Below, one piece after another: positions 1 to 64,000 of a DNA stretch of 64,000 bases (within the stretch, counting starts at the first letter, position 1; the number at the start of each line of letters is the position of its first letter). The stretch lies in NCBI RefSeq assembly GCF_000282475.1, contig NZ_AKJF01000005.1, forward strand, positions 1-64,000, read 5' to 3'. The position numbers were made by a program, and so were the translations under genes. Origin of the DNA: Pseudomonas sp. GM78 (lineage in GTDB: Bacteria > Pseudomonadota > Gammaproteobacteria > Pseudomonadales > Pseudomonadaceae). Below the pieces are notes generated by a model. The model was given only the letters and a program-made list of their open reading frames with translations. It had not been told where the DNA came from and did no database searches.

Positions 1-536
1 GGCTGGCGGATCGAACCGCCGGTGTCGGTGCCGGTGGCGGCAGGCAGCAGGCGAGCGGCCACCGCAGCAGCGGAACCACCGGACGAACCGCCCGGCACGT
101 GTTCCAGGTTCCACGGGTTTTTCACCGCGCCGTAGTAACTCGACTCGTTGGCCGAGCCCATGGCGAATTCGTCCATGTTGGTCTTGCCCAGGGTCACGGC
201 CCCGGCAGCGGACAGCTTGGCGACGACGGTGGCGTCGTACGGCGCCTTGAAGTTGTCGAGCATCTTCGAGCCGCAGCTGGTGCGTATGCCCTGGGTGCAG
301 AACAGGTCCTTGTGGGCGATCGGCGCACCCAGTAGCGCGCCGTTCTCACCATTGGCGCGGCGTGCGTCAGCGGCTTTCGCCTGCGTGAGCGCCAGCTCTT
401 CGGTGAGGCTGATGAAGCTGTTGAGCTGCGGGTCGAGCTGGGCGATGCGCGCCAGCAGGGCTTTGGTCAGCTCTTCGGAGGAAAACTTTTTATCGGCGAG
501 TCCGCGGGCGATCTCGGCCAGAGTCAATTGATGCAT
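1..536 (-). CDS. gatA: Asp-tRNA(Asn)/Glu-tRNA(Gln) amidotransferase subunit A, partial
   Basis: This is the N-terminal 178 residues of the amidase subunit of GatCAB, which converts mischarged Glu-tRNA(Gln) and Asp-tRNA(Asn) to the amidated forms. The rest lies beyond the left window edge. The amidase signature is visible: [10 protein letters not shown] carries the catalytic Lys, and the [13 protein letters not shown] run and the [10 protein letters not shown] run carry the Ser residues of the Ser-Ser-Lys triad. The start is ATG at 536 (protein begins [10 protein letters not shown]), 16 bases after the gatC stop, so the two genes form an operon on the minus strand. Nothing abnormal is seen in the visible part. 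Confidence 0.96.
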
Positions 537-552
537 TGCAGGCTCTTTCCCT

Positions 553-840
553 TTAGTCGATGACTTTCGGAACCAGGTACAGGCCGTTTTCGACCGCTGG
601 TGCGATGGACTGGTAGGCCTCGCGATTGTTGCTCTCGGTCACGACGTCTGCACGCAGGCGCTGGCTGGCTTCCAGTGGGTGGGCGAGCGGCTCGATACCA
701 TCGGTATTGACCGCCTGCATTTCGTCGACCAGCCCGAGAATGCTGTTGAGGGCCGAAGTAATGTGTGGAAGATCGGCATCATTTAGGCCAAGGCAGGCCA
801 GATGAGCGATTTTTTCCACGTCGGAGCGTTCAAGCGCCAT
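553..840 (-). CDS. gatC: Asp-tRNA(Asn)/Glu-tRNA(Gln) amidotransferase subunit C
   Basis: A 95-residue protein of the usual GatC length. GatC is the small subunit that wraps around and stabilises GatA in the GatCAB complex. The N-terminal helix [18 protein letters not shown] and the central [18 protein letters not shown] segment are typical of the family. It is the first gene of the gatCA(B) operon and is divergent from mreB; the shared spacer (841-1051) must hold both promoters. Confidence 0.95.
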
Positions 841-978
841 TGGGATTCTCCAGTGGAAAACAAGACGGACGGCGTCCGTGTGTTAGATTGTCGGAACACT
901 ACCGCACTTCTACGGTCATATGGCCGCGATTGTGGGGCTTGGTGCACAGAAAAGCGGCCAATTTAACATATTGGCGCC

Positions 979-1007
979 TTGCCCAAAATCCCTGTCGTTG
1001 TTAGAGT
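979..1007 (+). promoter_or_regulatory. Candidate sigma-70 promoter for mreB
   Basis: TTGCCC at 979-984 and TAGAGT at 1002-1007 are separated by 17 bases and lie about 45 bases before the mreB ATG. The match to -35/-10 consensus is partial. The assignment rests on position in the divergent gatC/mreB spacer. Confidence 0.35.
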
Positions 1008-1039
1008 TTGCCGCACTTTTTTACCCACGCGTTGCCTAG

Positions 1040-2089
<1,050 letters not shown>

Positions 2090-2230
2090 GTCGCCGGATC
2101 GCCTCCATGCTGTGAGCGCGCAGGCGGCACTTTGCAGTGCTGCCTGTTCGCGTTTATCTTCTGTCGTCTGCATCCAGGCCGGTTTGATGCCGTATGAATA
2201 AAGAGAACATTTGCCTGGGAGGAGCGGCTT

Positions 2231-3352
2231 ATTAAACCGCTTTTCACCAAGGGTCCCTCACTGGGCGTGCGCTTGTTGGTGCTGGTCGTGCTATCGGTCG
2301 CGCTGATGGTGGTCGATGCCCGCTTCACACTGCTCAAGCCAGTGCGTAGCCAGATGTCGCTGGCGCTGATGCAGTCTTACTGGATCACCGACCTGCCGCA
2401 GCGGCTATGGCAGGGTGTGGCCAGCCAGTTTGGCAGCCGCACCGAACTGGTCGCCGAAAACGAAAAACTCAAGAGCGAGAACCTGCTGTTGCAGGGGCGC
2501 ATGCAAAAACTTGCCTCCCTCACCGAGCAGAACGTTCGGCTGCGCGAGTTGCTCAACTCTTCGGCGCTGGTCAACGAAAAGGTCGAAGTGGCCGAACTGA
2601 TCGGCATGGACCCCAACCCGTTCACCCATCGCATCATCATCAACAAGGGTGAGCGCGACGGCGTGGTGCTCGGTCAGCCGGTACTCGATGCCCGTGGCCT
2701 GATGGGCCAGGTGGTCGAGTTGATGCCCTACACCTCCCGGGTCCTGTTGCTGACCGACTCCACCCACAGCATTCCGGTACAGGTCAACCGCAACGGCCTG
2801 CGCGCCATTGCCAGCGGCACCGGCAACCCGGAGCGCCTTGAGCTGCGCCACGTGGCCGATACCGCCGATATCAAGGAAGGCGACCTGTTGGTCAGTTCCG
2901 GCCTCGGCCAGCGCTTCCCGGCGGGCTACCCGGTGGCGACGGTCAAGGAAGTGATCCACGATTCCGGTCAGCCTTTCGCCATTGTTCGCGCCGTTCCGAC
3001 CGCCGCCTTGAACCGCAGCCGATACCTGCTGCTGGTGTTCAGCGACACCCGCACGGCCGAAGAACGCGCCAACGATGCGGCCCAGGCCCAGGAAAGCCTG
3101 GATGCGCAGGGCGGTGGGCCGATCATTCCGGCAACCGTGCCGAGGCCGGCAGTTGTACCGGCGGCTGTTGCGGCTCCCGCTGCTCCGGCGACTCCAGCAG
3201 CGGCCGCGCCGGCTGCCACGACCCCGGCCAAACCTGCCGCCAAACCTACCGCGACGGCACCCGCCAAGCTACCGGCGGCGCAGCCCGCTGTCGTCAAGCC
3301 TGCTGCCAAACCGCCAGTCTCCGCGCCGGCTACCACTGGGGGACGAGAATAA
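2231..3352 (+). CDS. mreC: Rod shape-determining protein MreC (probable ATT start)
   Basis: Inner-membrane, periplasm-facing scaffold of the elongasome that contacts MreB, MreD and PBP2. The order is a membrane segment ([16 protein letters not shown]), a coiled coil ([19 protein letters not shown]) and the beta-rich MreC core ([22 protein letters not shown]). Start choice: GGGAGGAG at 2218-2225 is a strong ribosome site and sits correctly for ATT at 2231 ([14 protein letters not shown]), whereas the GTG at 2267 lacks one and would truncate the cytoplasmic end. The last 70 or so residues are a Pro/Ala-rich tail. The stop overlaps the mreD start by one base. Confidence 0.93.
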
Positions 3353-3843
3353 TGGTCGGTGTTACTGCTTCCCGAAACGGCTGGATCGTCTGGCTGACTT
3401 TCGCCGTCGGCATGTTGCTCAGCGTATCGCCGCTGCCGCAATTCATGGAAATCCTGCGCCCGCTGTGGCTGGCCTTGCTGCTGGCGTTCTGGGCGTTGGC
3501 CCTGCCGCAGAAAGTCGGGATGGTCACCGCGTGGTGCCTGGGCCTGGCCGAGGACGTGCTGTACGGCACGCTGCTGGGCCAGAATGCATTGATCCTGACG
3601 CTCATCACCTACCTGGTGCTGGCGCTGCAACAACGCCTGCGAATGTTCCCGATGTGGCAGCAGAGCCTGGTGATCCTGGTGATCTTCGGCCTCGCCCAGC
3701 TGGTACAGCTATGGCTCAGTGCCCTGACCGGCAACCGTCAGCCAACCCTGGCGCTGGTATTGCCGGCACTGGTCAGTGCGTTGCTCTGGCCTTGGGTCAG
3801 CTTCGGTTTGCGCGGATTGCGTCGACGCTACAAAATCAATTAA
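3352..3843 (+). CDS. mreD: Rod shape-determining protein MreD
   Basis: A 163-residue polytopic inner-membrane protein, the usual size for MreD. About five hydrophobic helices are visible, including [34 protein letters not shown] and [18 protein letters not shown]. It acts with MreB and MreC in elongation. Its ATG shares a base with the mreC stop (TAATG), which indicates translational coupling. Confidence 0.95.
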
Positions 3844-3875
3844 TTCGCTCAGGCATTAGACAGGGAGAGGTCTTG

Positions 3876-4472
3876 ATGAAACGGTTGTACCTCGCCTCTG
3901 GCTCACCGCGTCGGCGTGAACTGCTCACGCAGATCGGCGTGCCGTTCACCGCCATCAGTGCGGATATCGACGAAACCCCTTTGACTCATGAATCCCCGTC
4001 GGCCTATGTCGAGCGCCTGGCGCGCGGCAAGGCCGAGGCCGGGCGCGGCGCCGTCTCGTCTGAAGCATCCTGCTGCGTGCTCGGTGCAGATACTGCCGTG
4101 GTGCTCGACGGAAAAATTCTTGGCAAACCAGTTGATGAAGACGACGCGTGCGCCATGCTGAAGATGTTATCCGGGCGCGAGCATCAGGTCCTGACCGCGA
4201 TTGCGCTGCTCGACGGTGAGCGTTGCGAGTCTTTGGTGGTCACCAGTCACGTACGTTTTCGTGAGATCAGCCCTGATGAAGCGGCGGCCTATTGGGCCAG
4301 CGGCGAACCCCGGGACAAGGCCGGTGGCTATGGCATTCAAGGATTGGGCGCGGTGTTTGTCGCCGGGCTCACTGGAAGTTACTCGGCGGTGGTTGGACTG
4401 CCGCTGTGCGAAACCGCGCAACTGCTCGGCCATTTCGGCATACCCTGTTGGCAACCCAATAACGCGCACTAA
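3876..4472 (+). CDS. maf: Maf family nucleoside triphosphate pyrophosphatase
   Basis: A 198-residue house-cleaning dTTP/UTP pyrophosphatase of the Maf/YhdE type. The N-terminal signature [14 protein letters not shown], the SADIDETPL segment, the catalytic-acid region [19 protein letters not shown] and the C-terminal GGYGIQG motif are all present. The ATG at 3876 follows a GGGAGAGG ribosome site; the reading frame is open further upstream but that part is not Maf-like. It lies between mreD and rng, the arrangement common in gammaproteobacteria. Confidence 0.95.
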
Positions 4473-4520
4473 GCGTCGTAGCTGGCCATTATCGTGAACA
4501 TGCCTGAACGAGACCCTGCC

Positions 4521-5978
4521 ATGAGTGAAGAGATCCTGATCAACATCACGCCGATGGAATCGCGCGTGGCGGTGGTCGAAAACGGTGTCCTGCAAGAAGT
4601 TCATGTCGAGCGCACGCAAAAGCGCGGGATCGTCGGCAACATCTACAAAGGCAAGGTCGTGCGGGTATTGCCCGGCATGCAGGCGGCGTTCGTCGATATC
4701 GGCCTGGACCGCGCCGCGTTCATTCATGCGTCGGAAATCTCCATGCGTGAAGGTCCCGCAGTCGAGAGCATCAGTGCGCTGGTGCACGAAGGCCAGAGCC
4801 TGGTGGTGCAAGTCACCAAGGACCCCATCGGCTCCAAAGGTGCGCGCTTGACGACGCAGCTGTCGATCCCTTCGCGTTATCTGGTGTACATGCCGCGCAC
4901 CGCTCACGTCGGTATTTCGCTGAAAATCGAAGACGAAGCCGAGCGCGAACGCCTCAAGCAGGTGGTCACCGATTGCGTGGCCAAGGAAGGCATCAAGGAA
5001 GCGGGCGGGTTCATCCTGCGCACGGCGGCCGAAGGCGCCGGGGCCGATGAAATCCTCATGGACATCCGCTATCTGCGCAGGCTGTGGGACCAGATCAGCG
5101 AGCAGATCAAAACCATCAGCGCGCCGAGTGTGATCTATGAAGATCTCGGCCTGGCGCTGCGCACGTTACGTGACCTGGTGAGCCCGAAAATCGAGAAAAT
5201 CCGCATCGACTCCCGGGAAACCTTCCAGAAAACCACGCAGTTCGTCGCCGAATTGATGCCGGAGATCGCCGATCGTCTGGAGCATTATCCGGGCGAGCGG
5301 CCGATTTTCGACCTGTACGGTGTCGAAGATGAAATCCAGAAGGCCCTCGAGCGCAAAGTCCCGTTGAAGTCTGGCGGTTACCTGGTGGTCGACCCGGCGG
5401 AAGCCATGAGCACCATCGACGTCAATACCGGGGCGTTTGTCGGGCATCGCAACCTTGAAGAAACCATCTTCAAGACCAACCTCGAAGCCGCCACCGCCAT
5501 TGCTCGTCAGCTGAGGCTGCGCAACCTGGGCGGGATCATCATCATCGACTTCATCGACATGGAAGACGAAGAACACCAGCGCCAGGTGCTGCGCACGCTC
5601 GAGAAGCAATTGGAGCGCGACCACGCCAAGACCAACATCATCGGTATCACCGAGTTGGGCCTGGTGCAGATGACCCGCAAGCGCACCCGCGAAAGCCTCG
5701 AACAGGTCCTGTGCGAGCCATGCACCAGTTGCCAGGGGCGCGGCAAGCTGAAGACTCCCGAAACCATTTGCTACGAAATCTTCCGCGAAATCCTGCGTGA
5801 GGCTCGCGCCTATCAAGCGGAAGGCTATCGTGTATTGGCGAACCAGCGAGTCGTCGACCGCCTGCTCGATGAAGAGTCGGGTAACGTCGCCGAACTTGAA
5901 GGGTTTATCGGGCGCACCATCCGGTTCCAGGTCGAAACCATGTATTCCCAGGAACAATACGACGTCGTGCTGCTCTGA
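4521..5978 (+). CDS. rng: Ribonuclease G
   Basis: A 485-residue endoribonuclease of the RNase E/G family that trims the 5' end of 16S rRNA and helps mRNA decay. The N-terminal S1 domain (RGIVGNIYKGKVVRVLPGMQ), the catalytic magnesium site around DVNTGAFVG and IIDFIDMEDEEH, and the zinc-link CEPCTSCQGRG are visible. It lacks the long C-terminal scaffold of RNase E. The start was set at ATG 4521 (MSEEILINITP) to match family N-termini, although an upstream in-frame GTG exists at 4494. Confidence 0.97.
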   Translation: MSEEILINITPMESRVAVVENGVLQEVHVERTQKRGIVGNIYKGKVVRVLPGMQAAFVDIGLDRAAFIHASEISMREGPAVESISALVHEGQSLVVQVTKDPIGSKGARLTTQLSIPSRYLVYMPRTAHVGISLKIEDEAERERLKQVVTDCVAKEGIKEAGGFILRTAAEGAGADEILMDIRYLRRLWDQISEQIKTISAPSVIYEDLGLALRTLRDLVSPKIEKIRIDSRETFQKTTQFVAELMPEIADRLEHYPGERPIFDLYGVEDEIQKALERKVPLKSGGYLVVDPAEAMSTIDVNTGAFVGHRNLEETIFKTNLEAATAIARQLRLRNLGGIIIIDFIDMEDEEHQRQVLRTLEKQLERDHAKTNIIGITELGLVQMTRKRTRESLEQVLCEPCTSCQGRGKLKTPETICYEIFREILREARAYQAEGYRVLANQRVVDRLLDEESGNVAELEGFIGRTIRFQVETMYSQEQYDVVLL

Positions 5979-6053
5979 ACTGCTACGCCCTGAATTTTCC
6001 TGAACGGCTGGCCTCAGCTTTCTGCAGAACTTTTGCCATGGGAGCCAACTGAC

Positions 6054-9000
6054 ATGGAGCGTCTGACACGCATATTGGCCGCACTGACCCGCTGGGGTCT
6101 GGGCCTGTGCGCGTTGGTTTTGGTGGTGATGGCGTTGTACGTCAGCCTTGGCCGGGAACTGGCGCCGTTGGTGGCCGAGTACCGTGCAGAAGTCGAAACC
6201 AAGGCCAGCGAGGCCTTGGGCATGCCCCTGCAAATCGGCGAGTTGAAAGGCAGCTGGAGTGACTTCGCGCCCATCTTGTCGGCTCACGATGTGACAGTCG
6301 GCGAGGGTGCCAACGCCCTGCACCTGGAAAACGTACGGGCTGTCCCGGACGTGTGGGCCAGTCTGCTGGCACGCGACGTGCGTATCGCCAATCTTGAACT
6401 CAATGGCCTGAAGATCAGCCTCAAGCAAGGCGATGACGGCGCGTGGGGGCTGGAAGGTTTGCCGGTCAAGGACGATCAGCCCCTCGATCCGGAGCAGTTG
6501 CTCAACCGCATGCAGATGATCCAGCAGCTGTCGGTACTCGACAGCCAGGTCACCTTGCAGCCGTGGGGAGAATCGCCGCTGACCCTGACATACGTCGGTG
6601 CGACGCTGAAAGCCGGCGCATCCCGCCAGCGATTCGATGCCCGCTTGACCCTGCCCGATGGCCAGCCTTTGGCCTTGAGTGTGCGTACCCGTATTCGTGC
6701 CAGCCAGTGGAAGGATGGCGAAGCGCAAGTCTATGTGAGCTTGCCGCAGAGCGACTGGTCGAAATGGTTGCCCGAAACCCTGACCCAGCAATGGAATTTC
6801 TCCGAGATCAAGGCCGGTGGCGAGCTGTGGGCAACCTGGGGCAAGGGCGCCTTGCAAAGCGGCGCCGTGCGTTTGAATGCGCCGCAATTCAAAGGTGCCT
6901 ATGCCGAGCGCAAGCCGATCCAGGTCAACAACCTGGCGCTTAACGCTTATTTCCAGCGCAGCGTCGAGGGCATGCTGGTAACGGTTGACTCCCTGGCCAT
7001 GAACCTTGGCGAGACCCGTTGGGAATCGCGTCTGCAATTCAAGCAGACCGAAGCCGTAGACCGGACGCAAAATCTCTGGCACCTGCAAGCCGACCGTCTC
7101 GACCTGACGCCACTCACACCTTTGCTCAATGCCCTGGCGCCATTGCCGGACGGTGTCGCCAAGGTGGTCGAGCGGCTCAAGGTTACCGGTGGGTTGCGCA
7201 ACGTACTGATCGACGTGAAGCCCAATGCTACCGACGACAGCCGGTTCAGCTTCGCGGCCAACCTCGACCGCGTCGGCTTTGACGCGTATCACGGCGCCCC
7301 CGCGGCACGCAATGTCACGGGCAGCATCAGCGGCGACCTTGGCCATGGCGAGTTGCGCATGGACAGCAAGGATTTCATGCTGCACCTGGACCCGATTTTC
7401 GCCAAGCCATGGCAATACATCCAGGCCAACGCGACCTTGACCTGGAAGCTCGACAAGGAAAGTTTCACCTTGATCGCGCCGTACCTGAAGGTACTGGGCG
7501 AGGAAGGCAAGATTGCCGGCGACTTCCTGATCCGCCTGTTTTTCGACGAGACGCAGGAAGACTACATGGACTTGCGGGTCGGTCTGGTGGACGGCGACGG
7601 TCGTTACACCGCCAAATACCTGCCGACCGTCCTCAGCCCGGCCCTGGACGAATGGCTGCGCACGGCGATTCTCAAAGGTGCCGTGGATCAGGGGTTCTTC
7701 CAGTACCAAGGCTCCTTGAACCATGGCGCGGAGGAAACAGCCCGCAGCATCAGCCTGTTTTTCAAGGTCCACGATGCCGAGCTGGCGTTTCAGCCTGGCT
7801 GGCCGCATGTCAGCAAGGTCACGGGTGACGTGTTCGTCGAAGACAGTGGCGTGCGGATCCTGGCCAGCAAGGGGCAATTGCTCGACACCCAGGTTCGCGA
7901 CATCTACGTCAATATTCCCCACGTGCCTGCCGGGCACAACAGTCACCTTTTTCTCGATGGCGCGTTCGCCGGCGGATTGGGCGACGGTCTGAAAATTCTC
8001 AAGGAAGCGCCGATCGGCACAGCCGAGACGTTCGCTGGCTGGGAAGGCGAGGGCGATCTGCAAGGCAAGCTGAAGCTTGATATCCCGCTGGCCAAGGGCG
8101 AACAGCCGAAGATCCTGGTTGATTTCAAGACGGCAAAGGCCCGCCTGAAACTGCCCGAGCCCCCCCTCGAGCTGACTCAGCTCAAGGGTGACTTCCGTTT
8201 CGACAGCAGCAAAGGGTTGAGCGGGCAGAACATCAGTGCACGCGCCTTCGATAAACCGGTGACTGCGCAGATTTTCGCCGATGGTCGCGAGGGCAAGCTC
8301 AATACCCGGGTCACCGCTTCCGGGCAGGTCGAAGTCAAGAAACTCACGGACTGGTTGAGCGTGACCCAGCCGTTGCCGGTGAGCGGCGTGATCCCGTATC
8401 AACTGCAACTGACCCTGGATGGCGCCGATAGTCAGTTGATGGTCAATTCCAATCTCAAGGGCGTAACGGTTGATTTGCCGGCGCCCTTCGGGATGGCTGC
8501 CGACGTGGGGCGCGATACGACGTTCCGCATGACCTTGCAGGGCCCCGAACGGCGCTACTGGGTGAACTACGGTGAATTGGCGAACTTCACGTTTGCCGCG
8601 CCGACCGGCAATTTTGCCAACGGTCGCGGCGAATTGTTCCTCGGCAATGGCAATGCCGTGCTGCCCGGGGCCAAGGGCCTGCGCATTCGTGGCGTGCTGT
8701 CGGAACTGGATGTCGGCCCGTGGCAGGATCTGGTGAGCAAATATGCCGGCCAAGACCCCGGCGGCAATGCCAAGCAGTTGCTCAGTGGTGCGGACATCAA
8801 GGTCGGCAAGCTCAGCGCCTTCGGCACCACGCTGGACCAGGCAGCGGTGCAGTTGACGCGCAAACCGTCTGCATGGGCCTTGCAACTCGACAGCCAGCAG
8901 GTCAAGGGCACCGCCAGCATCCCCGATGCCAAGGCCGCACCGATGGTGATCAACCTGCAAACCGTGCGGCTGCCGGCACCTGACCCAAAGGTCCTGGCCG

Positions 9001-9857
9001 ACGAAAACTCGCCGGATCCACTGGCCTCGGTAGACCCGAAAAATATCCCTGCGCTGGATATCACCATCAACCAGTTGTACCAGGGCAACGACCTGGTGGG
9101 CGCCTGGTCGTTGAAGGTGCGTCCGACCGCCAAGGGCATTGCACTCAACTCGCTGGATCTGGGCCTCAAGGGCATCCTGTTGCAAGGCAGCGGCGGTTGG
9201 GAAGGCGCGCCCGGCGCCAGCACCAGCTGGTACAAGGGGCGGATCAGTGGCAAGAACCTGGCGGATGTACTCAAGGGCTGGGGCTTTGCGCCGAGCGTCA
9301 CCAGCCAGGAATTTCGCATGGATGTCGACGGCCGCTGGCCCGGCTCGCCGGCATGGCTGGCGACCAAGCGTTTCTCCGGCACCCTCGATGCGTCGCTCAA
9401 GGAAGGCCAGTTTGTCGAGGTTGAAGGCAGTGCCCAGGCGTTGCGGGTGTTCGGCCTGCTCAACTTCAACTCCATTGGCCGCCGCTTGCGGCTGGACTTC
9501 TCCGACCTGTTCGGCAAAGGCATGAGCTATGACCGGGTCAAGGGCCTGCTGGTGGCGACCAACGGCGTGTACGTGACCCGCGAGCCAATCCGGCTGACGG
9601 GCCCGTCGAGCACCATCGAGCTCGATGGTACCCTGAACATGGTGGCCGATCAGATCGATGCGAAACTGCTGGTGACCTTGCCGGTGACCAACAACCTGCC
9701 CATTGCGGCGCTGATTGTCGGTGCACCGGCGATCGGCGGGGCGCTGTTCCTGATCGACAAGTTGATCGGTGATCGTGTGTCGCGTTTTGCCAGCGTGAAG
9801 TACAACGTCAAGGGGCCGTGGAAAGAGCCGAAAATAACCTTCGACAAGGCTTTTTGA
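6054..9857 (+). CDS. yhdP: YhdP family phospholipid transport protein (AsmA-like)
   Basis: A very large protein of 1267 residues, the same size as E. coli YhdP. It has one N-terminal membrane helix (LGLCALVLVVMALYVSL, residues 14-30), then a long periplasmic beta-rich region of AsmA/bridge-like lipid-transfer type ending in a C-terminal hydrophobic stretch (ALIVGAPAIGGALFLIDKLIG). Family members carry phospholipid from inner to outer membrane. The ATG at 6054 follows GGGAG. It is the last long gene of the mre-maf-rng unit. A long antisense frame covers the same DNA but is a codon-bias shadow. Confidence 0.93.
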   Translation: MERLTRILAALTRWGLGLCALVLVVMALYVSLGRELAPLVAEYRAEVETKASEALGMPLQIGELKGSWSDFAPILSAHDVTVGEGANALHLENVRAVPDVWASLLARDVRIANLELNGLKISLKQGDDGAWGLEGLPVKDDQPLDPEQLLNRMQMIQQLSVLDSQVTLQPWGESPLTLTYVGATLKAGASRQRFDARLTLPDGQPLALSVRTRIRASQWKDGEAQVYVSLPQSDWSKWLPETLTQQWNFSEIKAGGELWATWGKGALQSGAVRLNAPQFKGAYAERKPIQVNNLALNAYFQRSVEGMLVTVDSLAMNLGETRWESRLQFKQTEAVDRTQNLWHLQADRLDLTPLTPLLNALAPLPDGVAKVVERLKVTGGLRNVLIDVKPNATDDSRFSFAANLDRVGFDAYHGAPAARNVTGSISGDLGHGELRMDSKDFMLHLDPIFAKPWQYIQANATLTWKLDKESFTLIAPYLKVLGEEGKIAGDFLIRLFFDETQEDYMDLRVGLVDGDGRYTAKYLPTVLSPALDEWLRTAILKGAVDQGFFQYQGSLNHGAEETARSISLFFKVHDAELAFQPGWPHVSKVTGDVFVEDSGVRILASKGQLLDTQVRDIYVNIPHVPAGHNSHLFLDGAFAGGLGDGLKILKEAPIGTAETFAGWEGEGDLQGKLKLDIPLAKGEQPKILVDFKTAKARLKLPEPPLELTQLKGDFRFDSSKGLSGQNISARAFDKPVTAQIFADGREGKLNTRVTASGQVEVKKLTDWLSVTQPLPVSGVIPYQLQLTLDGADSQLMVNSNLKGVTVDLPAPFGMAADVGRDTTFRMTLQGPERRYWVNYGELANFTFAAPTGNFANGRGELFLGNGNAVLPGAKGLRIRGVLSELDVGPWQDLVSKYAGQDPGGNAKQLLSGADIKVGKLSAFGTTLDQAAVQLTRKPSAWALQLDSQQVKGTASIPDAKAAPMVINLQTVRLPAPDPKVLADENSPDPLASVDPKNIPALDITINQLYQGNDLVGAWSLKVRPTAKGIALNSLDLGLKGILLQGSGGWEGAPGASTSWYKGRISGKNLADVLKGWGFAPSVTSQEFRMDVDGRWPGSPAWLATKRFSGTLDASLKEGQFVEVEGSAQALRVFGLLNFNSIGRRLRLDFSDLFGKGMSYDRVKGLLVATNGVYVTREPIRLTGPSSTIELDGTLNMVADQIDAKLLVTLPVTNNLPIAALIVGAPAIGGALFLIDKLIGDRVSRFASVKYNVKGPWKEPKITFDKAF

Positions 9858-9918
9858 CGCCATCCTCCAAACCTATGGAGTAGCATGGCCGTAGGTTCCA
9901 ATGCTCCGACGCTAATCT

Positions 9919-10010
9919 CTGTAGGAGCGAGGCTTGCCCGCGAACCAGGCGCCGCGGTTTATCAGTACTACCGCGTTACCGTTCTTCGCCGGCAAGCCTG
10001 GCTCCTACAG
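9919..10010. repeat. REP-type imperfect inverted repeat
   Basis: It begins CTGTAGGAGCGAGGCTTGCC and ends with the near-inverse GGCAAGCCTGGCTCCTACAG, with a GC-rich centre. This is the REP pair form common in Pseudomonas intergenic DNA. It fills most of the yhdP to amidase gap. Confidence 0.8.
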
Positions 10011-10042
10011 GTGTGTGCTGAATTCCAGACTAAGGAAAGGCC

Positions 10043-10891
10043 ATGTCTGTAGCGGTGATTCAAATGGTCAGCCAGAGCGATGTGCTCTGGAATCTGGCCC
10101 GGGCGCGTCAGTTGCTGGAACAAGCAGCCGCGGGCGGTGCGAAATTGGCCGTGCTGCCGGAAAACTTCGCCGCCATGGGCCGGCGCGACATCGCCGATAT
10201 CGGCCGCGCCGAGGCGCTGGGCGAAGGTCCGATCCTGCCCTGGTTGAAACAGACGGCCCGCGACCTCAAGTTATGGATAGTGGCCGGCACCTTGCCGTTG
10301 CCGCCGGTGGATCAACCGACGGCCAAGGTGCATGCCTGTTCGTTGATGGTCGATGATCAGGGCGAAACGGTCGCTCGCTACGACAAGCTGCACTTGTTTG
10401 ACGTGGACGTGGCGGACAATCGCGGCCGTTATCGCGAATCCGATGACTATGCTTATGGCAGTGGCGTCGTGGTCGCGGATACACCGGTCGGGCGAGTCGG
10501 CCTGACGGTCTGTTACGACTTGCGCTTCCCGGAGCTCTACAGTGAATTACGGGCTGCCGGCGCGGAACTGATTACCGCACCGTCGGCTTTTACCGCCGTG
10601 ACCGGTGCCGCGCACTGGGACGTGCTGATTCGTGCGCGAGCCATCGAAACCCAGTGTTATGTGCTCGCGGCCGCCCAGGGTGGTACGCATCCAGGGCCAC
10701 GGGAAACCTGGGGCCATGCGGCGATTGTCGACCCATGGGGACGGGTGCTGGCGCAACAGGATCAAGGCGAGGCCGTGCTGCTGGCCGAACGCGATAGCAG
10801 CGAACAGGCGTCCATCCGGGCGCGGATGCCGGTGTCCAGTCACCGGCGCTTTTTCTCGCAGGGCGCCCAGCGGCCTGCCTCAGAACGATGA
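10043..10891 (+). CDS. Carbon-nitrogen hydrolase (Nit/omega-amidase family)
   Basis: A 282-residue nitrilase-superfamily amidase. The Glu-Lys-Cys triad is present: Glu40 in VLPENFAAMG, Lys in ARYDKLHLFD, and Cys in LTVCYDLRFPE. The sequence is closest in style to Nit1/Nit2 enzymes, which hydrolyse deaminated glutathione or omega-amides, but the exact substrate cannot be read from the sequence. It lies 18 bases before tldD on the same strand, an order conserved in Pseudomonas. Confidence 0.88.
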   Translation: MSVAVIQMVSQSDVLWNLARARQLLEQAAAGGAKLAVLPENFAAMGRRDIADIGRAEALGEGPILPWLKQTARDLKLWIVAGTLPLPPVDQPTAKVHACSLMVDDQGETVARYDKLHLFDVDVADNRGRYRESDDYAYGSGVVVADTPVGRVGLTVCYDLRFPELYSELRAAGAELITAPSAFTAVTGAAHWDVLIRARAIETQCYVLAAAQGGTHPGPRETWGHAAIVDPWGRVLAQQDQGEAVLLAERDSSEQASIRARMPVSSHRRFFSQGAQRPASER

Positions 10892-10909
10892 ATTTAAGGC
10901 GTAAAGCAT

Positions 10910-12352
10910 ATGAGCGAGTTGTTGTCCTCAGTCAGTGAACACCTCCTGGCACCCGGTGGCGTAACGATCGAAAGCCTGCAAGGTGTGCTCGGCGACCTGG
11001 CCGGCCCCGGCATCGATGCCGCCGACCTGTATTTCCAAGGGCAGATTTCCGAGTCCTGGGCGCTGGAAGACGGCATCGTCAAGGAAGGCAGCTTCAACCT
11101 CGACCAAGGGGTTGGCGTTCGCGCGCAATCCGGTGAGAAGACCGGGTTTGCCTACAGCAATGCCATTACCCTGGAAGCCTTGGGCGCGGCGGCCCGTGCC
11201 GCCCGTTCGATCTCCCGGGCCGGGCAGAATGGCACCGTGCAAGCATTCACCACCCAGGATGTGGCGCAGTTGTACGGGCCGGATAACCCTCTGGAAGTGC
11301 TGACCCGCGCCGAGAAAGTCGATCTGCTCAAGCGCATCGATGCCGCCACGCGCGCCCTCGACCCGCGTATCCAGCAAGTCACCGTGAGCATGGCCGGTGT
11401 CTGGGAGCGGATTCTGGTGGCGTCCACCGATGGTGGCCTGGCGGCGGATGTACGGCCACTGGTGCGCTTCAACGTCAGCGTGATCGTCGAACAGAACGGC
11501 CGTCGCGAGCGCGGTGGCCACGGCGGTGGCGGGCGTACCGATTACCGTTATTTCCTCGCCGAAGACCGCGCCATGGGCTATGCCCGTGAAGCATTGCGCC
11601 AGGCGTTGGTCAATCTGGAAGCCATTCCGGCGCCGGCCGGTACCTTGCCGGTGGTGCTGGGTTCCGGCTGGTCGGGCGTGCTGCTGCACGAAGCGGTCGG
11701 CCACGGCCTGGAAGGTGACTTCAACCGCAAGGGCAGCTCGGCGTACAGCGGGCGCATGGGTGAGATGGTCGCGTCCAAGCTGTGCACCATCGTCGATGAT
11801 GGCACCCTGGCCGGTCGCCGTGGCTCCTTGAGCGTCGATGACGAAGGTACGCCGACCGAGTGCACCACGCTGATCGAAAACGGCGTGCTCAAGGGCTACA
11901 TGCAGGACAAGCTCAACGCCCGCCTGATGGGTGTGGCCCGCACCGGTAACGGCCGTCGCGAATCCTACGCGCACCTGCCGATGCCGCGCATGACCAACAC
12001 CTACATGCTGGCCGGCGAAAGCGACCCGGCGGAAATCATCGCCTCGGTGAAGCGCGGCATCTACTGCGCCAACCTCGGCGGCGGTCAGGTGGACATCACC
12101 AGCGGCAAGTTCGTGTTCTCCACCAGCGAGGCCTACCTGATCGAAGACGGCAAGATCACCGCCCCGGTCAAAGGCGCGACGTTGATCGGCAACGGTCCGG
12201 AGGCCATGAGCAAGGTGTCGATGGTCGGCAACGACCTGGCACTGGATAGTGGTGTGGGGACGTGTGGCAAGGATGGGCAGTCGGTGCCGGTGGGTGTCGG
12301 CCAGCCAACGCTGAAGATTGATGCGATCACCGTGGGTGGCACGGGCTCGTAA
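10910..12352 (+). CDS. tldD: Metalloprotease TldD
   Basis: A 480-residue subunit of the TldD/TldE peptidase, which degrades unfolded peptides and matures ribosomal peptide products in other bacteria. The zinc motif HEAVGH is at residues 260-265, with the third ligand expected in the C-terminal half. Its partner pmbA (tldE) lies 680 bases downstream on the same strand, separated by darP on the opposite strand. Confidence 0.97.
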
Positions 12353-12399
12353 GGATGGAGCTGTGGGTGAGTCGCGTGGCGACTCACCCGGTCCGGGAT

Positions 12400-12924
12400 T
12401 CAACGCAGACCGCGTTGAGTCTCGTCCAGCTCACGGATGTACTTGAAGATTTTACGGCTCGAAGCAGGAGGCTTGTTTTGCGCAACCTCGTGCTGGGCCT
12501 GACGGATCAGGGAGCGCAATTGCTGGCGGTCCGCGTCCGGGTAGTCGACGACGAATTTTTCCAGTACGGCATCGTCGCCGGCGATCAGGCGATCGCGCCA
12601 ACGCTCCAGGTTATGGAAGCGTTCGTTGTACTGGCGAGTGGAGGCATCGAGTTGATCGAGCAAAACCAGAATGGCGTCAGTGTCCTGATCGCGCATCAGT
12701 TTGCCGATGAACTGAAGGTGCCGTTTACGCGCGATGTTCGCGGTGTGCTTGGGCGCATCGGCCAGAGCCCGGCGCAAGGCGTCGGTCAAGGGCAGTTTTG
12801 CCAGCAAGTCAGGCTTGAGCGTTGTAAGGCGCTCGCCGAGGTCAACCAGAGCATGCAGCTCGCGTTTGACCTGGGATTTGCTTTTTTCTCCCGTATCGAG
12901 GGAGTCGTCGTAAGAATCAACCAT
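12400..12924 (-). CDS. darP: Ribosome biogenesis protein DarP/YjgA (DUF615)
   Basis: A 174-residue DUF615 protein. E. coli YjgA (DarP) binds late 50S precursors and promotes their maturation. Typical features are the charged N-terminus [19 protein letters not shown], the [10 protein letters not shown] helix, [13 protein letters not shown], and the basic C-terminal [12 protein letters not shown]. The frame is open far upstream, but the family start is the ATG at 12924 ([10 protein letters not shown]). It lies between tldD and pmbA on the opposite strand. Confidence 0.93.
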
Positions 12925-13032
12925 GGTGGCCGTCCGCAAAGAAACGCCGCCATGATAACCAGTCGGGGGCCGCTTGTCCGGCCCGGTCGCTCGATGACCG
13001 TTACCGAAAGCAGAATTTGAGTGGAGAACAGC

Positions 13033-14379
13033 ATGAGTGCAGTTGAAAGCGTCGGCCCACAAGCGTTGCCGGCACTGCAAGAACAAGTCGAGCAGATCAT
13101 CGCTGAAGCCAAGCGACAGGGCGCCAGTGCCTGTGAAGTGGCGGTGTCCCTGGAGCAAGGCCTGTCGACCACGGTACGCCAGCGTGAAGTCGAAACCGTC
13201 GAATTCAATCGCGACCAGGGTTTTGGCATCACCTTGTACGTCGGTCAGCGCAAGGGCTCGGCCAGCACCTCCGCCAGTGGGCCGGAGGCGATTCGCGAAA
13301 CCGTTGCCGCTGCGCTGGCCATTGCCAAACACACCTCGGAAGACGAAGCCTCGGGCCTGGCAGATGCCGCGCTGATGGCCAGGGATGTTCAGGATTTCGA
13401 CCTGTTCCACCAATGGGACATCTCCCCGGAACAAGCGATCGAGCAGGCGCTGGCCTGTGAGGCCGCGGCGTTTGCCGCCGACAGCCGGATCAAGAATACC
13501 GATGGCACCACCCTGAGCACGCACCAGGGCTGCCGTGTCTACGGCAACAGCCACGGGTTTATCGGCGGTTATGCGTCGACCCGGCACAGCTTGAGTTGCG
13601 TGATGATCGCCGAGGCGGATGGCCAGATGCAGCGCGATTACTGGTACGACGTGAACCGCCAGGGCAACCTGCTGGCTGACCCGGTGAGTATCGGCCAACG
13701 TGCTGCGCAACGCGCGGCAAGCCGCCTGGGCGCGCGTCCGGTGCCGACCTGCGAAGTGCCGGTGCTGTTTTCCGCGGAGCTGGCCGGCGGCCTGTTCGGC
13801 AGCTTTCTCTCGGCGATTTCCGGTGGCAGCCTGTACCGCAAATCCTCGTTCCTCGAAGGCACGCTGGGTCAGAAACTGTTTCCGGAATGGCTGACCATCG
13901 ACGAACGTCCGCACCTGATGCGAGCCCTGGGCAGTGCGGCGTTCGATGGCGATGGCCTGGCCACCTACGCCAAACCGTTCGTCGAAAAAGGCGAGCTGGT
14001 GTCCTACATTCTCGGCACCTACTCAGGCCGCAAGCTTGGCATGCCTAGCACCGCCAATGCCGGTGGCGTGCACAACCTGTTCGTCACCCATGGCGATGAG
14101 GACCAGGCTGCCTTGCTGCGTCGCATGGGCCGCGGCCTGCTGGTCACCGAATTGATGGGCCAGGGCCTGAACATGGTCACCGGTGATTACTCCCGCGGCG
14201 CGGCGGGTTACTGGGTCGAAAACGGCGAAATCCAGTTCGCGGTCCAGGAAGTGACCATCGCCGGCAACATGCGTGACATGTTCAAGCAGATCGTCGCCGT
14301 GGGTAATGACCTGGAACTGCGCAGCAACATTCGCACCGGCTCGGTGCTGATCGAGCGGATGACGGTGGCGGGCAGCTAA
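13033..14379 (+). CDS. pmbA: Metalloprotease PmbA (TldE)
   Basis: A 448-residue partner of TldD in the heteromeric TldD/E peptidase, also linked to CcdA antitoxin turnover and microcin B17 maturation in E. coli. It has the family fold but no HExxxH motif, as expected for the non-catalytic TldE subunit. Conserved segments include [22 protein letters not shown] and [17 protein letters not shown] 13033 was chosen because GTGGAGAAC just upstream provides a ribosome site. A strong terminator follows. Confidence 0.96.
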
Positions 14380-14400
14380 GCCTCACCGTTACACCAAAAG

Positions 14401-14433
14401 GCGCGCCACCCATCGGGTGGCGCGCTTTTTTTT
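14401..14433 (+). terminator. Rho-independent terminator after pmbA
   Basis: An 11-bp stem, GCGCGCCACCC paired with GGGTGGCGCGC, has a 3-base loop and is followed by eight T. It separates the pmbA transcript from the fagA-fumC operon. Confidence 0.95.
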
Positions 14434-14482
14434 ATGCGCCTTACACCGAGCCCACATCGAGTGTGCGCCAGAGTCTCGCACT

Positions 14483-14501
14483 TGTTTTGGTTCTCATTAT
14501 C
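14483..14501. promoter_or_regulatory. Candidate Fur box upstream of fagA
   Basis: The 19-mer ending in TTCTCATTATC matches the palindromic Fur consensus GATAATGATAATCATTATC at 12 of 19 positions, including an unbroken final TCATTATC. AT-rich DNA with further ATTATC-like hexamers continues to 14520, 20 bases before the fagA ATG. Iron repression of fagA-fumC-sodA is known in P. aeruginosa, which supports the call. Confidence 0.7.
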
Positions 14502-14540
14502 ATCTAATAATAAATCTCATTACCGAATGAGCCCCGGATC

Positions 14541-14948
14541 ATGAGTTCTGCCTTGCACGAGCAGCCTTACCTCGAAAGCTGGCGCTGGATGAGTCGCCAG
14601 ATCCGTTGCGCGATGGCTCCCGACGAGCCGCGCCTGATCGACCATTACCTGGCCGAAGGCCGGTACCTGGCCTGTTGCACGGCGACCTCACCCTGGACCG
14701 TCGCTGAAACTTCCTTCCGTCTGTTGCTCGACACCGCCGCCGATGTCGCGCTGCCTTGGCACTGGCGCACTTACTGCCTCGACCAGGCCTGGCGCCCGCT
14801 GCGCGAACTCGAGCGCCTCTCTCTGTGCAAATGCCGCCTCAAACGCTGGCAGAGCTACACCTGGCAACTGGCGACCTGCGAGTTGCAGCCTTCGATTCCC
14901 TTAACTGAACTGGTGCAAGGATATTCAGATGACCAAGACACGTATTGA
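14541..14948 (+). CDS. fagA: Fur-associated protein FagA
   Basis: A small protein of 135 residues that leads the operon, in the position of FagA, the first gene of the iron-repressed fagA-fumC-orfX-sodA operon in P. aeruginosa. It is rich in Trp and Cys (ESWRWMSRQIRCAMAP, YLACCTATSPW, CLDQAWRP, LCKCRLKRW). Its function is not known. The Cys residues hint at metal or redox sensitivity, but this is inference. The coding region overlaps fumC by 20 bases, so the two are probably coupled. Confidence 0.85.
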   Translation: MSSALHEQPYLESWRWMSRQIRCAMAPDEPRLIDHYLAEGRYLACCTATSPWTVAETSFRLLLDTAADVALPWHWRTYCLDQAWRPLRELERLSLCKCRLKRWQSYTWQLATCELQPSIPLTELVQGYSDDQDTY

Positions 14949-16305
14949 GCGCGACAGCATGGGCGAGCTTCAGGTCCCGCAAGACGCCCTCTACGGCGCA
15001 CAGACCCAACGTGCGGTGGATAATTTCCCGATCAGCGGCAAGCCGATGCCGGTGCAGTTCATTCGCGCGCTGATCCTGGCCAAGGCTGCCGCTGCCCGGG
15101 CCAACATCGAGCTCAAGCAGATCAGCGAGTCCCAGGGCAACGCTATCGCCCTGGCGGCGCAAGGCCTGCTCGAAGGCGATTTCATGCAGCATTTCCCGGT
15201 GGATGTTTTCCAGACCGGTTCCGGCACCAGTTCCAACATGAATGCCAATGAAGTGATCGCCACCCTGGCCAGCCGCCTGCTCGGCGAGCCCGTGAATCCC
15301 AACGATCACGTCAACTGCGGCCAAAGCAGCAACGACATCATCCCGACCACTATCCATGTCAGTGCCGCGCTGGCCTTGCACGAGCAGTTGTTGCCGGCCC
15401 TGACCGAGCTGGTACAGGTGATCGAGAGCAAGGCGCAAGAGGTGCATCACCACGTCAAGACCGGTCGCACCCACCTGATGGATGCCATGCCGGTGCGCAT
15501 GAGCCAGGTACTCAATGGTTGGGCGCAACAGCTCAAGGCCAACATCGGCCATTTACAGAATCTGCTGCCAAGCCTGCAATCCCTGGCCCAGGGCGGCACG
15601 GCAGTGGGCACTGGCGTCAATGCGCATCCCGAATTCGCTGAGCGCTTCAGCCAACAGCTGAGCAAGCTGACCCAGGTGCAATTCACCCCTGGGGTGGACC
15701 TGTTTGCCTTGATCGGGTCGCAGGACACTGCCGTTGCCGTATCCGGCCAGCTCAAGGCCATCGCGGTTTCGCTGATGAAAATTGCCAACGACCTGCGCTG
15801 GATGAACTCCGGCCCCTTGGCCGGCCTGGGTGAGATAGAGCTCGAAGCCTTGCAGCCGGGGTCTTCGATCATGCCCGGCAAGGTCAACCCGGTGATCCCG
15901 GAGGCCACCGCCATGGTCGCCGCCCAGGTGATCGGCAACGACACGGTGATCACTATCGCCGGTCAGTCGGGCAATTTCGAGCTCAACGTGATGCTGCCAA
16001 TCGTCGCCCAGAACCTGCTGAGCAGTATCGAATTGCTGGCCAACTCCAGCCGGCTGCTGGGTGAAAAGGCAATTGCCAGTTTCAGGGTCAATGAAGACCG
16101 GATCAAACAAGCGCTGTCGCGCAACCCGATCCTGGTGACCGCACTCAACCCGATCATTGGCTACCAGAAAGCCGCTGAAATCGCCAAGAAGGCGTATCAG
16201 CAGGGCCGCCCGGTGATCGATGTCGCGCTGGAGCACACGGACCTGTCGCGTAGTCAGCTGGAAGAGTTGCTCAACCCGGAAAAACTCACCGCTGGCGGCG
16301 TGTAA
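14929..16305 (+). CDS. fumC: Class II (iron-independent) fumarate hydratase
   Basis: A 458-residue fumarase C that interconverts fumarate and malate without an iron-sulfur cluster. The class II signature GSSIMPGKVNP is present, as are the substrate-site segments TGSGTSSNMNANEV and GRTHLMDAMPV. It is induced under iron starvation in Pseudomonas to replace the Fe-S fumarase, which fits its place behind a Fur box with fagA and sodA. The 20-base overlap with fagA places its ribosome site (CAAGGATATTCAG) inside that gene. Confidence 0.97.
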   Translation: MTKTRIERDSMGELQVPQDALYGAQTQRAVDNFPISGKPMPVQFIRALILAKAAAARANIELKQISESQGNAIALAAQGLLEGDFMQHFPVDVFQTGSGTSSNMNANEVIATLASRLLGEPVNPNDHVNCGQSSNDIIPTTIHVSAALALHEQLLPALTELVQVIESKAQEVHHHVKTGRTHLMDAMPVRMSQVLNGWAQQLKANIGHLQNLLPSLQSLAQGGTAVGTGVNAHPEFAERFSQQLSKLTQVQFTPGVDLFALIGSQDTAVAVSGQLKAIAVSLMKIANDLRWMNSGPLAGLGEIELEALQPGSSIMPGKVNPVIPEATAMVAAQVIGNDTVITIAGQSGNFELNVMLPIVAQNLLSSIELLANSSRLLGEKAIASFRVNEDRIKQALSRNPILVTALNPIIGYQKAAEIAKKAYQQGRPVIDVALEHTDLSRSQLEELLNPEKLTAGGV

Positions 16306-16332
16306 ACACTACCACCGCTTTGGAGGCTCACC

Positions 16333-16773
16333 ATGGAGCACTGGAAACGCACGATCGAAAGGGCAAATCGCTGTTTCATCTTGGGCGAGCTGGTCGATGC
16401 CCGCGAGGCTTACTTGCAGGCATTGGCCCTGGCCCAGGTGCTGTTCGAGCGCTGGGGAAATGCCGATGAAGCGGTGGCGGCCTGCGTGATTTCCCATCAC
16501 AACCTGGCGGACCTGCATCTGCGCCTGAATCAGCCGGAGGAGAGCGCCGAGTATCTGTGCGCCATCCACCAGCGCCTGTTGCAAGCCATGCAGGACCCGC
16601 GACTGACCCCAGCCCTGCGCGAAGCCGCACTGCGCCAGAGCAACAAGACCTACGTCGAGCTACTGAATTTCATCAGCGAACACGGTGAATATCCACGCAC
16701 CCATCGTTTGCTGCACATCGATGCTGCCTCACCCTCGCAACGACCTGCGCCTCACCCTCATGGAGTCCACTGA
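16333..16773 (+). CDS. Hypothetical protein of the fumC-sodA operon (TPR-like)
   Basis: A 146-residue, mostly helical protein. Its helix pairs ([26 protein letters not shown], then [26 protein letters not shown]) look like tetratricopeptide repeats. It occupies the place of the unnamed gene between fumC and sodM in the P. aeruginosa iron-repressed operon. GGAGG stands 8 bases before the ATG, and it ends two bases before sodA, so co-expression is likely. Its role is unknown; the TPR-like fold suggests a protein-binding adaptor. Confidence 0.8.
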
Positions 16774-16775
16774 AC

Positions 16776-17387
<612 letters not shown>

Positions 17388-17417
17388 GTGTTCAATAAAA
17401 ACAACCCAAGGCTGATT

Positions 17418-18311
17418 ATGGGCACTGAAACACTGGCGATCGGAAGTGGACGAATGTTTCGTTACGCATTTGGATCGCTGCTACTGCTAGCGGGCACGAG
17501 CTTGCTGGTTGCACACGGGCTGGCGTGGCTGGATCTGGAGCCGCGGCTATCGCGGGCGTTGCAGGGCGGTGCGATCTGCGCCTTGGGTACCGCGCTCGGG
17601 GCCGTACCGGTGCTGGTGATCCGGCGTATGCCCCAGGCACTCAGCGATACCCTGCTGGGCTTTGGTGCTGGCGTGATGCTCGCGGCGACAGCGTTTTCGC
17701 TGATCGTGCCGGGCATTGCCGCGGCAGAAAACCTCGGCATGACGCCGTGGGCAGCCAGCAGCCTGATCTGTTTCGGCATCATGCTCGGCGCGCTCGCTTT
17801 GTTCCTGGTGGATCGCAAGGTCTCGGGAGCTTCACCAGAAATGCTCATCGGTTCCGTGGAGCATCCGGTGATCCCGCCACGGATCTGGCTGTTCGTGTTT
17901 GCAATCATTGCCCATAACATCCCTGAAGGCATGGCGGTCGGCGTGTCGGCCGGTGGTGGTATGCCTGATGCCGACAGCCTGGCAATGGGCATTGCCTTGC
18001 AGGATGTGCCGGAAGGGTTGGTGATCGCGTTGGTCCTGGCCGGGGCAGGGATGTCGCGTTTCAAGGCTTTTTTGATTGGTGCAGCGTCAGGTTTGGTTGA
18101 GCCGGTGTTCGCGCTGTTGTGCGCGTGGCTGGTGAGCCTGGCTGAACTGTTGTTGCCTTTGGGTTTGGCGCTGGCGGCGGGGGCGATGCTGTTGGTGGTC
18201 ACCCACGAAGTCATTCCCGAGTCGCGACGGCATGGTCACGACAAGCTGGCCAGCCTTGGGTTGCTGATCGGGTTTTGTTTGATGATGGTGATGGATACGG
18301 CGTTGGGCTGA
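17418..18311 (+). CDS. ZIP family metal transporter
   Basis: A 297-residue inner-membrane transporter with about eight helices. The ZIP metal-site motifs are visible: AHNIPEGMAVGVSAG in one helix and LQDVPEGLVIALVLAG in the next. Between them and the N-terminal half is a short hydrophilic loop (DRKVSGASPEM). ZIP proteins import divalent cations; Zn, Mn or Fe cannot be separated by eye. It starts 30 bases after sodA, so it probably belongs to the same iron-responsive transcript, where manganese supply for SodA would make sense. A GTG at 17388 directly after the sodA stop is a possible longer start. Confidence 0.9.
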   Translation: MGTETLAIGSGRMFRYAFGSLLLLAGTSLLVAHGLAWLDLEPRLSRALQGGAICALGTALGAVPVLVIRRMPQALSDTLLGFGAGVMLAATAFSLIVPGIAAAENLGMTPWAASSLICFGIMLGALALFLVDRKVSGASPEMLIGSVEHPVIPPRIWLFVFAIIAHNIPEGMAVGVSAGGGMPDADSLAMGIALQDVPEGLVIALVLAGAGMSRFKAFLIGAASGLVEPVFALLCAWLVSLAELLLPLGLALAAGAMLLVVTHEVIPESRRHGHDKLASLGLLIGFCLMMVMDTALG

Positions 18312-18313
18312 GA

Positions 18314-18356
18314 AAAAGATCGTCCGAATGCGGCCCGAGCCTGCGGACGATCTTTT
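18314..18356. terminator. Bidirectional terminator between ZIP gene and ptsO
   Basis: A 13-bp perfect stem, AAAAGATCGTCCG and CGGACGATCTTTT, has a 17-base loop. Its A-run on the left and T-run on the right allow it to stop both of the converging transcripts. Confidence 0.85.
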
Positions 18357-18361
18357 GACCT

Positions 18362-18637
18362 TTACTCGCCTTCGTCGAAGTAGTTGTTGATCAACGCCAC
18401 CAGCGCATCCAGCGCTTCCTGTTCCTGCTCGCCTTCGGTACTCAGATGAATCCTGGTGCCCTTGCCGGCGGCCAGCATCATCATCGCCATGATGCTTTTA
18501 CCATCGACGGTGGTTTCTGGCGTGCGTCCTACCCTGATCGTGCATTCCTTGAATTGACCAGCGACCCCAACGAATTTTGCCGAAGCGCGGGCATGCAGGC
18601 CCAGCTTGTTGATGATTTCGATTTCCAGAGCAGGCAT
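18362..18637 (-). CDS. ptsO: Nitrogen-PTS phosphocarrier protein NPr (HPr family)
   Basis: A 91-residue HPr-like phosphocarrier. The phosphorylated His15 lies in LGLHARAS, and Ser48 in VDGKSIMAMM matches the regulatory-serine region. NPr passes phosphate from EI-Ntr (PtsP) to EIIA-Ntr (PtsN) in the regulatory nitrogen PTS. It is the last gene of the rpoN-hpf-ptsN-rapZ-ptsO cluster. Confidence 0.96.
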   Translation of the reverse strand: MPALEIEIINKLGLHARASAKFVGVAGQFKECTIRVGRTPETTVDGKSIMAMMMLAAGKGTRIHLSTEGEQEQEALDALVALINNYFDEGE

Positions 18638-18652
18638 CGCGATGTGAATCCT

Positions 18653-19510
18653 TTAGCTGAGGTCGCGGTGGCGAACCTGGACATTCTTCAGGGATTGCTG
18701 CAGGACCTGGCCAAGACGTTCAGTCAGGTAGACGGAGCGGTGATGGCCGCCGGTGCAGCCAATGGCAATGGTGACATAGGCACGGTTGCTGGCGGCAAAG
18801 CGTGGCAGCCATTTGAGCAAGTAAGTAGAAATGTCCTGGAACATCTCCTCGACATCGGGTTGCGCCGCCAGGTATTCGGCCACCGGTTGGTCGAGTCCGG
18901 ACTGCTCGCGCAGTTCCGGCTTCCAGTAAGGATTGGGCAGGCAGCGCACATCGAATACCAGGTCGGCGTCGACCGGCATGCCGCGCTTGAACCCGAACGA
19001 TTCCACGAGGAATGCCGTACCGGGTTCCGGCTGGTTCAGCAGGCGCAGCTTGAGGGTATCGCGCAGTTGATACAAATTCAGGCTGGTGGTGTTGATCTTG
19101 AGATCGGCAAGGTCGGCAATCGGTCCGAGCAGGGTGGTCTCGTCGTTGATCGCTTCAGCCAGTGAGCGGTTGGCATTGCTCAGCGGGTGCCGCCGACGGG
19201 TTTCCGAGAAACGTTTGAGCAGGGTTTCCTCGTCGGCGTCCAGATACAGGACATCGCACTGGATGTGGCGACTGCGAACTTCGGCCAGCAACTCGGGGAA
19301 CCGCGACAGGTGACTTGGCAGGTTGCGAGCATCGATGGATACGGCAACCAACGGTTGTGCCAGCTCGGTGTGGATCAGAGCTCGCTCGGCCAGTTCGGGC
19401 AGCAACCCGGCAGGCAGGTTGTCAATGCAGTAGTAGCCGTTGTCCTCGAGGACGTCGAGGGCAGTACTTTTACCTGAGCCGGAACGACCGCTGACGATGA
19501 TCAAGCGCAT
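18653..19510 (-). CDS. rapZ: RNase adapter protein RapZ
   Basis: A 285-residue nucleotide-binding protein. It has the Walker A motif [13 protein letters not shown] at the N-terminus and the C-terminal [16 protein letters not shown] motif that binds small RNA and amino-sugar phosphate in E. coli RapZ. There it guides RNase E to the sRNA GlmZ; in Pseudomonas the target is not established. It is separated from ptsN by two bases, so the genes are co-transcribed. Confidence 0.95.
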
Positions 19511-19512
19511 GA

Positions 19513-19977
19513 TTAGTGACCGTTTTGCTCGTCCAGGACAACCTGATACAAGGCTTGATTGCTGGCAGCGTTGCGCAGTTTGTCACGCACGTCCTTGCGG
19601 TCGAGCATGCTGGCAATCTGGCGCAACAACTCCAGGTGCGCATCGGTAGCGGCTTCCGGGACCAGCAGCACAAACAGCAGGTCAACCGGGGCGCCGTCGA
19701 TGGCGTCGAAATCGATGGGGGCATCCAGGTGCATCAAGGCGCTGATGGGTGCGTTGCAGCCCTTCAGGCGACAGTGGGGAATGGCGATGCCGTTGCCAAA
19801 ACCGGTCGAGCCTAGTTTTTCGCGGGCAATCAAAGCCTCGAAGACATCTTGCATCTCCAGATCCGGCACTTCGCGATGGATAAGGTTGGCAATTTGCTCG
19901 AGGGCTTTCTTTTTACTGCCACCCGGCACGTTCACCAGGGAACGGCCGGGGGTCAGGATGCTTTCAAGTCGGATCAT
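19513..19977 (-). CDS. ptsN: Nitrogen regulatory EIIA protein PtsN
   Basis: A 154-residue EIIA-Ntr of the mannitol/fructose EIIA fold. The phospho-acceptor His68 lies in [10 protein letters not shown]. It is the end point of the PtsP-PtsO-PtsN relay, which in Pseudomonas regulates potassium, carbon storage and sigma-54-dependent functions. It sits between hpf and rapZ on the minus strand. Confidence 0.96.
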
Positions 19978-19989
19978 GGGTTGGGAGTG

Positions 19990-20298
19990 TTAACGACCCG
20001 TAGCGCCCTGGAGGAGGCTCTGGGTCTTTTCCTTATGCTTTTTGAGTTGTTTATCCAGCTTGTCGGTCAATGCGTCGATCGCCGCGTACATGTCGGTATG
20101 TTCCGCGTTGGCGACCACTTCATTGCCGGGAATATGCAGCGTGGCTTCGATTTTCTGCTTCAGCTTTTCGACCGTCATCGTGACCTGCACGTTAGTGATC
20201 TTGTCGAAATGTCGCTCCAATCGTTCGAGTTTTTCGCCGATGTAGGAGCGAAGAGGTTCGGTCACTTCCAGTTGGTGTCCACTGATGTTGACTTGCAT
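19990..20298 (-). CDS. hpf: Ribosome hibernation promoting factor (short form)
   Basis: A 102-residue short HPF/YfiA-family protein that binds the 30S decoding region and stabilises inactive 100S ribosomes. Characteristic parts are MQVNISGHQLEVTEPLRSYI, the basic LERLERHFDKITN helix and ADMY-like HTDMYAAIDAL. There is no long C-terminal dimerisation domain. AGGAGAAGC just before the ATG at 20298 fixes the start. It lies 75 bases downstream of rpoN. Confidence 0.95.
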   Translation of the reverse strand: MQVNISGHQLEVTEPLRSYIGEKLERLERHFDKITNVQVTMTVEKLKQKIEATLHIPGNEVVANAEHTDMYAAIDALTDKLDKQLKKHKEKTQSLLQGATGR

Positions 20299-20373
20299 AC
20301 AGCTTCTCCTTCGTTGCCAGTGCATAAAGCGGCAGATCCAGATGATCTGCCACTGGAACGCTGTGGCGTGGCC

Positions 20374-21867
20374 CTACATCAACCGCTTGCGTTCGCTCGA
20401 AGGCGCGATCCCCAGGGATTCGCGGTACTTGGCGACGGTGCGGCGGGCCACCTGAATGCCTTGTGCCTCCAGTAAACCAGCGATCTTGCTGTCACTCAAC
20501 GGCTTTTTCTGATTTTCCGCAGCTACCAGTTTTTTGATGATCGCGCGAATCGCCGTGGACGAGCATTCTCCGCCTTCGGAGGTGCTGACGTGGCTGGAGA
20601 AAAAGTATTTCAGTTCATAGATTCCCCGAGGGGTATGCATGAATTTCTGCGTGGTGACCCGTGAAATCGTCGACTCGTGCATGCCGACTGCTTCGGCGAT
20701 GTCATGCAGGACCAATGGTTTCATGGCCTCGTCGCCGTACTCCAGGAAGCCGCGCTGATGCTCGACGATCTGCGTGGCCACTTTCATCAGGGTTTCGTTG
20801 CGGCTTTGCAGGCTCTTGATGAACCAGCGGGCTTCCTGCAGCTGATTGCGCATGAAGGTGTTGTCGGCGCTGGTGTCGGCACGGCGAACGAACCCTGCAT
20901 ACTGGGCGTTGACCCGCAGGCGAGGCACCGACTCCTGGTTGAGCTCCACCAGCCAGCGTTCGTTGTCCTTGCGCACGATCACGTCGGGAACCACGTATTC
21001 GGCTTCGGTCGACTCGATTTGCGAGCCCGGGCGCGGATTGAGGCTCTGGACCAGTTCGATGACCTGGCGCAGTTCATCTTCCTTGAGCTTCATGCGGCGC
21101 ATCAGCTGGCTGTAGTCGCGGCTACCGAGCAAGTCGATGTAGTCGGTGACCAGGCGCTTGGCTTCGGCCAGCCACGGTGTCTTGGCGGGTAGCTGGCGCA
21201 ATTGCAGCAGCAGGCATTCGCCCAGGTTGCGCGCACCGATACCGGCGGGTTCGAATTGCTGGATGCGGTGCAGGACGGCTTCGATTTCGTCCAGTTCGAT
21301 GTCCAGTTCCGGATCGAAGGCTTCGAGGATTTCCTCCAGCGTCTCGTCCAGATAACCCTGGTTGTTGATGCAGTCGATCAGGGTCACGGCGATCAGGCGA
21401 TCGGTGTCGGACATCGGTGCCAGGTTCAATTGCCACAACAGGTGGCTTTGCAGGCTCTCGCCGGCCGATGTGCGGGTGGTGAAATCCCACTCGTCGTCAT
21501 CGTTGCTCGGCAGGCTGCTGGCGCTGGTCTGGTAGACGTCTTCCCAGGCGGTGTCGACAGGCAGTTCGTTGGGGATGCGCTCGTTCCAGTCGCCTTCCTC
21601 GATGTTATCGACGGTCGGGGCGCTTTCCTGGTAAGAGGGTTCCTGGATGTCGGTACTGGGCTTGTGTTCGGCGTTGTCGGCCAGTGGGTCGGAATTGTCG
21701 AAGTCGTCGCCTTCTTCCTGGCGCTCGAGCATCGGATTGGACTCCAGGGCCTCCTGGATTTCCTGTTGCAGGTCCAGGGTCGACAATTGGAGCAGGCGGA
21801 TGGCCTGTTGCAGCTGCGGTGTCATCGTCAGCTGCTGGCCCATTCTCAAGACTAGCGATGGTTTCAT
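20374..21867 (-). CDS. rpoN: RNA polymerase sigma-54 factor
   Basis: A 497-residue sigma-N factor. Region I ([22 protein letters not shown]) is followed by an acidic linker (residues 45-130), the core-binding domain, and the C-terminal DNA-binding end with the RpoN box [12 protein letters not shown]. It directs transcription of nitrogen, flagellar and many carbon-use genes together with enhancer proteins. It heads the hpf-ptsN-rapZ-ptsO group. Confidence 0.98.
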
Positions 21868-21975
21868 GGCAGGGGCTTAACACCTTATTCGCCGGCGCAC
21901 ATGCGCCATCCACTACAGGGCGCCGGAGCGCCAAACTTAAGCAAATTATATGCCCGAAACTGCGGCGTTTGCCTA

Positions 21976-22025
21976 GAGCGCTGTAACAATAAAAAAAGAT
22001 TGATTTTTTATTGCGGCAAGCGCTC
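21976..22025. repeat. Two-part inverted repeat between lptB and rpoN
   Basis: An outer 7-bp stem, GAGCGCT with AGCGCTC, encloses an inner 10-bp AT stem, CAATAAAAAA with TTTTTTATTG. Short asymmetric bulges separate them, and the loop is 7 bases. It lies 26 bases after the lptB stop and 108 bases before the rpoN start. It could be a weak terminator for the lpt operon or a site near the rpoN promoter; the sequence alone does not decide. Confidence 0.5.
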
Positions 22026-22051
22026 GGTCGACCCGCCGGACACCGCGATGC

Positions 22052-22776
<725 letters not shown>

Positions 22777-22777
<1 letters not shown>

Positions 22778-23325
22778 TACGGGGCCTTTTGCTCGTCGGT
22801 TTTCTTTTTCGGCTGGATCACCATATCGATGCGCGGACGCGATTCGGTCACCTTGCTGCCCGTGGCGCGACCGGCGCTGGCCAGCTTCTTCTCGGTGTCA
22901 TAGACGATTTTCTCGCCTTGAGTGACGTTGTTGTCCTTGTCGATGACCTTGGCGCGATCAATCAGCACGACACGATTTTGCTTGGCGAGGTACTGGATGG
23001 TCACACCCCATCCCTGCACTGGCTTGGTGTCGCCAGCGGTCTGCAGTTGCTCGAAGTAGGCCAGGTTGCCAACCGAGGTCACCACATCGATGTCGCCATC
23101 GGGGGCGCGGGTCATGGTCACCTTGTTGCCGGTAACCTTCATCGAGCCCTGGGTGATGATCACATCGCCCGTATAGGTGGCTACACCATTCTTGTCGTCC
23201 AGTTGGGCGTCGTCGGCCTGAATGCGAATTGGCTGCTGCTGATCGTTCGGCAGAGCCCAGGCGCTCACGCTTCCCAGTGCTGCGCCCAGACTGAGCAAAA
23301 TAGGGAGGGTTTTAACGAGCCTCAT
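22777..23325 (-). CDS. lptA: Lipopolysaccharide transport periplasmic protein LptA
   Basis: A 182-residue periplasmic protein with an N-terminal signal peptide ([18 protein letters not shown]). An OstA-like beta-jellyroll follows ([22 protein letters not shown]...). LptA oligomers bridge LptC and LptD and carry LPS across the periplasm. The C-terminus is lysine-rich. Its start overlaps the end of lptC by 14 bases and its stop overlaps lptB. Confidence 0.95.
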
Positions 23326-23884
23326 ACTGTCCTCTTACGTTCGATAGCAGGTGTATCCTGCTTTCTTTCAAATACGCCTTCATTCCCTTGCCAGTCGATA
23401 CACCGCCAGCGCCGTCGATTCTAACGTCTTGCTCGGTCTGCGCATATTGCTGCTGCGGGAACACGGTCATGCGAGTGGTGGTAATCAGCGTCCTGCGGTT
23501 TTTTTCGTCGAAACGGGTAATGCGCACCGAATCGATCAATTCGACCTGCGTGCCGTCGGGATTGACTTCGCCTTTTTCGCTCTGGACGTGCCACGGGAAC
23601 TCGGTGCCCCGGAACATGTTCAGGTCAGGGTTGGTCAACAGCGTCACTTCGGTGGCTTTCAGGTGCTCGACCTTGTCCGACGTCATCTCGTATTGCAGTC
23701 TGCCGTCCGGCAGGAACTGCACGCTGTGGGCGTTGGTGGCGTAATAGTCGATAGCGCTCTCATCGACGTGCACTACCGGCTTGTCGAGAAAGCGTTCCGG
23801 GCTGATGTTCCAGTAGCCGACCGCAGCGAAAATCGCCGTGATGCTACCGAACAGCAGAGTGTTGCGAATCTTTTTACTCAGCAT
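23312..23884 (-). CDS. lptC: LPS export ABC transporter periplasmic protein LptC
   Basis: A 190-residue bitopic membrane protein. One N-terminal helix (IRNTLLFGSITAIFAAVGYW) is followed by an LptC beta-jellyroll that receives LPS from LptBFG and passes it to LptA. The start was set at ATG 23884 (MLSKKIRN). An in-frame GTG at 23896 overlapping the kdsC stop is an alternative; neither has a clear ribosome site. Confidence 0.92.
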   Translation of the reverse strand: MLSKKIRNTLLFGSITAIFAAVGYWNISPERFLDKPVVHVDESAIDYYATNAHSVQFLPDGRLQYEMTSDKVEHLKATEVTLLTNPDLNMFRGTEFPWHVQSEKGEVNPDGTQVELIDSVRITRFDEKNRRTLITTTRMTVFPQQQYAQTEQDVRIDGAGGVSTGKGMKAYLKESRIHLLSNVRGQYEAR

Positions 23885-23892
23885 GATCTGGC

Positions 23893-24417
23893 TCACAGGT
23901 ACGCGGCATTGGCCTCGTCGAGGCGGCCTTGGGCGCGCAGGATCAATTCGCAGAATTCACGTGCGGCACCTTCACCCCCGCGGGCTTGGGTTATGCCGTG
24001 AGCGTGCTCGCGCACGAAGCTGGCGGCGTTGGCCACTGCCATGCCCAGGCCAACGCGGCGGATCACTGGCAGGTCCGGTAAATCGTCACCGAGGTAGGCG
24101 ACCTGCTCATAGCTTAGGCCGAGTTGGGCAAGAAGCTCGTCGAGCACCACCAGTTTGTCTTCGCGACCCTGATACAGGTGGGGAATGCCGAGGTTCTTCG
24201 CGCGTCGTTCGACCACCGGGGTTTTGCGGCCGCTGATGATCGCGGTCTGCACGCCGGCCGCCATCAGCATCTTGATGCCCTGGCCGTCGAGGGTGTTGAA
24301 CGTCTTGAATTCGCTGCCGTCTTCGAGGAAGTACAGGCGCCCGTCTGTCAGGACGCCATCGACATCGAACACCGCCAGTTTGATTTGTTGGCCGCGTTCC
24401 AGCAGGTCCATGCTCAT
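23893..24417 (-). CDS. kdsC: 3-deoxy-D-manno-octulosonate 8-phosphate phosphatase KdsC
   Basis: A 174-residue HAD phosphatase that removes the phosphate from Kdo-8-P, a step in making the Kdo of lipid A core. The HAD motif FDVDGVLTDG is near residue 18, with ISGRKTPVVERRAKNLGI and the Asp pair in YLGDDLPDLPVI further on. It overlaps the kdsD stop by one base and precedes lptC. Confidence 0.96.
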   Translation of the reverse strand: MSMDLLERGQQIKLAVFDVDGVLTDGRLYFLEDGSEFKTFNTLDGQGIKMLMAAGVQTAIISGRKTPVVERRAKNLGIPHLYQGREDKLVVLDELLAQLGLSYEQVAYLGDDLPDLPVIRRVGLGMAVANAASFVREHAHGITQARGGEGAAREFCELILRAQGRLDEANAAYL

Positions 24418-25391
24418 TACATTACTCCCGCACGCAGCAAGTCGTGCATGTTCAGGGCGCCGACCGGGCGATCTTCGCTGTCGACCACGACCAGCGCGTT
24501 TATTTTGTGATCTTCCATTATCTTCAGGGCCTCGGCGGCGAGCATTTCGGCACGGGCGGTCTTGCCATGGGTGGTCATGACCTGGTCGATAGTGGCGCTG
24601 TGGATATCGATGCTGCGGTCCAGCGTGCGACGCAAGTCACCGTCGGTGAAGATCCCGGCCAGCTTGCCGTCAGCCTCGAGTACCACGGTCATGCCCAGGC
24701 CCTTGCGGGTCATTTCCATCAGCGCATCCTTGAGCAGGGTGCCGCGCTGTACTTGCGGCAGCTCTTGCCCGGCGTGCATGACGTTTTCCACTTTCAGCAG
24801 CAGGCGTCGGCCCAGTGCACCGCCCGGGTGGGAAAAGGCGAAATCCTCGGCGGTAAAACCGCGAGCTTCCAGCAACGCGACGGCCAAGGCATCGCCCATG
24901 ACCAGCGCGGCGGTCGTTGACGAGGTGGGCGCCAGGTTCAGCGGGCAGGCCTCATGCTCGACCTGCACATTCAGGTTGACCTCGGCCGCCTTGGCGAGTG
25001 GCGAGTCGGGCTTGCCGGTCATGCTGATCAGCTGGATGCCCAGGCGCTTGATGAGCGGCAGCAGGGTGACGATTTCATTGGTTGAGCCGGAGTTCGACAG
25101 CGCCAGGATGATGTCGTCGCGGGTGATCATGCCCATGTCGCCATGGCTGGCTTCGGCAGGATGCACAAAAAAGGCCGTGGTGCCGGTACTGGCCAGGGTA
25201 GCGGCAATCTTGTTGCCGATGTGCCCCGATTTGCCCATGCCTACCACGACGACACGCCCTTTGCTGGTCAGAATCATTTCGCAGGCGCGCACGAAATCCC
25301 CGTCGATACGGGGCAGCAAGCCTTGAACGGCTTCCAGTTCGAGGCGGATGGTGCGTTGTGCTGACTTGATCAGGTCGTTGGATTGGCTCAT
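24417..25391 (-). CDS. kdsD: D-arabinose 5-phosphate isomerase KdsD
   Basis: A 324-residue enzyme that converts ribulose-5-P to arabinose-5-P, the first step to Kdo. A SIS sugar-isomerase domain (GMGKSGHIGNKIAATLASTGT, ALSNSGSTNEIV) is followed by two CBS domains (HAGQELPQVQRGT and VMTTHGKTARAEML). The ATG at 25391 (MSQSNDLIKS) agrees with family N-termini; longer upstream frames are not conserved in style. It is the first gene of the kdsDC-lptCAB operon, divergent from mla. Confidence 0.96.
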   Translation of the reverse strand: MSQSNDLIKSAQRTIRLELEAVQGLLPRIDGDFVRACEMILTSKGRVVVVGMGKSGHIGNKIAATLASTGTTAFFVHPAEASHGDMGMITRDDIILALSNSGSTNEIVTLLPLIKRLGIQLISMTGKPDSPLAKAAEVNLNVQVEHEACPLNLAPTSSTTAALVMGDALAVALLEARGFTAEDFAFSHPGGALGRRLLLKVENVMHAGQELPQVQRGTLLKDALMEMTRKGLGMTVVLEADGKLAGIFTDGDLRRTLDRSIDIHSATIDQVMTTHGKTARAEMLAAEALKIMEDHKINALVVVDSEDRPVGALNMHDLLRAGVM

Positions 25392-25548
25392 TTCGAAAAT
25401 ATTTAGCCTGGTGAAAAGGCGGCGATTATAGCCGGTATGGTTGAAACCCTCACGCAAGTTCGTTGCCCATTGTCATTCCTTGTAACCGAATCCCCTCTAG
25501 ATGGAGCTTCCTGGCTGTCATGCTGCTGAACATGGCCCGGCATTGGCC

Positions 25549-25578
25549 TTGGGCGCGTGACGCTTGCAGTGATATAGT
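25549..25578 (+). promoter_or_regulatory. Candidate promoter for the mla operon
   Basis: TTGGGC at 25549-25554 and TATAGT at 25573-25578 are 18 bases apart. They lie about 90 bases before mlaF in the 275-base kdsD/mlaF divergent spacer. Consensus match is moderate. Confidence 0.4.
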
Positions 25579-25666
25579 TCGCCGCCAGTTCGGCCCGCCC
25601 GGGAAGTATGTGCTTTTGTCAGGAAGCCAGGCGTCCGAGTGTGAGGCTGCATCGCAAGGAGTTTAG

Positions 25667-26476
25667 ATGAGTGCCGATAACGCCTACGCGGTCGAGCTGA
25701 AGGGACTGACCTTCAAGCGCGGTGCGCGCAGCATTTTCAATAACATTGATATCCGTATTCCGCGCGGCAAGGTCACCGGCATCATGGGACCTTCCGGGTG
25801 TGGCAAGACCACGCTCTTGCGCTTGATGGGCGCGCAGTTGCGGCCTGCCAGTGGCGAAGTCTGGGTCAATGGTCAGAACCTGCCGGCGCTGTCGCGCAGT
25901 GATCTGTTCGATGCACGCAAGCACATGGGTGTGCTGTTTCAGAGTGGCGCACTGTTTACCGACCTCGATGTCTTCGAGAACGTCGCGTTTCCGTTGCGCG
26001 TTCATACCGGGCTGCCCGAAGAAATGATCCGCGACATCGTCCTGCTCAAATTGCAGGCCGTTGGGTTGCGCGGCGCCATCGACCTGATGCCCGACGAATT
26101 GTCCGGCGGCATGAAGCGTCGCGTCGCGCTAGCGCGGGCGATTGCGCTCGATCCGCAGATTCTCATGTATGACGAGCCCTTTGTCGGCCAGGATCCCATC
26201 GCCATGGGCGTACTGGTGCGCCTGATCCGCTTGCTCAACGATGCGCTGGGCATTACCAGTATCGTGGTTTCCCATGACCTGGCTGAAACCGCCAGCATCG
26301 CCGACTACATCTATGTGGTGGGCGACGGGCAGGTGTTGGGCCAGGGCACACCCGACGAGTTGATGAACTCGGACGAGCCGCGTATCCGTCAATTCATGAC
26401 AGGCGAGCCCGACGGTCCGGTCGCCTATCACTTTCCAGCGACGGATTACCGCGCAGATCTTCTGGGGAAGCGTTGA
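25667..26476 (+). CDS. mlaF: Phospholipid ABC transporter ATP-binding protein MlaF
   Basis: A 269-residue ATPase of the Mla system (Ttg2A in Pseudomonas), which keeps outer-membrane lipid asymmetry. Walker A is GPSGCGKTT, the signature is [15 protein letters not shown] and Walker B is [14 protein letters not shown] good ribosome site (AAGGAG) precedes the ATG. The stop and the mlaE start overlap (TGATG). Confidence 0.96.
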
Positions 26477-27273
26477 TGCGCAAGATTTCGCTTTTGGAAA
26501 GGGTGCGCCGGTTCGGCCACGCCGGCATCGACGTACTGGCGGTGTTCGGGCGCTCTTCGCTTTTTCTGTTTCACGCACTGCTGGGGCGTGGAGGCATCGG
26601 TGGCGGGTTTGGCCTCCTGGTCAAGCAACTGCATTCGGTGGGGGTGATGTCCCTGGTGATCATCGTGGTCTCCGGGATATTCATCGGCATGGTGCTGGCG
26701 CTGCAAGGCTTCAATATCCTGTCCAGCTACGGTTCGGAGCAGGCGGTGGGGCAGATGGTGGCGCTGACGCTGCTGCGTGAACTGGGGCCGGTGGTGACTG
26801 CATTGCTGTTCGCCGGGCGTGCCGGTTCGGCGCTGACGGCGGAAATCGGCAACATGAAGTCCACCGAACAGCTCTCCAGCCTGGAAATGATCGGGGTGGA
26901 TCCGCTCAAGTACATCATTGCCCCGCGCTTGTGGGCCGGCTTCATTTCCTTGCCGGTGCTGGCGATGATTTTCAGCGTGGTGGGTATCTGGGGTGGTTCC
27001 TGGGTGGCCGTCGACTGGCTGGGTGTGTATGAAGGCTCCTACTGGTCGAACATGCAGAACAGCGTGACCTTTGCCGACGATGTGCTCAACGGCATCATCA
27101 AAAGCATGGTCTTCGCCTTCGTCGTGACCTGGATCGCCGTATTCCAAGGCTATGACTGCGAGCCCACTTCAGAGGGGATCAGTCGTGCCACTACCAAGAC
27201 CGTGGTGTATGCCTCTTTGGCTGTGCTCGGCCTGGACTTTATTCTGACCGCCTTGATGTTTGGAGATTTCTGA
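26476..27273 (+). CDS. mlaE: Phospholipid ABC transporter permease MlaE
   Basis: A 265-residue MlaE/YrbE-family permease with about five membrane helices ([41 protein letters not shown]). The family segment [30 protein letters not shown] is intact. It forms the channel of the MlaFEDB complex in the inner membrane. Overlaps with mlaF and mlaD indicate coupled translation. Confidence 0.96.
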
Positions 27274-27740
27274 TGCAAAACCGCACCCTGGAAATCGGTG
27301 TCGGCCTTTTCTTGCTGGCTGGCATCCTGGCTTTGCTGTTGCTGGCGTTGCGGGTCAGTGGACTGTCCCCGAGCCCGAGCACCGAAACCTATAAACTTTA
27401 TGCGTATTTCGACAATATCGCCGGTTTGACTGTCAGAGCTAAAGTGACCATGGCCGGTGTGACCATCGGCAAGGTCACGGCAATCGATCTGGACCGCGAC
27501 AGTTTCACCGGTCGGGTGACCATGCAGCTGGAGAAGCGTGTAGATAATCTACCGGCAGACTCCACTGCATCTATCCTGACCGCTGGCCTGTTGGGCGAGA
27601 AGTACATCGGTATCAGTGTGGGTGGGGAAGAAGCCCTGCTCAAGGATGGTGGGACCATCCACGACACCCAGTCGTCGCTGGTGCTCGAGGACCTGATCGG
27701 TAAATTCCTGCTCAATACCGTTAGCAAAGACGCCAAATGA
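27273..27740 (+). CDS. mlaD: Phospholipid ABC transporter substrate-binding protein MlaD
   Basis: A 155-residue protein with one N-terminal membrane helix (GVGLFLLAGILALLLLALRV) and an MCE domain (YKLYAYFDNIAGLTVRAKVTMAGVTIGKVTAI). MlaD hexamers form the periplasmic lipid pore on MlaE. A C-terminal hydrophobic segment (LVLEDLIGKFLL) matches the pore-lining helix. Confidence 0.96.
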   Translation: MQNRTLEIGVGLFLLAGILALLLLALRVSGLSPSPSTETYKLYAYFDNIAGLTVRAKVTMAGVTIGKVTAIDLDRDSFTGRVTMQLEKRVDNLPADSTASILTAGLLGEKYIGISVGGEEALLKDGGTIHDTQSSLVLEDLIGKFLLNTVSKDAK

Positions 27741-27751
27741 GGAGCTTTTGA

Positions 27752-28393
27752 ATGATCTCTACCTTGCGACGTGGCCTGTTGGTTCTGCTCGCGGCCTTGC
27801 CGTTGGTGGCCAACGCCGTGGCGGCGCCTACCGCGCACGAGCTGGTTCAGGACACCACCAACCGCTTGCTGGCCGACCTGGCCGCCAACAAAGAGAAGTA
27901 CAAACAGGATCCGCAGGACTTCTATGCGGCGCTCAACAGCATTGTCGGGCCTGTGGTGGATGCCGAAGGTATTTCCAAAAGCATCATGACGGTCAAGTAC
28001 TCGCGCAAAGCTACGCCTGCGCAAATGAAGACCTTTGAAGAAAACTTCAAGAAGGGCCTGTTCCAGTTCTATGGCAATGCCTTGCTCGAATACAACAACC
28101 AGGGCATCACCGTTGATCCTGCCAAGGACGAGTCGGGCGAGCGTACGAGCGTCGGCATGACGGTCAAGGGCAGCAATGGCGCGATCTATCCTGTGTCCTA
28201 CACACTGGAAAAGGTCGGTGGCGAGTGGAAACTGCGTAACGTCATCATCAACGGCATCAACATTGGCAAGTTGTTCCGTGATCAGTTCGCTGATGCGATG
28301 CAGCGCAATGGCAACGACCTGGACAAAACCATCAATGGTTGGGCCGGGGAAGTCGCCAAGGCCAAGGAATCCACCGAGAAACAGACCCAATGA
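27752..28393 (+). CDS. mlaC: Periplasmic phospholipid-binding protein MlaC
   Basis: A 213-residue secreted protein. A signal peptide (GLLVLLAALPLVANAVAA) is followed by the Tol-Tol-Ttg2/MlaC domain (TNRLLADLAANKEKYKQDPQDFYAAL... VKYSRKATPAQMKTFEENF). MlaC shuttles phospholipid between the outer-membrane MlaA complex and MlaD. Its stop overlaps the mlaB start (ATGA). Confidence 0.95.
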   Translation: MISTLRRGLLVLLAALPLVANAVAAPTAHELVQDTTNRLLADLAANKEKYKQDPQDFYAALNSIVGPVVDAEGISKSIMTVKYSRKATPAQMKTFEENFKKGLFQFYGNALLEYNNQGITVDPAKDESGERTSVGMTVKGSNGAIYPVSYTLEKVGGEWKLRNVIINGINIGKLFRDQFADAMQRNGNDLDKTINGWAGEVAKAKESTEKQTQ

Positions 28394-28695
28394 GTGAGGC
28401 GGCGGTCCGCATGGACGAAGCCGGCGAGCTGCGGCTAAGCGGTGTGCTGGATTATCGCACCGGCCCTGAGCTGCGCCAGCAGGGTCAGGCACTGATCAGC
28501 GCCAGCAAGGCCGCGGCCGTGGTGGTCGATTGTTCGGCGGTGGAGAAATCCAGCAGCGTCGGTCTGTCGTTGCTGTTGTGTTTCATGCGTGATGCCCAGG
28601 CGGCCGGCAAGGCGCTGAGCATCCGCGGGATGCCAGAAGACATGCGCGAAATCGCTCAGGTCAGTGAACTGACCGAGCTGTTGGCGCATCCCTAA
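28390..28695 (+). CDS. mlaB: STAS-domain protein MlaB
   Basis: A 101-residue cytoplasmic STAS protein that binds MlaF and is needed for assembly and activity of the transporter. It shows the STAS core AAVVVDCSAVEKSSSVGLSLLLCF. The ATG at 28390 overlaps the mlaC stop. A terminator follows the gene. Confidence 0.93.
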   Translation: MSEAAVRMDEAGELRLSGVLDYRTGPELRQQGQALISASKAAAVVVDCSAVEKSSSVGLSLLLCFMRDAQAAGKALSIRGMPEDMREIAQVSELTELLAHP

Positions 28696-28710
28696 CCCGC
28701 ATCTATGAAC

Positions 28711-28763
28711 AAGCCCCCCGTCAGAGTCCTGCTTAGCGGGGTTCGCAGGCGCGGGGCTTTTTT
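28711..28763 (+). terminator. Terminator after the mla operon
   Basis: AAGCCCC pairs with GGGGCTT, with a folded 35-base interior, followed by a run of T. It lies 16 bases after mlaB and before ibaG. Confidence 0.75.
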
Positions 28764-28809
28764 GTATGATGTCCGACCCGCGCGCACAGGGCGCCGATTG
28801 AGGTTGAGC

Positions 28810-30337
<1,528 letters not shown>

Positions 30338-30462
30338 TTGTTGCAGATGGGGCACAGGGATGTGCCCAATGTTTTTCAAGTCGAGCCGGTTTCCGGCTCG
30401 ATGCGTGTCCGGCGCCGATTGCGACCGGGCATAAGATTCCTGATTAAGGGCTGACGTTTCCC

Positions 30463-31098
30463 ATGCTGACCATCGCACTGTCCAAGGGCCGCATCCTTGA
30501 CGACACCCTGCCGCTTCTGGCTGAAGCGGGCATCGTGCCGACCGAGAATCCGGACAAGAGCCGCAAGCTGATCATCCCCACGACCCAGGAAGACGTACGC
30601 CTGTTGATCGTGCGTGCCACCGACGTGCCGACGTATGTCGAGCATGGTGCCGCCGACCTCGGTGTCGCGGGTAAAGACGTGCTGATGGAATACGGCGGCC
30701 AGGGCCTGTACGAGCCACTGGACCTGCAGATTGCCCAGTGCAAGTTGATGACCGCCGGCAAGGTCGGCGCGGTCGAGCCCAAGGGCCGCCTGCGTATCGC
30801 CACCAAGTTCGTCAACGTTGCCAAGCGTTACTACGCCGAGCAGGGCCGCCAGGTCGACATCATCAAGCTCTACGGCTCGATGGAGCTGGCGCCGCTGATC
30901 GGCCTGGCCGACAAGATCATCGACGTGGTGGACACCGGTAACACGCTGCGGGCCAACGGCCTGGAGCCACAGGATTTCATCGCGGCCATCAGCTCCCGGC
31001 TGATCGTCAACAAAGCGTCGATGAAAATGCAGCACGCCCGTATCCAGGCGTTGATCGACACCCTGCGCAAGGCAGTGGAGTCTCGACACCGCGGCTGA
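30463..31098 (+). CDS. hisG: ATP phosphoribosyltransferase, short form HisG
   Basis: A 211-residue catalytic subunit for the first step of histidine synthesis. The length shows the short HisG(S) type without the C-terminal regulatory domain, which works with a HisZ subunit encoded elsewhere. The PRPP motif [14 protein letters not shown] is intact. It is followed by hisD and hisC. Confidence 0.97.
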
Positions 31099-31150
31099 TT
31101 CACTTGCGCGACTTTGAGTCGCGCCGTCTATCCGCCTCATAGCCAGAATT

Positions 31151-31200
31151 CTCAGGTGCCCAAGCGGATCGAATGTTAGTTTCGGGCGCCTGAGTTTTTT
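31151..31200 (+). terminator. Terminator between hisG and hisD
   Basis: An 11-bp stem, CTCAGGTGCCC with GGGCGCCTGAG (one G-U pair), has a 22-base loop and is followed by six T. It lies 24 bases before hisD, so hisD is either transcribed by read-through or has its own promoter. Confidence 0.85.
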
Positions 31201-31223
31201 GCCAATCCTATGAGGCTCTCGCT

Positions 31224-32549
31224 ATGACCGCACCGACTGCAATTCGCCGACTCAACGCTGCTGACCCGGATTTCGCGCATCATCTGGATCATCTGCTGAG
31301 CTGGGAAAGTGTGTCTGACGACTCGGTCAATCAGCGGGTGCTGGACATCATCAAGGCCGTGCGCGAGCGTGGCGATGCTGCGTTGGTGGAATTCACCCGC
31401 CAGTTCGACGGGCTGGACGTCGCGTCCATGGCGGACCTGATCCTGCCACGCGAACGCCTGGAGCTGGCACTTACCCGCATTACCGTGCCGCAGCGCGAAG
31501 CCCTGGAAAAAGCCGCAGCCCGCGTACGCAGCTACCACGAAAAGCAGAAACAGGACTCCTGGAGCTACACCGAAGCCGACGGCACCGTACTGGGCCAGAA
31601 GGTCACGCCGCTCGATCGCGCCGGTCTGTACGTACCGGGCGGCAAGGCGTCGTACCCCTCTTCAGTGTTGATGAACGCGATTCCGGCCAAGGTTGCCGGT
31701 GTGACCGAAGTGGTCATGGTGGTGCCGACCCCGCGCGGTGAAATCAACGAGCTTGTGCTGGCGGCTGCCTGCATCGCCGGCGTTGACCGTGTGTTCACCA
31801 TCGGTGGCGCACAAGCGGTTGCCGCGCTGGCTTATGGCACCGAAAGCGTGCCGCAGGTCGACAAAGTGGTTGGCCCGGGCAACATCTATGTCGCCACCGC
31901 CAAGCGTCACGTGTTTGGCCAGGTCGGTATCGACATGATCGCAGGTCCCTCCGAGATCCTCGTGGTATGTGACGGCCAGACCGATCCTGACTGGATCGCC
32001 ATGGACCTGTTCTCCCAAGCCGAGCATGACGAAGATGCCCAGGCGATTCTGGTCAGCCCGGATGCGGCCTTCCTCGATCAGGTCGCCGCGAGCATCGCCA
32101 AACTGATGCCGACCATGGAGCGCGCCGAGATCATCGAAACCTCGATCAATGGCCGTGGTGCGCTGATCCAGGTGCGTGACATGGCGCAAGCCATCGAAGT
32201 GGCCAACCGCATCGCGCCGGAGCACCTGGAACTGTCGGTCGCCGATCCGCACGCCTGGCTCCCGCAGATCCGCCATGCCGGTGCCATCTTCATGGGCCGT
32301 CACACCAGCGAAGCGCTGGGCGATTACTGCGCAGGCCCGAACCACGTATTGCCGACTTCCGGCACGGCGCGGTTCTCGTCGCCGCTGGGCGTATACGACT
32401 TCCAGAAACGTTCGTCGATCATTTTTTGCTCGGAGCAGGGCGCGTCCGACCTGGGCAAAACCGCTTCCGTGCTGGCCCGCGGCGAGTCGCTGACCGCCCA
32501 CGCCCGCAGTGCCGAATACCGCATCATCGACGACAAGCAGGGGAACTGA
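31224..32549 (+). CDS. hisD: Histidinol dehydrogenase
   Basis: A 441-residue NAD- and zinc-dependent enzyme that oxidises histidinol to histidine in two steps. The family signature region [38 protein letters not shown] is present, as are the catalytic Glu-His of [10 protein letters not shown] and [21 protein letters not shown]. It is one base away from hisC, so the two are translated together. Confidence 0.97.
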
Positions 32550-32550
32550 G

Positions 32551-33603
32551 ATGAGTAAATTCTGGAGCCCGTTCGTCAAGAACCTGGTGCCCTACGTACC
32601 GGGCGAGCAGCCAAAGCTGGCAAAACTGGTAAAGCTCAACACCAACGAAAATCCGTACGGTCCATCGCCCAAGGCCCTGGCCGCGATGCAGACCGAACTG
32701 AACGACAACCTGCGCCTGTACCCGGACCCGAACAGCGATCTGCTGAAAAATGCCGTGGCCAAGTACTACGGCGTGCAGAGCAACCAGGTGTTCCTCGGCA
32801 ACGGTTCCGACGAAGTCCTGGCGCACATCTTCCACGGCTTGCTGCAGCACGATCAGCCGCTGCTGTTCCCGGACATCAGCTACAGCTTCTATCCGGTCTA
32901 CTGCGGTTTGTATGGCATCAAGTTCGACGCGGTGCCGCTGGACGAGCAGTTCCAGATCAATCCTGCGGACTACGCGAAACCGAACGGCGGGATCATCTTC
33001 CCCAACCCGAACGCACCGACCGGTTGCCTGCTGGCGCTGGAGGCGGTCGAGCAAATCCTCAAGGCCAACCCGGATTCGGTGGTCGTGGTGGATGAGGCCT
33101 ACATCGACTTCGGTGGCGAGACGGCTATCACCTTGGTGGACCGTTATCCGAACCTGCTGGTGACCCAGACCCTGTCCAAATCCCGTTCCCTGGCGGGCCT
33201 GCGAGTTGGCCTGGCGGTGGGGCATCCGGACCTGATCGAGGCGCTGGAGCGGATCAAGAACAGCTTCAACTCCTATCCAATCGATCGCATCGCCAATGTC
33301 GGTGCGGCGGCGGCGTTCGAAGATCGCGAGTATTTCGACAAGACCTGTAGCCTGGTGATCGAACACCGTGAGTGGGTGATCGCGCAGTTGCAGGCCTTGG
33401 GCTTTGAAGTGCTGCCGTCGGCGGCGAACTTCATCTTTGCCCGTCACCCCAAGCATGATGCGGCAGGCCTGGCAGCCAAACTGCGTGAGCAGGGCGTGAT
33501 CGTGCGGCACTTCAAACAGGAGCGGATTGCGCAGTTCTTGCGGATATCAATTGGTACGCCGGAGCAGAATCAGGCATTGATTGAATGTTTAGGTAACTTG
33601 TAA
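32551..33603 (+). CDS. hisC: Histidinol-phosphate aminotransferase
   Basis: A 350-residue PLP enzyme that aminates imidazole acetol-phosphate to histidinol-phosphate. The PLP lysine is in [16 protein letters not shown], with [12 protein letters not shown] at the N-terminus and the Asp-Tyr pair in [12 protein letters not shown]. The start is ATG 32551, directly after the hisD stop. It marks the right end of the conserved murA-his block; the next 3.7 kb is accessory. Confidence 0.96.
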
Positions 33604-33610
33604 GTACTAT

Positions 33611-33652
33611 AAAAACAACCTGCTCCGATCTTCGCGAGTCGTGAGCAGGTTG
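33611..33652 (-). terminator. Terminator for the minus-strand orphan gene
   Basis: A 10-bp perfect stem, CAACCTGCTC with GAGCAGGTTG, has a 17-base loop. On the minus strand it is followed by TTTTTATAG, so it fits the orphan gene at 33733-34161. On the plus strand, after hisC, there is no T-run. Confidence 0.75.
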
Positions 33653-33732
33653 ATTGCTTGTGTTTCATCTATGAGGTTTTGGCTTGAGTTTGCGATAAAT
33701 ATGCGTTTTTTGTTAATGGCTCTTAAATGGTT

Positions 33733-34161
33733 TTATTCTGATGGTGAACGCTCTTCCAAGTTGAATAGAATGTTTACGATGTCACCGTTTTCAAGTTCCA
33801 TGTCGATATTTGCTAAAGCTTTTTTATAGTGGTTTTTGAATGTGCCAGTAATTTTTCCTTTTTGAACGCTATGTGAGATGCCATTAAAGATCAGGGCCCA
33901 TCGAACGTGATGCGGCGTTACGTCACGTTCGTAATCTTGGATGTACTTACCGTCAGCCTCTATGCCGGTTAGGAGTGACACATAAAAACTGTTGTCTTTG
34001 ATAGTGCCAAACGTATTTGCGTATAAGTAACCTTGTTTTTTGTTGTCGTAAGCGTGATCTACATTGCGCGAGTGAGATTTATCACCGTTCCATGTGATTT
34101 CAGCAGTCCCTGCATACATTTTAGGTTCGGGGTTGAAATTGTGATCTTTTTGATTAGACAT
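33733..34161 (-). CDS. Hypothetical AT-rich orphan protein
   Basis: A 142-residue protein that I do not recognise. It has no signal peptide and no membrane segment. It is rich in Asp, Asn, Lys and aromatic residues, with alternating patterns (AEITWNGDKSH, NSFYVSLLTGIEADGKY, HHVRWALIFNGISHSV) that suggest a beta fold. The codons are clearly AT-rich compared with the GC-rich neighbours, which points to recent acquisition. AAGG stands 8 bases before the ATG. It has its own terminator on the left and is shielded on the right by another, so it is a separate transcription unit. Confidence 0.75.
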   Translation of the reverse strand: MSNQKDHNFNPEPKMYAGTAEITWNGDKSHSRNVDHAYDNKKQGYLYANTFGTIKDNSFYVSLLTGIEADGKYIQDYERDVTPHHVRWALIFNGISHSVQKGKITGTFKNHYKKALANIDMELENGDIVNILFNLEERSPSE

Positions 34162-34272
34162 GATTTTGCCTTGTTAAGATATGGGGTTGATTTAATCCAG
34201 TGAATATCCGATGGCCTAGATGGGTTGCTCTGGATGATGTGCCGAGTGCAGCCTAAACCTTTTATAAATTAA

Positions 34273-34300
34273 AAAGCACTGTCATAAGTGACAGTGCTTT
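34273..34300 (-). terminator. Terminator after the DUF4198 gene
   Basis: A perfect 12-bp stem, AAAGCACTGTCA with TGACAGTGCTTT, has a TAAG loop. On the minus strand it is followed by TTAATTTATAAA. It lies about 105 bases downstream of the DUF4198 stop and ends the TonB receptor-DUF4198 unit. Confidence 0.8.
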
Positions 34301-34406
34301 AGAGCTAATCGGAATGGTTTCAGGTGGTTTGTATCAAAAGCCTGATATGCGTTTTATAGTTTTAAGCGATCTTGTATAGCAATGGTTTTGTAGAAGCAGC
34401 GTTGAG

Positions 34407-35126
34407 TTACTCGTGATGCGGCTCGCCCAAAAACGTCAGCGAGCTGAACAATCCCCGACTGCTCACGTCAGTGCTGTCCTTCACGGGCACTTCAACCTGC
34501 GCCGCAATTACATTCAACCCTTCATTACGCACTAGCACCTGCGCCCGACCGTCCGCATCAGTCTCGGTAGTCAGGGTATTCGGCGCGTTGCGGTAGTCGC
34601 CAACCAACTTCACTCCCGCCGCCGGCTTGCCGTCCAGTAGCACCCGGACTGGCAACGACTGGCCCGGTCCAACGGCCCACGGATCGGCCTCCGGCAGGAT
34701 CAGCAATTTGATCTGATCGAGTTTCGGCAGCTTCACTCCCGGCTGATAAATCGCCAGGCTGTATTTGAATGTCTCTGTGGCTTCGATGGCGCCGGGCACT
34801 TTGCTGCGTCCCTCGTTGATCCATTTTTTGTCGGCTGTTTGCGACCACATGCCGTTGTTTAGTGCCACCGCGATAACGGCGGGCGGCTTCAGCGGTTGCA
34901 GGCGTGCGTGATCGGTCAGGCGCTGCACCGTCACCGGAATCATTTTTCCGTTGCTGTCGTAGGCCCAGGCGCCACTGATTTTCTGCGCCTTGAACGCATT
35001 GTCCTCGGCGCCATGGCCGTAGATCACTTCAATGTTGCCACGGCGTTGTTCGGTCCATAGACCGTGGGCCGAGACCTGGGTGGCGAACAGCAAACCGAGC
35101 AGCGCCAGGGGTTTGAGAGGGTGCAT
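34407..35126 (-). CDS. DUF4198 periplasmic protein, TonB-receptor partner
   Basis: A 239-residue secreted protein. The signal peptide (PLALLGLLFATQVSA) would leave a mature N-terminus beginning HGLWTEQRRG. The body matches the DUF4198 family, with an Ig-like C-terminal half (PVRVLLDGKPAAGVKLVGDYRN...TDADGRAQVLV). Members often sit beside TonB receptors and are thought to help metal uptake. His at the predicted mature start and a C-terminal HHE could bind metal, but this is inference. It lies 12 bases downstream of the receptor gene, so the two form an operon. Confidence 0.8.
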   Translation of the reverse strand: MHPLKPLALLGLLFATQVSAHGLWTEQRRGNIEVIYGHGAEDNAFKAQKISGAWAYDSNGKMIPVTVQRLTDHARLQPLKPPAVIAVALNNGMWSQTADKKWINEGRSKVPGAIEATETFKYSLAIYQPGVKLPKLDQIKLLILPEADPWAVGPGQSLPVRVLLDGKPAAGVKLVGDYRNAPNTLTTETDADGRAQVLVRNEGLNVIAAQVEVPVKDSTDVSSRGLFSSLTFLGEPHHE

Positions 35127-35138
35127 GGGGACGTCCTA

Positions 35139-37244
35139 TTACAGGGTGAGTGTCAGGCTGACAGTGAAATTGCGCGGCTCGCCGGGATTGACCCAGTAGT
35201 TGCTGTACGAGCGCTCGAAGTATTTCTCGTCGAAAACATTGTTCAGGTTCAGTCCCACCGTGACGTTTTCGCTGGCCTTGTAATGGGCCAGCAGGTCGAC
35301 GGTGTGGTAGGCCGGCAATTCAAAGTCGCTGCCGGCTTCACCCGAGCGATCGCCGACATAGGTGAAGGCCGCGCCGACGTCCGAACCGCGCCAGTGACCG
35401 TCCTGAAACTCATAAACCCCCAACAGGCTGCCGCTGCGTTTGGCCACGCCGAGAATTCGGCTGCCGGTGGGAATGACCTTGTCGCCTTGGGTGACTTCTG
35501 CATCGATGTAGGCGAAGGCGCCGATTACGCGTACTGCGTCGGTCACTTGCCCGGCGAATTGCAGATCGAAACCCTGGCTGCGCGCCTTGCCCATGGCGCG
35601 GCTGGTGTCGGTGCCCGGATCGAGGGCGAGGACGTTTTCCTTCTCGATATGGAAAGCGGCGAGGGTGGTGCTCACGCGCTCGTCGAACAGCTCGCTCTTG
35701 ATGCCCACTTCATAGCCGACGCCTTCTTCCGGGTCGAAGGATTTGCCGGCGGCGTCCAGGCCGTTATTGGGTTTGAACGAGGTGGAGACATTGGCGAACA
35801 AGCCGACTTCAGGCGTCAGCTGATAGAGCAGGCCGGCCCGTTGGGTCAGGGCGTCGTGACGCTGGCGGCTGGTGGTGTCGCGGGTGTGGTTGTCTATGCG
35901 CTGCTCGAAGTTTTCCAAGCGTACACCGAGCATGCCCCGCAGCTTGTCAGTGAAAATGATCTGATCCTGCAGGTTCAGTGCATGGCTTTCGACGTGCTCG
36001 AAGAAGTCCGTCCCTGAGCGTGCACCGTCGGGTTTCGGCTGGCCGTAAATCGGGTTGTAGATGTCGATGGCGTAGGGGCTGCCGGCGATCGTCGTGACCC
36101 GCTCGTCCTTGCGATAGTTCTCGTACTCGCTACCGATCAGCAATTCGTGCTGCCAGCTGCCGAGCTCGAACAAGCCGCGCAGTTCGAGCTGGGTGATGCT
36201 GTCGTGCCAGTTGTTGTCACGCTCGCGGTAACGGCGGTTGACCGAGTGGCCATCGGCGTTCAGCGGCCGTGACTCGGAGGCGAAACCCCAGAGTTTGCCC
36301 TCCTTGTAGTGGCTGGCCAGGCGCAGCTTCCAGGTGTCGTTGAGCTGATGTTCGAGTGCGGCCTGCAGCAGATTGTTGTGGTTGTCGATGTCGCCGTCGT
36401 TGGGTTCGCCGAGGAATGTCGAACGGGAAACGCCGCTCCACGTATTGTTCGGCGCGACGATGCCACGGTCGAAGGTGGAGCTGTGCCGGACGAATTCGCT
36501 TTCCACCAACAGGCTGGTGTCGGGATTGAGTTGCCAGCTGAAGGAGGGCGCGACGAACACGCGTTGACTGTCGACATGATCACGGAAGCTGTGGTTGTCC
36601 TCGACGGCCAGGTTCACTCGCGACAGGACTTCACCTTGTTCATCCAGTGGCGTGTTGAGGTCCAGCGCGGTGCGATAGCGATCCCAGCTGCCGGCGCTGG
36701 TTTGCAGTGTGGCAAAGGCTCCAGGTTGTGGCTTCTTGGTGACGATGTTGACCGTGCCGCCGGGATCACCCCGGCCATACAGGCTGGCAGCCGGGCCTTT
36801 GAGCACTTCGATGCGTTCGATGTTGGCCGCATCCGGTGTGCTGGGGTAGCCCCGGTTGGCGCTGAATCCGTCCTTGTAGAACTCCGACGTGGTGAAGCCG
36901 CGCACGCTGTATTCGTAAAGCGTCAGGCCGCCGAAGTTATTCTGCTTCGACACCCCACCGGCAAAATCCAGCGCGCGTTCGACGCTGGTACTGCCCAGGT
37001 CCTTGAGCACGCTGGCGGGAATCACGCTGATCGATTGCGGAATGTCGCGGATGGCCGTGTCGGTCTTGGTCGCGCTGGATGAGCGGGTGGCGCGATAGCC
37101 CTCGACCGGGCCTGTGGGGGATTCGTAATCGGAAGTGACGCTGATGGCGTCCAGTTCAAACGTGGGTGATTCTTCGGCGAAGGCCGGGTTTCCCAGCAGG
37201 CCGAAGGCGAATCCGACGAAGGAGGCCTTTGTTCGAGACGACAT
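35139..37244 (-). CDS. TonB-dependent siderophore-type outer membrane receptor
   Basis: A 701-residue outer-membrane receptor. A signal peptide (TKASFVGFAFGLLGNPAFA) is followed by a TonB-box-like segment (LDAISVTSDYE), a plug domain (RDIPQSISVIPASVLKDLG, KGPAASLYGRGDPGGTVNIVTKKP) and a 22-strand barrel ending RNFTVSLTLTL. There is no N-terminal signalling domain, so it is not a FecA/FpvA-type transducer. The plug resembles ferrisiderophore receptors. The DUF4198 partner could suggest another metal complex, so the ligand is open. The ATG at 37244 lies inside a 47-bp near-palindrome. Confidence 0.9.
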   Translation of the reverse strand: MSSRTKASFVGFAFGLLGNPAFAEESPTFELDAISVTSDYESPTGPVEGYRATRSSSATKTDTAIRDIPQSISVIPASVLKDLGSTSVERALDFAGGVSKQNNFGGLTLYEYSVRGFTTSEFYKDGFSANRGYPSTPDAANIERIEVLKGPAASLYGRGDPGGTVNIVTKKPQPGAFATLQTSAGSWDRYRTALDLNTPLDEQGEVLSRVNLAVEDNHSFRDHVDSQRVFVAPSFSWQLNPDTSLLVESEFVRHSSTFDRGIVAPNNTWSGVSRSTFLGEPNDGDIDNHNNLLQAALEHQLNDTWKLRLASHYKEGKLWGFASESRPLNADGHSVNRRYRERDNNWHDSITQLELRGLFELGSWQHELLIGSEYENYRKDERVTTIAGSPYAIDIYNPIYGQPKPDGARSGTDFFEHVESHALNLQDQIIFTDKLRGMLGVRLENFEQRIDNHTRDTTSRQRHDALTQRAGLLYQLTPEVGLFANVSTSFKPNNGLDAAGKSFDPEEGVGYEVGIKSELFDERVSTTLAAFHIEKENVLALDPGTDTSRAMGKARSQGFDLQFAGQVTDAVRVIGAFAYIDAEVTQGDKVIPTGSRILGVAKRSGSLLGVYEFQDGHWRGSDVGAAFTYVGDRSGEAGSDFELPAYHTVDLLAHYKASENVTVGLNLNNVFDEKYFERSYSNYWVNPGEPRNFTVSLTLTL

Positions 37245-37287
37245 GTTATGTTGTTCCAATTGCAGTAATTGAAACAATATAACATGT
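37241..37287. promoter_or_regulatory. 47-bp near-perfect palindrome at the TonB receptor start
   Basis: Two 21-base arms, 37241-37261 and 37267-37287, are inverse complements at 19 of 21 positions, around a 5-base centre (GCAGT). Each arm ends in ACATGTTAT. The outer end of one arm contains the receptor start codon. The size and symmetry suggest an operator for a dimeric or tetrameric repressor, or an mRNA hairpin hiding the ribosome site. The GTTATR core recalls Zur half-sites, but the spacing differs. Confidence 0.6.
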
Positions 37288-37305
37288 CTAATGAGAATAT
37301 CTTCC
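37287..37305. promoter_or_regulatory. Fur-box-like site upstream of the TonB receptor
   Basis: TCTAATGAGAATATCTTCC matches the 19-base Fur consensus at 11 of 19 positions, with an unbroken TAATGA core. It directly abuts the 47-bp palindrome and lies 43-61 bases before the receptor ATG. The match is moderate. Confidence 0.4.
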
Positions 37306-37331
37306 AATAGCCCGAATTTCTCGGGCCAGGT

Positions 37332-38492
37332 TTATTTCTCTTCTTTTTCCTTGACCGGCGCAGGCGGCGGACGCAGGCCGATTTCCGCGGTGAGCTTGAG
37401 TTCCTTGCCGTTGCGCATCACTTGGATCGCAACTTTGTCGGTCGGCTTGATCCGCGCGACCTGGTTCATCGAGCGGCGGCCATCGCCCGCCGGCTCGCCA
37501 TCGATGCTGAGAATCACGTCACCCAATTGCAGGCCGGCCTTTTGCGCCGGACCGTCGCGGAAAATCCCCGCTACCACGATGCCCGGACGCCCCGACAGGC
37601 CAAACGATTCCGCCAGTTCCTGGGACAATGGCTGCACTTCGATACCGAGCCAGCCGCGAATCACCTGGCCGTGTTCGATGATCGACTTCATCACTTCCAT
37701 GGCCAGCTTCACCGGAATCGCGAAACCGATGCCTTGCGAGCCGCCGGACTTGGAGAAGATCGCGGTGTTGATGCCGGTCAGGTTGCCATTGGCGTCCACC
37801 AGCGCACCGCCGGAGTTGCCGGGGTTGATTGCGGCGTCTGTCTGGATGAAGTCTTCGTAGTTGTTCAGGCCCAGCTGATTGCGCCCGGTGGCACTGATGA
37901 TGCCCATGGTCACTGTCTGGCCAACGCCGAACGGGTTGCCGATGGCGAGTGCCACGTCGCCGATGCGGATGTTGTCGGAGCGGCCGACGGTGATCGAAGG
38001 CAGTTTCTTCAGGTCGATCTTGAGGACCGCGAGGTCGGTTTCCGGGTCGCTGCCGATCACCCGTGCCAGGGTTTCACGGCCGTCCTTGAGCGCCACCACG
38101 ATCTGGTCGGCACCGCTGGTCACGTGGTTGTTGGTCAGGATGTAACCTTCCGGGCTCATGATCACGCCGGAGCCGAGGCTTGACTCCATGCGTTTCTGCT
38201 TGGGCGAGTTGTCGCCGAAGAAGCGACGAAACTGCGGATCCTCGAACAGCGGATGATTGGGTTTGTTGATGACTTTGGTGGTGTACAGGTTCACCACCGA
38301 CGGCGCGGCGGTGGTCACCGCGTCGGAATAGGACACCGGGCCTTGCTGCATGCTGGTAGTTTGCGGGGCTTGTTGCAGGTTTACGTCGAGGCTTGGAAGC
38401 CCGACCCACTGCGGGTACCGCTGGATGATTAACAGAGCGACAAGCACGCCGGCCAACAGCGGCCAGCCGGAAAAACGCAGCGCCTTGAGCAT
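37332..38492 (-). CDS. algW: Periplasmic serine protease AlgW (DegS type)
   Basis: A 386-residue inner-membrane-anchored protease. One N-terminal helix (GWPLLAGVLVALLIIQRY) is followed by a trypsin-like domain with His123, Asp153 and Ser227 (NPGNSGGA) and one C-terminal PDZ domain (GIVVAGIFRDGPAQKAGLQLGDVILSI). In Pseudomonas AlgW senses outer-membrane protein stress and cuts MucA to release AlgU (sigma-22), controlling alginate and the envelope response. A single PDZ separates it from MucD/DegP. Confidence 0.95.
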   Translation of the reverse strand: MLKALRFSGWPLLAGVLVALLIIQRYPQWVGLPSLDVNLQQAPQTTSMQQGPVSYSDAVTTAAPSVVNLYTTKVINKPNHPLFEDPQFRRFFGDNSPKQKRMESSLGSGVIMSPEGYILTNNHVTSGADQIVVALKDGRETLARVIGSDPETDLAVLKIDLKKLPSITVGRSDNIRIGDVALAIGNPFGVGQTVTMGIISATGRNQLGLNNYEDFIQTDAAINPGNSGGALVDANGNLTGINTAIFSKSGGSQGIGFAIPVKLAMEVMKSIIEHGQVIRGWLGIEVQPLSQELAESFGLSGRPGIVVAGIFRDGPAQKAGLQLGDVILSIDGEPAGDGRRSMNQVARIKPTDKVAIQVMRNGKELKLTAEIGLRPPPAPVKEKEEK

Positions 38493-38595
38493 TAAGCACG
38501 TCCTGAGAGAGTTGCAGGCGGTATGAGACCGCTCATAATGACGCGCATTATACGAGGCCGCGCGTGCCTCTGAACGGGATATTTAGGAGTCTTTT

Positions 38596-39354
38596 ATGGC
38601 CGTCGCCCTGAGCACCCTGGTCGAAGAAGCCGACCGTTACCTCGGCAGTTCGAAAATTGCCGATTACTGCCCCAACGGCCTGCAGGTCGAGGGCCGGCCG
38701 CAGGTGATGCGCATTGTCAGTGGCGTCACCGCCAGCCAGGCCTTGCTCGATGCCGCGGTGCAGGCCAACGCCGACCTGGTGCTGGTGCATCACGGCTACT
38801 TCTGGAAAGGCGAGAACCCGTGCATCACCGGCATGAAGCAGCGCCGCCTGAAAACGCTGCTCAAGCACGACATCAGCCTGCTGTCCTATCACCTGCCGCT
38901 GGACCTGCACCCTGAGGTTGGCAACAACGTGCAGTTGGCGCGGCAGCTGGACATCACCATCGAAGGTCCGCTCGATCCCGACAATCTGAAGATCGTCGGT
39001 CTGGTCGGCTCGTTGAACGAGCCCGTGACGCCCCGGGATTTTGCTCGCCGGGTGCAGGAAGTCATGGGCCGCGAGCCGTTGCTGATCGAAGGCAGCGCAA
39101 TGATTCGCCGCGTTGGCTGGTGCACCGGTGGCGGTCAGGGCTACATTGATCAGGCGGTGTTGGCGGGTGTCGATCTGTACCTCAGCGGCGAAGCCTCGGA
39201 GCAAACCTTCCACAGTGCGCGGGAAAACGACATCAGCTTCATTGCTGCCGGGCACCACGCCACCGAGCGTTATGGCGTGCAGGCGCTGGGTGATTACCTG
39301 GCGAAGCGGTTTGCACTTGAGCACATCTTTATCGATTGCCCCAACCCAATCTGA
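38596..39354 (+). CDS. Nif3-like dinuclear metal centre protein
   Basis: A 252-residue NIF3/YbgI-family protein. The dinuclear metal ligands are in VLVHHGYFWKG and near AAGHHATERYG with SEQTFHSARENDISFI. Family members form hexameric toroids; proposed roles are in GTP cyclohydrolase-like or iron-metabolism reactions, and the exact function is unsettled. It is divergent from algW, the same neighbour as in other pseudomonads. Confidence 0.92.
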   Translation: MAVALSTLVEEADRYLGSSKIADYCPNGLQVEGRPQVMRIVSGVTASQALLDAAVQANADLVLVHHGYFWKGENPCITGMKQRRLKTLLKHDISLLSYHLPLDLHPEVGNNVQLARQLDITIEGPLDPDNLKIVGLVGSLNEPVTPRDFARRVQEVMGREPLLIEGSAMIRRVGWCTGGGQGYIDQAVLAGVDLYLSGEASEQTFHSARENDISFIAAGHHATERYGVQALGDYLAKRFALEHIFIDCPNPI

Positions 39355-39371
39355 CGGGTAAACGCGATCCC

Positions 39372-39488
39372 CTGTAGGAGCGAGCCTGCTTGCGATGGAC
39401 CTGAGACCACCACGGGGTGTCAGGCTCCCAGCGTTATCGTTGACGACCATCGCGACGGTGCGACGATTCGACAGGCTCGCTCCTATAG
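39372..39488. repeat. Composite REP-type repeat, copy 1 (inverted)
   Basis: It starts CTGTAGGAGCGAGCCTGC and ends GCAGGCTC-like GACAGGCTCGCTCCTATAG. The interior (GGTGTCAGGCTCCCAGCGTT, then ATCGTTGACGACCATCGCGA) is the inverse complement of the interior of the copies at 47084 and 53319. It fills much of the Nif3 to cysD gap; no promoter could be assigned in the remainder. Confidence 0.8.
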
Positions 39489-39635
39489 GGGACGCGCGTT
39501 TCGCCCAAACAGGCGGGCATATTCATATGCTCTTTCGATCTAGTTGGCGTCCTGATTAGAAGGGGGCGCTGTGCTAGGATTCCCCGCTCGAACACGGCCC
39601 GCTGGCCGTTCATAAGAATGTTTTCGTGAGTAGCC

Positions 39636-40553
39636 ATGGTCGACAAACTGACGCATCTGAAACAGCTGGAGGCGGAAAGCATCCACATCATCCGCGAGGT
39701 GGCCGCCGAGTTCGACAACCCGGTGATGCTGTACTCCATCGGTAAAGACTCCGCCGTGATGCTGCACCTGGCACGCAAGGCGTTCTTCCCCGGCAAGCTG
39801 CCGTTCCCGGTAATGCACGTCGACACCCAGTGGAAGTTCCAGGAGATGTACAGCTTCCGCGACAAGATGGTTGCCGAGCTGGGCCTGGACCTGATCACCC
39901 ATGTGAACCCTGAAGGTGTGGCGCAAGGCATCAACCCGTTCACCCACGGCAGTGCCAAGCACACCGACATCATGAAGACCGAGGGCCTGAAGCAGGCACT
40001 GGACAAGCATGGTTTCGATGCCGCCTTCGGTGGCGCGCGCCGCGATGAAGAGAAATCCCGCGCCAAGGAGCGCGTGTACTCGTTCCGTGACAGCAAGCAC
40101 CGCTGGGACCCGAAAAACCAGCGCCCGGAGCTGTGGAACGTCTACAACGGCAAGGTCAACAAGGGCGAATCCATCCGCGTATTCCCGTTGTCGAACTGGA
40201 CCGAGCTGGACATCTGGCAGTACATCTATCTGGAAGGCATCCCTATCGTCCCGCTGTACTTCGCCGCCGAGCGTGAAGTCATCGAGAAGAACGGCACCCT
40301 GATCATGATCGACGACGAGCGCATCCTCGAACACCTGAGCGATGAAGACAAAGCCCGCATCGTCAAAAAGAAAGTGCGTTTCCGTACCCTTGGCTGCTAC
40401 CCGTTGACGGGCGCGGTGGAGTCCGAGGCCGAAAGCCTCACGGACATCATTCAGGAAATGCTCCTGACGCGAACTTCCGAGCGCCAGGGCCGTGTCATCG
40501 ACCACGATGGCGCAGGCTCGATGGAAGACAAAAAACGTCAGGGTTATTTCTAA
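39636..40553 (+). CDS. cysD: Sulfate adenylyltransferase subunit 2
   Basis: A 305-residue small subunit of ATP sulfurylase, which makes adenosine 5'-phosphosulfate from sulfate and ATP. The PP-loop motif [13 protein letters not shown] is near residue 32, with [19 protein letters not shown] and the C-terminal tail ending in KRQGYF, typical of CysD. It is followed after 9 bases by cysNC. Cysteine-limited control by CysB is expected in this family but no site was read. Confidence 0.97.
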
Positions 40554-40562
40554 GGGGTTGTT

Positions 40563-42461
40563 ATGTCGCACGCATCTGATTTGATCAGCGAGGACATCCT
40601 CGCCTACCTGGGCCAGCACGAACGTAAAGAGCTGCTGCGCTTTCTGACCTGCGGTAATGTCGACGACGGCAAGAGCACCCTGATCGGGCGCCTGCTGCAC
40701 GACTCCAAGATGATCTACGAAGATCACCTGGAAGCGATTACCCGCGACTCGAAAAAAGTCGGCACCACCGGCGAAGACATCGACCTGGCACTGCTGGTCG
40801 ATGGCCTGCAGGCCGAGCGCGAACAAGGCATCACCATCGATGTCGCGTACCGCTACTTCTCCACCGCCAAGCGCAAATTCATCATCGCCGACACCCCCGG
40901 CCATGAACAGTACACCCGCAACATGGCCACCGGTGCGTCCACCTGTGACCTGGCGATCATCCTGGTCGACGCCCGCTACGGCGTGCAGACCCAGACCCGT
41001 CGCCACAGCTTCATCGCCTCGTTGCTGGGCATCAAGCACATCGTCGTCGCCATCAACAAGATGGATCTCAAGGACTTCGACCAGGGCGTGTTCGAGTCGA
41101 TCAAGGCCGACTACCTGCAGTTTGCCGAGGGCCTGAAGCTCAAGCCGACCAGCATGCATTTCGTGCCGATGTCGGCGCTGAAGGGCGACAACGTAGTGAA
41201 CAAGTCCGAGCGCTCGCCGTGGTACACCGGCCAGTCGCTGATGGAAATCCTCGAGACCGTGGAAGTGGCGGGCGACCGCAACTTCACCGACCTGCGTTTC
41301 CCGGTGCAGTACGTCAACCGTCCGAACCTGAACTTCCGCGGTTTCGCCGGCACCCTGGCCAGCGGCATCGTCAAGAAGGGCGACGAAGTCGTGGTGTTGC
41401 CGTCGGGCAAGAGCAGCCGCGTGAAATCCATCGTCACCTTCGAAGGTGAACTGGAGCACGCAGGTCCAGGTCAGGCGGTAACACTGACTATGGAAGACGA
41501 GATCGACATCTCCCGTGGCGACCTGTTGGTTCACGCCGACAACGTGCCGCCAGTCACCGACAGCTTCGAAGCGATGCTGGTGTGGATGGCTGAAGAGCCG
41601 ATGCTGCCGGGCAAGAAATACGACATCAAGCGCGCCACCAGCTACGTGCCGGGCTCCATCGCCAGCATCGTCAACAAGGTCGACGTGAACACCCTGGAAG
41701 AAGGTCCGGCCAGCGCGTTGCAGCTGAACGAAATCGGCAAGGTCAAGATCGCGCTCGACGCGCCGATTGCCCTCGACGGTTACGACAGCAACCGCACCAC
41801 CGGCGCGTTCATCATCATCGACCGCCTGACCAACGGCACCGTTGGCGCCGGCATGATCGTTGCGCAGCCGGTGGCGCATGGCACCAGCACGCACCACGGC
41901 AAACTGGCCCACGTCGCTACCGAAGAGCGCGCACAGCGCTTCGGTCAGCAACCGGCCACCGTGTTGTTCAGCGGTTTGTCGGGCGCGGGCAAAAGCACCC
42001 TGGCCTACGCCGTTGAGCGCAAGCTGTTCGACCTGGGTCGTGCGGTGTACGTGCTAGATGGTCAGAACCTGCGTCACGACCTGAACAAAGGTCTGCCACA
42101 GGATCGCGCCGGACGTACCGAGAACTGGCGTCGTGCCGCACACGTGGCGCGTCAGTTCAACGAAGCCGGTCTGCTGACACTGGCAGCGTTCGTTGCGCCG
42201 AGTGCCGAAGGTCGTGAACAGGCTCGGGAGCTGATCGGCAAAGAGCGCCTGGTGACGGTCTACGTCCAGGCCTCGCCGACAGTCTGTGCCGAGCGTGACC
42301 CGCAAGGCCTGTACGCGGCGGCCGGGGATAACATCCCGGGCGAGTCTTTCCCGTACGACGTGCCGCTGGATGCCGACCTGGTGATCGACACCCAGTCCGT
42401 GTCGCTGGAAGAAGGCGTCAAGCAGGTCTTGGAACTGTTGCGTAAACGCGGCGCGATCTAA
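40563..42461 (+). CDS. cysNC: Bifunctional sulfate adenylyltransferase subunit 1 / APS kinase
   Basis: A 632-residue fusion. Residues 1 to about 440 are the CysN GTPase (G1 loop [13 protein letters not shown]3 [13 protein letters not shown]4 NKMD). The C-terminal 190 residues are CysC APS kinase with P-loop [13 protein letters not shown]. Together with CysD it carries sulfate through APS to PAPS. The fusion is normal in Pseudomonas. A strong terminator follows. Confidence 0.97.
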
Positions 42462-42476
42462 GCGTTAGCCGCACAT

Positions 42477-42516
42477 AAAAAACCCGCCGATGAGTGATCA
42501 TCGGCGGGTTTTTTTG
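42477..42516 (+). terminator. Terminator after cysNC
   Basis: AAAAACCCGCCGATGA pairs with TCATCGGCGGGTTTTT around a GTGA loop, with more T after the stem. It can act in both directions, covering the opposing acyltransferase gene. Confidence 0.95.
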
Positions 42517-42531
42517 TGTCCTTGAGATCGC

Positions 42532-42605
42532 CATCGCTGGCAAGCCAGCTCCCACAGGTTTCGTGAACACCGCATATCACTGTGGGAGCTGGCTTGCCAG
42601 CGATG
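42532..42605. repeat. REPIN-like perfect 25-bp inverted repeat
   Basis: Arms 42532-42556 and 42581-42605 (starting CATCGCTGGCAAGCCAGCTC) are perfect inverse complements around a 24-base centre. It belongs to the same class as the repeat at 48415. Confidence 0.9.
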
Positions 42606-42622
42606 AGGCCGGTACAGGTACC

Positions 42623-43528
42623 TCAAGACTTCGCGGGATACTCGCGATGCATCTGCCCCAGCAACGCATCCTTGTCCTGCCACAACTGGTTGATCCAGCC
42701 CTGGAACTGCAAGCGGTACTCACCGTCCTGGTCGTAGTTCTTGCCAATGAACTGCGGCGGAATCTTCAGCTCCTGAAAATGCACCACCACGTCTTTGACG
42801 TTGCCGCATAGCAAGTCCCAGAAGCCGGGGCGACCGGCTGGATAATGGATCGTCACGTTGACGATGGACTCAAGCTGCTCGCCCATGGCATCCAGCACAA
42901 ACGCAATACCACCGGCCTTGGGCTTGAGCAGGTACTTGAACGGTGATTTCTGCTGGGCATGTTTGCCTTCGGTAAAACGCGTGCCCTCGACAAAATTGAA
43001 AATGCCCACCGGGTTATCACGAAACTTCGCACAGGTCTTGCGCGTGGTTTCCAGGTCCTTGCCTTTCTTCTCCGGGTGCTTTTCCAGATAGGCCTTGGAG
43101 TAGCGTTTCATGAATGGAAAACCCAGCGCCCACCACGCCAGTCCAATCACCGGCACCCAGATCAACTCCTGCTTGAGAAAGAACTTCAGCGGCTGGATAC
43201 GCCGATTGAGCACGTATTGCAGCACCAGGATATCGACCCAGCTCTGGTGGTTGCTGGTGATCAGGTACGAGTGCTGGTAGTCGAGGCCTTGCAGGCCGCT
43301 GACGTGCCAGCGGGTGCGGCGAACCAGGTTCATCCAGCCTTTGTTGATGCTGATCCAGGCTTCGTGTGTATGGCCCATCAACCAGTGTGCGATGCGTTGG
43401 GTGAGCGCGAACGGCAGTACCTTGAACAGCGCCACACAGAACAGGAACGAGCACAGCAAAATCGTGTTCAGCGCCAGCAGCAGCGCGGCAATCACTCCGC
43501 GCAAAAACGCGGGTAGGAAATCCAGCAT
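42623..43528 (-). CDS. YihG-type lysophospholipid acyltransferase family protein
   Basis: A 301-residue membrane acyltransferase (PlsC superfamily). An N-terminal membrane segment (GVIAALLLALNTILLCSFLFCVALF) precedes the HX4D motif in TSNHQSWVDI and the substrate motif FVEGTRFTEGK. E. coli YihG helps set the acyl composition of phospholipids; close family members in Pseudomonas probably acylate lysophosphatidic acid or ornithine lipid, and the substrate is not settled here. The stop of pta and this gene's start are only bases apart, so they may be co-transcribed. Confidence 0.85.
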   Translation of the reverse strand: MLDFLPAFLRGVIAALLLALNTILLCSFLFCVALFKVLPFALTQRIAHWLMGHTHEAWISINKGWMNLVRRTRWHVSGLQGLDYQHSYLITSNHQSWVDILVLQYVLNRRIQPLKFFLKQELIWVPVIGLAWWALGFPFMKRYSKAYLEKHPEKKGKDLETTRKTCAKFRDNPVGIFNFVEGTRFTEGKHAQQKSPFKYLLKPKAGGIAFVLDAMGEQLESIVNVTIHYPAGRPGFWDLLCGNVKDVVVHFQELKIPPQFIGKNYDQDGEYRLQFQGWINQLWQDKDALLGQMHREYPAKS

Positions 43529-45628
43529 TTACACATCCATAGGTCGGTTGGCAGCTTGAATCGCGGTCAGGGCGATGGTGTAGACGATGTCGTCGACCTG
43601 CGCGCCGCGCGGCAAATCGTTCACCGGCTTGCGCAGGCCCTGCAGCATCGGCCCGAGGCTGACGCAGTCGGCACTGCGCTGCACGGCTTTGTGCGTGGTG
43701 TTGCCGGTGTTGAGGTCGGGGAACACGAACACCGTGGCGCGACCGGCCACCTGGCTGTTGGGTGCCAGTTGCCGGGCCACGGTTTCGTTGGCGGCGGCGT
43801 CATACTGCAACGGACCGTCGATCAGCAGCGAGTTTTGCTGTTCATGGGCGAGCAATGTCGCTTCGCGGACCTTCTCGACTTCCTCGCCGCTCGCCGACTC
43901 GCCACTGGAATAGCTGATCATCGCCACACGCGGAGTGATGCCGAATGCCGCCGCCGAGTCGGCGCTCTGCAGGGCGATCTCGGCCAGTTCCGTGGCGCTC
44001 GGGTGCGGGTTCATCACGCAGTCGCCGTAGACCAGCACTTCTTCGGGAAACAGCATGAAGAATACCGACGACACCAGGGTGCAGCCCGGCGCGGTCTTGA
44101 TCAGCTGCAGCGCCGGGCGGATGGTATTGGCGGTGGAGTGAATGACGCCCGATACGAGGCCGTCGACCTCATCCAGCGCCAGCATCATGGTGCCGATCAC
44201 CACGGTGTCTTCCAGTTGCTGCTCGGCCATCGGTGCGTTGAGGCTTTTGCTTTTACGCAGGGCCACCATTGGCTCGACGTAGCGCTCGCGAATCAGGTCA
44301 GGGTCGAGGATTTCCAGCCCCGGCGGCAGTTCGATGCCTTGCGCACGGGCCACGGCTTCGACGTCGGCAGGCTTGGCCAGCAACACGCAACGGGCAATGC
44401 CACGGGCCTGGCAGATCGCCGCGGCCTGTACGGTCAATGGTTCGCTGCCTTCCGGCAGGACGATGCGCTTGTTGGCGGCCTGTGCGCGCTGGATCAATTG
44501 ATAACGGAACACCGCTGGCGACAGGCGCATTTCCCGCGGGGTACCGCAGCGCTGGTGCAGCCAGTTGGCGTCCAGGTGGCTGGCGACGAAATCGGTGATG
44601 ATCTCCGCACGCTCGCGGTCGTCGATCGGGATTTCCTTGTTCAGGCCGTTCAGCTGGTTGGCGGTGTCGTAGGAGCCAGTGCTCACCGACAGTACCGGCA
44701 GTCCAGCCTGCAGGGCGCCTCGGCAGAGGTCCATGATGCGCGGGTCGGGCAGGGTGTCGCTGGTCAGCAACAGGCCGGCCAGCGGCACGCCATTGATGGC
44801 CGCGAGGCTGACGGCGAGGATGATGTCATCGCGATCGCCGGGAGTCACCACCAGCACGCCGGGCTTGAGCAGCTCCACGGTGTTGCGCATGGTGCGCGCG
44901 CAAATGATGATGTTGGTCATGCGCCGTGTTTCATAGTCGCCGGCGTTGAGCACTTGCGCGCCCATCAGGTCGGCCACGTCGCGCGTGCGAGGGGCGTTCA
45001 GTTCCGGGCGGAACGGAATGCAGCCCAGCAGGCGGAAATCGCCACTGCGCAATAGCGGCGAATGTTCCTTCAGGCGCGCGGCAAAGGCCTCCATGCTTTC
45101 GTCTGTCTTGACCTTGTTAAGGATCACGCCGAGGACTTTCGGGTCTTTCGGGCCGCCAAACAACTGCGCCTGCAATTCCACGCGACCGGACAATTCGGTC
45201 AGCACTTCGTTTTCCGGCGCCGACACCAGGATCACCTCGGCATCGAGACTCTTGGCCAGGTGCAGATTGACCCGCGCGGCATAGCTGGCGCTGCGGGTCG
45301 GCACCATGCCCTCCACGACCAGCACGTCCTTGCCGATGGCGGCTTGCTGGTAGAGGGTGATGATTTCTTCGAGCAGTTCATCAAGCTGACCGTCACCGAG
45401 CATGCGCTCGACATGGGCCAGGCCCAGCGGCTGCGGCGGTTTCAAGCCGTGGGTGCGGGCTACCAGTTCGGTAGAGCGCTCAGGGCCCGTGTCACCCGGA
45501 TGTGGCTGGGCAATCGGCTTGAAAAAGCCGACTTTCAGACCGGCGCGCTCGAGGGTACGTACCAGCCCGAGGCTGATGGAGGTCAGGCCCACGCCAAAAT
45601 CGGTGGGCGCGATAAAAAAAGTTTGCAT
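43529..45628 (-). CDS. pta: Phosphate acetyltransferase
   Basis: A 699-residue long-form Pta converting acetyl-CoA and acetyl-phosphate. It has an N-terminal P-loop-like ATPase-type domain (FFIAPTDFGVGLTSISLGL), a central DRTGG-type domain (GDRDDIILAVSLAAINGVPLAGLLLT), and the C-terminal catalytic PTA domain (IVLPEGSEPLTVQAAAICQARG ... ATVFVFPDLNTGN). The ATG at 45628 (MQTFFIAPT) was preferred over one 21 bases upstream. Confidence 0.96.
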   Translation of the reverse strand: MQTFFIAPTDFGVGLTSISLGLVRTLERAGLKVGFFKPIAQPHPGDTGPERSTELVARTHGLKPPQPLGLAHVERMLGDGQLDELLEEIITLYQQAAIGKDVLVVEGMVPTRSASYAARVNLHLAKSLDAEVILVSAPENEVLTELSGRVELQAQLFGGPKDPKVLGVILNKVKTDESMEAFAARLKEHSPLLRSGDFRLLGCIPFRPELNAPRTRDVADLMGAQVLNAGDYETRRMTNIIICARTMRNTVELLKPGVLVVTPGDRDDIILAVSLAAINGVPLAGLLLTSDTLPDPRIMDLCRGALQAGLPVLSVSTGSYDTANQLNGLNKEIPIDDRERAEIITDFVASHLDANWLHQRCGTPREMRLSPAVFRYQLIQRAQAANKRIVLPEGSEPLTVQAAAICQARGIARCVLLAKPADVEAVARAQGIELPPGLEILDPDLIRERYVEPMVALRKSKSLNAPMAEQQLEDTVVIGTMMLALDEVDGLVSGVIHSTANTIRPALQLIKTAPGCTLVSSVFFMLFPEEVLVYGDCVMNPHPSATELAEIALQSADSAAAFGITPRVAMISYSSGESASGEEVEKVREATLLAHEQQNSLLIDGPLQYDAAANETVARQLAPNSQVAGRATVFVFPDLNTGNTTHKAVQRSADCVSLGPMLQGLRKPVNDLPRGAQVDDIVYTIALTAIQAANRPMDV

Positions 45629-45688
45629 GCGGATTCTCTGGAGGTGCATGGCAATGGTGACGGCCTATGACTGGCCAACTACCGAAAT

Positions 45689-45985
45689 TCAGTCGCCAAG
45701 GTTATCGCTAACCGAGCCTTGTGCGCACCAACCGCAATCAAAGGGTTGGCCTATTTTTTCACGGCGCTGCACGGGATCCACGACCCAGGCGCGGGATTGC
45801 CACGGCGGCTGGTGGCGCAAGTGCTGGGTGTGGCCGCAGGAAAGCTCGGCCACCCAGTGGCCGTCTTCGTCCTGGTGGAAGCCTGTGATCGTCACGTCCC
45901 GTCTGTCCGGGTTGTGTTCGCTTTCGGGCGATTGCTTCGCTAAACTGCGTCTTTCATCATTCTTATGCAAAAGGTCTCGCCCCAT
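45689..45985 (-). CDS. DUF3565 domain-containing protein
   Basis: A short cytoplasmic protein with a DUF3565 core: GFHQDEDGHWVAELSCGHTQHLRHQPPWQ, then CGWC. Conserved Cys and His residues (CGHTQHLRH, CGWC) suggest zinc binding. The function is unknown. The start is uncertain: ATG 45985 gives 98 residues but overlaps the divergent slyD ATG by two bases; a GTG at 45895 would leave 68 residues covering just the domain. Confidence 0.65.
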   Translation of the reverse strand: MGRDLLHKNDERRSLAKQSPESEHNPDRRDVTITGFHQDEDGHWVAELSCGHTQHLRHQPPWQSRAWVVDPVQRREKIGQPFDCGWCAQGSVSDNLGD

Positions 45986-46469
45986 GCTGATCGCCGCCAA
46001 TAAGGCTGTCTCCATCGACTATACCCTGACCAACGACGCTGGTGAGGTCATCGACAGCTCCGCCGGCGGCGCGCCGCTGGTCTACCTGCAAGGTGCAGGC
46101 AACATCATCCCGGGCCTGGAAAAGGCGCTGGAAGGCAAAGCAGTCGGCGACGAGCTGACCGTGGCCGTTGAACCAGAAGATGCCTACGGCGAGTACGCTG
46201 CCGAACTGGTCAGCACCCTGAGCCGCAGCATGTTCGAAGGTGTCGACGAGCTGGAAGTGGGCATGCAGTTCCACGCATCCGCTCCGGACGGCCAAATGCA
46301 GATCGTGACCATCCGCGATCTGGACGGCGACGACGTCACCGTAGACGGCAACCACCCGTTGGCTGGTCAACGCCTGAACTTCCAGGTCAAGATCATCAAC
46401 ATCCGTGATGCCAGCCAGGAAGAAATCGCTCATGGCCACGTCCATGGCGAAGGTGGCCATCACCACTGA
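45984..46469 (+). CDS. slyD: FKBP-type peptidyl-prolyl isomerase SlyD
   Basis: A 161-residue prolyl isomerase and chaperone. The FKBP fold (VSIDYTLTNDAGEVIDSS, LVYLQGAGNIIPGLEKALEGK, PEDAYGEY) carries the SlyD insert-in-flap region, and a short His-rich tail (HGHVHGEGGHHH) can bind nickel or other metals. It folds proteins in the cytoplasm and may help metal delivery. A terminator follows. Confidence 0.95.
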   Translation: MLIAANKAVSIDYTLTNDAGEVIDSSAGGAPLVYLQGAGNIIPGLEKALEGKAVGDELTVAVEPEDAYGEYAAELVSTLSRSMFEGVDELEVGMQFHASAPDGQMQIVTIRDLDGDDVTVDGNHPLAGQRLNFQVKIINIRDASQEEIAHGHVHGEGGHHH

Positions 46470-46497
46470 TTTCTGCGCTAAGCTCAGATAGCTGGAG

Positions 46498-46520
46498 AGG
46501 CGCCCCGAGGGCGCCTTTTT
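46498..46520 (+). terminator. Terminator after slyD
   Basis: AGGCGCCC pairs with GGGCGCCT around a CGA loop, followed by TTTTT. Confidence 0.93.
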
Positions 46521-46591
46521 AGTCTGCGGCTGTTCCAGGCGACACCACCAAGTGGCTGTTTCGAGAAGAACACGGGAATCTGGAGTACGTC

Positions 46592-47074
46592 ATGAGTGCT
46601 TTTCACGAACTTAATTTGACAGCCCTGGATGGTCAGGCGCTACCTCTGGCGCCTTTCAAAGGGCAGGTCGTGCTGGTGGTCAACGTGGCCTCCAAATGTG
46701 GCTTGACGCCACAGTACGCGGCGCTGGAAAACCTCTACCAGCAGTTCAAGGGTAAAGGCTTCAGCGTGCTGGGCCTGCCATGCAACCAGTTTGCCGGTCA
46801 GGAACCAGGTACCGAGCAAGAAATAAAGGACTTCTGCAGCCTCAACTATGGCGTGACCTTTCCGTTGTCCAGCAAGCTGGAAGTCAACGGTCACGAGCGT
46901 CATCAGCTGTACAAGTTGCTGGCGGGCGAGGGCGCTGAGTTTCCCGGTGACATCACCTGGAATTTCGAGAAGTTCCTGTTGGGTAAAGATGGGCGTGTAC
47001 TGGCGCGGTTTTCGCCCCGTACCGCGCCGGATGATCCGAGCGTGGTTCAGGCGATCGAGAAAGCGCTGGCCTGA
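46592..47074 (+). CDS. Glutathione peroxidase (thioredoxin-type)
   Basis: A 160-residue non-selenium GPx. The peroxidatic Cys36 lies in NVASKCGLTPQY, a second Cys in LPCNQFAGQEPG and the Trp-Asn of the catalytic tetrad in ITWNFEKFLL. Bacterial enzymes of this form usually take electrons from thioredoxin; here the stress role is inferred from the family. It stands alone between slyD and the REP repeat. Confidence 0.93.
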   Translation: MSAFHELNLTALDGQALPLAPFKGQVVLVVNVASKCGLTPQYAALENLYQQFKGKGFSVLGLPCNQFAGQEPGTEQEIKDFCSLNYGVTFPLSSKLEVNGHERHQLYKLLAGEGAEFPGDITWNFEKFLLGKDGRVLARFSPRTAPDDPSVVQAIEKALA

Positions 47075-47083
47075 CATCTCCCT

Positions 47084-47185
47084 CTGTAGGAGCGAGCCCG
47101 CTCGCGATGGTCGTGAACGATAACGCTGGTAGCCTGACTCCCAGCAGCGTTCTCAGGTTCATCGCGAGCAAGCTTGTTCCTACAG
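47084..47185. repeat. Composite REP-type repeat, copy 2
   Basis: It opens CTGTAGGAGCGAGCCCGC, continues GCGATGGTCGTGAACGATAA then CGCTGG...AGCCTGACTCCC, and closes with GCGAGCAAGCTTGTTCCTACAG. The interior matches the copies at 39372 (inverted) and 53319. The DNA from here to 47291 holds only this and the ene-reductase promoter region (possible -10 TATTAT near 47253). Confidence 0.8.
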
Positions 47186-47291
47186 TATTCGTGTCTTTTG
47201 ATTCTTAATCACCCAAATCAATAGTGCTGTTCAGCGCGTGCGAACCTCCATATTATAGTCGTCATAAAGTCTATCCCCGTGGAGCGTCCCC

Positions 47292-48395
47292 ATGCCCGTC
47301 AAAGCCCTGTTCAAACCGTTCCACCTCGGCACTCTCGAACTGCCGACCCGCGTCGTCATGGCGCCGATGACTCGCTCGTTTTCGCCGGGCGGCGTACCCA
47401 ATTCCAAAGTGATCGAATATTACCGTCGTCGCGCAGCGGCCGGCGTGGGCTTGATCATCACTGAAGGCACCACCGTCGGGCACAAGGCTTCCAACGGCTA
47501 CCCGAACGTACCGCATTTCTATGGTGAAGCCGCGCTGGCTGGCTGGAAGAAAGTCGTCGACGCGGTTCACGCTGAGGGTGGCAAGATCGTTCCGCAACTG
47601 TGGCATGTCGGCAGTGTGCGTCGCATCGGCACCGAGCCGGACGCCAGCGTGCCGGGTTATGGCCCGTCGGAAAAAGTGAAAGAGGGCAATGTCGTGGTTC
47701 ACGGCATGAGCAAACAGGACATACAGGACGTGATCGCTGCGTTTGCCCAGGCGGCGAAGGATGCCCAGAGCATCGGCATGGACGGCGTGGAAATCCACGG
47801 TGCCCACGGCTACCTGATCGACCAGTTCTTCTGGGAAGGCAGCAACCAGCGCACCGACGAGTACGGCGGCAGCCTGGCCAACCGTTCGCGTTTCGCCATC
47901 GAATTGATTCAGGCGGTACGTGCGACAGTCGGTGAAGGTTTCCCGATCATCTTCCGTTTCTCCCAGTGGAAGCAGCAGGACTACACCGCGCGCCTGGTGC
48001 AAACCCCGGAGGCGTTGGGCGAGTTCCTCAAACCGTTGGCTGACGCTGGCGTGGACATTTTCCACTGCTCGACACGTCGCTTCTGGGAGCCGGAGTTCGA
48101 CGGTTCCGAGCTGAACCTGGCGGGCTGGACCCGCAAGCTCACTGGCAAGCCGACCATCACCGTGGGCAGCGTGGGTCTGGACGGCGAGTTCCTTCAGTTC
48201 ATGGTCAACACCGACAAGGTGGCGCAGCCGGCTAGCCTGGAAAAACTGTTGGAGCGCTTGAACAACGACGAGTTCGACCTGGTGGCGGTGGGTCGTGCAT
48301 TGCTGGTGGATCCGGACTGGGCGCAGAAAGTACGTGACGGCCGTGAGGAAGACATCCTGCCGTTCAGACGTGAGGCGTTGATGACGCTGGTTTAA
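47292..48395 (+). CDS. NADH:flavin oxidoreductase (old yellow enzyme family)
   Basis: A 367-residue FMN ene-reductase. The N-terminal LPTRVVMAPMTRSFS binds FMN, the substrate pair sits in VEIHGAHGYLIDQFFW (His-x-x-His, as in XenA/YqjM types), followed by SNQRTDEYGGSLANRSRF and the FMN phosphate site VAVGRALLVDPDW. These enzymes reduce activated alkenes with NAD(P)H. The natural substrate is unknown. Confidence 0.92.
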   Translation: MPVKALFKPFHLGTLELPTRVVMAPMTRSFSPGGVPNSKVIEYYRRRAAAGVGLIITEGTTVGHKASNGYPNVPHFYGEAALAGWKKVVDAVHAEGGKIVPQLWHVGSVRRIGTEPDASVPGYGPSEKVKEGNVVVHGMSKQDIQDVIAAFAQAAKDAQSIGMDGVEIHGAHGYLIDQFFWEGSNQRTDEYGGSLANRSRFAIELIQAVRATVGEGFPIIFRFSQWKQQDYTARLVQTPEALGEFLKPLADAGVDIFHCSTRRFWEPEFDGSELNLAGWTRKLTGKPTITVGSVGLDGEFLQFMVNTDKVAQPASLEKLLERLNNDEFDLVAVGRALLVDPDWAQKVRDGREEDILPFRREALMTLV

Positions 48396-48414
48396 GCAGC
48401 GACTGGCAAGGCCC

Positions 48415-48489
48415 CATCGCCAGCAGGCTGGCTCCCACAGGTCCTGTGTACACCGCAGATCCCATGTGGGAGCCAGCCTGCTGGCGATG
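48415..48489. repeat. REPIN-like perfect 25-bp inverted repeat
   Basis: Arms 48415-48439 and 48465-48489, starting CATCGCCAGCAGGCTGGCTC, are perfect inverse complements around a 25-base centre. The layout is the same as the element at 42532, with small base changes that are compensated in both arms. Confidence 0.9.
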
Positions 48490-48511
48490 ACTGATCCAAT
48501 GTCACCATGGG

Positions 48512-49687
48512 CTAGGGCAAGGTCGGTGCATTCGGCACCACCACCTCTCCAACACAAGCGCCCCGCAACTGCCCCTCGAACTGCTCGATGATCGCCGCCC
48601 AACCCTGCCGACTGGCATGCTGACGCGCATTGAGCCGCACACAGCGCAAGGTTTCGCGCTTCTCCAGCAACCACACGGCGGCATCGCAGAACGCCTCTTC
48701 ATCCCCCGGCATCGCCAGCACGCCGTTGTAGCCATGACGAATATGCTGCGCCGCTGCCGCCTGGTCGTAAGCCACCACCCCCAGTCCCGAGGCCAATGCC
48801 TCAAGCACCACATTGCCGAAGGTCTCGGTCAGGCTCGGAAATAGAAACACATCCCCGGACGCATAGTGGCTCGCCAGGGCTTCACCCCGTTGCGCCCCGC
48901 AGAAAATCGCCTCGGGCAATTCGCTTTCCATCAGCGGCCGTTGCGGGCCATCGCCCACCACGATCAGTTTCATAATGCGCTGTGGATAAGTGGACTTGAG
49001 CGTATCGAAACAACGTTTGAGCAAGCCGAGGTTTTTCTCCGTTGCCAAACGGCCGACGTGGATAACGGCAATGTCCTTCTCGCCCAGCCCCCATTGCTCG
49101 CGAAGCGCGTTCAAGCGTTTGCTCGGGTGAAACAACTGGCTGTCGACGCCGCGGGACAGCAACGCCAGGCGCTCGAAATGCCGGCGTTCCAGCTCCATGC
49201 GCTGGCTGACACTGGGCACCAGGGTCAGGTTCGAGCGATTGTGGAACCAGCGCAAATAGTGGGTCAGCAGCCGAGTCAGCAAGCCGAACCCGTACTGGCT
49301 GGAGTACTGCTGGAAGTTGGTGTGGAAGCCGCTCACCACGGAAATACCCAGGCGCCGTGCAGCGCGCAATGCCGACAACCCCAAAGGCCCCTCGGTGGCG
49401 ATATACAGCACATCCGGGCGATGGCGCTGCCAGCGCCGCAGCAGCTTGTGCATCGACGACTGTCCCCACTGCAACCCGGGATAGCCCGGCAGCGGCCAGC
49501 CCCGGCACAGCAACAATCCATCATCACTACTCGCCGATTGATCGCAGCCCTGGCGAGGTCGCACCAATTCCACCTGGTGCCCGCGCGCGCGCAATCCGTC
49601 GCACAGTCGCCCAAGGGTATTGGCAACGCCGTTGATTTCCGGAGGAAAGGTTTCGGTGATCAGGGTGATATGCAGGGCTGTCGTCAT
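48512..49687 (-). CDS. Glycosyltransferase family 4 protein
   Basis: A 391-residue GT-B glycosyltransferase of the GT4 class. The N-terminal donor-fold start ALHITLITETFPPEINGVANTLGRL and the EX7E motif in LFPSLTETFGNVVLEALASG are typical of enzymes resembling mannosyl- or glucosyltransferases that decorate lipids (MgtA/PimB-like). The acceptor cannot be named. ATG 49687 (MTTALHIT) was chosen over a GC-rich extension. It stands downstream of cysZ on the same strand. Confidence 0.88.
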   Translation of the reverse strand: MTTALHITLITETFPPEINGVANTLGRLCDGLRARGHQVELVRPRQGCDQSASSDDGLLLCRGWPLPGYPGLQWGQSSMHKLLRRWQRHRPDVLYIATEGPLGLSALRAARRLGISVVSGFHTNFQQYSSQYGFGLLTRLLTHYLRWFHNRSNLTLVPSVSQRMELERRHFERLALLSRGVDSQLFHPSKRLNALREQWGLGEKDIAVIHVGRLATEKNLGLLKRCFDTLKSTYPQRIMKLIVVGDGPQRPLMESELPEAIFCGAQRGEALASHYASGDVFLFPSLTETFGNVVLEALASGLGVVAYDQAAAAQHIRHGYNGVLAMPGDEEAFCDAAVWLLEKRETLRCVRLNARQHASRQGWAAIIEQFEGQLRGACVGEVVVPNAPTLP

Positions 49688-49750
49688 AGCCTCAGTGTCG
49701 GCTGAGGCCATGTCGGCGTTATGACGGTGAGATGATGGATTTGTGACCGA

Positions 49751-50503
49751 CTAGCGTTGAGTCACCAGATTTTCCGCCCCACGCTCACGCACCCAGAACA
49801 AGGTCGCCCCGGCCACGGCCGCCGGCATCATCAGGATGTTCACCACCGGAATCAGCAGCACCAGGTAGACGCTGCCGCCGAAGCTCATGCTCTGCCAGCG
49901 CTTCTGCCGCAGCCAGGCGAGCATCTCGTTCCAGCCCAGCTTGTGGTTGTCCGCCGGGTAGTCGATGTACTGGATCGCCATCATCCACACCCCGAACAGC
50001 AGCCACAGCGGCGCCGCGATGATGTTCACCACCGGGATGAACGAAAGGATGAACAGCCCCAGCGCCCGAGGCAGGAAATAACCGAGCTTGCGCATTTCCC
50101 GGGCGAATGTCCGCGGGACCATGGCGATCAGCTCGCCCCAGCTGAAGGCCGGGAAGTCGTCGGTGCCGCGCACCACCACTTCGACTTTTTCCGCGAGGAA
50201 GCCATTGAAGGGTGCCGCGATGATATTGGCGAGCATGGTGAAGGTGAAGAACACCATCAACACCACCAGCACCACGAACAACGGCCACAGCACATAGTTG
50301 AGAAAACCCAGCCAGTCGGGCAGGGACGGCATCAGCGTATCGACCCACAGGCTGAACTGATGGCCGGCCAGAAAGATCAATCCGACGAACAGCACCAGGT
50401 TGATGGCCAGCGGTAACAATACGAACAAACGTAAACCGGGGCTCAGGACCAGCTTGAGGCCTTCGCGCAGGTATTGCGGGCCGGACAGAACGGGGGCGGG
50501 CAT
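49751..50503 (-). CDS. cysZ: Sulfate transporter CysZ
   Basis: A 250-residue EI24/CysZ membrane protein with four main hydrophobic segments ([95 protein letters not shown]). It takes up sulfate for cysteine synthesis. The gene is divergent from trxB across a 314-base spacer. Confidence 0.92.
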
Positions 50504-51774
<1,271 letters not shown>

Positions 51775-51786
51775 TTCTGCGTCCGT

Positions 51787-51814
51787 AAAAAAACCGGCTT
51801 CGGCCGGTTTTTTT
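51787..51814 (+). terminator. Terminator after trxB
   Basis: A 12-bp stem, AAAAAAACCGGC with GCCGGTTTTTTT, has a stable TTCG loop. Confidence 0.95.
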
Positions 51815-51839
51815 GTGCCCACCGAAAATGCACATACCC

Positions 51840-51927
51840 CTGTAGGAGCTGCCGAAGGCTGCGATCTTTTGATTTTGATCTTATAAAAGCAAGATCAAAA
51901 GATCGCAGCCTTCGGCAGCTCCTACAG
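51840..51927. repeat. Long hairpin repeat between trxB and the aminotransferase
   Basis: Arms of 34 bases (51840-51873, starting CTGTAGGAGCTGCCGAAGGC, and 51894-51927) are perfect inverse complements. A small inner stem (GATCTT/AAGATC) closes the centre. It is a Pseudomonas GTAGGAGCTGCCGAAGGCTGCGA-type repeat and ends 11 bases before the aminotransferase stop, so it may also act as a transcription stop. Confidence 0.88.
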
Positions 51928-51938
51928 GGACCGTGTAT

Positions 51939-53189
51939 TCAGGTTAATTTCTGCAGGCATGCTTCAAGGATGTCGAGGCCTTCCTCCAGCACAGCCGCCT
52001 CGGTCGTCAACGGCGCGAGTAGCCGAATGATGTGCCGCGATTTGCCGCTGGGCATCAGCAACAACCCGGCGTCCCGCGCCAGGGTCAGCAGTTGCGTCAA
52101 TTGCGCCGAAGCCGGCGTACCGTCGGCCTTGATCAACTCGATGCCACGCATCGCCCCTACACCGGTCAAACGACCCATGTACGGCGACAGGTTGTTCGCG
52201 CGCCAGCTTTCGTAGCGACTGACAATCGCTTCTTCCTGTTGCGAACCCCAGGCTTGCAGATTGGCGTCGCTCATTTCGTCCAGGGTCGCTAGCGCGGCGG
52301 CGCAGGCGATCGGGTTGCCGGAGTAAGTGCCGCCGAGCCCACCCTTGGGCAAGTTATCCAACAACGACTTGCGCCCGACCACCGCGCCCAGCGGAACGCC
52401 GCCGGCGATGCTTTTGCCCAGCAGGATCAGATCCGGTTCGATGCCCAATCGCGAGAACGCAAAGCGCTGACCCGTGCGGCCGAAGCCAGACTGGATTTCA
52501 TCGGCGATCAGCACAATGCCCTTTTCGTCGCAAAACCTACGCAGCGCCTGGGCGAACTCGACATCCATCGCCAGGAAACCCGCTTCACCCTGCACCGGTT
52601 CGACGATAAAGCAGGCCACGTCCTCGATGTCGATTTCGACGCTGAACAGACGCTCCATGGCTTTGAGGGCCTCGACACAGGTCACGCCATTGTCCGGGCT
52701 GGGGAACGGCAGGTGATACACCGGCCCAGGCAGCACGCCGATTTTCTGTTTGTATGGCGAAACCTTGCCATTGAGGTTGAGGGTGGCCAGCGTGCGGCCG
52801 TGGAAGGCGCCGTCGAAGGCGATGACGGCTGTGCGGCCAGTGGCGCCACGGACGATTTTCAGCGCATTCTCCGCCGCTTCTGCGCCGCTGTTGGTGAGCA
52901 TGCCGCTGACCGGGTAATCCACCGGAATGAACGCCGCCAGGCGATCCATGAGTTCGAGGTAGGGGGTATGGGGTGCGGCGTTGAAGGCGTAGTGGGTCAG
53001 CCGTGTGGCCTGTTCGCGAATGGCCTCGACGATGCGTGGATGGCAATGGCCGAGGTTCAATACACCGATGCCGCCGACAAAGTCGATGTAGCGTTTGCCA
53101 TCGGTGTCCCAGACTTCGGCGTTCTTGCCGTGGCTGAGGGTGACAGGGTGAACGATATTGATCGACTGGCTGATGGTTTCGCTGCGCAT
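51939..53189 (-). CDS. Class III aminotransferase, 2-aminoadipate/4-aminobutyrate type
   Basis: A 416-residue PLP aminotransferase. Visible are the N-terminal WDTDGKRYIDFVGGIGVLNLGH, the phosphate site TNSGAEAAENALK, the Asp in LIADEIQSGFGRTG and the PLP Lys in LLGKSIAGGVP. It resembles closely, from memory, the P. putida enzyme PP_4108, described as a 2-aminoadipate transaminase of D-lysine breakdown; many genomes label it GabT. The gene stands alone with a REP element on each side, so context adds nothing. Confidence 0.88.
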   Translation of the reverse strand: MRSETISQSINIVHPVTLSHGKNAEVWDTDGKRYIDFVGGIGVLNLGHCHPRIVEAIREQATRLTHYAFNAAPHTPYLELMDRLAAFIPVDYPVSGMLTNSGAEAAENALKIVRGATGRTAVIAFDGAFHGRTLATLNLNGKVSPYKQKIGVLPGPVYHLPFPSPDNGVTCVEALKAMERLFSVEIDIEDVACFIVEPVQGEAGFLAMDVEFAQALRRFCDEKGIVLIADEIQSGFGRTGQRFAFSRLGIEPDLILLGKSIAGGVPLGAVVGRKSLLDNLPKGGLGGTYSGNPIACAAALATLDEMSDANLQAWGSQQEEAIVSRYESWRANNLSPYMGRLTGVGAMRGIELIKADGTPASAQLTQLLTLARDAGLLLMPSGKSRHIIRLLAPLTTEAAVLEEGLDILEACLQKLT

Positions 53190-53318
53190 GGCTGACCGGC
53201 TCGGAAGAAGGAGGGCTTCTTTTTATCTAAGCCGGGAGCAGCGGTGCCCGGCAAACGAAATAAAGTCGCCGGGTTAATCTTTAAAGTCGGGATGTGCTTT
53301 GCGCTGTGAACGCTGACC

Positions 53319-53433
53319 CTGTAGGAGCGAGCATGCTCGCGATGGTCGTCAACGATAACGCTGGGAGCCTGACACCCCGTGGCGTTCTTCAGTCCATCGT
53401 CGGAACGCCGCCCGGAGCCGGCTCGCTCCCACA
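53319..53433. repeat. Composite REP-type repeat, copy 3
   Basis: It opens CTGTAGGAGCGAGCATGC, continues GCGATGGTCGTCAACGATAA and AGCCTGACACCCCGTGGCGT, and ends with GGCTCGCTCCCACA. The interior is shared with the copies at 39372 and 47084. The DNA between the aminotransferase start and this element holds no gene. Confidence 0.8.
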
Positions 53434-53460
53434 AGGTTCAGGTTCAGAGCCGGGTTTGGT

Positions 53461-53799
53461 TCAGCGACGGGTCAGCGGCTGTTGAGCAAACTTCACCCCG
53501 GCCAGGCCATGGGCGATCAACGCACGGATATTGCCGTGATCGCTGCCTTCAGGTGTCGCCAGCACCGAACGGTAATGCTCGCCGAATGCCAGCAGCGCTT
53601 CTTCATCGCTCAGGCCTTCCAACAGGGCCAGGCCCAGGGTCTTGCACGAACCTTCGTTCTGCCCGGCGGCGTTTTCCACGCCGCCATTGTTGAAGGCCTG
53701 GGGCTGGTAATCGTAGCCGGCGGCAATGAACGCCAGGGTATCGGCGAAGGCGTGTTCGCCGCTCTTGAGGCTGGCGCGCAGGGTGTTCAAATCACTCAT
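53461..53799 (-). CDS. HopJ type III effector family protein
   Basis: A 112-residue protein of the HopJ family, named after a P. syringae effector but widespread in non-pathogenic pseudomonads. The conserved QAFNNGGVENAAGQNEGSCKTLGLALL and ATPEGSDHGNIRALI regions are present. No secretion signal can be read and no type III genes are nearby, so an effector role is doubtful; a housekeeping role is possible. Its start overlaps the end of the DUF1244 gene by 8 bases. Confidence 0.85.
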   Translation of the reverse strand: MSDLNTLRASLKSGEHAFADTLAFIAAGYDYQPQAFNNGGVENAAGQNEGSCKTLGLALLEGLSDEEALLAFGEHYRSVLATPEGSDHGNIRALIAHGLAGVKFAQQPLTRR

Positions 53800-54088
53800 T
53801 GGGTTTTCCTTTGGCGAACGCCGCTTGTTGGTCGGCGCTGGCTTCTTGCTGATATTGGGCTTTCCACTCGGCGTACGGCATGCCGTAGACCATTTCGCGG
53901 GCTTCATCGAGGCTGACCTCGATCTGGCGTTCATCGGCCGCTGCCTTGTACCACTTGGACAGGCAATTGCGACAGAAGCCCGAGAGGTTCATAAGGTCGA
54001 TGTTCTGCACATCCTTGCGGCTGTCCAGGTGGGCCACCAGCCGGCGGAAGGCGGCGGCTTCGAGCTCAAGGCGTTCTTGATCGGTCAT
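53792..54088 (-). CDS. DUF1244 domain-containing protein
   Basis: A 98-residue protein of the DUF1244 family. The conserved centre RRLVAHLDSRKDVQNIDLMNLSGFCRNCLSKWY, with two Cys, and AREMVYGMPYAEWKAQYQ are typical. The function is unknown; the Cys pair may bind metal. ATG 54088 (MTDQERLE) was chosen over a frame extension. It is translationally linked to the HopJ-family gene. Confidence 0.88.
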   Translation of the reverse strand: MTDQERLELEAAAFRRLVAHLDSRKDVQNIDLMNLSGFCRNCLSKWYKAAADERQIEVSLDEAREMVYGMPYAEWKAQYQQEASADQQAAFAKGKPNE

Positions 54089-54106
54089 AGGGGGTCTCTG
54101 CGAGAC

Positions 54107-54190
54107 AGCTTCAAGCGGCAAGCTTCAAGCTGCAAGATGGATTGCGGTGGCTTGTAGCTTACCGCTTGAAGCTTGAAGCTTGAAGCTTAG
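54107..54190. repeat. AAGCTT-type short repeats
   Basis: Copies of AGCTTCAAGC on one side (54107-54131) face three tandem GCTTGAAGCTTGAAGCTTGAA units on the other (54165-54187). Together they form an inverted array of the HindIII-site repeat type seen in pseudomonads. The last unit contains the folX stop codon. Confidence 0.8.
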
Positions 54191-54558
54191 CGGCTTGCCG
54201 CGAGTGTAATCGACACCGACTCGGCGAATCGCAGGGCGTGGGGCTTGTCGACTTCGACTTCGGCGTACAGCACCGACTCGTTGGCCATGACCAGGTCCAG
54301 CAGCTCCTGGGTCAGGCGTTCGAGCAGGGCGAAGCGGTTGCCTTCCACGTGGGCGATGATCGCCTTGGTGATGGTGCGGTAGTTCAGCGCGTGATCGATA
54401 TCGTTGTCGCGCACCGCTTCCTGGGCGGCATAGAGGATGGTCAGGTTGATCAACACATCCTGCTTGTTGAGTATCTCGTCTTCGTTGATGCCAATGTAGG
54501 TGCGCAGGCACAGGTCCTTGACCCGGATGCGCGCCATGCCTGGTTGAAGTTGTGGCAT
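54187..54558 (-). CDS. folX: Dihydroneopterin triphosphate 2'-epimerase FolX
   Basis: A 123-residue FolB/FolX-fold enzyme. It shows [32 protein letters not shown], the conserved Asn-Tyr-Arg of [11 protein letters not shown], and [18 protein letters not shown]. In the order folX-folE-folM it epimerises dihydroneopterin triphosphate to dihydromonapterin triphosphate for tetrahydromonapterin, the cofactor of phenylalanine hydroxylase in Pseudomonas. FolB activity cannot be excluded by eye. Confidence 0.88.
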
Positions 54559-54560
54559 TG

Positions 54561-55136
54561 CTACTTGCTCCGTCCAATCAATTGCAGGAACTCCTGGCGG
54601 GTGTTGCTCGACTCGCGGAAGGCGCCGAGCATCACCGAGGTGTTCATGGTCGAATTCTGTTTCTCGACGCCGCGCATCATCATGCACATGTGCTGCGCCT
54701 CTATGACCACGGCAACGCCAGCCGCGCCGGTTACCTGTTGCACGGCGTCGGCGATTTGCCGGGTGAGGTTTTCCTGGATCTGCAGGCGACGGGCGAACAT
54801 ATCCACCAGCCGCGCAATCTTCGACAGGCCCAGCACCTTGCCCGTTGGAATATAAGCCACATGCGCCTTGCCGATGAAGGGCAGCAGGTGATGTTCGCAG
54901 AGGGAATAGAGTTCGATGTTGTCGACGATCACCATTTCATCGTTGTCGGACGCGAACAACGCGCCGTTGATGATTTGCTCGACACTCTGCTCGTAACCGT
55001 GACACAGGTACTGCATGGCCTTGGCCGCGCGCAGCGGCGTGTCGCGCAGGCCTTCGCGGTCGGGGTTTTCACCGAGACCGATGAGGATCTCGCGATAGCT
55101 CTGTGACAGGCGGTTCTGGGGTAGGGAAAGCGTCAT
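54561..55136 (-). CDS. folE: GTP cyclohydrolase I
   Basis: A 191-residue enzyme that opens GTP to dihydroneopterin triphosphate. The zinc site is in [20 protein letters not shown], with [10 protein letters not shown] further on providing the third ligand. It lies between folX and folM and serves the monapterin branch, while other copies may feed folate. Confidence 0.96.
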
Positions 55137-55155
55137 GGAAGATCCTCAGGGACAC

Positions 55156-55866
55156 TTATTTGATGTGCCTTCCGCCGTTGACGGTCAGGGTCGTGCCGGT
55201 GACATAAGGGTTATCAAGCAAATAACGCAGGCTCTGGTAGATCACTTCGCTGCCGGGTTCGATGCCCAGCGCGGATTTGGCCAGTACCTTGGCGCGATAG
55301 GCGGCATCGTCGTCGGCATTGAACAGTAGCAGGGCGGGCGCGATTCCGTTGACCTTGATGCCGGGCGCGTATCGGGCGGCGAAGGACAGGGTCAGGCTGT
55401 CGAGCCCGGCTTTGCTGGCACAGTAGCCGATGTGCTTGCTGCTGCCCTTGCGGGTCACGTCATCGCCGATGTGCACGATGTCGGCGGGGCTCGAGAGTTC
55501 GAGCAGGTCGGCGCAATGCAGGTTGATCAGGTAGGGTGCCAGCATGTGCACGCTGAACATGCGGGTGAATGCCGTGGCATCGGTGCCTGGGGTCTCGGCC
55601 AGCCATTCGGAGGCGTTATGGATAATCGCCCGCAGGCTGTCGGTGTGTGTTTTCAGTTCACTGATGAAGGTGAGGATCCCGGCTTCGCTGGAGAAGTCCG
55701 CGAACAGCCCGATGGCCCCCAGGTCGCGCAGGGTTTGCACGCCGGGACGTTCGCTGCGGTAACTGAAAATCACGCGATGGCCGTCTTCGAGCAATCGCTG
55801 CGCGCAATGCAGGCCGACACGCTGGCCGGCACCGGTGATCAGAATGGGGGCTGCAGAAGAGGTCAT
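55156..55866 (-). CDS. folM: Dihydromonapterin reductase FolM
   Basis: A 236-residue short-chain dehydrogenase. The NADPH site is PILITGAGQRVGLHCAQRLL and the catalytic Tyr-x-x-x-Lys is in HIGYCASKAGLDSLTL. FolM reduces dihydromonapterin to tetrahydromonapterin. The C-terminal NPYVTGTTLTVNGGRHIK is typical of the pteridine reductase-like group. It heads folM-folE-folX. Confidence 0.93.
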   Translation of the reverse strand: MTSSAAPILITGAGQRVGLHCAQRLLEDGHRVIFSYRSERPGVQTLRDLGAIGLFADFSSEAGILTFISELKTHTDSLRAIIHNASEWLAETPGTDATAFTRMFSVHMLAPYLINLHCADLLELSSPADIVHIGDDVTRKGSSKHIGYCASKAGLDSLTLSFAARYAPGIKVNGIAPALLLFNADDDAAYRAKVLAKSALGIEPGSEVIYQSLRYLLDNPYVTGTTLTVNGGRHIK

Positions 55867-55919
55867 GAACGGCTCGCGTCGCGGTAAGAGCAAAACTATA
55901 CCAGCGACGAGCCGTGAGC

Positions 55920-56489
55920 CTACAGGTTTTGGGTAGTCGGTTGCGCGGGCAATGGCCGTGTGGGCGCGCTGTTCAGCCAGTTGGCCAACAGACGGGTCGA
56001 CAGCGGAATGAAGAAGTAGACCATCAACGGTGTCAGGCACAGAGTGCTGATCAGCACCCGAGGCAATAGCGTCATCTCGCCCAGCAACGGCCCAAGCATA
56101 AAATTGAACAGCAGTGACACCGGAAAGAACGCCAGCCAGATCGCAACGGCCTGTTTCCAGCGTGGCGGGCGTTGTCCCGCTGCGCCGAACCAGCCTTCGA
56201 TGCCGCTGACCCGATGCTCCGTCGGGTGGGCGAACAAATCGCTGCCACGGGCCAGCCAGGCGGTGCGCGAGGCGGAGTGCTCCCAGGCGTGCAGCGTCGG
56301 CTCGTCGGCGAAGCGGAAAATAATCTGGAATTCGTTATCGCCGGGCGGCGGAGCGAGCACGCCGGAGCCCAGGTAACCGGGGAAGTCGGTGGCCAGTTGT
56401 TCGCCTTCGCGCAGCCAGGCCATCAAGTCCTGATAGCGTCCATCGGCGACGCGACGCGCAACCATCAGCGTGACGGGGGAGGTAGACAT
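55920..56489 (-). CDS. Antibiotic biosynthesis monooxygenase-domain membrane protein
   Basis: A 189-residue protein with two parts. Residues 1-95 form an ABM domain (PVTLMVARRVADGRYQDLMAWLREGEQ...FQIIFRFADEPTLHAWEHS). The C-terminal third has two or three membrane helices (AVAIWLAFFPVSLLFNFMLGPLL, VLISTLCLTPLMVYFFIPLS). Such fusions occur in several proteobacteria; the function is unknown. Two adjacent ATGs (56492 and 56489) follow GGAG; the second has better spacing. Confidence 0.85.
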   Translation of the reverse strand: MSTSPVTLMVARRVADGRYQDLMAWLREGEQLATDFPGYLGSGVLAPPPGDNEFQIIFRFADEPTLHAWEHSASRTAWLARGSDLFAHPTEHRVSGIEGWFGAAGQRPPRWKQAVAIWLAFFPVSLLFNFMLGPLLGEMTLLPRVLISTLCLTPLMVYFFIPLSTRLLANWLNSAPTRPLPAQPTTQNL

Positions 56490-56633
56490 CATGTATCTCC
56501 GTAAACAAATGCGTCGCTCCGGGTAGGAGTTTCGCCAGGTGCAGCGCCGGGGTGGTGGGCTGCATCTTGGAACAAGCAAATAGTATTCCCGATTCTACCT
56601 GCGACGTCGGTGCCCCCGGTAACAATCTATTTC

Positions 56634-56664
56634 TTGAATGATTGAGGTGCAGCGGAGGTAGAAT
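56634..56664 (+). promoter_or_regulatory. Candidate promoter of the MerR-family regulator
   Basis: TTGAAT at 56634-56639 and TAGAAT at 56659-56664 are 19 bases apart, about 35 bases before the regulator ATG. The long spacer recalls MerR-type promoters, but only position and hexamer similarity support the call. Confidence 0.35.
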
Positions 56665-56698
56665 GGGACCTGATTAATACATGGACGTAGGCCTCTAA

Positions 56699-57658
56699 AT
56701 GCCTGTCTTGACCGACGTTGCCCCGGATGTGTCGCCAGCGCTCTCCCTGGAACGGGTAGAGCTTTTTCCGATACGCGAAGTGGCGCGCCTGACCGGTGTG
56801 AACCCGGTCACGCTTCGCGCGTGGGAGCGACGTTATGGCCTGATCGTGCCCACCCGCACCGAAAGCGGGCATCGCCTGTATTCGTTGACCGACATCGAGC
56901 GGGTCCGCAGCATCCTCAACTGGATCGAGCGCGGTGTAGCGGTCAGCAAGATCGCCAGGATCCTGGCCAAGGCGGCGCCGTTACAGGCACTGGCGCACAT
57001 CATCCCCAGCGATCTGGTGCAGGCGGATTACGCACAGTGGCAGCAACAGCTTGCGGCCGCGGTCAGTGCGTTTGACGACGCCCGACTGGAGCAGGTCTAC
57101 GGACAGATTTTTTCCAGTTACTCCCAACCGGTGGTTTTCCAGGACATCCTGCTTCCGCTGTGGAGGCAATTGCTGCAGCGCCAGGATACGTTTGGCCGGG
57201 CCAGCGAATGGTTGTTCCTCGATGGGTTCCTGCGCTCGCGGGTGGTGCAGCGCTTGCTGCTGATCCGTGACCGACACCCCAGGCGAGTCATCGTCAGCGC
57301 CTTGGCAGGCCAGTGTCGCGAACTCGAGTTACTGATCGCCGCGCTGTTCCTGGCCAATGATCAAATGGGGGTGCGGGTGCTGACCACCGGGCAACCGTTC
57401 GACGAACTGACCCTGGTCTGCGAGCGGATCAAGCCCCGGGCGCTGGTGCTGTTTTCCAATCACGTCCCCACCCCTGACTTGCCCCGACGCCTGAATCGCT
57501 TGGCAATGAGCCTGGATTGCCCCTTGTTGCTGGCCGGTGAGGCTTGTGACCTGGCGCAGGAAAGCCTCGCCGGGTCCTCGATCGGTTGCCTGGGCAACGA
57601 GGGCACGGTGATGCGCCAGCGCCTGAACCAGTTTCTGGCCGGCAGCCTGGATACCTGA
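56699..57658 (+). CDS. MerR-family regulator, LitR/PplR-like, lacking the cobalamin motif
   Basis: A 319-residue regulator. The MerR helix-turn-helix is at about 24-75 (FPIREVARLTGVNPVTLRAW, GHRLYSLTDIERVR). The C-terminal part has the fold pattern of the B12-binding domain of LitR/CarH (VLTTGQPFDELTLVCERIKPRALVLF). At the place where class I LitR has the Glu-x-His cobalamin motif, this protein has AGQCRELELL (203-212), so it probably cannot bind B12. This matches the class II LitR (PplR) type of P. putida, which answers light through a LOV protein. The short LOV gene at 58342 supports that. Confidence 0.85.
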   Translation: MPVLTDVAPDVSPALSLERVELFPIREVARLTGVNPVTLRAWERRYGLIVPTRTESGHRLYSLTDIERVRSILNWIERGVAVSKIARILAKAAPLQALAHIIPSDLVQADYAQWQQQLAAAVSAFDDARLEQVYGQIFSSYSQPVVFQDILLPLWRQLLQRQDTFGRASEWLFLDGFLRSRVVQRLLLIRDRHPRRVIVSALAGQCRELELLIAALFLANDQMGVRVLTTGQPFDELTLVCERIKPRALVLFSNHVPTPDLPRRLNRLAMSLDCPLLLAGEACDLAQESLAGSSIGCLGNEGTVMRQRLNQFLAGSLDT

Positions 57659-57669
57659 TGTTCAGGGGT

Positions 57670-58275
57670 TCAGAGGTGCAGGGTGGGATGGGTCAAACGA
57701 TGCTGTTGCAGGATGAACTGACGCAGGCGCTCGGTTTCGTCCAGGTCGTTCTGGCTCAGATGGTAGGCATAGAAACCCTTTTCGGTTTCCTTTTCGAGGG
57801 TCCCGCGCAGGGCGATTCGTTCATAGCCTGAGGGGCTGAACCACAGGGCGAAGTGCTTGGGTGCCTTGGTCTTATTGCGAATCTCCAGCAAAACCCCTTT
57901 GAACGAAACCTCGTGCACCCACAGGGTGCCGGGTTGGCCCTTGGCGTTTTCCAGCGCCACCGGCTCGTCGAGCACCAACCGCCATGGCCGCACTGATGGC
58001 CCGCCTTCATAGATGCTGGGCACACCCAGGCGCAGGTGCATGGCATGAAACTCGTCTTCCACCAGGTGCAGGGGGAAGGTCATTTGCTGGTTTTCGAAAT
58101 TGGCTTGAAGGGTGACTTGCTCATGCGCGGCCAGGCGCGTGAGCAGGTCACGGATCTGCGACCCACCGTTGACCAGCAGGCTCGACGTCGCATCCCGCAC
58201 ATTCAGCTGCGGGTTGTGTTGCATGGTCTGGATAAAATCCAGCTCATCCTGGGTCAGGAGCGCGTCGCGTTGCAT
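57670..58275 (-). CDS. PilZ-like domain protein (possible c-di-GMP effector)
   Basis: A 201-residue cytoplasmic protein. A YcgR-N-like first half (QMTFPLHLVEDEFHAMHLRLG) precedes a PilZ-like second half. The usual RxxxR and (D/N)xSxxG c-di-GMP motifs appear only as near matches: RPWR at 96-99 and EVSFKG at 122-127. It lies 66 bases after the LOV gene on the same strand and converges on the LitR-like gene, 11 bases away. ATG 58275 was chosen; a TTG at 58329 would add 18 residues. Binding of c-di-GMP is a guess from the motifs. Confidence 0.65.
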   Translation of the reverse strand: MQRDALLTQDELDFIQTMQHNPQLNVRDATSSLLVNGGSQIRDLLTRLAAHEQVTLQANFENQQMTFPLHLVEDEFHAMHLRLGVPSIYEGGPSVRPWRLVLDEPVALENAKGQPGTLWVHEVSFKGVLLEIRNKTKAPKHFALWFSPSGYERIALRGTLEKETEKGFYAYHLSQNDLDETERLRQFILQQHRLTHPTLHL

Positions 58276-58341
58276 GGTGGGCTCGAAAGATTTAGTTACA
58301 GAGGCACTGGTGATTGTAGTTAATGACAATTGATTCGCTGT

Positions 58342-58806
58342 TTAGTTTTGGCCGTTCGTCGCTTTGAGCGCAGCAAGTTCAGCCTGGACTTCTGCCAGTT
58401 GCGCTTCCAGCTGCACCACCCGCTGCTGTGCCTTGACCTGTATGGTCACGTCTTTCTGCACGCCGATAAAATAAACCTGGCCGTCATTCGGATTTTTCAC
58501 CGTTGAAAGCGACAGTTCGTTCCAGAACGGCGTGCCATCCTTGCGATAATTACGCAGGATTTCCCGGCAGGCGCCTTCACTGTTCAGCGCGTCACGAATC
58601 TTCGACAGCGCTTCCTGGTCGCGGTCGCCTGACTGCAGGAAGCGGCAGTCCTGGTAGAGGATTTCTTCACTGGTGTAACCGGTCAGGCGTTCGAAGGCCG
58701 GGTTGACGTAGATCAGGATCTTGTCTTGATCGCCTTCCTTTTCGGCAATCACGATACCGTCGTTGGAGGCATTGATCGCCAGCTGCAGCAGTTTCGCGTT
58801 GATCAT
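58342..58806 (-). CDS. Short LOV blue-light photoreceptor
   Basis: A 154-residue LOV-only protein of the Pseudomonas short-LOV group (PpSB1/PpSB2 of P. putida). The photoactive Cys54 is in QDCRFLQ. The FMN ligands Asn86 (LRNYRKDG), Asn96 (FWNELS) and Gln117 (GVQKDV) are all present. The N-terminal INAKLLQLAINASNDGI cap and a C-terminal coiled-coil helix (residues 121-150) match the dimerising elements of the group. No effector domain is attached, so it must signal to partners. The neighbours are a PilZ-like protein and a LitR-like regulator. Confidence 0.93.
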   Translation of the reverse strand: MINAKLLQLAINASNDGIVIAEKEGDQDKILIYVNPAFERLTGYTSEEILYQDCRFLQSGDRDQEALSKIRDALNSEGACREILRNYRKDGTPFWNELSLSTVKNPNDGQVYFIGVQKDVTIQVKAQQRVVQLEAQLAEVQAELAALKATNGQN

Positions 58807-58908
58807 CGGTGAAACCCTTCCTTGTTGGTTGTCTGTGGGATTCTAAAAGAACAATGCAGACCGTGCTGTTAATATCCCGGTCTTTTATTCAGCTTCAGGA
58901 TCAGATTG

Positions 58909-59364
58909 ATGAAAGTCGCCATCATTTCCGGCTCGGTGTACGGCACGGCTGAAGAAGTTGCCCGCCACGCCGCCAGTATTTTGAAAACCGCCGGTTTCGA
59001 AACCTTCCACAACCCCCGGGCAAGCCTTGCCGATCTTCAGGCCTTCGGTCCCGAGGCCTTGCTGGCGGTCACCTCCACCACCGGCATGGGCGAGCTACCG
59101 GACAACCTGCAACCCCTGTACTCGACGATTCGCGACCTGTTGCCCGCCGCCTGGCGAGGCTTGCCGGGGGCCGTGATCGGCCTGGGCGACGCGAGCTATG
59201 GCGATACCTTTTGCGGCGGTGGCGAGCTGATGCGGGAGCTGTTCGGTGAGCTGGGTGTTCGCGAAGTCCTGCCGATGCTGCGCCTGGATGCCAGTGAAAG
59301 CGTGACCCCGGAAACGGATGCCGAGCCCTGGCTGGCGGAACTGGTCGACGCGCTGCGAGGCTGA
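58909..59364 (+). CDS. Flavodoxin (MioC family)
   Basis: A 151-residue flavodoxin. The FMN phosphate loop is ISGSVYGTAEEVA, with TSTTGMGELPDN and GLGDASYGDTFCGGG for the isoalloxazine and ribityl contacts. MioC-like flavodoxins carry electrons to radical enzymes such as biotin synthase. The gene is divergent from the LOV gene and uses the same cofactor, FMN, though no direct link is shown. ATG 58909 is used rather than TTG 58906. Confidence 0.9.
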   Translation: MKVAIISGSVYGTAEEVARHAASILKTAGFETFHNPRASLADLQAFGPEALLAVTSTTGMGELPDNLQPLYSTIRDLLPAAWRGLPGAVIGLGDASYGDTFCGGGELMRELFGELGVREVLPMLRLDASESVTPETDAEPWLAELVDALRG

Positions 59365-59532
59365 TCGACAACGCTGGTGCAACCGGCAGCCAGGCCATGG
59401 ACCCCGACTCTTTGAGTCACTGACTCGCTCGGCCATCAAGCTGGCTGCCAATGCAACTACGCGAACCCCGGAGGGTGACTAGACTCGGTAGTCATTGGAA
59501 ACACTCCATAATAAAAACCGAGGTTCCTTGCC

Positions 59533-60315
59533 GTGAGCGTAGCCCCCGTCCAGTCCTCCTCCAGTGTCAAAGATCAGGTCAGCGCTGCCGAGTGGCAGAC
59601 CCGCGTCGACCTGGCTGCCTGCTACCGCCTGGTCGCCCAGCATGGCTGGGATGATCTGATATTCACCCACATCTCCGCCAAGGTGCCGGGCACCGAAGAC
59701 TTTCTGATCAACCCCTACGGCCTGATGTTCCACGAAATTACCGCGTCGAGCCTGGTCAAGGTCGATCAGGCCGGTAACAAGCTGATGGACAGCCCCTACG
59801 AGATCAACCCGGCGGGGTACACCATCCATAGTGCGGTGCACGAGGTTCGCCACGATGTAGAGTGCGTGCTGCACACCCATACGGCTTCGGGCGTGGCGGT
59901 GTCGGCGCAGCGACAAGGCATTTTACCGATCAGCCAGCAGTCGCTCTTTGTCCTGTCGAGCCTGGCGTATCACGCCTACGAAGGTGTTGCGGTCAACCAT
60001 GAGGAAAAGGCGCGACTGCAAGCCGACCTCGGCGCCAGCAATTTCCTGATGCTGCACAACCACGGTCTGCTGACCTGCGGTGGCAGCATCGCCGACACCT
60101 TCCTGATGATGTTTATCTTTCAACGCGCCTGCGACATTCAAGTCATGGCGCAAAACGGTGGGGCCGAACTGATTGCCATCGAAGCGCAGATTCTGGCGGG
60201 TGCCAAGGCGATGATCGCCGGTGTCACCAAAAGTGCTCAAGGAATGGGCGGAGCGCTGGCCTGGCCAGCGCTGCTGCGCAAGCTCGATAAACTGGACCCG
60301 GGGTATAAACTCTAA
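59533..60315 (+). CDS. Class II aldolase/adducin family protein
   Basis: A 260-residue class II aldolase-fold protein with GTG start. The zinc histidines are in CVLHTHTASGVAV and LMLHNHGLLTCGG, and the N-terminal WDDLIFTHISAKVPG binds the substrate phosphate or carboxylate in relatives. The substrate is unknown. Its stop overlaps the next gene's ATG (TAATG), so it is translated together with the alpha/beta hydrolase. Confidence 0.88.
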   Translation: MSVAPVQSSSSVKDQVSAAEWQTRVDLAACYRLVAQHGWDDLIFTHISAKVPGTEDFLINPYGLMFHEITASSLVKVDQAGNKLMDSPYEINPAGYTIHSAVHEVRHDVECVLHTHTASGVAVSAQRQGILPISQQSLFVLSSLAYHAYEGVAVNHEEKARLQADLGASNFLMLHNHGLLTCGGSIADTFLMMFIFQRACDIQVMAQNGGAELIAIEAQILAGAKAMIAGVTKSAQGMGGALAWPALLRKLDKLDPGYKL

Positions 60316-61217
60316 TGCAGCTCGCCGAGATTCCCCTGAGTGTGTGGCGCAAGCGCAGCCAGACTTTCATGTTTCGTGGCCAAGCCATCCGTTACTGGAC
60401 GGCGGGGCAGGGTGAGCCGTTGTTGCTCATCCATGGCTTCCCGAGCGCAAGTTGGGACTGGCATTACCTTTGGCAACCGTTGGCCCAGCGCTATCGGGTG
60501 ATTGCCTGTGACATGCTCGGTTTCGGCGACTCGGCCAAACCGGTGGATCACGAATACAGCCTGCTGGAGCAGGCCGATCTGCAACTGGAGTTGTTGGCGC
60601 ACCTGAAGGTCGAGCAGCCATTGCACCTGCTGGCCCATGATTACGGCGACAGCGTGGCCCAGGAACTGCTGGCCCGGCATTACGAAGCGCGCATCCACCT
60701 CGCCAGTTGCGTGTTCCTCAATGGCGGGCTGTTCCCCGAAACCCATCGCGCGGTGCTGATGCAAAAACTCCTGCTCAGCCCGCTGGGCTGGATGATTGGT
60801 CGCGCTTTCAGTCGCGATGGGCTGGTGAAGAGTTTCCGCCAGATCTTCGGCCCGCAGACCCGTCCCAGTGAAAGCCAGATGGATGATTTCTGGAGCTTGG
60901 TCGAAAGCAATCACGGGCCACGGGTCATGCATAAATTGATTGCCTACATCCCCGAGCGGCGAACCCATCGCGAGCGTTGGGTTGGCGCGATGCAGCGCGG
61001 CGAAGTGCCGCTGCGGGTGATCGATGGTGAGGTCGACCCGGTTTCCGGTGCCCACATGGTCGCGCGCTACCGTGAGCTGATACCCAACCCGGACGTGGTC
61101 TTGCTCAGCGACATCGGTCATTACCCGCAGATCGAAGCGCCGTGCCAGGTGCTCAAGCACTACCTGGCCTTCCGCGATCGGACGGCCTCACCGCCACTCA
61201 AGGTGGCTTGTTCGTAG
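60315..61217 (+). CDS. Alpha/beta hydrolase (epoxide hydrolase/dehalogenase-like)
   Basis: A 300-residue alpha/beta hydrolase. The oxyanion segment is LIHGFPSASWDW, the nucleophile elbow AHDYGDSVAQE carries Asp rather than Ser, the acid is likely in VIDGEVDPVSG and the base His in SDIGHYPQIEAP. An Asp nucleophile is typical of epoxide hydrolases and haloalkane dehalogenases. It forms a pair with the aldolase, as in other pseudomonads where it is labelled probable epoxide hydrolase. Confidence 0.88.
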   Translation: MQLAEIPLSVWRKRSQTFMFRGQAIRYWTAGQGEPLLLIHGFPSASWDWHYLWQPLAQRYRVIACDMLGFGDSAKPVDHEYSLLEQADLQLELLAHLKVEQPLHLLAHDYGDSVAQELLARHYEARIHLASCVFLNGGLFPETHRAVLMQKLLLSPLGWMIGRAFSRDGLVKSFRQIFGPQTRPSESQMDDFWSLVESNHGPRVMHKLIAYIPERRTHRERWVGAMQRGEVPLRVIDGEVDPVSGAHMVARYRELIPNPDVVLLSDIGHYPQIEAPCQVLKHYLAFRDRTASPPLKVACS

Positions 61218-61305
61218 GAACCGGCTTGCCGGCGAAGGCGTCCTTGAACATTGCGCCGCTCTTGCGGGCATTCTCGCCCCTGTAGGAGCCCGGCTTGCCG
61301 CACCG
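61213..61305. repeat. Degenerate REP-type fragments
   Basis: Pieces such as GTAGGAACCGGCTTGCCGGCGA and CTGTAGGAGCCCGGCTTGCCGC occur in direct orientation here, without a clean inverted arm. The rest of the space to 61439 holds the SDR promoter region, with no clear consensus. Confidence 0.6.
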
Positions 61306-61439
61306 CTGGCTTCTACGACGTTTGTGCTCATCATCCCCCTACCTTATCGCACACCATTCAGCCTTCCCCCTGTTCATTGTGGCCCGTAGCGCCGTGCCTG
61401 AAACTCCAAGCCAATGTCCCTGGCCTGCTGGAGTTCCCC

Positions 61440-62351
61440 ATGAATGAGTCTGTGCGTTTCGAAGATAAAGTCGTGATCATCACCGGTGCGGGTGGCGGCC
61501 TGGGACGGGCGCACGCACTGCTGTTCGCCAAACAGGGTGCCAAGGTACTGGTCAACGACCTCGGCGGCTCGACCCAGGGCGAAGGCGCCAATGCCTCGGC
61601 GGCAGACCGCGTGGTCAACGAAATTCGCGACGCGGGCGGCACCGCCGTGGCCAACCACGACTCGGTCACCGACGGCGACAAGATCGTCCAGCACGCCCTC
61701 GACGCCTTCGGCCGCGTCGACGTGGTGGTCAACAACGCCGGCATCCTGCGCGACAAGACCTTCCACAAGATGGAAGACGCCGACTGGGACCTGGTTTACC
61801 GCGTCCACGTCGAAGGCGCCTACAAAGTCACCCGCGCCGCCTGGCCGCACCTGCGCGAGCAAAACTACGGCCGGGTGATCTTCACCGCGTCCACCTCAGG
61901 CATCTACGGCAACTTCGGCCAGTCCAACTACGGCATGGCCAAGCTCGGCCTCTACGGCCTGACCCGCACCCTGGCCATCGAAGGCCGCAAGAACAACATC
62001 CTGGTCAACGCCATCGCCCCCACCGGCGGCACCCGCATGACCGAAGGCCTGATCCCGCCGCAAGTGTTCGAACAACTCAAACCGGAACTGGTCAGCCCGT
62101 TGGTGGTGTACCTGGCCAGCGAAAACTGCCAGGAAACCTCCGGGCTGTTCGAAGTCGGCGGCGGCTGGATGGGCAAAGTGCGCTGGGAACGCAGCCTCGG
62201 CGCCGGGTTCGATCCGCGGGTGGGTTTCTCGCCGGAAGATGTGGCGGCGCATTGGCAGCAGATTTGTGATTTCGAGGGGGCGGCGCATCCGAAGGACAAC
62301 ATTGAGGCGCTGAAGGAGATGATGGGGAATTTGCAGAAGTATTCGTTGTAA
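61440..62351 (+). CDS. SDR family oxidoreductase (3-hydroxyacyl-CoA dehydrogenase-like)
   Basis: A 303-residue short-chain dehydrogenase. The NAD site is VVIITGAGGGLGRAHALLFAKQGAKVLVNDLGG, NNAG follows as VVNNAGILRD, and the catalytic Ser-Tyr-Lys are in FTASTSGIYGNFGQSNYGMAKLG. The long form, with the C-terminal FDPRVGFSPEDVAAHWQQICDF, resembles the dehydrogenase half of peroxisomal multifunctional enzyme 2, acting on (3R)-hydroxyacyl-CoA. ATG 61440 (MNESVRFED) is the family start. Confidence 0.9.
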   Translation: MNESVRFEDKVVIITGAGGGLGRAHALLFAKQGAKVLVNDLGGSTQGEGANASAADRVVNEIRDAGGTAVANHDSVTDGDKIVQHALDAFGRVDVVVNNAGILRDKTFHKMEDADWDLVYRVHVEGAYKVTRAAWPHLREQNYGRVIFTASTSGIYGNFGQSNYGMAKLGLYGLTRTLAIEGRKNNILVNAIAPTGGTRMTEGLIPPQVFEQLKPELVSPLVVYLASENCQETSGLFEVGGGWMGKVRWERSLGAGFDPRVGFSPEDVAAHWQQICDFEGAAHPKDNIEALKEMMGNLQKYSL

Positions 62352-62358
62352 GAAATTG

Positions 62359-62396
62359 AAAAAGGGTGGCAAGTGTGAGTGCTTGCTCCCTTTTTT
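62359..62396. terminator. Bidirectional terminator between SDR and immunity genes
   Basis: AAAAAGGG-TG-GCAAG pairs with CTTGC-T-CCCTTTTT around an 8-base loop. It has A and T runs on either side and serves the two converging genes. Confidence 0.8.
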
Positions 62397-62403
62397 ACGT
62401 GTG

Positions 62404-62664
62404 TTATCCGGCTTTGAATCCGGTTTTTCCGTTATCTAGTCGCCACTGCTTTATTGCATCTATCACACCTTTCGGGCTGTCCTCAATGCCCTCTCTAGGG
62501 TCATACAAAATTCCTGTGCCATCGGGATGCTCTGAGGTGATAACAATGTTCTCAACAATTGCATCGTGTTCTTCTTCAGAAGCGTAATTACCTTCGAACA
62601 AACGTTCGACCAGAGCCATGTATTCGGCTTCTGTGTATTCTTCCAGTTTGCTCTTGAGAGTCAT
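62404..62664 (-). CDS. Colicin/pyocin DNase immunity protein
   Basis: An 86-residue protein of the Im2/Im9 family that binds and blocks the DNase domain of its own bacteriocin. The four-helix sequence includes YTEAEYMALVERLFEG, the helix II specificity region ASEEEHDAIVENIVI, the invariant SEHPDGTGILYDPREGIEDSPKGVI, and the ending KQWRLDNGKTGFKAG. The ATG overlaps the bacteriocin stop (ATGA), the usual arrangement. It is the expected partner of the upstream pyocin. Confidence 0.95.
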   Translation of the reverse strand: MTLKSKLEEYTEAEYMALVERLFEGNYASEEEHDAIVENIVITSEHPDGTGILYDPREGIEDSPKGVIDAIKQWRLDNGKTGFKAG

Positions 62665-64000
62665 TCTTTCACTCCTTTTGCCTTTGTGTGAGTTTGGATG
62701 TGCGATTTGGGTGTCATTATTTGAAGGTTGTCCATGTCGTAGACTTCGCCGCCTTCCGCGATTGGGATGATATGGTGGATTTCGTACTTGATTCTCTTAC
62801 CCACTTGATCTTGAGGAGAGGCGGCTGGGGCGAGACCTTGTTTCATGTCCATTTGCCTCAGTTTTGTAAACTGGCCGTTCAATAGCTCATCGTTACTCAC
62901 AGCTTTCCAAAATTCGCTGCGGAAATTGTTAAATGTCGAAAATCTCCGTCCTCGGAGCTTATCTGCAATCTGCGCGGGAATCGGCGCACCTTCGGGCATT
63001 GAGGCAGTTCCCATCCAATTTCCAGATACTAACTGTCCTGAACCGTTAGATACACCAGGCTCGTTCCGCCGATCCCTGAACATCACAAACTGAGGCGGAA
63101 TACCCGAGTCAATCGGAAATACATAGACGAAGCCACCGAAGCTATAGAGATCCAGCTCCGGGTTTTCGTCGATCCTTCCTTCGAGGGCGGTTGCGGTAGC
63201 TCCGGTGTAGGGCGCGACGTCCGGTTGTGCCGCAGGAAGAGCTGTTGATGCATCGCCCGGGCTGACAATTGGCGTCCATGTCATGCCGGGGGACTGGGCG
63301 GTCGAGCTCTCGGTCCTGTAAACATTCAGACCCGGATCGTAGGTCGCGAGACGCACCGGTACTTTGCGCGACACCGAGGTGACATTTGTGGCTGCGACGG
63401 AAAACTCTGTGGTGTTATCCACAGTCCGGGTTCCGACGGCGACCGGCAGTTCGATGTCTCCGTTGGCTTGGGCAACGGCACGCAGTTGATTGTCGTCATA
63501 CGTCGTGAGATCCGAGAGTGGGACGCTCAAGCCGTAGGGTTCTTTGTTGTCCCGTAGCGCGTAGTAAACCAGTGCAGCAACGCCAACAACGATAACCACG
63601 CCTGAGGCTGCTCCGACAGCGGCTGCCAATGCGGTGATTGCGGTGGCTGCAGCTGACCGCAGGGCGGTCCTGATCGCAAGCGCGGTTGCTGTTTCAATGG
63701 CCAGCGTGCCAGCACCTACAGCGAACACCGGACCATTTGCAGCCGCCGCGCCCGATACGGGAAACGGGCGAATGCCTTTGCCGGCGTTCAGTGTTTCCAT
63801 CGCGTCACGGAGCGCTTGTTCCTCCGCTTGCCGTTGCATCTCAAGGCGCAACTGCTCGGCTTGCCGTTGAACCTCGGCCTCGGCTTCCAGGCGAGCCTGT
63901 TCGGCAGCGATGTAGCGTGCGGCAGCTTCAGCGGCAATCCGCGCTTGCTCGGCGGCTACTCGCTCGGCTTCTGCCAGTGCCGCTAATCGGGCCTGCTCTT
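62661..64000 (-). CDS. S-type pyocin / colicin-like HNH DNase, partial
   Basis: The C-terminal 445 residues of a large bacteriocin; the rest is beyond the right window edge. From the edge inward: an Ala/Glu-rich helical stretch (coiled coil), a hydrophobic Ala-rich segment (ITALAAAVGAASGVVIVVGVAALVYY), a pyocin S-type translocation domain (GLSVPLSDLTTYDDNQL...), and an HNH DNase (GRRFSTFNNFRSEFWKAVSND, IHHIIPIAEGG, DNLQIMTPKSHIQTH). It enters and kills related strains by degrading DNA. It is followed at once by its immunity gene. Confidence 0.93.
   Translation of the reverse strand, partial: EQARLAALAEAERVAAEQARIAAEAAARYIAAEQARLEAEAEVQRQAEQLRLEMQRQAEEQALRDAMETLNAGKGIRPFPVSGAAAANGPVFAVGAGTLAIETATALAIRTALRSAAATAITALAAAVGAASGVVIVVGVAALVYYALRDNKEPYGLSVPLSDLTTYDDNQLRAVAQANGDIELPVAVGTRTVDNTTEFSVAATNVTSVSRKVPVRLATYDPGLNVYRTESSTAQSPGMTWTPIVSPGDASTALPAAQPDVAPYTGATATALEGRIDENPELDLYSFGGFVYVFPIDSGIPPQFVMFRDRRNEPGVSNGSGQLVSGNWMGTASMPEGAPIPAQIADKLRGRRFSTFNNFRSEFWKAVSNDELLNGQFTKLRQMDMKQGLAPAASPQDQVGKRIKYEIHHIIPIAEGGEVYDMDNLQIMTPKSHIQTHTKAKGVKE

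What the first reader, a model, noticed from the sequence alone, without database searches (positions are those of the whole stretch)
56699..58806. Compact blue-light module: class II LitR-like regulator, PilZ-like protein and short LOV
Seen: a LOV-only protein with photoactive Cys and all FMN ligands, a PilZ-like gene 66 bases downstream on the same strand, and a convergent MerR/LitR-like gene that lacks the B12 motif. Known: in P. putida, class II LitR (PplR) proteins have been described as responding to light through short LOV proteins. Inferred: the LOV protein relieves repression by the MerR protein, and the PilZ-like protein links light to c-di-GMP output. The PilZ member as part of this module is, to my knowledge, not described.
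Basis: partly seen in the sequence, partly recalled or inferred. Interest (0 to 1): 0.78.

Follow-up and report, generated by a model that had tools for sequence, protein, structure and literature searches.

The report
Known light switch beside odd PilZ
A Pseudomonas genome carries a blue-light sensor next to the repressor it most likely switches off, a pairing already worked out in a related species; the third gene between them is a little-known PilZ-type protein that other Pseudomonas keep without the light sensor, so it is probably a neighbour and not a part of the switch.

Summary
LOV and the MerR gene match the described pair PmSB-LOV / PmlR2 of P. mendocina, where illuminated LOV binds the repressor and takes it off DNA (PMC9758184). 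That paper also reports the three-gene cluster as conserved in Pseudomonas, so this part is known. The middle protein is PilZ-like: Pfam misses the window copy, but 25 of 44 homologues hit PilZ and the predicted fold matches PilZ structures best. Its c-di-GMP motifs are altered. That it is the light module's c-di-GMP output is not supported: in 298 Pseudomonas genomes LOV and LitR are mostly absent together (33 lack both), while the PilZ-like gene stays in 34 of 36 LOV-less genomes, with a mioC-like gene nearby in 91 of 91 loci; five genomes have LOV and LitR adjacent and no PilZ-like gene. New, and noticed after the fact: the PilZ-like protein has a strongly conserved N-terminal peptide, in the register of the CheY-binding tail of FliM, on a flexible linker. 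A Thiotrichales relative lies among GGDEF, HD-GYP and receiver genes. This suggests a receiver-docking PilZ protein, untested.

The parts
56699..57658 (+). class II LitR (PmlR2-type MerR repressor), 319 aa, no B12 domain hit
   Evidence: same gene order as the pmlR2 region in PMC9758184
57670..58275 (-). PilZ-like protein, 201 aa (by position the counterpart of PME15565)
   Evidence: (25 of 44 homologues hit PF07238 at E up to 1)
58228..58260 (-). conserved N-terminal peptide LLTQDELDFIQ (residues 6-16), FliM-tail-like
   Evidence: Mean column identity 0.76 against 0.39 for linker 21-37 and 0.53 for residues 93-175 in 44 representatives; FliM comparison
57751..57999 (-). PilZ beta-barrel (residues 93-175)
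57979..57990 (-). RPWR (residues 96-99), altered RxxxR motif
   Evidence: R96 and R99 44 of 44; a true RxxxR in 6 of 44
57895..57912 (-). EVSFKG (residues 122-127), altered [D/N]xSxxG motif
   Evidence: ExSxxG in 67 of 91, [DN]xSxxG in 9 of 91
58342..58806 (-). short LOV blue-light receptor, 154 aa
58645..58647 (-). codon of photoactive Cys54
   Evidence: Aligned to the DCRFLQ cysteine of solved short LOV proteins
58906..59364 (+). MioC-like flavodoxin, divergent from LOV; constant neighbour of the PilZ-like gene
   Evidence: NCBIfam NF004343 'flavodoxin' 9e-89, over cut-off; the MioC model itself scores below its cut-off; within 1.5 kb of the PilZ-like gene in 91 of 91 loci
54187..56579 (-). 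ABM-domain protein and folM, folE and a FolB-domain gene (folX by position), on the far side of LitR
   Evidence: folM, folE and folX lie in the pmlR2 region of P. mendocina

Best explanation
Two things share this locus. (1) LOV plus class II LitR is the known short-LOV switch: in the dark LitR represses light-inducible promoters; in blue light the LOV flavin-cysteine adduct forms, LOV binds LitR and takes it off DNA. Shown in P. mendocina; inferred here from homology and gene order. Its likely targets are elsewhere in this genome: a SnoaL/SDR/DUF1365/cyclopropane-synthase-like run on contig C17 and the LitR1-phrB-RudS cluster on contig C97, both with exact operators. (2) The middle gene is a non-canonical PilZ protein that belongs to the mioC side of the locus. 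It is probably transcribed behind LOV where LOV is present (66-base gap, no terminator-like site found on that strand; inferred), but it is inherited independently of the light pair and is most likely a soluble adaptor that docks through its conserved N-terminal peptide, with or without c-di-GMP.
For: PMC9758184: repressor, anti-repressor and cluster conservation. LOV/LitR: 33 both absent, 3 LOV alone absent, 9 LitR alone absent, 253 both present of 298, Fisher 3.5e-32; LOV against PilZ-like: 2, 34, 6, 256, p 0.25; LitR against PilZ-like p 0.088 (not corrected for phylogeny). Five genomes with mioC-LOV-LitR-ABM-folM and no PilZ-like gene. mioC within 1.5 kb of PilZ-like in 91 of 91 loci, LOV in 56 of 91 (the set was enriched on purpose for LOV-less genomes). 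Operators in own genome before the C17 and C97 genes. PilZ fold. No terminator-like site on the minus strand in 57500-59100.
Against: No operator matching TRTACA-N12-TGTAYA with up to 2 mismatches lies near the module in the window; the 3 window hits are far off and within chance, so local regulation is not shown. Nothing here was measured in light. In P. mendocina folM and folE respond to light about 2-3 fold, so part of the neighbourhood is light-regulated. LitR is not always next to the PilZ-like gene: in 8 of 25 divergent LOV-bearing loci no LitR lies within 1.5 kb, though in at least G014, G109, G154 and G075 it is 2-3 kb away on the same contig. Presence and absence may simply track clades; the counts are not independent events.
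Confidence: 0.75

Rival explanations
1. One reading: LOV, LitR and the PilZ-like protein form one light module and the PilZ-like protein is its c-di-GMP output.
For: LOV lies upstream on the same strand in all 56 loci of the 91 that have it, median gap 69 bases between match ends, largest 507; a Thiotrichales relative lies among GGDEF and HD-GYP genes; P. cichorii LOV1 affects swarming and biofilm (PMC11231323, abstract and passages).
Against: Kept in 34 of 36 LOV-less genomes, absent in 6 LOV-bearing ones; altered c-di-GMP motifs; pmSB-LOV and pmlR2 transcription called constitutive in P. mendocina.
Confidence: 0.13
2. The PilZ-like protein is a flagellar or chemosensory adaptor: its FliM-like tail binds CheY or another receiver, its PilZ barrel sets when. 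(Compatible with the best explanation.)
For: Tail pattern L-[ST]-x-x-E-[LMI]-x-[FY]-[IL] in 43-44 of 44 at each position, best match to the FliM peptide at the same residue register as FliM MAVQDLLSQDEIDALL in 43 of 44; window copy scores 31 where the best of 1112 other ORFs scores 23; disordered linker 21-37; EIDALL is the CheY-P site of FliM and FliY (PMC9126983, passages); the Thiotrichales relative keeps LSQEELNFIQ and sits near a receiver gene.
Against: Found after the fact; only 19 of 44 representatives score above that best other ORF, and 9 of 44 score 15 or less; S/T-x-x-E is also a generic helix cap (recalled); Ala-Leu-Leu of FliM is Phe-Ile-Gln here; of 2 genus genomes without FliM, 1 keeps the PilZ-like gene with an intact tail.
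Confidence: 0.15
3. LitR here answers to another signal and LOV acts elsewhere.
For: 9 of 298 genomes have LOV without a LitR match at E 1e-75, 3 the reverse; no nearby operator.
Against: Proved pair in P. mendocina; strong co-occurrence.
Confidence: 0.05

Closest known systems
PmlR2 / PmSB-LOV of Pseudomonas mendocina NBRC 14162 (PMC9758184)
   Same: LitR, one middle gene, short LOV, and folM-folE-folX in the same region; 319 against 321 aa LitR; neither has a B12-binding domain of the kind that binds B12
   Different: An ABM-domain gene lies between LitR and folM here; no consensus operator found in the window near folM; the middle gene is not characterised there. I did not have the P. mendocina sequences to align
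PplR1-3 and PpSB1/2-LOV of P. putida KT2440 (as summarised in PMC9758184)
   Same: Same families and the same operator consensus
   Different: P. putida has three PplR and two LOV; this genome shows two LitR and, at E 1e-40, one LOV
YcgR / FlgZ / MrkH PilZ proteins
   Same: PilZ barrel preceded by another domain; among the best solved fold matches
   Different: Short FliM-like tail, RxxR and ExSxxG motifs; N-domain not matched on its own
FliM / FliY N-terminal CheY-binding peptide
   Same: L-L-[ST]-Q-D-E-[IL]-D at the same distance from the start codon, then a flexible linker
   Different: Phe-Ile-Gln instead of Ala-Leu-Leu; attached to a PilZ protein

Membership tests
class II LitR | MerR HTH at N-terminus | tested here: met
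   PF13411 2.1e-17
class II LitR | no functional B12-binding domain | tested here: met
   No B12 Pfam hit; CarH ligand positions replaced
class II LitR | B12-binding_2-like helical region kept | tested here: inconclusive
   No PF02607 hit in the window protein; hit at 1.8e-7 in the paralogue on C97; the CarH alignment does span the region
class II LitR | partner of a short LOV protein | tested here: inconclusive
   Adjacency and co-occurrence shown; binding not testable
short LOV | LOV domain with photoactive Cys, no effector domain, C-terminal helix | tested here: met
   154 aa, Cys54, aligned over its length with 7yx0 and 7r5n
PilZ superfamily | PilZ profile match | tested here: inconclusive
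   Window copy 0 hits; 25 of 44 homologues at E up to 1, best 3.1e-8; of 8 scanned singly, 4 over the gathering score
PilZ superfamily | PilZ barrel fold | tested here: met
c-di-GMP-binding PilZ | RxxxR and [D/N]xSxxG (motifs recalled) | tested here: not met
   RPWR and EVSFKG in the window copy; RxxxR in 6 of 44, [DN]xSxxG in 5 of 44 representatives
FliM/FliY-type CheY-P-binding tail | EIDALL motif | tested here: not met
   ELDFIQ in the window copy; similar but not the motif

The most novel reading that the evidence does not exclude
A genus-wide Pseudomonas PilZ family carries a FliM-like N-terminal docking tail, so that it competes for or recruits CheY-type receivers; where a LOV gene stands in front of it, its expression is tied to the blue-light receptor, joining light, second messenger and motor control at one locus.
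Probability: 0.1. Interest if true: 0.65.

Novelty: new member of a known kind. Interest (0 to 1): 0.35.

Why it matters
The light switch is ordinary for Pseudomonas, and its chemistry is known. What remains open is the middle protein: present in 290 of 298 genus genomes sampled, in no study that my searches showed (26, 27, 48, 66, 88), and missed by Pfam in this copy. If its tail does dock on a receiver, it would be a PilZ effector with a motor-type address label, and PilZ inventories of Pseudomonas based on Pfam would be one short.

Tried and rejected
Three-gene light module as such: rejected on presence and absence and on loci with either part missing.

Local LitR operator in the window: none near the module; an alignment of the stretch upstream of litR showed no clear conserved operator by eye. 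The perfect site on C200 lies inside an open frame that looks like an OprD-type porin (name recalled, no family scan) and is taken as chance.

PDB by sequence profile: no hit for alignment A1 at E up to 1. N-domain alone (38 of the 44 representatives; L047, L055, L070, L075, L082 and L085 left out): best Foldseek E-value 0.24, so its fold is left open.

FliM link: tested by genomes without FliM, but only 2 of 298 lack it, too few to decide.

Relatives beyond the genus: 5 of 194 order genomes with the single protein, 4 of them of the same genus, own included; 3 of 321 class genomes with the profile, own included; one genome-contig scan with the Thiotrichales protein gave 1 locus, identical to the query.

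Rows dropped: 44 of 91 homologues kept as representatives below 85% identity; LOV matches under 100 residues (L062) and LitR matches at or below 45% identity not counted; G144, the sixth LOV-bearing genome without a PilZ-like match, was not looked at. The LOV threshold 1e-40 and the LitR threshold 1e-75 were my choice, so a more distant copy counts as absent. The LOV-less and LitR-less sets were typed into from the printed rows and, for rows not listed, from the gaps in the handle numbers. The ORF background is mechanical (ATG or GTG start, 120 aa or more, all six frames of the loci held), not a gene set.

Full report
What is there. The window holds, left to right, a FolB-domain gene (folX by position), folE, folM and an ABM-domain gene (all minus), the LitR-like gene 56699-57658 (plus), the PilZ-like gene 57670-58275 (minus), the LOV gene 58342-58806 (minus) and a MioC-like flavodoxin gene 58906-59364 (plus).

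The known part. Maruyama et al. 2022 (PMC9758184; I saw the abstract, the first two of eight parts of the text, the Discussion and term hits) describe in P. mendocina the class II LitR PmlR2 and the short LOV protein PmSB-LOV. PmlR2 represses; illuminated PmSB-LOV binds its N-terminal domain and removes it from DNA. Their pmlR2 region also holds folM, folE and folX, and they state that pmlR2, PME15565 and pmSB-LOV are conserved as a cluster in Pseudomonas. The window shows the same genes, with an ABM-domain gene between LitR and folM. PME15565 is named once in the main text and the word PilZ not at all.

LOV details. The nearest solved proteins are 7yx0 (7.6e-74) and 7r5n (3.7e-68), then 7a6p, 5luv and a group of 'Sensory box protein' entries. 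Cys54 is in place; the position of PpSB1-LOV Arg66 is Leu67. A PpSB1-LOV R66I variant relaxes in about 34-35 min (PMC6047819, passages) against 109 min quoted for PpSB1-LOV, so a faster dark recovery than PpSB1-LOV is a mild prediction.

LitR details. It aligns with Thermus LitR/CarH over residues 22-253 (5e-18 to 9e-18), but the WH pair, the EH pair and the GERHE histidine are replaced, which fits a protein that does not use B12. This genome has one paralogue, on contig C97.

The likely regulon lies elsewhere. With the published operator, the own genome has four perfect sites: C17:122175, C97:22785, C97:22835 and C200:23632. The C17 site ends 37 bases before a SnoaL_2-SDR-oxidoreductase-DUF1365-CMAS run. 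The two C97 sites precede a 2-thiouracil-desulfurase/DUF1722 (RudS-type) gene, the second LitR and a photolyase. These are the kinds of gene reported as light-induced. The C200 site lies inside an open frame. At up to one mismatch the pattern gave 22 forward matches in the genome against 16 for the reversed control, so only the perfect, promoter-placed sites carry weight. No site was found near the module in the window. In other genomes a site stands between the ABM gene and folM: exact in L065 and L066, one mismatch in L070-L073, L075, L076 and L094-L098.

Is it part of the light module? In 298 genus genomes, LOV is absent from 36 (E 1e-40), LitR from 42 (E 1e-75) and the PilZ-like gene from 8 (E 0.001). 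LOV and LitR go together (33 both absent, 3 and 9 single absences, 253 both present). LOV and PilZ-like do not (2, 34, 6, 256; p 0.25), nor clearly LitR and PilZ-like (p 0.088). These are species counts without a tree. In 91 loci, the mioC-like gene lies within 1.5 kb of the PilZ-like gene in 91; LOV is between them in 56: 30 of the 30 nearest, 25 of 30 divergent ones, 1 of 30 in a set made of 29 LOV-less genomes and one control, 0 of 1 from another genus. LitR is within 1.5 kb in 51 of 91 by the same count (30, 17, 4 and 0); in 8 of the 25 divergent LOV loci it is not, though in at least four of them it is 2-3 kb off. In L094-L098 (five genomes without a PilZ-like match) LOV and LitR lie tail to tail with no room for a gene between. 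So the light pair comes and goes beside a stable mioC/PilZ-like neighbourhood, and the PilZ-like gene can go while the light pair stays.

The new observation. Residues 6-16 of the PilZ-like protein are far better conserved (mean column identity 0.76) than the linker 21-37 (0.39) or residues 93-175 (0.53) in 44 representatives; the pattern L-[ST]-x-x-E-[LMI]-x-[FY]-[IL] holds in 43-44 of 44 at each of its six fixed positions. The model shows a short helix, a disordered linker and then the folded part. FliM of the same genome begins MAVQDLLSQDEIDALL; the PilZ-like protein begins MQRDALLTQDELDFIQ, in the same register from the first residue. Scored against the FliM peptide (50 for identity), the window copy gets 31; of 1112 other mechanical ORFs from the loci held the best gets 23. 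The family is uneven: median 22.5, range 7-37, 19 of 44 representatives above 23. EIDALL is the CheY-P binding motif of FliM and FliY (PMC9126983, passages). Against this: the comparison was made after noticing it, S/T-x-x-E also caps ordinary helices (recalled), and the ALL of FliM is FIQ here. Only 2 of 298 genomes lack FliM: one lacks the PilZ-like gene too, one keeps it with its tail.

A distant relative. Among 321 class genomes, one outside the family matched the profile (2.1e-15); a record of a Thiotrichales MAG carries the identical protein. It hits PilZ at 7e-11, has the canonical NxSxxG and the tail LSQEELNFIQ, and lies between a GAF-HD gene of HD-GYP type and a PAS-GGDEF gene followed by a receiver-domain gene. 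One locus is an anecdote, but it is the direct sign that this kind of protein can work in c-di-GMP and receiver signalling.

Literature on the link. Searches for PilZ with LOV, blue light and Pseudomonas (12 papers), for locus tags (5 papers), for short LOV with LitR or PilZ (20 of 125 listed), for FliM with CheY-binding motif and PilZ (12 of 25 listed) and for PilZ with flavodoxin and folE (none) showed no paper, by listing and abstract starts, that treats this protein; the library lacks most subscription papers. FlgZ work counts five PilZ genes in P. fluorescens F113 (PMC3913639, passages). P. cichorii LOV1 alters swarming and biofilm (PMC11231323, abstract and passages), which leaves room for a motility link without pointing to this gene.

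Verdict. A new instance of a described light switch, with an overlooked PilZ-type neighbour.

Noticed in passing
own genome C17:122175 and C97:22785, 22835 (L099, L100): Exact LitR operators before a SnoaL/SDR/DUF1365/CMAS run and before a RudS-LitR1-photolyase cluster: the likely light regulon of this strain.
   Followed up: partly
L065, L066, L070-L073, L075, L076, L094-L098: LitR-type operators between the ABM gene and folM in other Pseudomonas, including genomes without LOV or LitR at this locus; none found in the window.
   Followed up: partly
L141 788-4880: Thiotrichales MAG: PilZ relative with the same kind of tail between HD-GYP-type and PAS-GGDEF genes and a receiver-domain gene.
   Followed up: partly
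L062 1018-1086: Only the last 23 residues of LOV are matched between mioC and the PilZ-like gene, in a 73% complete genome; loss or assembly fault.
   Followed up: no
window 53461-53934: HopJ-family domain protein (PF08888, 8.5e-37) beside the fol genes.
   Followed up: no
L078, L083, L086; L038, L044, L046, L090: Some PilZ-like proteins have DxSxxG instead of ExSxxG (9 of 91, e.g. the first three loci); others have Ala and Ser in place of the Ser and Gly of that motif (the last four).
   Followed up: no
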